Shown here: piece by piece, positions 1 to 33,667 of the stretch
Position numbering within the stretch: the stretch's first letter is position 1
Layout: the number at the start of each line of letters is the position of its first letter
From: Nitrospirota bacterium
GTDB lineage: Bacteria; Nitrospirota; 9FT-COMBO-42-15; HDB-SIOI813
Direction of reading: 5' to 3'
Length of the DNA stretch: 33,667 bases
Assembly (NCBI GenBank): GCA_016212215.1
Contig: JACRGV010000043.1
Span: forward strand, 1-33,667
Position numbers and translations under genes: made by a program
The notes under the pieces: generated by a model
What the model saw: the letters and a program-made list of their open reading frames with translations, nothing else
What the model was told of the DNA's origin: nothing
Databases searched by the model: none

Positions 1-9
1 ACAGACCCT
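1..9. mobile_element. Possible terminal end of a MITE-like hairpin element, cut by the window edge
   Basis: The first nine bases match the right-hand terminus of the element at 11338-11524 (ending GACAGACCC) and are followed by TTA, the same trinucleotide that flanks that element. Only nine bases are visible, so this is a suggestion that another copy lies just outside the window. The adjoining four-helix-bundle gene fragment (35-76) stops close to this point, which fits an insertion that cut that gene. Confidence 0.35.
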
Positions 10-34
10 TAAGAATCTCTGGAAATCCGGGATA

Positions 35-76
35 CTATTTTTTCCATACTTCTAAATCTTCAAAAGAAGCACCCAC
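35..76 (-). pseudogene. Start fragment of a four-helix-bundle (S23/IVP-like) protein
   Basis: Reading the minus strand, a GTG at 76-74 preceded by an AGAGGAA ribosome-binding site opens a 13-codon frame, MGASFEDLEVWKK, ending at a TAG. The string FEDLEVWKK is the typical beginning of the four-helix-bundle proteins related to the 23S rRNA intervening-sequence protein, which are normally about 115-125 residues. Here the match ends abruptly about 35 bp from the element end at the window edge. I read it as the leftover 5' end of a gene cut by insertion or deletion. The match is short, so confidence is low. Confidence 0.35.
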
Positions 77-102
77 AATTTCCTCTTACTTTTATATTTT
101 TC

Positions 103-137
103 TTAACTGTTAACTGTAAACTGTCAACTGTGAACGG
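103..137. repeat. Tandem heptad repeat (TTAACTG-type), five degenerate units
   Basis: Five consecutive 7-base units can be read: TTAACTG, TTAACTG, TAAACTG, TCAACTG, TGAACGG. The array sits exactly where the upstream minus-strand PIN gene stops. Similar heptad arrays of the form (T/A)TTCACT occur at 13907-13936 and, degenerately, at 20142-20160, so this is a dispersed short-tandem-repeat family in this genome. Confidence 0.7.
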
Positions 138-516
138 TTACAAAATGATCTGCTTTAAATTCACTTTCGCCGCATCAAATGGAATAAGAATTAGATTAAG
201 GCTTGCTATATGTTTTTTTATGCTATCTTTGACTCGTTCTTCTAATATTAATTCATTAATTCCTAAATTGTGCCCCAGTAGCCGCTCAAGTTTTTCGATA
301 TTGGGCATTAGCTCATGGGCTTTAGATATCATTTGATATTGGCGCTCGTAACAAACTATCTCAGGAATATACCAAGATATTTTCAAGTCCGTAAACTTAT
401 TTTGATGAATAAGCTCCTTAACTTCATCCCGAACCAAGTCACTTGAGGAACCTGTATAAAGTATATTTGTATCAAAAGCGACCTTTAGTTCTCTTATGCT
501 TTTTTTTTGCGGTCAT
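138..516 (-). pseudogene. PIN-domain protein, frameshifted near its start and truncated at its 3' end
   Basis: The minus-strand frame carries the PIN-domain N-terminal strand KVAFDTNILYTG (Asp codon at 473-471), followed by a helical segment containing IVCYERQ. The only upstream ATG (516-514) is separated from this frame by a run of nine A residues at 501-509 on the coding strand. Removing one A would fuse ATG-ACC-GCA-AAA with the PIN frame; as written, a TGA at 515-513 closes the frame upstream, and the next in-frame start (TTG, 437) lies after the catalytic DTN. The 3' end also looks short: the frame stops in KVNLKQIIL, right at the heptad array, before the last acidic PIN residues would be expected. 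PIN proteins are Mg-dependent RNases, often toxins. This copy is probably broken, or has a homopolymer sequencing error at the start. Confidence 0.55.
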
Positions 517-879
517 ACGATTAATTTATTTTTAATTAATTCCCCGTTAATTCCGGAGACCATATATAATTATTTCTGATTAAATCTGAGCTATAAATGA
601 TTTTTTATTCTATAGTTGTTTATTAGAACAAGTGACCTTGTCTTATCAAGTATTGACTCATCTTGAGTCATTGGATAACAAAATAGTATGTTATTATTTA
701 AATATTTGCAATAATAAAGTAGAGTCCTCACTGAAACTGACACCCCTCTTGCTTAACCCTCTATTAGGTAATTAGAATCATAAATTCGATTGATAAAAAA
801 TAAATTTTTGAATGATTTACTGGTCTCTGCTGGGGCATTATCCTAATATTCAGCGTGTTTTGCGTATTTGTCTTTCAAA
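517..879. other. Gene-free stretch with one short inverted repeat
   Basis: No convincing reading frame is present on either strand. The one distinct structure is a perfect 7-bp inverted repeat, TGACTCA-TCT-TGAGTCA, at 654-670, which could be a small operator. The rest is AT-rich spacer between the broken PIN gene and the DUF5615/DUF433 pair. Confidence 0.5.
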
Positions 880-1236
880 TTATTTTTTCTGATGCCGAAT
901 ACGAACACCCATTGGGGTAATAACTGAAAAAGATTCTATAAATTCATCAAAGTGTTTCTTAATAAAGGAAACTACAATATCAGCCTTTTTGGTGGGAGAT
1001 AAACCATCCAATCTGACCAACACAACGCCGGAAGAAAGACGTTTAAGACGAAACACGAGTTCACCAAAGTCTTTATCTGCTGTCAGCAAAAGTACACCTT
1101 CCCTATTTGCAATCTCCAGGACAACATCATCTGAAATCCCTGTCTCCATCTCAGCTATGTAACCCACAATAAAAGCTTCATCCCTAAGAGCAGTAACAAT
1201 CTGTCTGTCAATACTTTCGTCTGCAAGAAAGTTCAC
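880..1236 (-). CDS. DUF5615 family PIN-like protein, probable toxin
   Basis: The 118-residue product starts with the family hallmark MNFLADESID and carries the second acidic cluster LLTADKDFGELVF at about residues 50-62, as in DUF5615 (Mut7-C/PIN-like fold) proteins. Family knowledge places these as putative nuclease toxins paired with DUF433 partners; the substrate is not known. Start is a GTG at 1236-1234 that overlaps the TGA of the upstream DUF433 gene in GTGA, so the two are translationally coupled. Length is normal for the family and no frameshift is seen. Function as a toxin is inferred only from family and pairing. Confidence 0.85.
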   Translation of the reverse strand: MNFLADESIDRQIVTALRDEAFIVGYIAEMETGISDDVVLEIANREGVLLLTADKDFGELVFRLKRLSSGVVLVRLDGLSPTKKADIVVSFIKKHFDEFIESFSVITPMGVRIRHQKK

Positions 1237-1469
1237 ACGAGTACCTCAGCAACAGGATAAACCAAATCACCTTTTAAAACTTCGGCAGCAAATGCCATAG
1301 CAGCCTGAATCCCATCCTTGGTTAGGCGAGGATGGGATTCAAGTATCTGTTCCACTGTTTCACCGGCTGCTAATTTTTCAAGAATAAGCTCAACTGTTAT
1401 TCTAGTCCCCGCTATCACAGGTTTTCCCATCATTATCTTTGGGTCAGATACAATCAGTTTTGTACGCAT
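1233..1469 (-). CDS. DUF433 family protein, probable antitoxin
   Basis: This 78-residue protein has the DUF433 pattern: DPKIMMGKPVIAGTRITVELIL near the start, then a helix-turn-helix-like part with EQILESHPRLTKDGIQAAMAFA. The family is small, DNA-binding-like and usually precedes a DUF5615 gene, as here. A strong GAGGAGG site lies seven bases before the ATG at 1469. The TGA overlaps the next start by four bases (GTGA). I infer an antitoxin-toxin type operon, with the DUF433 protein probably autoregulating it; no operator was recognised in the leader. Confidence 0.85.
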   Translation of the reverse strand: MRTKLIVSDPKIMMGKPVIAGTRITVELILEKLAAGETVEQILESHPRLTKDGIQAAMAFAAEVLKGDLVYPVAEVLV

Positions 1470-1758
1470 ATTTTCCTCCTCTTTTTATCAATGAGTATAA
1501 ATTATGACAAATCTTCAAAAAGTCTGCAATGTTTTTTGAAGGAGTCTTTAAAGAATAAATATTACTGCACCACTCTTTTGCATAACGATAACCAGAGAGA
1601 ATGATGCCCGGACAGTGTCGTAGGTAAAGTTCGAAACCTTGACGAATGTCCGCTAACTGCTACTCGCGTTAATGGCATATTTGGAGATTATTGTCGTACG
1701 TATATTAAAATGTGAGGCCAAATTTCACAACACCAAGGTTGTCAGTTCGTCAAACAAA
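1470..1758. other. Intergenic spacer, nothing recognised
   Basis: This spacer holds the DUF433 ribosome-binding site at its left end and otherwise no supported gene. A weak ACAAC-CTTGGT-GTTGT stem near 1729-1744 follows the pilB-like gene on the minus strand but lacks a T-run, so I do not call it a terminator. Confidence 0.4.
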
Positions 1759-3378
1759 TTAAAAAACCTCTGTTTCCACAACGCGATACACCTCTTCCGG
1801 GTTCGTGATACCCTCTCGTACTTTTGAAAAGGCATCATCTGCCAGACTGTGTACTCCGGCTGCTTTTGCAGATGCCTTGATAGTTTCCTCCGGTTTTCCT
1901 GAAACTATAATTTCTTTTATCTCAGGGGTGATAGTAAAGATTTCAAACAGACCTGTACGGCCATAATAACCGGTACGGCTGCACTTATAACATCCTGCAG
2001 TCGAATAAGTACTGTTATCTATCCCGTTTTTACAGGAAGGACAAAGCCTCCTTACAAGTCTCTGGGCGATAATCCCGATTACTGTTGATGAAATTATGTA
2101 TGGAGGGATTCCTATATCAATTAGCCTGGAGATTGTAGAAACTGCATCATTGGTGTGAAGTGTGCTGAGTACAAGGTGGCCTGTCATCGCAGCCCGGAAG
2201 GCTATTTCTGCGGTCTCTTCATCCCGTATTTCTCCTATTAAGATTACATCAGGGTCCTGTCTTAGGATTGACCTCAGACACCTTGCAAAGCTTAACCCGA
2301 TTGCTGATTTTACCTGAACCTGATTGATGCCGGGAATGTTATATTCTATAGGGTCTTCAACTGTTACTATATTTGTCATTGATGATTTTATTTTATTTAT
2401 AATGGCATATAGTGTTGTGGTTTTTCCGCTGCCTGTCGGCCCGGTGACAAGGATTATCCCTTTCTTTCTTTTTATCAGGGAAGTCATGCGGGTGTAATCA
2501 TAGTCTGATAATCCGATATTCTCAAGAGTTACCTCTGTGTTGGATTGGTCAAGTATTCTCATAACTACTTTCTCCCCGCGTAAAACAGGAAGGGTCGAAA
2601 TTCTTATATCTATATCTTTTCCCCCGAGTCTGACCCTGAATCCGCCATCCTGAGGTAATCTCCTTTCAGCAATATTTAATCGTGCAAGTATCTTGATTCT
2701 TGATGTAACCGGGTTGTGGAGCAACGGATGCAGTCTGGTCCTTTCAATAAGTACACCATCAATCCTGAACCTGACAACAAGATGTTCCAATGAAGGTTCT
2801 ATATGAATATCACTTGCCCTCCCTTCAACAGCCTCGGCTAATAACATATTGACTAACTTAATGATCGGTGCAGAGATCTCATCTTTTTCTATATCAGGAA
2901 CGGCAATGGTATCTGTAACAATGTTTGTAACAGGCTCAAGCTGGGAATCAAATCTGTAATGATGGTTGATTGCCTCTAAGATAGCTTTTTTTGCACCTAC
3001 CAAAGGATGCACTTTCATGCCGGTATAGAACTCTATTTCTTTTATGCTGTCTATATTAAGCGGGTCAGATATAATTGCAGTCAGAACTTTATTTGAAATA
3101 CTTACGGGCAAGAGAATATGTTTCTTTGCCATGTCTTCCGGAACGGTTAAAACTGCCTCAGGCATAACAGTTATGGTATTTACATCTACAAATTTCAGGC
3201 TGTGTTGTTTTGATAAAACCCTTGCAATATCAGCTTCAGATACCAGATTATTCTCAATCAGGCTGTCCCCGAATCTTTTGTATAATATCTTTTGTTCTTC
3301 AACTACCCTGATTGCTGTGTCTTCGTTTATAATCCCTTCTTCAACCAGAAGTTCTCCGATTTTTTTGTAAGTTTTCAT
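1759..3378 (-). CDS. pilB: Type IV pilus / type II secretion assembly ATPase (PilB/GspE family)
   Basis: This 539-residue cytoplasmic hexameric ATPase powers pilus or pseudopilus polymerisation. An MshEN/T2SE N-terminal domain (GELLVEEGIINEDTA) spans about residues 1-140. The ATPase core follows, with the Asp box ASDIHIEPS, Walker A GPTGSGKTTTLYA at about 312-324, the Walker B region DPDVILIGEIRDEETAE near 376, and the His box GHLVLSTLHTNDA. A zinc tetracysteine (CPSC near 444, CYKC near 464) is as in PilB/GspE and absent from PilT. Length is typical or slightly short. It starts 15 bases after the stop of comEC on the same strand, with AAGGAT before the ATG, so the two are likely cotranscribed. 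The pairing with comEC favours a pilus/DNA-uptake role over protein secretion, but GspE cannot be excluded; no pilin, PilC or secretin gene is in the window. Confidence 0.9.
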   Translation of the reverse strand: MKTYKKIGELLVEEGIINEDTAIRVVEEQKILYKRFGDSLIENNLVSEADIARVLSKQHSLKFVDVNTITVMPEAVLTVPEDMAKKHILLPVSISNKVLTAIISDPLNIDSIKEIEFYTGMKVHPLVGAKKAILEAINHHYRFDSQLEPVTNIVTDTIAVPDIEKDEISAPIIKLVNMLLAEAVEGRASDIHIEPSLEHLVVRFRIDGVLIERTRLHPLLHNPVTSRIKILARLNIAERRLPQDGGFRVRLGGKDIDIRISTLPVLRGEKVVMRILDQSNTEVTLENIGLSDYDYTRMTSLIKRKKGIILVTGPTGSGKTTTLYAIINKIKSSMTNIVTVEDPIEYNIPGINQVQVKSAIGLSFARCLRSILRQDPDVILIGEIRDEETAEIAFRAAMTGHLVLSTLHTNDAVSTISRLIDIGIPPYIISSTVIGIIAQRLVRRLCPSCKNGIDNSTYSTAGCYKCSRTGYYGRTGLFEIFTITPEIKEIIVSGKPEETIKASAKAAGVHSLADDAFSKVREGITNPEEVYRVVETEVF

Positions 3379-3393
3379 ATTGAAATCCTTATT

Positions 3394-5937
3394 TTAAAGT
3401 GGAATAGTAGTAACTATCTTCCTTAAATTTGATAGCTCAGTTATTAAAATTGACTTTGGGTTATTAAAATTAATCTCTTTTAAAACCATATCTTCGTATG
3501 TCCGTATTGATAATGTTTCTTTTTCAGCCTGTATAATTACTGCACCGTGCAGGTCTGTTCTGTAAACAGATGCCCCCTTATTTTCATAAGTAGAGATTGT
3601 TAGGGGGGAGGGGTGATGGTATGAATTCTGATAACCTGCAGATATTACTGCTATCTTAGGATTTACTGCTGAAATAAAGTTATCTTCCACAGAGCCTTTT
3701 GAGCCATGATGAGGGACTTTGATTATTGTACTCTCGAGTATGCTATTGTTTGCCGCAATCTCCTCCATTGCAGATGCCTCTATGTCACCGGTAAATAATA
3801 TTGAGATGTCTTTGCATAAGACCCTCATTACAATTGAAAGATTGTTTGTTTCTATCGAGCCTTTTTCTACAGGGGGATTTAAAAAAAATATCCTGCATCC
3901 ACCGATAATCCTTTCTCTTGAATCGCTGTCTATTACCACCTCCTTCAACCCCTTGCTTTGAATAATCTTTTTGAATTTACTTAATTCTTTTGACGCTGGA
4001 TTATCTGTCCCATTAGTCCAGACCTCACCAATATCAAATTTATCAATAACATATAATAGTCCTTCGATATGGTCTAATTGAGGATGGGATGAAACAATAT
4101 AGTCAACCTTTCTTATTCCTAAAAATTCACTATTCCCGTTATTCCATAAATATGGAGCCACTACAGATCGGCCGATATCAAATGTCTCACTGAATGTACC
4201 GCCGCCATCAATCAGCATCCTCTTTTTGTCTGGAAATTCTATTAAAGCAGAGTCTCCCTGACCTACATCAAGAAAAGTGATGCGCAGGGAATCCCTGTAA
4301 TCTTCTTTATATCTGTTGCAACCTGCTGTGATGAGGATAAGAAAAATGGAAATAGGCAATAAATATTTTGAATAGTAATTTCGCATAAAAAGTAACGACA
4401 GGATGAGTAAATATAAAGCGATTATGAAAACAATACCTGGAGATGGTGTATAAATAATTGAGAATGGGAGTTTAGCGAAGCACTCAATGATAGTATAGAA
4501 AAGATTCAGGCAAACATTATCCAGCCATGCTAATGGCATGACATCTGTGTTTAATATAAGTGTGAGTATTGCAGTGAACAGACCCACCGGTAAGATAATA
4601 AAACCTGCAAAAGGTACAACAATTAGATTTGATATTATTCCGGTCCATGTTATCTGATTATAATAGTGGGCGGTGATAGGTGCCGTGGCAATACTTGCAC
4701 TGATAGTTAACAGCATGAAGAGGAATAGCTTTTTGCTGTAATCCTTCCACCGTGGAATATTTTTCTCTGTTTCAATTTTATAAAATCTTTTTACAGTTAT
4801 GAGCATTGAATATACTGCTATGTAAGAAAGCTGGAAGGATATATCAAACAATGCCTGTGGATTCCATAGAAGTACGATAAGTATCGCCATGACAAATGTA
4901 TTTACCGGATCATCATCCTGTTCAGTAAGAATGGCAAGGAGGTATACCAATGCCATTATTAGAGACCTTACAGTAGCAGTTTCACTACCGGACAGGAGTG
5001 TGTAAAAAATAATGGTTACTGAGGTGAAAATGGCTGCTATCTTAGATGGGATTATATGAATAGATAGTTTAATCAGTAGATTGTATGGGAGGTGTATTAA
5101 TAAATACCTGATAATGAAGAAGGAAATTAGTGCGATAAAACCAAGATGTGACCCTGAAATTGAGAGTATGTGGGTGACCCCTGCGGCATTAAACGTATCT
5201 CTTACCTCGTTAGTGAGGGTTCCCATATCACCTATTACCATAGCCTTTAGTATTCCGGCTGAAGGCTCAGGTATATTCTTTGTGATTGCCATTCTTATCT
5301 TTTCCCGCAATATAAATATTTTCTTCAATACAGGATTTCCTCCTGTGCCGGTCTTTAAAATATATTCTTTCTTACTAATGCTTAAACCGGTTCTTATCCC
5401 TTCCCTTGCAATATATTTTGAGTAATCAAATAGACCGGGGTTTTTAAATCCACGGATAATCTTGAGCCTCCCTGTGACTTTTATAATGTCACCATAATTT
5501 AATATTATTTTAGGGTCATAAACGGTTATTTTAAGCCTGCCGGAAACACTTACCTCATTTTCTCCAAGCAAAATCTTAGATGCCTTAAGATTAGCGGTCA
5601 CTTTGTCTGAAGCATACCTTGCAGGTTCATCCAGCATCCCTGTAACTGTATATTTGTCACCAACGGCATACATGGAAATATCATTATGCTCAATACTGCT
5701 TACATAAAGCATGTAAGAAAAACCAATAATGAACCATATAATTGCTATGATGAACATATATGGCTCGTTATGTTTTTTATAGTGATTGAATAACCGGTTT
5801 GATTTAAACAGATAATGCAATAAAAGGAATACGAAGATATAAAGCAATATTACAGTTATTGGAAAACATCTGAATAATTCAGCCGATATAATCCCGTATA
5901 TAAATATAACGGTACAGGGTAGAAGCGCCGAATGCAT
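3394..5937 (-). CDS. comEC: DNA internalization-related competence protein ComEC/Rec2
   Basis: This 847-residue inner-membrane channel carries incoming single-stranded DNA into the cytoplasm during transformation. The N-terminal part has membrane helices and a DUF4131 OB-like domain (about 30-190). The competence transmembrane domain (about 220-490) contains the typical HILSISGSHLGF motif. The C-terminal metallo-beta-lactamase domain (from about 550) shows FLDVGQGDS, HPQLDHIEG near 613-621, a FTGDIE segment and VPHHGSKGS. All three parts are present, so this is the long three-domain version and looks intact. The metal motif is HPxxDH; the first His of a classical HxHxDH is a Ser-Ser-His-Pro variant, as is common in ComEC. 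It is first in a two-gene unit with the pilB-like gene. No Shine-Dalgarno stands out before the ATG. Confidence 0.93.
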   Translation of the reverse strand: MHSALLPCTVIFIYGIISAELFRCFPITVILLYIFVFLLLHYLFKSNRLFNHYKKHNEPYMFIIAIIWFIIGFSYMLYVSSIEHNDISMYAVGDKYTVTGMLDEPARYASDKVTANLKASKILLGENEVSVSGRLKITVYDPKIILNYGDIIKVTGRLKIIRGFKNPGLFDYSKYIAREGIRTGLSISKKEYILKTGTGGNPVLKKIFILREKIRMAITKNIPEPSAGILKAMVIGDMGTLTNEVRDTFNAAGVTHILSISGSHLGFIALISFFIIRYLLIHLPYNLLIKLSIHIIPSKIAAIFTSVTIIFYTLLSGSETATVRSLIMALVYLLAILTEQDDDPVNTFVMAILIVLLWNPQALFDISFQLSYIAVYSMLITVKRFYKIETEKNIPRWKDYSKKLFLFMLLTISASIATAPITAHYYNQITWTGIISNLIVVPFAGFIILPVGLFTAILTLILNTDVMPLAWLDNVCLNLFYTIIECFAKLPFSIIYTPSPGIVFIIALYLLILSLLFMRNYYSKYLLPISIFLILITAGCNRYKEDYRDSLRITFLDVGQGDSALIEFPDKKRMLIDGGGTFSETFDIGRSVVAPYLWNNGNSEFLGIRKVDYIVSSHPQLDHIEGLLYVIDKFDIGEVWTNGTDNPASKELSKFKKIIQSKGLKEVVIDSDSRERIIGGCRIFFLNPPVEKGSIETNNLSIVMRVLCKDISILFTGDIEASAMEEIAANNSILESTIIKVPHHGSKGSVEDNFISAVNPKIAVISAGYQNSYHHPSPLTISTYENKGASVYRTDLHGAVIIQAEKETLSIRTYEDMVLKEINFNNPKSILITELSNLRKIVTTIPL

Positions 5938-6085
5938 TAAAGACCAACCCTTTAATGAAAATTTAATGTTAGTTATCTAATAATTTGATTTTTTTTGGAA
6001 TTACTAACGAATGGATCCAACTGTTAATTTTAAATATTATGAATCCACGGCAGGAACTAATAAAAATTACTATATACCAGTAAAA

Positions 6086-6127
6086 ATAATTGTCAATATA
6101 TAGAGATCTTTATAGATTGACAATTAT
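6086..6127. promoter_or_regulatory. 42-bp near-perfect palindrome, possible operator
   Basis: Two 19-base arms, 6086-6104 and 6109-6127, are inverted copies that match at 17 of 19 positions around a central GATC. The inner repeat unit ATTGTCAAT resembles a dimeric regulator half-site. It lies between the divergent comEC start (5937) and the riboswitch promoter (6240-6268). It is too AT-rich and lacks a T-tail for a good terminator. The function is inferred only from symmetry and position. Confidence 0.5.
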
Positions 6128-6239
6128 TTGCAAAGCCCTTGACAAAAAAATAAATATAATATATGTAAGACCATTTTTATGATATAAAAAATATATATAA
6201 CTAATTGAATTGAAAGGTAAATAATCAGTTTAACGATAA

Positions 6240-6268
6240 TTGGCATCACTGTTGCATTAAAGTATAAT
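6240..6268 (+). promoter_or_regulatory. Sigma70-like promoter of the riboswitch leader
   Basis: TTGGCA at 6240-6245 and a consensus TATAAT at 6263-6268 are separated by 17 bases. Transcription would start near 6275, about 27 bases before the first aptamer helix at 6302. A second TTGACA at 6139-6144 has no well-spaced -10 and is less convincing. Confidence 0.65.
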
Positions 6269-6301
6269 TAAAGCAAATTTATTTAAGATGTTTGTTCCTT
6301 T

Positions 6302-6386
6302 GCTCAGAGCAAACCATTCGAAAGAGTGGGGCGCAGAGTGACGGGGCTAAAGGATAATTTCAAAGATTATCCAATGCCAGCCGAGC
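6302..6386 (+). ncRNA. GEMM-I cyclic-dinucleotide riboswitch aptamer with A at the G20-equivalent position (GEMM-Ib, 3',3'-cGAMP type)
   Basis: The core matches the GEMM-I consensus. P1 GCTC (6302-6305) pairs with GAGC (6383-6386). GCAAACC is followed by a P2 hairpin, CCATTC-GAAA-GAGTGG (6314-6329), with a GNRA tetraloop. The joining segment GGCGCAGAG keeps the intercalating A (6335, A47 of the Vibrio Vc2 RNA) and C6334, which would pair with G6309 (G21). P3 contains GGATAAT (6352-6358) pairing with ATTATCC (6366-6372). Two C residues (6381-6382, the C92 region) precede the P1 3' strand. In Vc2, the base recognising one guanine of c-di-GMP is G20; aligned here it is A6308 (CAGAGC instead of CAGGGC). 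An A at this site is the known mark of GEMM-Ib riboswitches, first studied in Geobacter, which bind 3',3'-cGAMP, some with residual c-di-GMP binding. The class is clear from sequence; the ligand is inferred. Confidence 0.88.
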
Positions 6387-6419
6387 CGCCAGAGGAGAAT
6401 ATCCGATGGCGGCTTTTTT
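6384..6419 (+). terminator. Intrinsic terminator forming the riboswitch expression platform
   Basis: AGCCGCCA (6384-6391) pairs perfectly with TGGCGGCT (6407-6414) around a 15-base loop and is followed by a T-run (6414-6419). Its 5' arm reuses AGC of the P1 3' strand (6383-6386). Ligand-stabilised P1 and the terminator are therefore mutually exclusive, which predicts an ON switch: ligand bound means transcription continues into the gene at 6444. Confidence 0.85.
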
Positions 6420-6443
6420 ATGCCCAAAAAAGGAGGAATTAAC

Positions 6444-7193
6444 ATGAGAAAGGCAATATTAATCATAATTTTAACAGTTTTAAGCATAACCTTAGCAAAA
6501 AACAGCAGGGCAGATTGGCAGATTGATCTGGATGTTTACACTCATGATGAACAATCTGATAGCGGCAATGCCACAAATAATCTATCACTCGGTAGTTCAA
6601 CCTTGTCTACAGAACTTTATGATAATAAATTTGATACAATCGCACTTACAAGCGAGCCTGTTAATGCCTACTTTTATCATCCGGAATATAAATCAAATGT
6701 TCAAAAACTGTGGAGAGATTATCGTGGGGCAGTATTACCTCAGGAGTGGGAATTCGAAGTACAGGCAAATAATATTAATAAGACAATTAATTTAAAATGG
6801 CAGATTCAGGATAATGATAATCTGCACTTTATATTAGTTGACAAAGATAATGGAAATGAGATTGATATGGCATCATCAAGTGAATACTCATATTTACCGG
6901 AGTCAACATTACCTAAAAAGTTCTTATTAAAGGTAGCAAAAAATGAAAATCCAACATCAGTGGATAATAGTAATATTACAAATAACAATATTAATAATTC
7001 AGGAACAAGTGATTCCGGAGTTACCGGTTCTAAAGGGGGAGGCTGTGGATATATTAAGGACATTAATGGTAACAATAACAACAGAAACAACAGCGGCACA
7101 AATGCAATAAATATGATGATACTTTTAGTGCCAATGTTACTTCCTTTAAAACAGTATGTAAGAAGATACGCTTTTAACGTTATAAACAGGTAA
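6444..7193 (+). CDS. Secreted protein with C-terminal anchor-like tail, controlled by the GEMM-I riboswitch
   Basis: I do not recognise the family. The start is ATG 6444, chosen over the in-frame ATG at 6420 because AAAGGAGG ends seven bases before it and the 6420 codon lies at the end of the terminator T-run. The 249-residue product begins with a Sec signal peptide (MRKAILIIILTVLSITLA, cleavage near ADW). The body (about 30-165) is acidic, Asn/Asp-rich and mostly beta-like. An Asn/Ser/Thr-rich linker follows, then GSKGGGCGY, another Asn-rich stretch, a hydrophobic helix (MMILLVPMLLPL) and a basic end with RR. This order, glycine-cysteine motif, then helix, then basic cluster, resembles CTERM-type sorting tails. 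It is the only gene on its transcript: the next gene is convergent with 3 bases between stops. Product and anchoring are inferred. Confidence 0.75.
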   Translation: MRKAILIIILTVLSITLAKNSRADWQIDLDVYTHDEQSDSGNATNNLSLGSSTLSTELYDNKFDTIALTSEPVNAYFYHPEYKSNVQKLWRDYRGAVLPQEWEFEVQANNINKTINLKWQIQDNDNLHFILVDKDNGNEIDMASSSEYSYLPESTLPKKFLLKVAKNENPTSVDNSNITNNNINNSGTSDSGVTGSKGGGCGYIKDINGNNNNRNNSGTNAINMMILLVPMLLPLKQYVRRYAFNVINR

Positions 7194-7196
7194 GGG

Positions 7197-9575
7197 CTAA
7201 GGTTTATTTATAACTAATTCATATTGCCCATCTTGCAAAACTGCAATCCAGTATCCCTGCCATATTTTAAGTACTGCCGTATTATATAGTACATAACTGT
7301 ATGTCCGGCCATTGTAGGTATATAAGGCATTGCTAACCCAGCCTAATGAAACTGCATCTTCATAAGTCTTTAACTCTCCTGAATTAATATTTCGTATATA
7401 AGTGTTCATTAGTGGAATGTCATGGGGATATGGATTACCAACCATGTTCCATCCGGGCAGGAGGGGGAGAGTTCTCTCTGAATCAGTAACTAAATTCCCA
7501 GTAATATTAAGTACGGAATTGGCTGTATTGGATTTGAGCATATACCCATAACCCGGCTGAATCTCTGTTACAGTTAAAAAAGTTCCGCTGCCGGCAGAAA
7601 TATCATTTGGTCTCCAGTAGAATACCTCAACAGGAGAACCGACAATATTGCTTAATAATGCCTGTGCATCTGAGGGTTGAGGATTAAATGGTACAGATAT
7701 CATTGTATATCCATTTCTAATGGCAGTAACAGGCATAGGGGGAAGATTATTTTCGTTTATCACATTAGAGATTGCAGATATATTACCTTTTTCATCAAGT
7801 GCCTTGATAGCAAAGTAATATACACTATTTGTAGTAAGTTGACTTACCTGAAAGGACTCTGTAGTTCCGGATGAAACAGGTGAAGGCAGGCCTGTAACTT
7901 TTATAGCTTTTGAGAAAGTTATCTCACCTTTTTTAGGAGACTGGCCATCTTCTATGATCTTTAATTTTGACATCCTTAAATCATAAGTGGAGGCTTTTCC
8001 TTCAGCGCCGTCAGCTCCGGTAGCTGTCCATTCAAGTGTTACTGAGTTCCTTGTGGAGACACCTGTGCGTATTCTTAAATCTGTTATTTGGGCCGGCACA
8101 TCAAATGGGATTGGTTTTATAGTTGTGAAGAATTGTATATCTGATATACCCTTATTCCCTGATGCATCTGATGAGAGCATACGTATACTATATTTAGTGT
8201 CAGGGCTTAGACCGGATAGTACAGCGGTGTGTGCTGTCACAAGACTATTATCACGCTCGCTTTGGTCACTTAAAGGAATACTTGTCCCATACTCAGTCTG
8301 AGTTGTTGATGCTTCATCTGTGAGCCATTTAACTGTAGCCTGAGTTGCCGTGATATTGGTTATGGTAATACCGGATATAACTGGGGCATTGATGTCCGCC
8401 GGTGTAGCTGTTGTGAAAGAGGCATCCCCTGATAGAGCAATGTTACCTGCTGCATCTATGCTCTTTACACGGTAGTGATAATCCGTAGAAGAAGACAAGT
8501 CCCTGATGGTTACACTATGATTTGAAACAAGGGTTGATTCGAGGGTTGTTGATGAACCATAATTTGTTGTTGTCCCGTACTCAGCCTGTGTAGTTGATGT
8601 TTCATTTGTTGTCCAGTTAATCACAGCTTCAGTTGAAGAAATGTTTCCGCTGGTTAGTGTAGAAATCACCGGAGGTGTAGTGTCAAGAGTTATGGATGCT
8701 GTATATTGGTCAGAAACATTGCCTGCATTGTCCTGATATTTTACTTTTAGGTTTTTTGCCCCTTCCAGATTGGAAAGTATGTAAGATTTTATTGATTTGT
8801 AATTTTCCCATGAACTCCATGTATTTCCATCCTCTGAGAACTGCATTTGTCCGCACCCGGACTCCGGATCAGTACAGGAGAGGGTAAGAATAACAGAATT
8901 AGTATTGGTTAATACAGCACTATTGTTAATAGAAACCGTTCCTGAAGGTGGAATTAAGTCAGGGGTAGTAAAGGAAACATCTGCCGAACTTCCTGAATTT
9001 CCAGAAGGGTCAAGACTGATAACCTTCACGTGATAGGTAGTTACCGGTAATAAACCGTTGAGAATAACAGTGTGTGAAGTTACCATTGTGGTATCAAGTA
9101 GTGTGGAGTTCCCATAGCTTGTTGTTATCCCATATTCTAATTGTGATGATGCGATTTCATCAGTTGTCCATGTAAGGGTTGCTGCGGAGCCGGTAATATT
9201 TGAGGTCGCTATACCAGAAAGGGTAGGCGGAGTTGAGTCCGGGATGGTCTTGGAAACCTCATTTGAGTAATTGCTTTCATTTCCTGCTGTATCATAAGCT
9301 GTTACTACAAAGTAGTATGTTACCATTTCCGTCAAATTTATTATGTTAGTTGTGGTTACATTACCTGCATCTACGGTTGAATTATAAGTACCTGAGGAAG
9401 TTCCATAGTATACTTTGTATCCGGAAAGGTCTGTTAAGGTGGTGCCATCAACATTTGTTGTCGGCGCCGTCCATGAGAGGGCTGCCTCACCACCGAAGGC
9501 TGAATCGTTAAAGCCAAAGATGATAATATTTAACAGAGAAATACTCACGATTAAAATATTTCTGCAAGTTCTCAT
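7197..9575 (-). CDS. Secreted multi-domain fibronectin type III protein
   Basis: The 792-residue product has a signal peptide (about 1-29, ending near SAFGG). Six beta-sandwich modules follow, about 90 residues each. Modules 1, 2, 4, 5 and 6 look like fibronectin type III, with repeated patterns such as WTTDE, SQLEYG and TTYHVKV and AGN turns. Module 3, with a Cys pair (SCTDPESGC), is closer to a bacterial Ig-like domain. Modules 2, 4 and 5 are close relatives, suggesting internal duplication. The C-terminal about 190 residues (NGYTMISVPFNP and LLPGWNMVGNPYP) form a conserved beta-rich ending seen in secreted proteins of this type. No catalytic motif was seen, so a surface or extracellular binding role is likely. 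It is convergent with the riboswitch-controlled gene. Confidence 0.85.
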   Translation of the reverse strand: MRTCRNILIVSISLLNIIIFGFNDSAFGGEAALSWTAPTTNVDGTTLTDLSGYKVYYGTSSGTYNSTVDAGNVTTTNIINLTEMVTYYFVVTAYDTAGNESNYSNEVSKTIPDSTPPTLSGIATSNITGSAATLTWTTDEIASSQLEYGITTSYGNSTLLDTTMVTSHTVILNGLLPVTTYHVKVISLDPSGNSGSSADVSFTTPDLIPPSGTVSINNSAVLTNTNSVILTLSCTDPESGCGQMQFSEDGNTWSSWENYKSIKSYILSNLEGAKNLKVKYQDNAGNVSDQYTASITLDTTPPVISTLTSGNISSTEAVINWTTNETSTTQAEYGTTTNYGSSTTLESTLVSNHSVTIRDLSSSTDYHYRVKSIDAAGNIALSGDASFTTATPADINAPVISGITITNITATQATVKWLTDEASTTQTEYGTSIPLSDQSERDNSLVTAHTAVLSGLSPDTKYSIRMLSSDASGNKGISDIQFFTTIKPIPFDVPAQITDLRIRTGVSTRNSVTLEWTATGADGAEGKASTYDLRMSKLKIIEDGQSPKKGEITFSKAIKVTGLPSPVSSGTTESFQVSQLTTNSVYYFAIKALDEKGNISAISNVINENNLPPMPVTAIRNGYTMISVPFNPQPSDAQALLSNIVGSPVEVFYWRPNDISAGSGTFLTVTEIQPGYGYMLKSNTANSVLNITGNLVTDSERTLPLLPGWNMVGNPYPHDIPLMNTYIRNINSGELKTYEDAVSLGWVSNALYTYNGRTYSYVLYNTAVLKIWQGYWIAVLQDGQYELVINKP

Positions 9576-9945
9576 TTTGTTTTTCCTCTTCTCGTTAATA
9601 GAAAAACGTCTTAGGAGGGTATTTATATAAAATTGTAATTTAACTTCTTCGTCTATTATAGAAAGATACTTTATGGAATTATAAAAAGCAAGCTAATGGA
9701 GACATACAAGATATTTATTAGAAGATATGGCTGATAAAACGATAAAGTTATAAAATGATAGGCCCTCATCAGGCTTATAAGCACCTGATGAGGGTTTAGG
9801 AGAGGAGGGGGCATGAAGACCCATTAAAAACGAACTATTTGGTTTTAGTTCGTATCTTTATTTTAAAGATAACTTTATTATATTGAGAAAAGATTAAGAG
9901 AAGATTAAAATTTGAAATAGAAACAAGGAAGCTTTCAGGAAGAGT
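9576..9945. other. Spacer with three perfect hairpins
   Basis: No gene is supported here. The region is the leader of the FN3 gene (minus strand) and the downstream side of the cupin/zinc-ribbon pair. It contains three perfect inverted repeats: CCCTCATCAGG (9763-9773) with its complement at 9784-9794; ACGAACTA (9830-9837) with 9846-9853; and ATCTTTA (9854-9860) with 9864-9870. Confidence 0.6.
9825..9870 (-). terminator. Probable terminator (tandem hairpins) after the cupin/zinc-ribbon operon
   Basis: Read on the minus strand, a 7-bp stem (9870-9854) is followed directly by an 8-bp stem ACGAACTA/TAGTTCGT (9853-9830), and the stem runs into TTTTT-AA. The stems are AT-rich and so weak. Position, 75 bases after the stop of the zinc-ribbon gene, supports termination. 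The GC-richer hairpin at 9763-9794 may act as a backup. Confidence 0.45.
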
Positions 9946-10143
9946 CTAAAATAAAGAATGAAGAGGATACTCAGTGCTGCAACTTGGACAGATTACCCTT
10001 CTGTTTGAACGCCGCCAGATTGTATACATCAAGCCTGGAATAATAAGAAGCCATAGTAAGCCTTCCATCATTAGTGACCCTGGTGCAAAGACTACCCCCC
10101 TCCCTTTATGATGACAAGATGGACATTCAATATCTGTTACCAT
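9946..10143 (-). CDS. Small membrane protein with a split zinc-ribbon
   Basis: This 65-residue protein has two Cys-x-x-Cys knuckles, CPSCH near residues 8-12 and CPSCS near 52-56, flanking one hydrophobic helix (about 27-43, GLLWLLIIPGLMYTIW). The knuckles would have to come together across the membrane helix or in a dimer to bind zinc, which is odd for a ribbon. A good AGGGGA site lies before ATG 10143. It begins 19 bases after the cupin stop on the same strand, so the two form an operon. Function unknown. Confidence 0.65.
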   Translation of the reverse strand: MVTDIECPSCHHKGRGVVFAPGSLMMEGLLWLLIIPGLMYTIWRRSNRRVICPSCSTEYPLHSLF

Positions 10144-10162
10144 ATCATTCCCCTTTTTGTTA

Positions 10163-10492
10163 TTAATGTTTATGTATATGAACCGGTGCCATAAAGACTA
10201 AAACTGTAAGCTGTTCAGGTCCAGGGTTTGATACACCATGTTGCATGCCTGCCGGAGCAATAACAATCTGGTTCTCTATGAGAATCTGCTCCTCCCCTCC
10301 GATCTTCACCTTAGCCTGCCCGGTTATCACCATGTAAATCTTATCTGAATCATGATGTGTATGAGGATTTTGTCCCTGCCCCGGTTCAAGTGCATACACA
10401 TCACAAAGCACACGATCGGTTTGAAACATATTTATCTTCTTCATCTTCTCAGAAGAAAACTCTGCTGAATTTCTGATGTCTTTTATATCCAT
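10163..10492 (-). CDS. Cupin domain protein
   Basis: A 110-residue single-domain cupin. Motif 1 is around PHTHHDSDKIYMVITG, with the His residues and Asp/Glu expected for a metal site; motif 2 is around IAPAGMQHGVSNPG. The start is set at ATG 10492 because AAGGAG precedes it; a longer frame to 10546 would add 18 residues but overlap the divergent gene's leader. The C-terminus is His-rich (HIHKH). Small cupins of this type range from enzymes to sensors, so no substrate is claimed. It is followed by the zinc-ribbon membrane gene in the same operon. Confidence 0.8.
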   Translation of the reverse strand: MDIKDIRNSAEFSSEKMKKINMFQTDRVLCDVYALEPGQGQNPHTHHDSDKIYMVITGQAKVKIGGEEQILIENQIVIAPAGMQHGVSNPGPEQLTVLVFMAPVHIHKH

Positions 10493-10563
10493 TAATAATT
10501 TCTCCTTTTTTAAATTAAATAGTTTTGCTTGAGGATGTTTTTTCAAAGAGATATAATTATAGC

Positions 10564-11331
10564 ATGAAACTACTCAGAAAAATATTTTTTATTCTTTTTC
10601 CCATACTGTTGCTTGCTTCAGGAAATGTTGCATGGGGCGTAGAGGGATTGAATAATGTGAAGTGTCCGCAGGTTGTAAAAATTATATCTTCATCACCGGC
10701 AAATAATTCAAAGGACAATAGTATTGATAGTTCAATAGTAATAACATGGGATGATGGAGTCATGGACTATCTGACAAATGGATTGAGGGATTTGAAGCCT
10801 GCACTTGATTCAATAAACATTTCCGGCGGAAGATATCGTATGGGAACTCTCCTTACCACAGAGTGGGGAATCGGCGGCAATGTTGTTTGGGACGGCAAAA
10901 AGGAAATAATCAAACCTGATGCCCCATTGGAACCGGGAACACAATACCGGTTGTGGACTTACCTATATCTTACTCTCAGGAATGATAAAGTTCTTCACTG
11001 CCCAAGAATTGGAGGAGAGGTAGTTTTTACTACAGAGGGTAAGGCACCGGAAGATGGTAACCCAGTTCGTAATATTGACCTTTCATCACTCTATAATGGT
11101 GATGAAAGGGGTAACGGCAACATCAGCGGCCCCATATTAAGTATTGAAGGATCTCTCCGCTTAATTACAGTTAAAGATCAATCAATGGGGAAGGTAAGTT
11201 TTGTTGCGTATAAAGAAATACCTTTGATGCAAAAGGGAGAGATGGTTCAAATAGATAAATTCAAGGCAGGAGATATGGTTGAGGTAACTTTTACCGGTGG
11301 AAGGGCGGTAATGGTTCAGGTGAATCAATAA
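10564..11331 (+). CDS. Secreted protein with a Big_5-like Ig domain
   Basis: The start is taken at ATG 10564, which gives a clean signal peptide (MKLLRKIFFILFPILLLAS, cleavage near VAWG); an in-frame ATG at 10525 would place 13 polar residues before it. The mature protein has an Ig-like/Big_5-type domain (about 30-155), recognised by SSPANNSKDNSIDSSIVITW and the ending GGEVVFTTEG. A shorter C-terminal beta domain (about 185-255) follows, with KVSFVAYKEIPLMQKGEMVQIDKFKAGDMVEVTF. It is divergent from the cupin gene, with 71 bases between starts. No enzyme motif is visible. The family assignment is moderate and the function is unknown. Confidence 0.7.
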   Translation: MKLLRKIFFILFPILLLASGNVAWGVEGLNNVKCPQVVKIISSSPANNSKDNSIDSSIVITWDDGVMDYLTNGLRDLKPALDSINISGGRYRMGTLLTTEWGIGGNVVWDGKKEIIKPDAPLEPGTQYRLWTYLYLTLRNDKVLHCPRIGGEVVFTTEGKAPEDGNPVRNIDLSSLYNGDERGNGNISGPILSIEGSLRLITVKDQSMGKVSFVAYKEIPLMQKGEMVQIDKFKAGDMVEVTFTGGRAVMVQVNQ

Positions 11332-11337
11332 TTTTGC

Positions 11338-11524
11338 TTAGGGTCTGTCATAAAATAACCTATACATTTATGCATCTCATCTTCCGGCCATCTTTGCGTG
11401 CTTCTCAATCGCAACCCCTCAGCGTAGATTCAACTACGCCTTCGGGTATGCTCAATCGGTCGCACTCAAACCTGGCCGAAATCTGAGCGCCTAAATGCAC
11501 AAGTTATTTCATGACAGACCCTTA
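11338..11524. mobile_element. MITE-like element: 181-bp full-length imperfect palindrome with TTA flanks
   Basis: The element runs from GGGTCTGTCAT at 11341 to ATGACAGACCC at 11521 and is bounded on both sides by TTA (11338-11340 and 11522-11524), a plausible 3-bp target duplication. The termini are inverted over about 34 bases with few mismatches. The symmetry continues to the exact centre, where GCGTAG (11422-11427) pairs with CTACGC (11434-11439). It has no reading frame. A 133-bp copy, nearly identical but cut short, lies at 33395-33527, and a terminus appears at 1-9. Such an element would be mobilised in trans by an IS transposase that I cannot identify. Confidence 0.75.
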
Positions 11525-11534
11525 GCTTTAAGAT

Positions 11535-11867
11535 TTAATGTGTATTTAGCCATACCAGTGAAGCAATACCGATAAGTATACCGATTACTCCGAATATAAG
11601 TGCATTGGTCTTCCCGCCTGCAGGGATTATATATTTATACACCCATACAAGACCGTAAAAGCCTTTCCATCTGGTTTCAAAGAAGTAACTTAGAATAGAG
11701 AACACCCCCCAGCCGATCATAACTAGTCCCCAGATGAAAAGGGTTATGCTGCTGATAGAAACAAAGCCTGTTTCAGAACTCATAATCCTTATACTAAGTT
11801 CACTTATCAAAATGATGAATAGAATAACTATGATTACCCAAAAAGGGGGAAGCCCTGATTTTTTCAT
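11535..11867 (-). CDS. Small integral membrane protein, unknown function
   Basis: A 110-residue protein with three predicted membrane helices at about residues 9-28, 38-60 and 87-106, and a short aromatic cytosolic or periplasmic loop (FFETRWKGFYGLVWVYKYI). GGAAGGA precedes ATG 11867 at good spacing. I do not recognise the family. It lies downstream of the GGDEF-EAL gene on the same strand but 180 bases away, with a palindromic repeat between them, so cotranscription is uncertain. Confidence 0.6.
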   Translation of the reverse strand: MKKSGLPPFWVIIVILFIILISELSIRIMSSETGFVSISSITLFIWGLVMIGWGVFSILSYFFETRWKGFYGLVWVYKYIIPAGGKTNALIFGVIGILIGIASLVWLNTH

Positions 11868-11879
11868 GCGAAAATCCTT

Positions 11880-11956
11880 CCGGCGGGGTTAGAAACCCCC
11901 GCCTATCCGGATATATATATCAAGGATAGGTGGGACATTCTTGTCCCACTCTTTTT
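11880..11956. repeat. Palindromic repeat, GGGACAAGAA(A/T)GTCCC family, copy A
   Basis: On the minus strand this reads GTGGGACAAGAATGTCCCAC, then CCTATCC, a spacer, GGATAGGCGGGGG, and a tail GTTTCTAACCCCGCCGG. That makes three small hairpins: GGGACA/TGTCCC, CCTATCC/GGATAGG and GGCGGGG/CCCCGCC. Copies with the same order lie at 15333-15397 (plus orientation) and in shortened form at 31979-32018. Confidence 0.7.
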
Positions 11957-12049
11957 CATCATCCTTTGTAAGCAGCATGCCCATGGATGTTTAATGCGGC
12001 TATTATAGAGGATATAAGGCAGTGAGTAAATGAAGATGAAATCGGGTTG

Positions 12050-13513
12050 TTATGATGATGCATTGGAAGCTGTGGATTGTGACGCAGGATAGGATGAGGA
12101 TGTCAACTCATGCGGCCTTCCAAGCAGGAAACCCTGAACAAGGTCTAATCCAATTCCCCGGACGACATTTAACTCCTGCTCTGTTTCAATCCCCTCTGCG
12201 ATAATACCTTCTGCGGAATAATTTCTCATAGCAAAGATCATGTCTTTTAAGAAATCCCTGAATTGTGAGGAAGATACGGCCTGCAGAACTGTTGAGCGGT
12301 CAATCTTTATGTAATCAGGTATAAGTTGTGCGATAAACGGCAATGAGATAAAACCGGCGCCGAAGTCGTCTATTGCAAATTTAAACCCCTTCTCCCGCCA
12401 TCTCTGTGCAATCCTGAGACGGTTCTCAATATTATCGAGCACCTCTTTTTCTGAGATCTCAAGTATTATATCAGTACCTTCGGGTTTTGATACATGTTCC
12501 AGGGTTCTGAGCATTTCAAAGTCCATATTAACGAATAACCTCTTCAGTCCGGCTTCTTTTGCCTTTTCAAGTTCTAATTCAAAACCCATACACTTTAATT
12601 CATTGAGTTTTCCGATAGTCTGATACCTTTTAAATAATTCAATTATCCCTAATTTCCCCTGCGGGTCCCTTCCTAATGCCTCATAAGCAAAAATGGAATC
12701 AGTTCTTGTATCAACGATAGGCTGAAACACAATTTTCATTGCATGTTTATCAATCCTGTATTCCTCTTCTCCTATCTGGATCTTGTGTCCGCCCTTTTTG
12801 GCTATGTATAAGGCACGTTCTGCATTATGAATTAATCCTGCTGAATCAGTACTATGCTCAGGGTAAAGCGCAACACCTATACTTAAATCAAGAAGTAACC
12901 GGTTCTTTTCACCTATCTTCTGCATATTCCTTCTTATACGCTCAGTTGCTATTAGCACGCCATCACGTGTAGAATTGGAAAGGGCAACAGCTATTTCATC
13001 GCCACCCCATCTTGCCACTAAGTCTGCTCCACGGGTTGACTCCCTGATACTCTGTGCCGTTGACCTTAAAACCTCATCTCCAACCACATGGCCGTAAGTA
13101 TTATTAATCTTTGTAAAGTCATCAATATCACACAACAGGATTGCTAATAAATAGTTGTATTGTCCGGCACGTGCAATCTCCTCCTCAAGCCGCTCATTAA
13201 AATAGTGGCGATCGTAAAGGTCGGTAAGATTATCCCGGATTGCCTGATACTCCAGAGTTGCCCTCATCCTTGATAATATGCGTCTGGTAGTAATAACATA
13301 AGCACAGAACAGCATGATAAGAATAATTAATCCAATCAAGGCCCTGTTTGCCATTGAGCGTAACAGGCTAAAACTGCTGTATGTTTCACCTAACAGGAAG
13401 AAATATGTTCCAACAGTGACTGCACCTAAAACAAGGATAAGTGCGAGTGCTAAAATCCAGAGCTGCCATTCCCTGCGCTCAACGGAGTTTAAATTGTTTA
13501 TTTCTTGTTTCAT
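12050..13513 (-). CDS. Membrane-anchored GGDEF-EAL protein (c-di-GMP synthesis/degradation)
   Basis: This 487-residue protein has two N-terminal helices (about 18-41 and 58-78) with only a short loop between, so no obvious sensor domain. The GGDEF domain (about 85-245) has the active-site variant GGDEI (170-174), metal-binding DIDDF, and an intact inhibitory I-site RGAD (161-164). Base-recognition residues are N137 (INN) and D146 (GDEVL). The EAL domain (about 255-470) keeps EAL (278-280), VNMDF, LEISEKE, IDDFGAG, YIKID, AEGIETE and VQGFLLGRP, so phosphodiesterase activity is expected. D146 matches the Asp of ordinary diguanylate cyclases, not the Ser of the cGAMP-making Hypr GGDEF enzymes. 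The C-terminal tail is Ser-rich. Net output (synthase or hydrolase) cannot be told from sequence. Confidence 0.92.
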   Translation of the reverse strand: MKQEINNLNSVERREWQLWILALALILVLGAVTVGTYFFLLGETYSSFSLLRSMANRALIGLIILIMLFCAYVITTRRILSRMRATLEYQAIRDNLTDLYDRHYFNERLEEEIARAGQYNYLLAILLCDIDDFTKINNTYGHVVGDEVLRSTAQSIRESTRGADLVARWGGDEIAVALSNSTRDGVLIATERIRRNMQKIGEKNRLLLDLSIGVALYPEHSTDSAGLIHNAERALYIAKKGGHKIQIGEEEYRIDKHAMKIVFQPIVDTRTDSIFAYEALGRDPQGKLGIIELFKRYQTIGKLNELKCMGFELELEKAKEAGLKRLFVNMDFEMLRTLEHVSKPEGTDIILEISEKEVLDNIENRLRIAQRWREKGFKFAIDDFGAGFISLPFIAQLIPDYIKIDRSTVLQAVSSSQFRDFLKDMIFAMRNYSAEGIIAEGIETEQELNVVRGIGLDLVQGFLLGRPHELTSSSYPASQSTASNASS

Positions 13514-13768
13514 TTATGTTATTCCCGAGAAATCAGTCGGTATAAATCTTTTAATGTTTGATAAAATTCAGAGCTGTTTTCTTGTATCTAATAAATATAT
13601 TTTCGGAATTTCTTATCAGTATAATAAGGAGGTGTAATCACTTTTGGGGTTTAACAAGACCGGACCATTACCGACAATTACATGGCTATTGGATCTGAAT
13701 TCAATTTCAAAGTTATATATTAAATGAGCAAGGAGATTAAAAAGCAGTTTAGAGGATATTTCCTTCTC

Positions 13769-13796
13769 TTGACATCTGTACCCTCTAAAATATATT
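13769..13796 (+). promoter_or_regulatory. Strong sigma70-like promoter of the Cus efflux operon
   Basis: A perfect TTGACA at 13769-13774 and TATATT at 13791-13796 are 16 bases apart, about 69 bases before the tolC-like ATG. The rest of the 13514-13864 spacer holds no gene that I can support. No CueR/CusR-type dyad with the usual long spacer was evident. Confidence 0.65.
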
Positions 13797-13864
13797 CTGC
13801 TGTAGTTATTTTTTTTATAATCCTATATAATCCCTAACTCAAAAGGAGGTTGACAGTAATAAAC

Positions 13865-15139
13865 ATGCCTTTAAGGTTTAGATGTTTTCTTATTTTCTTC
13901 CTCTTGCTATTCACTATTCACTATTCACTATTCACTGCCTCAGCAGTCTACGCCGTAGAACCCCTGACTCTCAAGACCATCATTGAAGAGGCCCTTCATA
14001 ATAATCAGGAAGTACAGGCACTGCGTCAGAATGTTAAGGCAAAAGAGGCAATGGCAGGGGCTGAGGGGGTACTTGATGACCCGACATTAAAGATAGAACT
14101 GGAAGACTTGTCAAAAGACAAACCGCTCAATATCTCTCCGGGGAGCGCTATGCAAACCCGTTACACATTCAGTCAGATGTTCCCTTATCCTGGAAAATTA
14201 TCACTCCAGAAGCGGATTGCGTATACAGAAGTCCTTATGGCCGGGGCTGAACTAAGGTCAAAAGAGATTGAAATAACAAAGATGATCAAAGATGCCTATT
14301 ATGAATATCAGATGATTACTGAGACTATCAAGATTAATAAAGAGATTAGTGATGTACTTTCCAACATGGCAAAGATTGCTGAAATCAAGTATGGGACCGG
14401 TGAGGTATCACAGCAGGATGTAATAAAGGCACAGGTTGAAACAGCAATGCTTATTAATGAGGTGATCAATCTGAAAGCAGAGAGAGAGGTAGTTGATGTT
14501 GAGATTAAGTCCCTGTTAAACAGGCCGCAGGATATTCCTCTTTCTGAACCGGAGAATATTTCTATGAACAAGGTTAAGATAAAACCTGACGAACTTTCTA
14601 TTAAGGCCATTAGAAATAATCCATCTCTCCAATTAATGAGATATGAGACCGATGGCATTCACCTTAAAACTGAGCTTGCAAAAAAAGAATACTATCCAAA
14701 CATTATGGTTGGTATTGCCCCGATCCAGCGTGAAGGCAGGTTTGATGCTTATGATGCAATGTTTGAGGTAAATATTCCGATATGGCGCAGCAAATATGCA
14801 GGCAAGGTATCAGAGGCAGGCATTATGTCGGATGTTATGAAATTCAGACTCAGGGCTGAGGAAAACATAAAGACTGCAGAAGTAAAGGAGTGGGCAATCA
14901 AGATAGAAACAGCAGACAAGATCAGAGGTCTTTATGAAACCACATTAACCCCGCAGGCTGAACTGTCCTTTGAGTCTGCCCTTAAAAACTATCAAACAGG
15001 TAAGATAGACTTTCTTACCCTGCTCGATACTGAACGGTTGTTGAAAAAAACAAAAATAGAATATATTGAATCACTGATAACATACCGTAAAAGGATCGCG
15101 GCATTGGAACAGATTGTTGGGGAAGAAATCGCTGAGTGA
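13865..15139 (+). CDS. TolC-family outer-membrane efflux channel (CusC-like)
   Basis: This outer-membrane/periplasmic duct is the exit component of the tripartite metal pump. The 424-residue product has a signal peptide ending SAVYA, then two OEP repeats of the TolC type. The first begins LTLKTIIEEALHNNQEVQALRQ, and the second ends with the YQTGKIDFLTLLDTERLL motif and a long coiled helix. I prefer ATG 13865; a TTG at 13850 abuts the AAAAGGAGG site (13841-13849) with no spacer, while ATG 13865 has a long spacing, so the start is not certain. The signal peptide coding region contains four tandem CTATTCA heptads (13907-13934) that encode FTIHYSLFT. First gene of the operon with cusB- and cusA-like genes. 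Confidence 0.88.
   Translation: MPLRFRCFLIFFLLLFTIHYSLFTASAVYAVEPLTLKTIIEEALHNNQEVQALRQNVKAKEAMAGAEGVLDDPTLKIELEDLSKDKPLNISPGSAMQTRYTFSQMFPYPGKLSLQKRIAYTEVLMAGAELRSKEIEITKMIKDAYYEYQMITETIKINKEISDVLSNMAKIAEIKYGTGEVSQQDVIKAQVETAMLINEVINLKAEREVVDVEIKSLLNRPQDIPLSEPENISMNKVKIKPDELSIKAIRNNPSLQLMRYETDGIHLKTELAKKEYYPNIMVGIAPIQREGRFDAYDAMFEVNIPIWRSKYAGKVSEAGIMSDVMKFRLRAEENIKTAEVKEWAIKIETADKIRGLYETTLTPQAELSFESALKNYQTGKIDFLTLLDTERLLKKTKIEYIESLITYRKRIAALEQIVGEEIAE
13907..13936. repeat. Heptad tandem repeat inside a signal-peptide coding region
   Basis: Four exact CTATTCA units (13907-13934) run into CTG. Because 7 is not a multiple of 3, the units are read in successive frames and give LFTIHYSLFT, which happens to be hydrophobic enough for the signal-peptide core. 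Confidence 0.85.
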
Positions 15140-15163
15140 AAGGTAACTCGCATTAAGTTCACA

Positions 15164-15290
15164 AAGGATGATGAAAATGAGGCCCCCTCACCCGGACCCT
15201 CTCCCGCAAGGGGAGAGGGTCCATAGATTATCCCCCTCCCTTGACGGGAGGGGGATAGGGGGAGGGTGAGCTTTGGTGCATTTTCGAGTG
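15164..15290. repeat. GC-rich palindromic repeat cassette between tolC-like and cusB-like genes
   Basis: After AAAGGATGATGAAAAT comes CCCCCTCACCCGGA. Two perfect 11-bp hairpins follow: GACCCTCTCCC (15195-15205) with 15211-15221, and ATCCCCCTCCC (15230-15240) with 15246-15256. The cassette closes with GGGAGGGTGAGCTT. The outer CCCTCACCC/GGGTGAG arms can pair too, giving a clover-like fold. Related cassettes lie at 16796-17013, 20230-20317 and inside the gene at 20314. Confidence 0.8.
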
Positions 15291-15332
15291 AACCCTCATG
15301 AGCCTTCGGCTCACAAAGGGGCATGAAAATAA

Positions 15333-15397
15333 GCGGGACAAGAAAGTCCCGCCTATCCGCATAGAAATGGATAGGCGGGGTTTTCTTACCCCACCGG
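15333..15397. repeat. Palindromic repeat, GGGACAAGAA(A/T)GTCCC family, copy B
   Basis: GCGGGACAAGAAAGTCCCGC, CCTATCC, spacer, GGATAGGCGGGG, then TTTTCTTACCCCACCGG: the same order as copy A at 11880-11956 read in reverse. It sits 29 bases before the cusB-like start and could influence readthrough within the operon. Confidence 0.7.
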
Positions 15398-15425
15398 AGA
15401 AGGGTTTTCGGATGAGGGGATATAA

Positions 15426-16796
15426 ATGAATAAAAAAACATTAGTCTTCCTATCAGTAATATTTATTTTTGCAGGAATATTATCCGGTTGCTCGTCTTCC
15501 TCTAAAAAAGGGGAGGCTACTCAAAAGAAGGAACGAAAGGTCTTGTTCTATCGTAGTCCAATGAACCCTTCTGTTACGTCTCCAACTCCCATGAAGGATA
15601 GTATGGGGATGGATTATGTACCGGTATATGAAGAGGATGCAGAAAAGAAATCAGAAGCATCACCAGGTACTGTGACTATCAGTCTGGAAAAGATTCAAAA
15701 GATAGGGGTCAAGACTGAAGTTGTAAAGAGACGGACGATAAAGAGGATAATCAGGACAGTAGGAAGGGTCGAGCCTGATGAGAGGATGGTTTATAACATT
15801 AACGCAAAGGTCGGGGGCTGGGTAGAGAAGTTATACCTCAACACCACGGACCAGATGGTAAGACATAGTGAACCCTTGCTTGAGTTATACAGCCCTGAAC
15901 TTGTGTCTGCTCAGGAAGAATATCTGCTGGCATTTAGATCCGTAAAAAATACAAAAGGCAGTTCGTATAAAGATGTAAAGGATAATACGGAATCACTGCT
16001 GAACGCTGCAAGGCAGAGGCTTCAATACTGGGATATATCAGATGATCAGATAAAAAGGCTTGAAGAAGACGGAAAGATTACAAGGACAATGACCATCCGT
16101 GCCCCTGCATCCGGCAGTGTAACAGAGAAGATGGTAAATGAGGGGGCAAAGATTGAGGCAGGTGAACCCCTGTTTAAAATAATAGACCACTCATCAGTTT
16201 GGGTTTACGGGGAGGTATATGAATATGAACTCCCTTATGTGAGGACAGGCCAGAGTGCTAGGATTACACCATCGTATTATCCCAGAGATATTTACACCGC
16301 AACAGTAGACCATGTTTATACACATCTTGGGAGCATAACCTACACACCAGAGAACAGTGCTGAGGTAAGGACTGCCAAGATAAGATTTCAACTCCCGAAT
16401 CCTTCGCATAAATTAAAACTCGGTATGTATGTCAATGTAGAGTTACAGGCAGATTTGGCCGGCAGTGCCTTAGCCATCCCTGACTCTGCACTGATTGACA
16501 CTGGCACTCGCCAGGTAGTCCTTGTTGACAAAGGGAACGGAAGGTTTGAACCCCGTGAGGTAGAGATTGGGGCTAAGGGGGATGGATATTTTGAGGTACG
16601 GGATGGTGTAGACTCAGGGGAGTCAGTCGTGACTTCTGCCAACTTCCTTATTGATTCGGAAAGCAATCTCAGGACTGCACTCGATGGAATGGGTGGGACA
16701 GGCGGTCATCAGCATGGAAAGGCAGCAAAGAAGAAGTCGGATAAAGCAGAAAAAGAAAAGGAAGATGAAATGCCGGTGGAACACCACCATCATTAA
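15426..16796 (+). CDS. cusB: CusB-like periplasmic adaptor of a Cu(I)/Ag(I) RND efflux system
   Basis: This periplasmic membrane-fusion protein links the RND pump to the outer-membrane channel. The 456-residue product is a lipoprotein (lipobox LSGC, Cys22). A heavy-metal-binding-domain-like segment follows (about 38-75, YRSPMNPS ... MKDSMGMDYVPVY), with Met residues but without the usual Cys-x-x-Cys. Then come the barrel-sandwich hybrid, helical hairpin and beta-barrel parts of HlyD/CusB adaptors (for example VGGWVEKLYL, IRAPASGSV and VWVYGEVYEYELPYV). The C-terminus is a Lys/Glu/His-rich tail with HQH and a terminal HHHH, a likely extra metal-binding site. It lies between the tolC- and cusA-like genes, with repeat cassettes on both sides. 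A short ATG frame 18 bases upstream ends on the start in ATGA. Confidence 0.9.
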   Translation: MNKKTLVFLSVIFIFAGILSGCSSSSKKGEATQKKERKVLFYRSPMNPSVTSPTPMKDSMGMDYVPVYEEDAEKKSEASPGTVTISLEKIQKIGVKTEVVKRRTIKRIIRTVGRVEPDERMVYNINAKVGGWVEKLYLNTTDQMVRHSEPLLELYSPELVSAQEEYLLAFRSVKNTKGSSYKDVKDNTESLLNAARQRLQYWDISDDQIKRLEEDGKITRTMTIRAPASGSVTEKMVNEGAKIEAGEPLFKIIDHSSVWVYGEVYEYELPYVRTGQSARITPSYYPRDIYTATVDHVYTHLGSITYTPENSAEVRTAKIRFQLPNPSHKLKLGMYVNVELQADLAGSALAIPDSALIDTGTRQVVLVDKGNGRFEPREVEIGAKGDGYFEVRDGVDSGESVVTSANFLIDSESNLRTALDGMGGTGGHQHGKAAKKKSDKAEKEKEDEMPVEHHHH

Positions 16797-17013
16797 AAGG
16801 ATGATGAAAATAAGGCCCCCTCACCCGGAGTCCCCCTCCTGCCTCCCCCCGCAAAGGAGGGGGGAGAAATTTGGTAGGAATTTAATTGCAGCTCTCCCGC
16901 CAGGGGAGAGGGCACATAGATTTATCCCCTCTCCCTGAGGGAGAGGGGGCTATGTTGATTCCCTCCCCTTCAAGGGGAGGGGTAGGGTGGGGATGGGGTT
17001 GATTTTCGGATGA
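16796..17013. repeat. Compound GC-rich palindromic repeat cassette between cusB-like and cusA-like genes
   Basis: It begins like the 15164 cassette (AAAGGATGATGAAAAT, then CCCCCTCACCCGGA) immediately after the cusB-like stop. Several hairpins follow, including CCTCC/GGAGG pairs around 16835-16865 and CTCTCCC-TGAG-GGGAGAG-type stems. The last 88 bases, 16926-17013, recur at 20230-20317 with only two differences. The end, TTTTCGGATGA, reaches seven bases before the cusA-like start. Confidence 0.8.
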
Positions 17014-17019
17014 AACCAG

Positions 17020-20000
17020 ATGCTAAGTAAGATAATAGAATATTCTGTAAAAAACAGATACATAATCCTCCTCTTTACTGCGTTTGCAATACTCCTTGGT
17101 TTATGGGCGATATATAAGACACCTGTAGATGCCATCCCGGATTTGTCTGATGTACAGGTTATTATTTATACTGAATATCCCGGTCAGGCGCCTCAGGTTG
17201 TTGAGGATCAGGTCACATATCCGCTCACAACAGCCATGCTCGCAGTCCCCAAGTCTAAAATTGTCAGGGGTTTCTCATTCTTTGGTGTCTCTTTTGTTTA
17301 TATCATTTTTGAAGATGGAACAGACATATACTGGGCAAGGTCAAGGGTGCTTGAATACCTTAACTTTGCGTCACAAAAGCTCCCCCGCGGCGTCACACCT
17401 TCTCTTGGGCCTGATGCCACTGGTGTCGGATGGGTATTTGAATACAGCATTGAAGGTAAGGGTTACAGCCTTGCGGAATTGCGTAGTATACAGGATTGGT
17501 TTGTCCGCTATCAGTTGACAAAAGTACCTGGTGTGTCTGAGGTTGCCTCTATCGGTGGATTTGTTAAACAATATCAGGTAAACATTGACCCCAATAAACT
17601 CCTCACACATAACGTTACCCTCAAAGATATAGTAGATTCAATCAAGATGGGGAATGTTGATGTAGGCGGCAGGGTTGTTGAACTGTCGGAACGGGAATAT
17701 ATGGTCAGGGGACTTGGTTATATTAAGAAGATACCTGACATAGAAAACATTGTCCTGAAGGTAGATATGGATGGGACACCGGTAAGGATACAGGACGTTG
17801 CAAGGGTAGAACTGGGGCCTGATGAACGACGCGGTATAGTTGAGAGAAACGGTGAAGGAGAGGTAGTAGGCGGCGTAGTTGTAATGCGATTCGGTGAGAA
17901 CGCACTGAAGGTTATTGATGAGGTAAAGAAAAAGATAGAGGAAATCAAGCCTGGATTACCGCCGGGGGTTCAGATTATCACGACTTATGACAGAAGCCAC
18001 CTGATACACAGGGCCATAAAAACACTTAGAGAAAAACTTATCGAAGAATTTATTGTTGTTTCTCTTGTATGTATTATATTCCTCCTCCACTTCAGGAGCG
18101 CCTTAGTTGCCATAATCACACTGCCTGTTGCCATACTTATCTCCATAGTCATCATGTACATTCTTAACATTAATGCCAATATCATGAGCCTCGGCGGTAT
18201 TGCCATTGCCATTGGTGCAATGGTTGATGCGGCAATTGTAATGATTGAGAATGTCCACAAGCATCTTGAAAAGGAACATGAAGCAGAAGACGGAAGTCAA
18301 CAGAAAAAGGACAGATGGCAGATAATAATAGATGCAAGCAAAGAGGTCGGACCTCCCCTGTTTTTCTCCTTATTGATAATAACCGTTTCCTTTATACCGG
18401 TCTTTACGCTTGAGGCACAGGAGGGCCGCCTCTTTAAGCCGCTGGCATATACAAAAACATTTTCAATGGGTGCAGCCGCATTCTTATCAATCACACTTGT
18501 CCCTGTTCTTATGGGCTTCCTGATAAGGGGACATATCACACCCGAAGAAAAAAACCCGGTCAGCAGGGTACTGATATGGTTATACCGGCCTGCAATAAAT
18601 CTTGTTTTAAGAAAAAAGTTTCTCTTTCCAATAATTGCCGTAGCCCTCCTTTTAACCGCCATTTATCCCCTGAAGAAATTGGGGTCTGAGTTTATGCCGC
18701 CGCTTAATGAAGGGACGCTGATGTTCATGCCGGTTACACTTCCGGGCATATCCATAACAAAGACTGCTGAGATACTCCAGACTCAGGACAGGATTATCAA
18801 AAGTTTCCCTGAGGTGGAATCTGTCTTCGGCAAGGCAGGAAGGGCGATAACTGCCACAGACCCGGCACCTATAGAGATGTTTGAGACCATCATAAACCTG
18901 AAACCTGAAAAAGAATGGCGCCCGGGTGTAACACAGGAAAGTCTTATGGACGAGATGAATATTGCATTGGAGATGCCGGGGGTAACAAACGCATGGACTA
19001 TGCCTATCAAGGCAAGGATTGACATGCTTTCAACAGGAATCCGTACACCTGTTGGTGTAAAGGTCTTTGGAAAAGACCTGAAGACCATAGAAAAACTGGC
19101 AACAGAGATAGAGTCGGTTGTAAAGAATGTCCCCGGGACAGCAAGTGCTTATGCAGAGAGGATAATCGGCGGGTACTATGTTGACATTGAAATCAATAGG
19201 GAAGAGGCGGCAAGATACGGATTAAAGATTGAAGATGTACAGCAGGTCATCATGTATGCAGTCGGCGGAGAGAATATCACCACAACAGTTGAAGGTCTGG
19301 AAAGGTATCCGGTCAATGTCAGATATAAACGGGAACTCAGGGACAGTGTGGATAAGATAAGCCGCGTGCTGATTCCAACTATGTCGGGACAAAACATACC
19401 CTTATCACAGGTAGCAGACATCCGCTTGAGCAAAGGTGTTGCAGGGATTAAAACAGAGAATGCACTCTTAAATACATGGGTGTATGTAGACGTTAAGGGA
19501 AGAGATATAGGAGGTCATGTAGCGGATGCAAAAAAGGCTGTAATGGAGAAGGTAAAATTTCCTCCCGGCTATTACATAATGTGGAGCGGCCAGTATGAAT
19601 TCATGGAGAGGGTTAAGGAGCGGCTCTTCTACATCATCCCGCTAACCCTGTTCGTAATAATTCTACTGCTCTATTTTAATTTTAAATCGTTCAAAGAAAC
19701 GCTTATAATCCTGCTCGCCATCCCTTTTTCATTAATTGGGGCTTCGTGGATACTCTTTCTGCTTGGTTATAACCTCAGCATAGCAGTATGGGTTGGTCTT
19801 ATTGCACTTGCAGGTCTGGATGCTGAGACAGGAATAGTCATGCTGATCTACCTCAAACATGCTTATGAGAAGCGTAAGGCAGAGGGCAGGATGAGTACAT
19901 TAGCTGACCTGAATGAAGCAATAATGGAAGGTGCCGTCATGCGTGTCAGACCAAAGATGATGACAGTAATCGCTATCATAGCAGGACTACTTCCTATAAT

Positions 20001-20142
20001 GTGGGGGACAGGTTCAGGTGCAGATGTGATGAAAAGGATCGCCGCCCCTATGGTAGGTGGTATGATAACTTCTGCGCTGATGGAACTTATGGTACTGCCG
20101 GCTATATACGTTATCTGGAAAGGACGGGAGCTTAGAAAATAG
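17020..20142 (+). CDS. cusA: CusA-like heavy-metal efflux RND transporter
   Basis: This 1040-residue inner-membrane proton/metal antiporter of the HME-RND family is full length. It has a first helix near residue 12-30, a large periplasmic loop, helices 2-6, a second periplasmic loop, then helices 8-12. Motifs include the porter region YPGQAPQVVEDQVTYPL, and MVDAAIVMIEN in helix 4 with the proton-relay Asp and Glu. Met570 (LMFMP), Met620 (IEMFET) and Met669 (RIDML) fall at a constant offset of three from Met573, Met623 and Met672 of E. coli CusA, the triad that binds Cu(I)/Ag(I). The substrate therefore looks like monovalent copper or silver rather than Co/Zn/Cd. No strong ribosome-binding site precedes ATG 17020; GGATGA lies about five bases upstream. 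Confidence 0.95.
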   Translation: MLSKIIEYSVKNRYIILLFTAFAILLGLWAIYKTPVDAIPDLSDVQVIIYTEYPGQAPQVVEDQVTYPLTTAMLAVPKSKIVRGFSFFGVSFVYIIFEDGTDIYWARSRVLEYLNFASQKLPRGVTPSLGPDATGVGWVFEYSIEGKGYSLAELRSIQDWFVRYQLTKVPGVSEVASIGGFVKQYQVNIDPNKLLTHNVTLKDIVDSIKMGNVDVGGRVVELSEREYMVRGLGYIKKIPDIENIVLKVDMDGTPVRIQDVARVELGPDERRGIVERNGEGEVVGGVVVMRFGENALKVIDEVKKKIEEIKPGLPPGVQIITTYDRSHLIHRAIKTLREKLIEEFIVVSLVCIIFLLHFRSALVAIITLPVAILISIVIMYILNINANIMSLGGIAIAIGAMVDAAIVMIENVHKHLEKEHEAEDGSQQKKDRWQIIIDASKEVGPPLFFSLLIITVSFIPVFTLEAQEGRLFKPLAYTKTFSMGAAAFLSITLVPVLMGFLIRGHITPEEKNPVSRVLIWLYRPAINLVLRKKFLFPIIAVALLLTAIYPLKKLGSEFMPPLNEGTLMFMPVTLPGISITKTAEILQTQDRIIKSFPEVESVFGKAGRAITATDPAPIEMFETIINLKPEKEWRPGVTQESLMDEMNIALEMPGVTNAWTMPIKARIDMLSTGIRTPVGVKVFGKDLKTIEKLATEIESVVKNVPGTASAYAERIIGGYYVDIEINREEAARYGLKIEDVQQVIMYAVGGENITTTVEGLERYPVNVRYKRELRDSVDKISRVLIPTMSGQNIPLSQVADIRLSKGVAGIKTENALLNTWVYVDVKGRDIGGHVADAKKAVMEKVKFPPGYYIMWSGQYEFMERVKERLFYIIPLTLFVIILLLYFNFKSFKETLIILLAIPFSLIGASWILFLLGYNLSIAVWVGLIALAGLDAETGIVMLIYLKHAYEKRKAEGRMSTLADLNEAIMEGAVMRVRPKMMTVIAIIAGLLPIMWGTGSGADVMKRIAAPMVGGMITSALMELMVLPAIYVIWKGRELRK

Positions 20143-20220
20143 TGAATAGTGAACAGTAAGCAGAGGTAAGAAGTTAGAAGCAAGAGGCAAGACGTAAGAA
20201 GACAGAAATAAGATAAAGGA
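20142..20220. repeat. Degenerate heptad and purine-rich repeat after the cusA-like gene
   Basis: AGTGAATAGTGAACAGTAAGCAG is a degenerate version of the heptad family at 103-137 and 13907-13936. It continues into GTAAGAAG/GAAGCAAGA purine-rich units. Nearly the same GAAGCAAGAAGCAAG string is translated inside the next gene at about 20548-20585. Confidence 0.55.
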
Positions 20221-20229
20221 AGAAAATTC

Positions 20230-20317
20230 CCCCTCTCCCTGAGGGAGAGGGAGCTATGTTGATTCCCTCCCCTTCAAGGGGAGGGGTAGGGTGGGGATGG
20301 GGTTGATTTTCGTATGA
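20230..20317. repeat. 88-bp repeat cassette, second copy of 16926-17013, containing a start codon
   Basis: The cassette matches 16926-17013 at 86 of 88 positions by my count. It has two perfect stems, CCCTCTCCC-TGA-GGGAGAGGG and CCCTCCCC-TTCAA-GGGGAGGG. The downstream membrane-protein gene uses an ATG (20314-20316) that is inside the repeat; the equivalent place in the other copy is GGATGA. Confidence 0.85.
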
Positions 20318-21075
20318 AGATATCACTTAACACATTTCCGATAAGCGGAAAGACGGCCATAACACTATTTCTCATCCTACTGTGGTACGGCTATCTGCTT
20401 GCAGCACTTAATACCAGACTGTCTGTTGGATTGTCTGCTGAATCAATTGCAGACCACTATTCAGACCACAGCCTTACAAAAAGCGAGACTCAGGATATAG
20501 AGCAAAAGGGATTCTCTGAGGAAGAGGTGGTTATTGATAGTAGTGAGCAGAAGCAAGAAGCAAGAAGTAAGAAGCAAGATGTAACAAATAAGAACTCCAA
20601 AGCCCCCTCACCCGGCCTATCTCCTACGAGGGGAGAAGACGCTAAGCCTCCCTCCCCCTTGACGGGGGAGGGTCAGGGTGGGGGTGAGCTACGAATATCT
20701 CTTGGTGAACACAATCATCATGCTGACCATGAGCCTGACGATAAAAAAGGAGGGAATGGAACAATCACTCCGCAACAAATAATTCAGCTAGGCCACATCC
20801 ATCTACTTGGTTTCTCCCTCTTGTTCGTAAGCCTCGGGATTATATTATCCTTAACCGGTATCAGAGAATTATTTAAGGTAGTAATACTGTTTATCCTATT
20901 CTTATCATTTGGCTTAGACATAGGAGGTCTGCTTCTTGTAAGATTCGTATCACCCGGCCTCGCCATTATCACAGTCATAAGCGGAATCGGTACAGGGATT
21001 TGCATGGCAGTTATAAGTTTAGCGGCTATGTATGATATGTGGGTCAGGCGAAGTACTGTAATGGATAGAAGTTAA
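20314..21075 (+). CDS. His-rich membrane protein of the Cus operon, carrying repeat-derived insert
   Basis: I do not recognise a named family. The 253-residue protein has one N-terminal helix (about 15-34), a long hydrophilic section, then three C-terminal helices (about 150-175, 185-210, 215-240). Residues about 132-145 (EHNHHADHEPDD) are His/Asp-rich, a likely metal-binding stretch, and LGHIHLLGF begins the second helix, so a periplasmic metal-handling role beside the pump is plausible. Residues about 77-127 are odd: they are translated from repeat DNA, first purine-rich GAAGCAAGAAG units (KQEARSKKQ), then a palindromic cassette (APSPGLSPTRGE and PPSPLTGEGQGGGE) of the same family as the intergenic cassettes. 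The frame stays open through both. The start codon itself lies in another repeat copy. Last gene of the operon, with no clear terminator after it. Confidence 0.75.
   Translation: MKISLNTFPISGKTAITLFLILLWYGYLLAALNTRLSVGLSAESIADHYSDHSLTKSETQDIEQKGFSEEEVVIDSSEQKQEARSKKQDVTNKNSKAPSPGLSPTRGEDAKPPSPLTGEGQGGGELRISLGEHNHHADHEPDDKKGGNGTITPQQIIQLGHIHLLGFSLLFVSLGIILSLTGIRELFKVVILFILFLSFGLDIGGLLLVRFVSPGLAIITVISGIGTGICMAVISLAAMYDMWVRRSTVMDRS
20548..20693. repeat. Repeat cassette translated inside the 20314 gene
   Basis: Purine-rich GAAGCAAGAAG units are followed by CCCCCTCACCCGG, a CTCCTACGAGGGGAG stem, the perfect stem CCCTCCCCC-TTGAC-GGGGGAGGG and GGGGGTGAGCT. This is the same architecture as 15180-15272. 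Its length and base choice keep the reading frame open. Confidence 0.75.
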
Positions 21076-21109
21076 AGGTAGAATTTTTCGACCACAAATT
21101 GGAGGTGTC

Positions 21110-21616
21110 ATGGATTCTATTGTTACTATAGAGATGATTGAGAAAAAGATTTTTCTGGTTCGAAGCAAAAAGGTAATGTTGGATAGTGATCTTGCAGAAC
21201 TTTATGAAGTGGAGACGAGAACGCTTGTGCAGGCAGTCAAACGAAACATCGGACGATTTCCACCAGATTTCATGTTTCAATTGAATAATCAAGAGGATAC
21301 AAGTTTGAGATCACAATTTGTGATCTCAAAGTATGGAAAAGGAGGCAGGAGATATACACCGTATGTTTTTACTGAACAAGGCGTCGCTATGCTTTCAAGC
21401 GTTCTGAATAGCGAACGTGCAGTCCATGTCAATATTGCGATTATGCGAGCATTCGTCAAACTGCTAGAGATGATCTCATCCCACAAAGACCTGTCAAAGA
21501 GGCTTTCAGAAATCTTTTTCCAATTCATGCCCGAATTCCCTCAACCAGCCTTTTGCCTTTGTGTAATTGGGTTGCTGTACTGCGATTCTGTTCCAAAATT
21601 CAGGTGTATGGTTTGA
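21110..21616 (+). CDS. ORF6N domain protein, 3' end replaced by antisense sequence
   Basis: The first about 130 residues are a normal ORF6N/KilA-N-type DNA-binding domain: MIEKKIFLVRSKKVMLDSDLA, LYEVETRTLVQAVKRN, RFPPDFMFQLN, YTPYVFTEQGVAMLSSVL, and the helix ending SSHKDLSKRLSE. GGAGGTGTC directly precedes ATG 21110. Relatives continue after this helix into a coiled coil. Here, from about 21506, the frame runs antisense through the end of the convergent metallopeptidase gene, giving a Cys/Phe-rich tail (FFQFMPEFPQPAFCLCV) unlike the family. The natural C-terminus is therefore lost. The junction probably marks where the restriction-modification block was joined. ORF6N proteins are common in phages and mobile regions. 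Confidence 0.7.
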   Translation: MDSIVTIEMIEKKIFLVRSKKVMLDSDLAELYEVETRTLVQAVKRNIGRFPPDFMFQLNNQEDTSLRSQFVISKYGKGGRRYTPYVFTEQGVAMLSSVLNSERAVHVNIAIMRAFVKLLEMISSHKDLSKRLSEIFFQFMPEFPQPAFCLCVIGLLYCDSVPKFRCMV

Positions 21617-22180
21617 CACCAAAAGATGTGTCAGTTCGTGAACAATAATGTATTCAATTACCGTCATTGGCGCCTTTATCAGCCGCCAATTCAGATGAAT
21701 GTTGTCTCTGGGGGTACAGGAACCCCAACGATACTTCAGGTCAAGTATGTTTATATTGTTGAAGGTAACGCCTAATTGCCTGGCAATGGTTACTGCCTTA
21801 GGAACGATGATTTCAGTCGCTGAGTTTATATACCATTCTTTAAAAAGTTCATTGGCCTGCTTCTGATTGTCTTTGCTGATAAAGAATTTGCTGTCAAACA
21901 TCACGCCTTCGATATGTTCATCAATTACAAACAGCTTATAATTCTTTCCCATGTAGAGTAATGATTCACCGGATACAAATTCTTTTGTCTGTTTGATATA
22001 CGGATATTTCTGGTTATGCTCAATCTTCTTTTGAAGTAATCGTTTACGCTTCTCTATTTCTCCGGCTATCACATCTTTACTGGTATTCAATGGCGCCCGC
22101 ACTATTACACTGCGGTCCCTCTCTACAATGATACTTATAGTTTTTCTTTCAGAGTATACGATTGAATAATTGATGTTCAT
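21506..22180 (-). CDS. YgjP-like (DUF45/M48-type) metallopeptidase of the restriction-modification operon
   Basis: This 224-residue protein has the YgjP/WLM-type zinc signature HELTHLLVSNHTPEFW (about residues 181-196), HExxH with a downstream Glu, preceded by the family motif LKYRWGSCTPRDNIHLNWRL. The N-terminal half is a beta-rich domain with RDRSVIVRAP. It begins 3 bases after the hsdR stop, so it is the last gene of the hsdM-hsdS-hsdR transcript. Genes of this type often accompany type I systems; their role there is unknown, and a proteolytic control of HsdR is only a guess. Its last 110 bases overlap the ORF6N frame. Confidence 0.88.
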   Translation of the reverse strand: MNINYSIVYSERKTISIIVERDRSVIVRAPLNTSKDVIAGEIEKRKRLLQKKIEHNQKYPYIKQTKEFVSGESLLYMGKNYKLFVIDEHIEGVMFDSKFFISKDNQKQANELFKEWYINSATEIIVPKAVTIARQLGVTFNNINILDLKYRWGSCTPRDNIHLNWRLIKAPMTVIEYIIVHELTHLLVSNHTPEFWNRIAVQQPNYTKAKGWLREFGHELEKDF

Positions 22181-22183
22181 CCC

Positions 22184-25100
22184 CTAATCCTCTGCATAAA
22201 TGATCGCTGATGTAATCCTCTCATCTTTTGCCCACGCCAGAATTTCCTGAGCAATTATATTCCGATTCCTGAATGCAGACGGAATGGAATGACATTCTGC
22301 TGCAATGAAATTGGAAATCTCGCCCCTTAACCTCGCCACGGATGCAGGGTTATCCCAAAATCCGGTCATCGGCAGATCAACTTTCAGTAGTCCATATATC
22401 TCCTTTGTCCATACCAGCAGGTTGTTAATCTCATCATCATTCAGGTTTTCTTTTTTATCATAAATTAACGCATGCAGTTTTCGGTAAATAGGCATCTGCC
22501 GCTTTCTGTCAAGACCTCTCGTGTCCTCCTGCTGTGCTGCTTTTATCTTGTTACGCAATGCCTCCAACAAGCGGTATATCTCCTCCCAGTTTTCCCTGAA
22601 AGCGGTTAATATCCGTTGAAGCTCTTCTGCAAAGGAGGCATACAGTTCAGGGTCTTCATCCATGTTGATGTCAATGAAGTGCCGGATGGCATGTTCTACT
22701 TCTGCAGCCTTTGTCTTTTCAAGTTTCCTTGCTTTGACATGCTCAAAGAACTTGTCATCCAGGATTGAGATCGGCTCCACCTTTGTTTCAATCCCCTTTG
22801 ACTTCAAAAACTCATCTGTAACCTTCCTTAATTTTTCTGAAACACCTTTCATGCTCATCTTCTGATCGCGGAAGTGCTGTTCAGCCAATGTGTTGATTTC
22901 CGAAAACCTGTTTAACTCTTTGATATAGTTCAGTGCTTCTTTGCGTGGGAATACATTATCCAGTGCCTTTGAGAACCGGTTAAACGCCTCTGTATAATTG
23001 TGCCTGATATCTTCATCATAAAACAGATTGAAGATATCATCAGGGTCTGAATATATGTCAATGCCGTTTTCTTCAAACACCTTTTTCAGTTCTTCATAGG
23101 AATTCTTTAACTCTGCCATTAAAGCTGAATGATCAAGCAGGCAGCCTGTAATTTCCTCCTGTTCCCTTTCCCAATAGGCGTCCAGCGCCTTTTTCAGATG
23201 GTTACCCATCCCCACATAATCCACCACAAAGCCGACCTTCTTATTATTGTCGTACACACGGTTCACCCTCGCAATAGCCTGCAACAGGGTATGGTTCACC
23301 ATTACTTTGTCCAGATACATTACCTGCTCAATCGGCGCATCAAATCCTGTAAGCAGCATGTCCACCACAATCAAAATCCCTATATTCCCATTGGCTGTTT
23401 CTTCTTCCGAGCCATCAAGCTTTTCTTTTTTTCCAAAAGGAATTTTAAAACCAGCGATTGCCAATTTCCTTTCCTTACTGTCAGCATATTGTTTTAAGTC
23501 CGGCTGGTCGTTATGACTCACATCCGACATAACAACTGCAGTTTCCAATCTTTCCAAATCCTTAATTGTTATCTTGTAAGGATTGTTGATTTTCAATTCT
23601 TCAATCAATTCCCTGATAGCATCATCAAAAGCCAGTTTATATCGGTGAGCCGCCTCTTTGGAAACAGAAACGACTTGTGCCTTATAGCCATTAGGGAAAA
23701 CATACTCTACGTAATGCCTGAGCATATCTTTGGCTTTTTCCTTTATAGTTTCCCCTGCTTCCAGATATGCCTTTTTTGTGCCGTAAGCGAGAATATCTAT
23801 CTGCTCCCCTACATTGTAATCTTTGAACACATCCTGAAATTTCCTGTCCGCCCCCTGCCGGTCATCAACACCGGCTTCATGGGTCCTGCCTTCGTAAACA
23901 ATCTCCAGTGTTGCCCCGTCCTTAATGGCCTGTCGCATGGTGTACTTGTCAATGTAATCGCCAAAGGTCTCCTCTGTCCTATCAATGGGCGTTCCGGTAA
24001 AGGCTATTCTGGTCGCATTGGGCAAGGCACTGTCGAGGTTTGCCCCAAGTTTTGAATATTGCGAACGGTGGGCCTCATCCGTGAGGATAAGTATTTTTTC
24101 ATCTGTATTCAGTTCAGGAAATGAGGCAGCGAACTCCCTTTCCTGAAACTTGTGTATCATGGCTGATACGATCTCTGAGGTGTTGGTTTTCAATGCAGAC
24201 TTCAACATAGCAATGCTATCCGGATCGTTTATTGTATATCCGACCGGCCTTGCTGTTTCCTTTATCTGGTCATCCAACTGTGTCCTGTCTGTGAGAAGCA
24301 CGACTTTGTAAGATTGCAATAATGGATGCAGATACATTTCACGAATAAGGAAAACCATGGTCAACGATTTTCCAGATCCCTGAGTATGCCAGATTATGCC
24401 GCCCCGCTCATCACGGTTGTTCCCGTTAAGCAGCCGTTCTACGGTTTTCTTAACAGCCCTCAGTTGCTGGTAGCGTCCAACCACACGAATCATTTTCCCC
24501 TTGCTGTCGGCTGTCCAGATGGAAAAGGTGCGGATGATGCTCAAGAGGTTTTCAGGCTTTAACATGCCGTGAACAAGACGCTGCTGGTCATTTGGAGATG
24601 TCCGGATTTCCTGGGCTATATCTTCGTCATCTTTTCCCTCAGAATCCACAAAGTATGGCATCTGAGGTTTGCAGTATTCTGACAACTGTTCCACCGTATA
24701 TGGGAACGGGTCTGTCCAGCGGTAAAAGAGCTTTTCAATGGAGGTTGTTATAGTGCCGAATTTGGCTTTGTTACGGCATGTGGCCACGATAAACTGATTG
24801 TAATAGAAGAGGGGTTTTGAACCTTCCTTTACATAATCCCTCTGTTCACAATAACGCATCAACTGGTCAATGGCCTCGGGAATGGGTTCTTTGGTCCTGG
24901 GGCTTTTACATTCAATGACTGACACAGGGATGCCGTTGAGGAAGCAGATGATGTCAGGATAGATGTGCCTGTCAGTGCCAATGATTCGTATTTTATATTG
25001 TGAAACAGCCGTAAAACTATTGTTGGCAGGATTAACAAAATCAATAAACTGAACCGGTTCATTACGCAGGCCTTCTTCGGTTTGACACTGCACTCTGGTA

Positions 25101-25426
25101 CCATTGATCAGTAGTCCCAGTATAATCTGGTTGTTCTTATACAGGCTGTCCCCTTCGTGGGATGTTAGATCAGAAACGGCCTCAAATACCTGCTGTTCGT
25201 TCATCCATGGATTGATGCGTTTCAGTGCATCTTCCAGATCTCTCTTCATAAGCACCTGAGTAAAGTCTTCCCGCTGGGTCTCCTGCGGGGTCTGCCCGCT
25301 GCCCATTTCAAGGCGAAGCACCTTCCAGTGCAAACCGGGCATGACTTCCAGTTGTCTTAGAAAAGGCTCTTCCACATGGTTCTTTTCATCAAGCCTGATA
25401 TGAGGAGGTATTTTATCTTGCGACAT
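22184..25426 (-). CDS. hsdR: Type I restriction endonuclease subunit R (HsdR)
   Basis: This 1080-residue motor and nuclease subunit translocates DNA with ATP and cleaves unmethylated DNA. A PD-(D/E)xK nuclease lies near residues 155-180 (YPDIICF ... VSVIECKS; Glu about 172, Lys about 174). The superfamily 2 helicase core follows: Walker A HTQGSGKSLTMVFL near 344, DEAHRS near 448, the motif III-like AFTGTPIDR, and motif VI-like QAIARVNR. The C-terminus is a helical part for complex assembly. All catalytic motifs are intact and length is normal. It sits 3 bases after hsdS and just before the metallopeptidase gene. Confidence 0.95.
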   Translation of the reverse strand: MSQDKIPPHIRLDEKNHVEEPFLRQLEVMPGLHWKVLRLEMGSGQTPQETQREDFTQVLMKRDLEDALKRINPWMNEQQVFEAVSDLTSHEGDSLYKNNQIILGLLINGTRVQCQTEEGLRNEPVQFIDFVNPANNSFTAVSQYKIRIIGTDRHIYPDIICFLNGIPVSVIECKSPRTKEPIPEAIDQLMRYCEQRDYVKEGSKPLFYYNQFIVATCRNKAKFGTITTSIEKLFYRWTDPFPYTVEQLSEYCKPQMPYFVDSEGKDDEDIAQEIRTSPNDQQRLVHGMLKPENLLSIIRTFSIWTADSKGKMIRVVGRYQQLRAVKKTVERLLNGNNRDERGGIIWHTQGSGKSLTMVFLIREMYLHPLLQSYKVVLLTDRTQLDDQIKETARPVGYTINDPDSIAMLKSALKTNTSEIVSAMIHKFQEREFAASFPELNTDEKILILTDEAHRSQYSKLGANLDSALPNATRIAFTGTPIDRTEETFGDYIDKYTMRQAIKDGATLEIVYEGRTHEAGVDDRQGADRKFQDVFKDYNVGEQIDILAYGTKKAYLEAGETIKEKAKDMLRHYVEYVFPNGYKAQVVSVSKEAAHRYKLAFDDAIRELIEELKINNPYKITIKDLERLETAVVMSDVSHNDQPDLKQYADSKERKLAIAGFKIPFGKKEKLDGSEEETANGNIGILIVVDMLLTGFDAPIEQVMYLDKVMVNHTLLQAIARVNRVYDNNKKVGFVVDYVGMGNHLKKALDAYWEREQEEITGCLLDHSALMAELKNSYEELKKVFEENGIDIYSDPDDIFNLFYDEDIRHNYTEAFNRFSKALDNVFPRKEALNYIKELNRFSEINTLAEQHFRDQKMSMKGVSEKLRKVTDEFLKSKGIETKVEPISILDDKFFEHVKARKLEKTKAAEVEHAIRHFIDINMDEDPELYASFAEELQRILTAFRENWEEIYRLLEALRNKIKAAQQEDTRGLDRKRQMPIYRKLHALIYDKKENLNDDEINNLLVWTKEIYGLLKVDLPMTGFWDNPASVARLRGEISNFIAAECHSIPSAFRNRNIIAQEILAWAKDERITSAIIYAED

Positions 25427-25429
25427 ATT

Positions 25430-26653
25430 TTACTCGTTATGTACCTTCACCCTAACCCGCCCGCTCAGCAAGTCCTGCATTAAGGCGGTTTTAAGGGAGT
25501 AGAGTTTGGAAAGATGAATTGTTTGTTCTTCAATAAAATTATCTTTCTGAGCGAGTATTTCAATGATTCTGCCAAACTCCTTCGAAGTGCTGGGGAACGC
25601 AATTTTTATTTCATCAAATGTGTTTTTTGTGATTGTATCAAAAACGCTTTCTGATTTAGCAACACCACCTTTGCTAAATATCTGCTTCAAACCGTAATAC
25701 AAAAAATCATTTGAGATTTCCTTCTCATTCTTTGACACTAAACCGTAACATGATTGATTGAATGCCATTTCCTTCGATAGCTGAGAAATGACACCTACTG
25801 TTCCTCTCGCAGATATGATTATAGAATTTTTCGGCAGCAATCTGGTTGCACTATTTTCTAAGCCTTTATTTGTAATGTGCTTTAAGGTAAAACTGACATA
25901 GCGTTTCCCATTGTTGAAGTCATCAACTGAAAGCCAAGGGATTATCCCACTCTCCCAGAACTCTTTAACTGATGTAGCTGGTGTTCCTCCATTGATGATA
26001 AACATTAAATCAGAGGCTTTTTTTACCTCCCACTCCTCCGGCACTTCAACGCCATTCTTCACAACAAACTTATGCGTGGCCTTACTGCGGATGTTGCCGT
26101 TGGTGTCTATGCCGCGGGTAAGGAGGTCTTGCATGAGGCCGATTTTGATGCTTTGGTATTTGGCAATGAGGGTCTCGGTTTGGGCTATGGCTTCATCGGA
26201 TATGCCGATTATTTCGCCAATTTTGTCAGCCTCCTTTTTTTCGGGATGCTTTAAAGTTATTTTTCTGAGTTCTCCCTGAGTAAGTTTTGAACGAGTTCCT
26301 CCGGCTATGAAAAACAGAATGTTTCTATGCTCTAACGAATAGAAAATGAAACCCTGACTAAACTCTTTTTTTGCTTTAAGGACATGAGCATGATTATTTA
26401 CCCAACATTTTCCCTTTACTCGGTATGCTATTGGTTTTGTAGCGAACTGCTCAAAGTTTCCGCCATCTTCGGCAATTAAAATTAAATCATCATCGAAAAC
26501 GTAGTTAGAAATAAAGCCCTGAACCCCATTTGCACCATAATATGGATACTCGCCTTGAATTTCAAATCGTTGATCAGAATTGAGTGGAACTCTTAGGTTG
26601 TCTAAGATTTCGCAACACTGCTCTATTGTATAGTCATCTATGAAACCAATCAT
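25430..26653 (-). CDS. hsdS: Type I restriction-modification specificity subunit (HsdS)
   Basis: A 407-residue DNA-recognition subunit with two target-recognition domains and two conserved helical spacers. TRD1 spans about 1-150 ([28 protein letters not shown]) and TRD2 about 205-370 ([24 protein letters not shown]). Each is followed by the typical repeat helix, ending [11 protein letters not shown] near 185 and [12 protein letters not shown] near the C-terminus. Both repeats read well, so the gene looks intact. ATG 26653 overlaps the hsdM stop in ATGA, indicating translational coupling. The recognition sequence cannot be predicted from the sequence alone. Confidence 0.93.
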
Positions 26654-29406
26654 TTCAAATAATCCAACTCTTTCAAAAATACATTCAGCTTATCCAACGA
26701 GCCTTGCCGCTGGGCCTCCAATTGCTGTGACGGCACGGCATATTTGTCCCACAGCTTTTCTATCCCTGCAATCAGTCTTCGCTTTTCGGCATTAAGGTAT
26801 TTCATCAGTTCCTGCTGGACAAGGCTGTTGTGCTTTTGCAGGATCAGGGTCTTGCACTCTTCCGAAGTAATTACGCCGCCGATACTTTTCAGGAAGTCAT
26901 CCAGCCCGGTCATGCGTTCTTTTATTTTGTTGTTATCTTCATTAATACTTTTAACTGTTTTCCTGTAAGCGGCTGTCAGCTTCTTATCAACAGGCTCTCC
27001 TTCCGCCTCTATCTTTACCAAACGATTGTAATTATGCATCAGCAGACTGTTCATCTCCGCCTTCTCATCCTCCACGCCATACATCTTGTACTCAATCTTC
27101 TTTTCCATATCAGCCTGCTTTTCCTTCAATCTTGCCTTGCCTTCTTTAATTTCTGACTCTATATCCCTGATGTTTTTCAATGTTTCTTTAATCGCCGCCA
27201 CGTCCTGCCCTGCCCCTTCCTGTTCGCTTAATGATTTTACCTGGGCATTAAGGTAGTCTTTTATCATCCTGGCGGTTGTTTCCTCGCCTTCCTCAGCCTC
27301 GTATTCCACCGCCTCAATGGCTTCCTGCAAGGCTGCTTCTTTTTCGTTTATCAATTTTTCGGTTTGCTGTATTGACTGCTGTTCTGCCTTAAAATAGGTT
27401 TCAATAAAATACTCCTTTGGAATCAGTGAAGGAGTCCAGCCTATGGTGGCAATGGTTTTCAGGTCGTATTTGATATTACTCCACCAGTTCACAAACGCAC
27501 CTGACACCTGAAATTCATCCAGTACGTTTTTGGGTATCAACGCATCTTTCAGAGATGTGATCAGGTGATGCCTAACTTCCGGCATTTTCCCGCCGCCAAG
27601 TGAGAGATACTCAATCATACTTTCACGTCCCTTGTTATTTTCAAATTCCTTCTTCTCTTTAGCTTTGGGAATCGGGGCAAGTTTTGCAAAATCATCTTTT
27701 GCAGTACTCCACCATCTATCAAGGGTTTGCCTCATCTCATTAATTGTGCTTTGCACATTTTCATTGGCTTCCACGGTTTCTTTAATGTCATATTTTGCTG
27801 TCAGTTCATCCATAAACAACTGGTAGTTTTCACTGTGCTTTTTGAAAATAATATTAGAAGTAAAATTAAATTTATCAAACTGTTTTTGCTGGCTTTGAAT
27901 TTCAATAGCAGGAATCCCCCCTGTCAAATGGGCCTTTACATCTTCAGGCTCAGGTTCAGGGGTATTGTCCACATACCTGCGTATATTCAGGTTATAGTCA
28001 TGGCTTTCAATGGCAGCTTTGTCCACCAGCCTACTGTATTTCTCAATCTCCAGTTTATGGGTAAATACAAAATCTATTTTCTCTATATCCTCAGGCCTCA
28101 GGAAGTTCTGTACTTTGCCTTCGCCGTACTCCACATCTGCATTGATGAAAAATATCCTGTCCCTGAGTTTTTCGTCTTTGTTCTTATTGATGACAAGGAT
28201 GCAGGCCGGTATGCCTGTGCCGTAAAATAAGGCGGGAGGCAGGCTGATGATGGCCTCTATCAGATTGGCATCCACCAGACCTTTCCTTATCATTTTTTCA
28301 GCACCTCCTCTGAAAAGCACGCCGTGCGGCATAACAGTAGCCATGCGGCCTTTGGCTTTCAGGCTGGCTACCATGTGCTGAACAAACATCAGGTCAGCCT
28401 TCTTCCCTGTTTCAGGAGTAAAGCCATAAGCAAAGCGGTTCTGAAACTTCAAATTAGCCCTGGAGTAATTCTGGCTGAAGGGAGGATTGGCGATCACCAT
28501 ATCAAACTTCTTCCATATCCCTCCATCCAGTATTTTAGGATCTTCAAGCGTGTCGCCATCTTCGATGTTTGCAGAAGAAATATTGTGAAGGATCATGTTC
28601 ATGCGGCAGATGATCCATGTGGTTGGGTTACTCTCCTGGCCGTAGAGCATCAGGTTTCTTGGATTCTGTCCATGCTCCTCAACATATTGCAGGCTTTGAA
28701 TGAGCATACCGCCTGAACCGACAGTAGGGTCATATATCTCCATCCCTTCCTGCGGCTTCAGCAGCGTCACCAGTAAACGAACAACCTGTGCCGGGGTATA
28801 GAATTCCCCGCCTTTCTTCCCTGCAGTGTCGGCAAAGTATTTAATCAGGTATTCGTAAGCAGCACCCATCAGGTCGGGAAATTCAAAATTTTCATTTATC
28901 AACGGAGGCAGTTTACTGTTGAAGTGATTGATCAGGTCAATCCATCGCTGGTCTGGGATGGATGACTTCCCTTTCTTGATATTGAAATCAATCCCTTTCA
29001 GTACGTTGCTCAGAATATCGGCATTGGCGTCTTCAACCGCATGAAGGGCCTTGTTTAATTCCGTTCCTACGTTGGTTTTTACATCCCTAAGCGGTGGATG
29101 GTATTTTCCTTCTTCATCCGTCCATGCATCGTTCCATCTGGCGCGTGGGGGAACAAAAAAATGGGTGTAAGGTTTGAAGCTCATGGGATCATTTATAAGC
29201 TCCAATAATTGTTCAGGCGCAAGGAGCCTGAATCTCTCCTTTACCTGCTCCGTAGCTACCTCAAATTCATCCGACAGCCTCTTCAGAAAAAGGATGCCGA
29301 ATATAAACTCCTTAAACTCCGAGGCATCCATCTTGCCGCGAAGAATATCGCATCCTTTTAAAAGGAAGTCTTCGAGCTGGGAAAGGGTTATCTTATTTCT
29401 GTTCAT
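26650..29406 (-). CDS. hsdM: Type I restriction-modification DNA methyltransferase subunit (HsdM) with long C-terminal extension
   Basis: This subunit makes N6-methyladenine using S-adenosylmethionine. The N-terminal helical HsdM domain covers about 8-170. The methyltransferase domain follows, with [11 protein letters not shown], motif [11 protein letters not shown] near 226, and the catalytic NPPF near 307. The core ends near residue 500. The protein continues to 918 residues, whereas HsdM is commonly about 500. The extra about 400 residues contain a Trp-rich part ([35 protein letters not shown]) and long charged coiled coils from about 660 onward (for example [22 protein letters not shown]). 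First gene of the operon; its stop overlaps hsdS. The role of the extension is unknown. Confidence 0.93.
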
Positions 29407-29577
29407 TATAGAGAAAGTGCTTTACGTAATACAGTGTCACCGGTGCGCAGCGTATTATTAAATACACCAAGTATGGCAATAATATAAGATACAGTCCATC
29501 AATAAAGGTGTACTACGAATTATTTTTTTAGGATACAGTAACAGGAGGCGATTATGCTGTCAACAGTAGTTTAAGTA

Positions 29578-29754
29578 ATGAAAAAAAATTTGAACAGGCG
29601 CTTCACCTCTATAATGTGGCGGTGCATGACTAATAGATTCCCTTATGGAGTGTTGTATCAAGTCAGAGAAGACATTATCCTTGTTGCAGCTATAATGCAC
29701 TTAAAACGTGATCCAAAATCCTGGCAGGAACGAATAAAGAAAACCCTCAGTTAA
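29578..29754 (+). pseudogene. C-terminal fragment of a RelE/ParE-type toxin
   Basis: A 58-codon frame from ATG 29578 to TAA 29754 reads MKKNLNRRF and then [19 protein letters not shown] and [20 protein letters not shown]. The second half is a standard ParE/RelE ending (RRCLTxRFPYGxxY, xIxxxAxxHxxRxPxxW). Full proteins are about 90-100 residues; the N-terminal helices are missing, and the first dozen codons are probably not family sequence. No ribosome-binding site precedes the ATG and no antitoxin gene stands upstream. I read it as a decayed toxin gene. Confidence 0.65.
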
Positions 29755-29827
29755 CAAATAAAAGTTGACCATTACCCGGAGTTAGACATAAAATCCTGTT
29801 GAATATAACAAATTTAATGGAACCTTT

Positions 29828-30022
29828 ATGAAAGCTATATGTACAGAATTACCGGATCAGCTATATCAGGAGGTAAGAATCCTTGTTGAAAAAGGCTGGT
29901 TTCGAAATGAAGATGACATTATTTTAGAAGCCCTGAGACGTTTTCTGGATACCCATAAGGTTGAACTAATGGAAAAGTTTATTCAGGAAGACGTTGAATG
30001 GGGACTGCATGGCGAAGACTGA
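29828..30022 (+). CDS. Ribbon-helix-helix (CopG-like) antitoxin-type protein
   Basis: A 64-residue protein with the short beta strand plus two-helix pattern of ribbon-helix-helix antitoxins: ICTELPDQLYQEVRILVEKGWFRNEDDIILEALRRFLDTH, followed by an acidic tail (EDVEWGLHGED) that would contact a toxin. It overlaps the next frame (PIN start, ATG 30009) by 14 bases, the arrangement of a TA operon. No good ribosome-binding site is seen before ATG 29828. The partner is truncated, so this is probably an orphaned antitoxin. Confidence 0.65.
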   Translation: MKAICTELPDQLYQEVRILVEKGWFRNEDDIILEALRRFLDTHKVELMEKFIQEDVEWGLHGED

Positions 30023-30116
30023 CTATAAGACAGTTGTTATTTGTGACACAGGCCCAATAATTTTTATTATGCCGGTTATTTGGGTATCAGCGGCCAAAAT
30101 AGCGGGAATAATATAA
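30009..30116 (+). pseudogene. N-terminal fragment of a PIN-domain (DUF3368-like) toxin
   Basis: From ATG 30009, overlapping the antitoxin stop, the frame reads MAKTDYKTVVICDTGPII. VVICDTGPII is the usual first strand of PIN proteins that pair with such antitoxins. After this it runs into the antisense 3' end of the SLC13 permease gene (stop codon at 30076) and ends at 30116 with 35 residues. About 100 residues, with three of the four acidic residues, are missing. The breakpoint lies near 30060. Confidence 0.65.
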
Positions 30117-31893
30117 TGATTGTTATGAATAAAAGTAGTGTCAACGGTAAGCCGACTTTTAAAAAGTCTCTGAAACGATAACCTCCCGGCCCTATAATCA
30201 TCAGGTTAACCGGGTGTCCAAGGGGTGTCATAAAGGCCATTGATGTTGCTAAAGCTACGCCCATGACCATAGACCGTGGATTTGCACCAATGTTCCGGGC
30301 TGCCTGAATAGCAATAGGGGCCATGATGGCGGCCACAGCAGCACCATTCATGGCTTGGGTTAACAATACAGTAAGCCAGAACAACCCCACCAGCAGAGCA
30401 AGCGGTCCGGCCGGTCCGGCTATTTGAATTAACCATTCTGCAAGTAATGATGCAGCACCGGTCTTAGTGATTGCAATGCCCATCGGCAGCATCCCGGCAA
30501 CCAGGAATATGGTTTTCCATTCAACAGATTGGTAGGCATGGTCCATCGTCAAAACGCCGAGAAGCACCATTGCCAGCGCCCCTCCCAGCATTGCCTCACC
30601 AACGATTGTCGGCTGGAGTGCCGCCACCAGCAAAACTATGCACATTATGATTAATGCCAACCGGCCTTTGCCGGGTACTAATTTTACTTTTTCTTTACCA
30701 TTCGCCAGTAATATGATATCCGGTTCAGTGTGTAGTATCCGCAAACGCTCGCGCGGCCCTTGCATGAGAAGTGCATCCCCGAACTGAAGAGGCAGGTCGG
30801 TCAGGCTGGTCCTGATTCTTTGTCCGCCGCGCCAGACCGCCAGCACAGTCATACCGTACTTATCTCGAAAGTGTGCCTGACGCAATGTTTGGCCGATTAG
30901 CACGGAACGCGGCGCCAGTACTGCTTCAGTTATTACAATAGCCGGTGATTCCAGGTCCTGTTCGCTCCAATTGAGGGGAGGAAGAATCTCAAAGTAGGGT
31001 TCCATATCGAGTTGTTCTAAATCCTCTACCTTACCGGTAAAAAGTATGATATCACCTTGCTGCAGGATATAATCCGGGGTTGGCGCAAGGGTTATAAAAT
31101 CGTTGCGATTAATCGCTACTGCAGTAAAATTGTACCGTTCCCTGAATGCACTCTGTGCCAGCGTTTTGCCGTTCATCACTGATCCAAGCGGTATGCGAAT
31201 CCTGAATAAACGTTCACCGAGACGATAAATATCAATCAGGTCACCCTCAGTCCGGCGGGTGGACTCCATATAATGAGCAGGCGTCTGCGCCGGCAACATT
31301 CGTCGTCCGACAAATACCATATAAATTACACCAATAATGACAACAGGCAGGCCAATGGGAGCGAAGTCTAACAGGCCATAACCGGCTAACCCATGATCAC
31401 GAAGCAGACTGCTGACAACAATGTTGGTAGTGGTGAGAAGAGTGGCCATGCCCCCAAGAATAGTAGCGAAGGCCAGCGGCATCAAGGTACGCGCAGGTTT
31501 AACTCCAGCCTTGTGTCCCGCCTCCGAAACTACCGGTAGTAGTACCGATGTTGCAGCAATGTTGTTCATAAAAAGGGAAAGGAAGGCACCAGCCGACATA
31601 ACTATAAGCACTAACCATCTCTCACGGGTACCGGCAATTTTTGCCAGTAGATTGCCGACCTGTTCAGTTACACCGGTGCGCCGTAGCCCGTCTGTCAAGA
31701 TAAATATGGCCAGTATAGTAATTACCGCCGAACGGCTAAACCCGGAGAATGCTTCATGGGGCGTCAGAATACCGGTCAAGCCGAGGGTGACTACAGTCAA
31801 CAGGGCAATGAGGTCGGGCCGCATACGGTCGCTCAGAAACAAGCCAATGTCTGCAATCAGGATTATGAAAATAAGTAGCAGTTGGATATTCAT
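30076..31893 (-). CDS. SLC13-family permease with two RCK_C (TrkA-C) domains
   Basis: This 605-residue inner-membrane transporter of the DASS/SLC13 group probably carries sulfate or another divalent anion, or a dicarboxylate. Helices fill about 1-190 (including NNIAATSVLLPVV and a TTTNIVVSSLL hairpin). Two TrkA-C/RCK_C domains lie at about 200-285 and 305-390 (for example GSVMNGKTLAQSAFRERY and RSVLIGQTLRQAHFRDKYG). The second helical half follows to the end, with NGAAVAAIMAPIA and a final Pro-rich LFWPLIPK. I place the start at 31893 (MNIQLLLIF); an upstream in-frame ATG at 32022 would add 43 residues that are partly encoded by a palindromic repeat (31979-32018) and have no homologous look. 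The substrate is not determined by the sequence. Confidence 0.85.
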   Translation of the reverse strand: MNIQLLLIFIILIADIGLFLSDRMRPDLIALLTVVTLGLTGILTPHEAFSGFSRSAVITILAIFILTDGLRRTGVTEQVGNLLAKIAGTRERWLVLIVMSAGAFLSLFMNNIAATSVLLPVVSEAGHKAGVKPARTLMPLAFATILGGMATLLTTTNIVVSSLLRDHGLAGYGLLDFAPIGLPVVIIGVIYMVFVGRRMLPAQTPAHYMESTRRTEGDLIDIYRLGERLFRIRIPLGSVMNGKTLAQSAFRERYNFTAVAINRNDFITLAPTPDYILQQGDIILFTGKVEDLEQLDMEPYFEILPPLNWSEQDLESPAIVITEAVLAPRSVLIGQTLRQAHFRDKYGMTVLAVWRGGQRIRTSLTDLPLQFGDALLMQGPRERLRILHTEPDIILLANGKEKVKLVPGKGRLALIIMCIVLLVAALQPTIVGEAMLGGALAMVLLGVLTMDHAYQSVEWKTIFLVAGMLPMGIAITKTGAASLLAEWLIQIAGPAGPLALLVGLFWLTVLLTQAMNGAAVAAIMAPIAIQAARNIGANPRSMVMGVALATSMAFMTPLGHPVNLMIIGPGGYRFRDFLKVGLPLTLLLFITIIILFPLFWPLIPK

Positions 31894-31978
31894 TTGATAG
31901 GAATATTGATTGGAATTTATGTTTCTGGGTTCATTATGGCAAAAGGAGAGTTTTTCTGTCAATAAGAATTTATGTCCT

Positions 31979-32018
31979 GTTAGAAAACCCCGCCCATCGG
32001 GATTCTTGTCCCGCATAC
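31979..32018. repeat. Palindromic repeat, GGGACAAGAA family, shortened copy C
   Basis: On the minus strand: GCGGGACAAGAATCCCG, ATGGGCGGGG, TTTTCTAAC. The order matches copies A and B, but the central CCTATCC...GGATAGG stem is deleted. It lies just upstream of the SLC13 gene and inside the rejected N-terminal extension. Confidence 0.6.
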
Positions 32019-32158
32019 ACAAGGGAAAAATGTCTTACCGAAGAATTGCTGTCAAGAAATGATTTCGATTTTAATTTCACAGGGGTTATATTATAATTCG
32101 GGATGGAGTTGCATAGAAAATAGTATAATCACGGAAGTGTATCTCTACTGAAGAAATT

Positions 32159-33373
32159 ATGAAAGTCCTTGTAATCAATTGCGGAAGTTCCACGTTAAAA
32201 TTTGAGTTATTCGATCTCACTGATGATAGCCTATTAGCAGGTGAAGAAGCCCGGCTTGCTCATGGCATTATAAGCAGGATAGGAGGCCGGTCTGATCTTT
32301 CATTTACAGGGAAAGAAGGTGAGAAGTATAAGCAAGACTGCAAGGTAAATGACCATGGTGAGGGGATACGCCTCGTCTTTAACCGGCTTGAGTCTGCAAT
32401 TATTCCCGGTATGAAAGGTTTAAATGCAGTTGGACACAGGATAGTTCATGGAGGTTCCATGTTCCATCAGCCTGTGATTATTGATGAGCACGTTATATCT
32501 GTTATTGATGAGATCAGCCGCCTTGCGCCGCTCCACAACAGACCTTCACTTACAGCTATTAATGCAGCAAGAAACATCCTTGGTGTTGATATGCCGATGG
32601 TCGCAGTATTTGACACGGCATTTCATCATAACATTCCTGATGCAGCTTCAGGATATGCAATCCCTCATGAACTTGCAGAACACCACAATATACGGCGTTA
32701 CGGTTTCCATGGGATAGCACACAGGGATATGGCTGAACAGTATTCAACAATAATATCAAAACCGTTAGCACAGCTCCGTTTGATAACTATTCAGCTCGGC
32801 AACGGATGTTCTGCTGCGGCTGTTAAAGGCGGTATATCAATAGATACTTCAATGGGATTTACCCCGCTTGAGGGGCTTGTAATGGGGACACGTTCAGGGG
32901 ATATTGACCCTTCTATTGTCAGGTTTCTTTCTGAACATGAGAATGTGGATGTTGCAACAGTAGATGAATGGCTGAATACTAAGTCAGGATTGTTTGGAGT
33001 TTCCGGCATATCAGGGGACATGAGAGAACTCCTCACAGCAGAGAAGGAAGGGAACAAGAGGGCCTCGCTTGCAATAGACATGTTCTGCTACCGCGTGAAA
33101 AAGTACATAGGTGCATATCTTTCTGTGCTGAACGGTGCTGATGCAATTATCTTCGGCGGCGGAATCGGTGAGAATTCCCCTGAGGTAAGGGAGCGTATAT
33201 GTTCAGGGATGGATAAGCTCGGTATTATTCTTGATAAAAATCTTAATAATCTTACAGTCGGGAGTAATGGGTGTGGACGCATAAGTGCCGGTGACTCCAA
33301 CATAGATGTATATGTTATTCCTGTGGATGAGGCAAGGTTAATTGCACGTGATACGATACGATGTTTGTTATGA
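32159..33373 (+). CDS. ackA: Acetate kinase
   Basis: Acetate kinase converts acetyl phosphate plus ADP to acetate plus ATP in the cytosol. The 404-residue length is typical. Motifs in order: NCGSSTLKF at the N-terminus, VGHRIVHGG (substrate Arg), VFDTAFHHNIP with the catalytic Asp, YGFHGIAHRD with the catalytic His, LGNGCSAAAV, GTRSGDIDPS with the second Arg, FGGGIGEN and DEARLIARDT at the C-terminus. The common GFHGTSH is GFHGIAH here, which keeps the catalytic His. GAAG stands near ATG 32159. No pta gene is in the window, so acetyl phosphate supply is not shown. The next feature, 21 bases after the stop, is a MITE-like element. Confidence 0.95.
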   Translation: MKVLVINCGSSTLKFELFDLTDDSLLAGEEARLAHGIISRIGGRSDLSFTGKEGEKYKQDCKVNDHGEGIRLVFNRLESAIIPGMKGLNAVGHRIVHGGSMFHQPVIIDEHVISVIDEISRLAPLHNRPSLTAINAARNILGVDMPMVAVFDTAFHHNIPDAASGYAIPHELAEHHNIRRYGFHGIAHRDMAEQYSTIISKPLAQLRLITIQLGNGCSAAAVKGGISIDTSMGFTPLEGLVMGTRSGDIDPSIVRFLSEHENVDVATVDEWLNTKSGLFGVSGISGDMRELLTAEKEGNKRASLAIDMFCYRVKKYIGAYLSVLNGADAIIFGGGIGENSPEVRERICSGMDKLGIILDKNLNNLTVGSNGCGRISAGDSNIDVYVIPVDEARLIARDTIRCLL

Positions 33374-33391
33374 AATTCCGGGGACACCACA

Positions 33392-33527
33392 CTTAGGGTC
33401 TGTCATAAAATAACCTATACATTTAGGCATCTCATCTTCCGGCCATCTTTGTGTGCTCCTCAATCGCAACCCCTCAGCGTAGATTCAACTACCCCTTCGG
33501 GTTTGCTCAATCGGTCGCACTCAAACC
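33392..33527. mobile_element. Truncated second copy of the MITE-like hairpin element
   Basis: From TTA-GGGTCTGTCAT (33393-33406) to CACTCAAACC (33527) the sequence follows 11338-11472 with only about five base differences in 133. It then departs into unrelated sequence (GTAAGCGGTTAATTAACC). The right third, including the terminal inverted repeat, is missing. The lost part adjoins the IS66 remnant at 33552, so an insertion or deletion here may have removed it. Confidence 0.75.
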
Positions 33528-33551
33528 GTAAGCGGTTAATTAACCCCACCC

Positions 33552-33667
33552 TCAGAGCTGCATGCTGAGGATGGAGTTGCGGTCAACGTATTGAGGTAAT
33601 AATGCCTTGTAGTCTGATTCAGTCTCAGCCAATGGCAGGCGTTCAAACATGTACCTGAGATAACGGT
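33552..33667 (-). mobile_element. 3' end of an IS66-family transposase gene (runs off the window)
   Basis: The minus-strand frame entering at 33665 and ending at the TGA 33554-33552 reads RYLRYMFERLPLAETESDY, then KALLPQYVD. This matches the conserved C-terminal tail of IS66 TnpC transposases (YLRYLFExLPxAxTxEDYxALLPW). Only 37 codons are in the window, so it cannot be judged intact. No terminal inverted repeat was recognised between the stop and 33528. Confidence 0.7.

Follow-up and report, generated by a model that had tools for sequence, protein, structure and literature searches.

The closest described relatives of the element reported here are the GEMM-Ib switches of Geobacter (pgcA/GSU1761 and pilM/Gm0970), which combine the GEMM-I fold with an adenine at the position of G20 (Vc2 numbering throughout) and with C92, share a P1 strand with a terminator so that they act as ON switches, and occur together with a Hypr GGDEF enzyme in the genome. 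In Geobacter, cytochrome, pilus and polysaccharide genes are found behind cGAMP switches (PMC6456294), and for the pilM ON switch a ligand-aided choice during transcription has been described (PMC9262584). A G20A mutant of a Vc2-type aptamer was reported to bind cGAMP (PMC7288161). Position 20 is a factor in selectivity rather than a hard filter; c-di-GMP can also be bound by cGAMP riboswitches, and selectivity is reported to be sensitive to point changes in lower P2 (PMC9262584). The published Hypr signature consists of serine in place of aspartate together with GGDE[F/Y] (PMC6456294).

The window analyzed here, from an uncultured Nitrospirota bacterium, is a stretch of 33.7 kb that constitutes one contig of a 2.99-Mb genome in 164 contigs; plasmid records gave no match to it. 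The c-di-GMP-I family (RF01051) was the sole Rfam match in the window, and the element to which it belongs is probably a transcriptional ON riboswitch for 3',3'-cGAMP, sharing with the Geobacter switches all the traits listed above as well as surface and electron-transfer types of target. The annotated features are as follows:

6240 to 6268, plus strand: sigma-70-like promoter candidate TTGGCA-17-TATAAT, 5' of P1 (consensus scan, 11 of 12 matches)
6297 to 6302, plus strand: P1 5' strand CCUUUG, last base equivalent to G14; pairs with 6390-6395 and covaries across phyla
6298 to 6393, plus strand: GEMM-I (RF01051) aptamer as delimited by Rfam
6303 to 6308, plus strand: J1/2 CUCAGA with the A18 equivalent at 6306 and A20, the ligand position, at 6308 (covariance-model alignment; conserved in the subtype)
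6314 to 6329, plus strand: P2, CCAUUC-GAAA-GAGUGG, with GAAA tetraloop (covariance-model alignment, pairing analysis)
6332 to 6338, plus strand: CGCAGAG joining region with the intercalating A47 at 6335; position 48 is G6336, which pairs with C6387
6383 to 6419, plus strand: intrinsic terminator, stem 6383-6391/6407-6415, U-run 6414-6419 (fold -22.2 kcal/mol)
6389 to 6395, plus strand: C92 (6389, ligand contact) and P1 3' strand CAGAGG (6390-6395) (covariance-model alignment)
6444 to 7193, plus strand: gene placed under the switch, encoding a predicted secreted/surface protein of 249 aa with a Cys-containing C-terminal tail (ORF, Shine-Dalgarno sequence AAAGGAGG)
7197 to 9575, minus strand: gene of an Fn3-domain protein, convergent to the switch gene (Pfam fn3, gene order)

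The RF01051 match covers the full model length (model positions 1-87) with a score of 57.9 bits (E 5.3e-9) against a gathering score of 35 bits, which bears out the assignment to GEMM-I made in a preliminary description of this DNA. The extent given there (6302-6386) ends too early, as it omits C92, C93 and the P1 3' strand; the functional element, comprising aptamer and expression platform, reaches the terminator uridines at 6419. In a comparison of 42 related aptamers drawn from different phyla, 94.6% of the aptamer pairs are standard and both sides have changed in 14 of the 23 pairs in helices P1, P2 and P3. None of 500 shuffles attained either value, and sliding one strand against the other reduced pairing to only 33-47%. 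Of 101 sequences, 100 have a P1 of at least 5 bp; the number fell to about 46 after strands were swapped between sequences. A chance match to GEMM-I is ruled out by the covariation and by these controls. The remaining pocket positions are likewise assigned, with G21 at 6309, C46 at 6334 and C93 at 6390. A decayed or non-functional copy, or a sensor of another ligand such as c-di-AMP, is a very improbable account of such an element, as the conserved positions, the terminator and the gene are all intact and the retained C92 fits a guanine partner.

The covariance alignment had been named beforehand as the test by which an adenine at position 20 would stand or fall, and it places A6308, not a guanine, in the ligand column of Vc2 G20, directly 5' of the GCAAACC that starts at 6309. 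C92 is kept (C6389) alongside this adenine. When position 20 was left open in the search pattern, adenine was found in all 56 matches to the subtype, which come from 34 of 396 Nitrospirota genomes, and 55 of the 56 have G at position 48; the reversed pattern gave no matches in the same scan. A20 is thus a fixed property of the subtype, and neither a one-off change nor a sequencing error. That adenine at this position makes an aptamer specific for cGAMP goes too far as a general rule, since the position contributes to selectivity without acting as a strict filter. The GEMM-Ib assignment built on it is supported by the alignment, the fixation of A20, the Hypr-signature GGDEF of the same genome and the shared ON-switch platform.

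The window aptamer shares with the Vc2 c-di-GMP-I aptamer the fold, the GAAA tetraloop, the G21-C46 and C22-G45 pairs of lower P2, A47 and C92, and differs from it in having A rather than G at position 20 and a G48-C90 pair at the base of P3. As the G that stands in place of A at position 48 faces C90 in 97 of 97 sequences, it is read as a compensated pair, and A48G as a second specificity change was set aside. A Geobacteraceae genome also has the A20 form ACUAAACC...CGGA, which is common there and has a different lower P2; the window aptamer, unlike that form, reads GCAAACC...CGCAGAG and carries J1/2 CUCAGA and the G48-C90 pair. The Vc2-like lower P2 lies in the region reported to affect selectivity (PMC9262584), and it favours the alternative of a promiscuous aptamer that takes c-di-GMP and cGAMP alike and follows whichever is more abundant in the cell. 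The same alternative draws on the twelve further GGDEF matches in the genome, most of them with the canonical aspartate, and on one Nitrospirota family, designated f6 and discussed below, that has the subtype without Hypr. Against it stands the fixation of A20 in all 56 matches while the same genomes keep G20 subtypes, a combination which suggests two separate inputs; we consider a promiscuous aptamer unlikely, yet the most serious competitor of a cGAMP switch.

The subtype is recognizable by the signature J1/2 CUCAGA, CGCAGAG and GCCGCC. A pattern with A20 fixed was matched by 110 stretches in a collection of genomes from 84,980 species, in records labelled Nitrospirae/Nitrospirota, Gemmatimonadetes, Deltaproteobacteria, Desulfuromonadales, Geobacteraceae, Acidobacteria, Eisenbacteria and Manganitrophus. 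Four A20 pattern matches without P2 pairing were discarded. The aptamer of the window is also carried by contig C68 of genome G006 and by MHER01000068.1 (Nitrospirae bacterium RIFCSPLOW2_12_42_9). G20 aptamers of other subtypes were found in Nitrospirota and in the window's own genome.

Folding of the full leader yields a 9-bp terminator hairpin that includes both C92 and C93, and aptamer and terminator are mutually exclusive for this reason. The hairpin (6383-6415) was missed by a terminator scan limited to short loops. Since the terminator takes in C92 and C93, the gene at 6444-7193 is expected to be turned on when ligand binds. The computed energy of the terminator fold is lower than that of the P1-constrained fold (-53.3 against -35.2 kcal/mol) and the choice must therefore fall during transcription, aided by ligand. 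An overlap of this kind between aptamer and terminator, with a T-rich tail, is present in 84 of 97 related aptamers. The promoter candidate fits the layout of the platform, although a consensus match by itself is not evidence of function. A platform in which ligand blocks the terminator fits GEMM-Ib, with the direction of control deduced from the anatomy of the leader.

In the mechanism we propose, the nascent RNA would fold into the 6383-6415 hairpin when no ligand is present, and transcription would halt at the uridines ahead of the gene. When cGAMP is bound, its guanine would pair with C92 and its adenine would meet A20, and the closure of P1 would keep C92 and C93 within the aptamer, so that the terminator is blocked and transcription continues into the surface-protein gene at 6444. 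The only GGDEF enzyme with a Hypr signature in the genome, a GAF-GGDEF protein encoded on contig C145 (L012:937-2022), would make the ligand.

A search of the genome for a Hypr GGDEF, as recommended in the preliminary description, thus returned one such protein among 13 GGDEF matches. It reads GHLAGS...GGDEF, and the serine at its base-reading position aligns to that of Geobacter GacA in structure 6d9m, in agreement with the Hypr signature of serine plus GGDEF. The other GGDEF proteins of the genome with a readable motif have aspartate at this position. The GacA Hypr domain (6d9m) is also its best PDB match (E 4.8e-45; next 9.5e-31), and the two proteins differ in architecture (GAF-GGDEF as against receiver-GGDEF) and at the position of GacA Tyr304, where the GAF-GGDEF protein has leucine, a residue outside the set assayed in the GacA work. 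This position is non-discriminating here, as most canonical GGDEF proteins of the genome also lack arginine. From these sequence features we regard the protein as a candidate cGAMP synthase. In each of the ten genomes that make up the window's family, a single Hypr-signature gene adjoins the 3' end of secA and one or more A20 aptamers are present. The window itself also encodes a GGDEF-EAL protein (12050-13513, minus strand) with aspartate at the base-reading position and GGDEI, which is not a Hypr candidate.

Across 198 Nitrospirota genomes, A20 and Hypr occur together in 26, A20 only in 12, Hypr only in 42 and neither in 118 (Fisher p 2e-6, kinship ignored). With family f6 left out, the corresponding counts are 26, 3, 42 and 113. 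Hypr signatures are frequent in the phylum (68 of 198 genomes), and at the level of families the association is weak, Hypr being present in 12 of 15 families with A20 and in 12 of 18 without. A strict Hypr DNA pattern was matched by 19 of 31 further genomes drawn from carriers of the subtype in several phyla, and one Geobacteraceae genome has the same A20 subtype and a Hypr gene.

The subtype is not confined to genomes with Hypr, as A20 aptamers without the Hypr motif occur in family f6 and in three further genomes; restriction to Hypr-bearing genomes is a supporting expectation for GEMM-Ib and not strictly a defining one. In f6, A20 aptamers were found in at least nine genomes (G014, G023, G031, G046, G052, G056, G060, G064 and G079), and no Hypr motif was found in them. 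The looser motif with one mismatch gave a single site there, which has asparagine (codon AAC) and not serine, and was rejected. The f6 GGDEF proteins nearest to the Hypr query have aspartate wherever the motif is readable, with asparagine in one. Either another synthase is in use in f6, or the RNA there answers to c-di-GMP. An ordinary c-di-GMP riboswitch that tolerates A20 would account for f6; it would also agree with c-di-GMP-I being the best Rfam family and with the reported ability of a cGAMP aptamer to take c-di-GMP (PMC9262584). For the window this account appears distinctly improbable, given the fixation of A20 across phyla, the Hypr-signature enzyme in the genome and the natural contrast offered by the G20 aptamer of the same genome. 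Our confidence in the window element as a cGAMP switch is not higher mainly because of the f6 exception.

The product of the gene behind the switch has a signal-like N-terminus and no Pfam or NCBIfam match over its 249 aa; a longer reading from 6420 is possible. In three relatives (G002, G003 and G004) the first gene of the operon behind the same switch encodes an Fn3-domain protein, and the next is homologous to the window gene at 35-45% identity. As the Fn3 gene is convergent in the window and comes directly behind the switch in these relatives, the gene order has been rearranged. A second switch ahead of the window's Fn3 gene was sought and none was found. On another contig of the same genome (L318, contig C96), a paralogous Fn3 gene precedes another homologue of the switch-controlled gene; the contig breaks off shortly before this Fn3 gene begins, and a further switch may lie there. 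In three members of the window's family (G004, G006 and G007), aptamers of this subtype lead operons in which a membrane-protein gene comes before one for a multihaem cytochrome (at least 31-35 CxxCH motifs).

Two sequence features were noted behind or near A20 switches. One is a C-terminal tail of the form GGGCG[YFM][IV]KD, followed by a linker, a hydrophobic stretch and Arg/Lys, which occurs on proteins behind or near these switches (window 7040-7190; L086, L142, L163, L182, L192, L301, L303 and L309) and about 17 times in one relative (G020); it resembles a cysteine-containing sorting signal of a kind not yet catalogued. The other is found in other Nitrospirota and in Acidobacteria (L030, L032, L099, L150 and L156), where the A20 subtype lies ahead of ORFs whose beginning reads ...GLDIGSS... 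and which, judged by eye, are similar to the pilus-assembly protein PilM, a known target of cGAMP switches in Geobacter.

The RNA class itself is known, as is the base that marks its cGAMP subclass, and the wide distribution is the interesting part. Signalling by cGAMP probably reaches well beyond Geobacter. The stronger proposition, that aptamers with CUCAGA, A20 and G48-C90 form a distinct cGAMP-responsive subclass over several phyla and that Nitrospirota, including Candidatus Manganitrophus, use Hypr cGAMP signalling, we regard as evenly balanced. If it is true, cGAMP turns on surface proteins and multihaem cytochromes in Nitrospirota, cGAMP-based regulation of surface contact and of electron transfer is ancient or widely transferred rather than a speciality of Geobacter, and family f6 implies an unrecognised cGAMP synthase. 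With cGAMP as the ligand, a pathway known mainly from Geobacter would operate in uncultured phyla of groundwater and soil, and the A20 subtype would offer an inexpensive way to recognize cGAMP regulons in genomes. A literature search of limited coverage found nothing joining Nitrospira(e) or Gemmatimonadetes with Hypr or cGAMP riboswitches.

Further A20 copies, also proposed as a search target, do not occur in the window's genome, where the sole other GEMM-I copy (L002:1415-1556, minus strand, contig C20) has G20 and a long P3 insert. It belongs to a subtype different from that of the window and most resembles c-di-GMP-I-UAU (RF03168), a family of the same clan, with 47.4 bits, which is under the cut-off of 65.9; it lies about 210 bases ahead of a secreted-looking ORF of 341 aa. 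Near-identical aptamers that differ at position 20 provide natural sets for testing the change of ligand in GEMM-I. In the CACCUUCUAUCA subtype of the window's family, position 20 is either G (L002, L047, L054, L056, L072 and L076) or A (L050, L051, L060 and L084), sometimes with both in one genome (G004), and these CACCUUCUAUCA aptamers are natural single-base relatives for tests of specificity.
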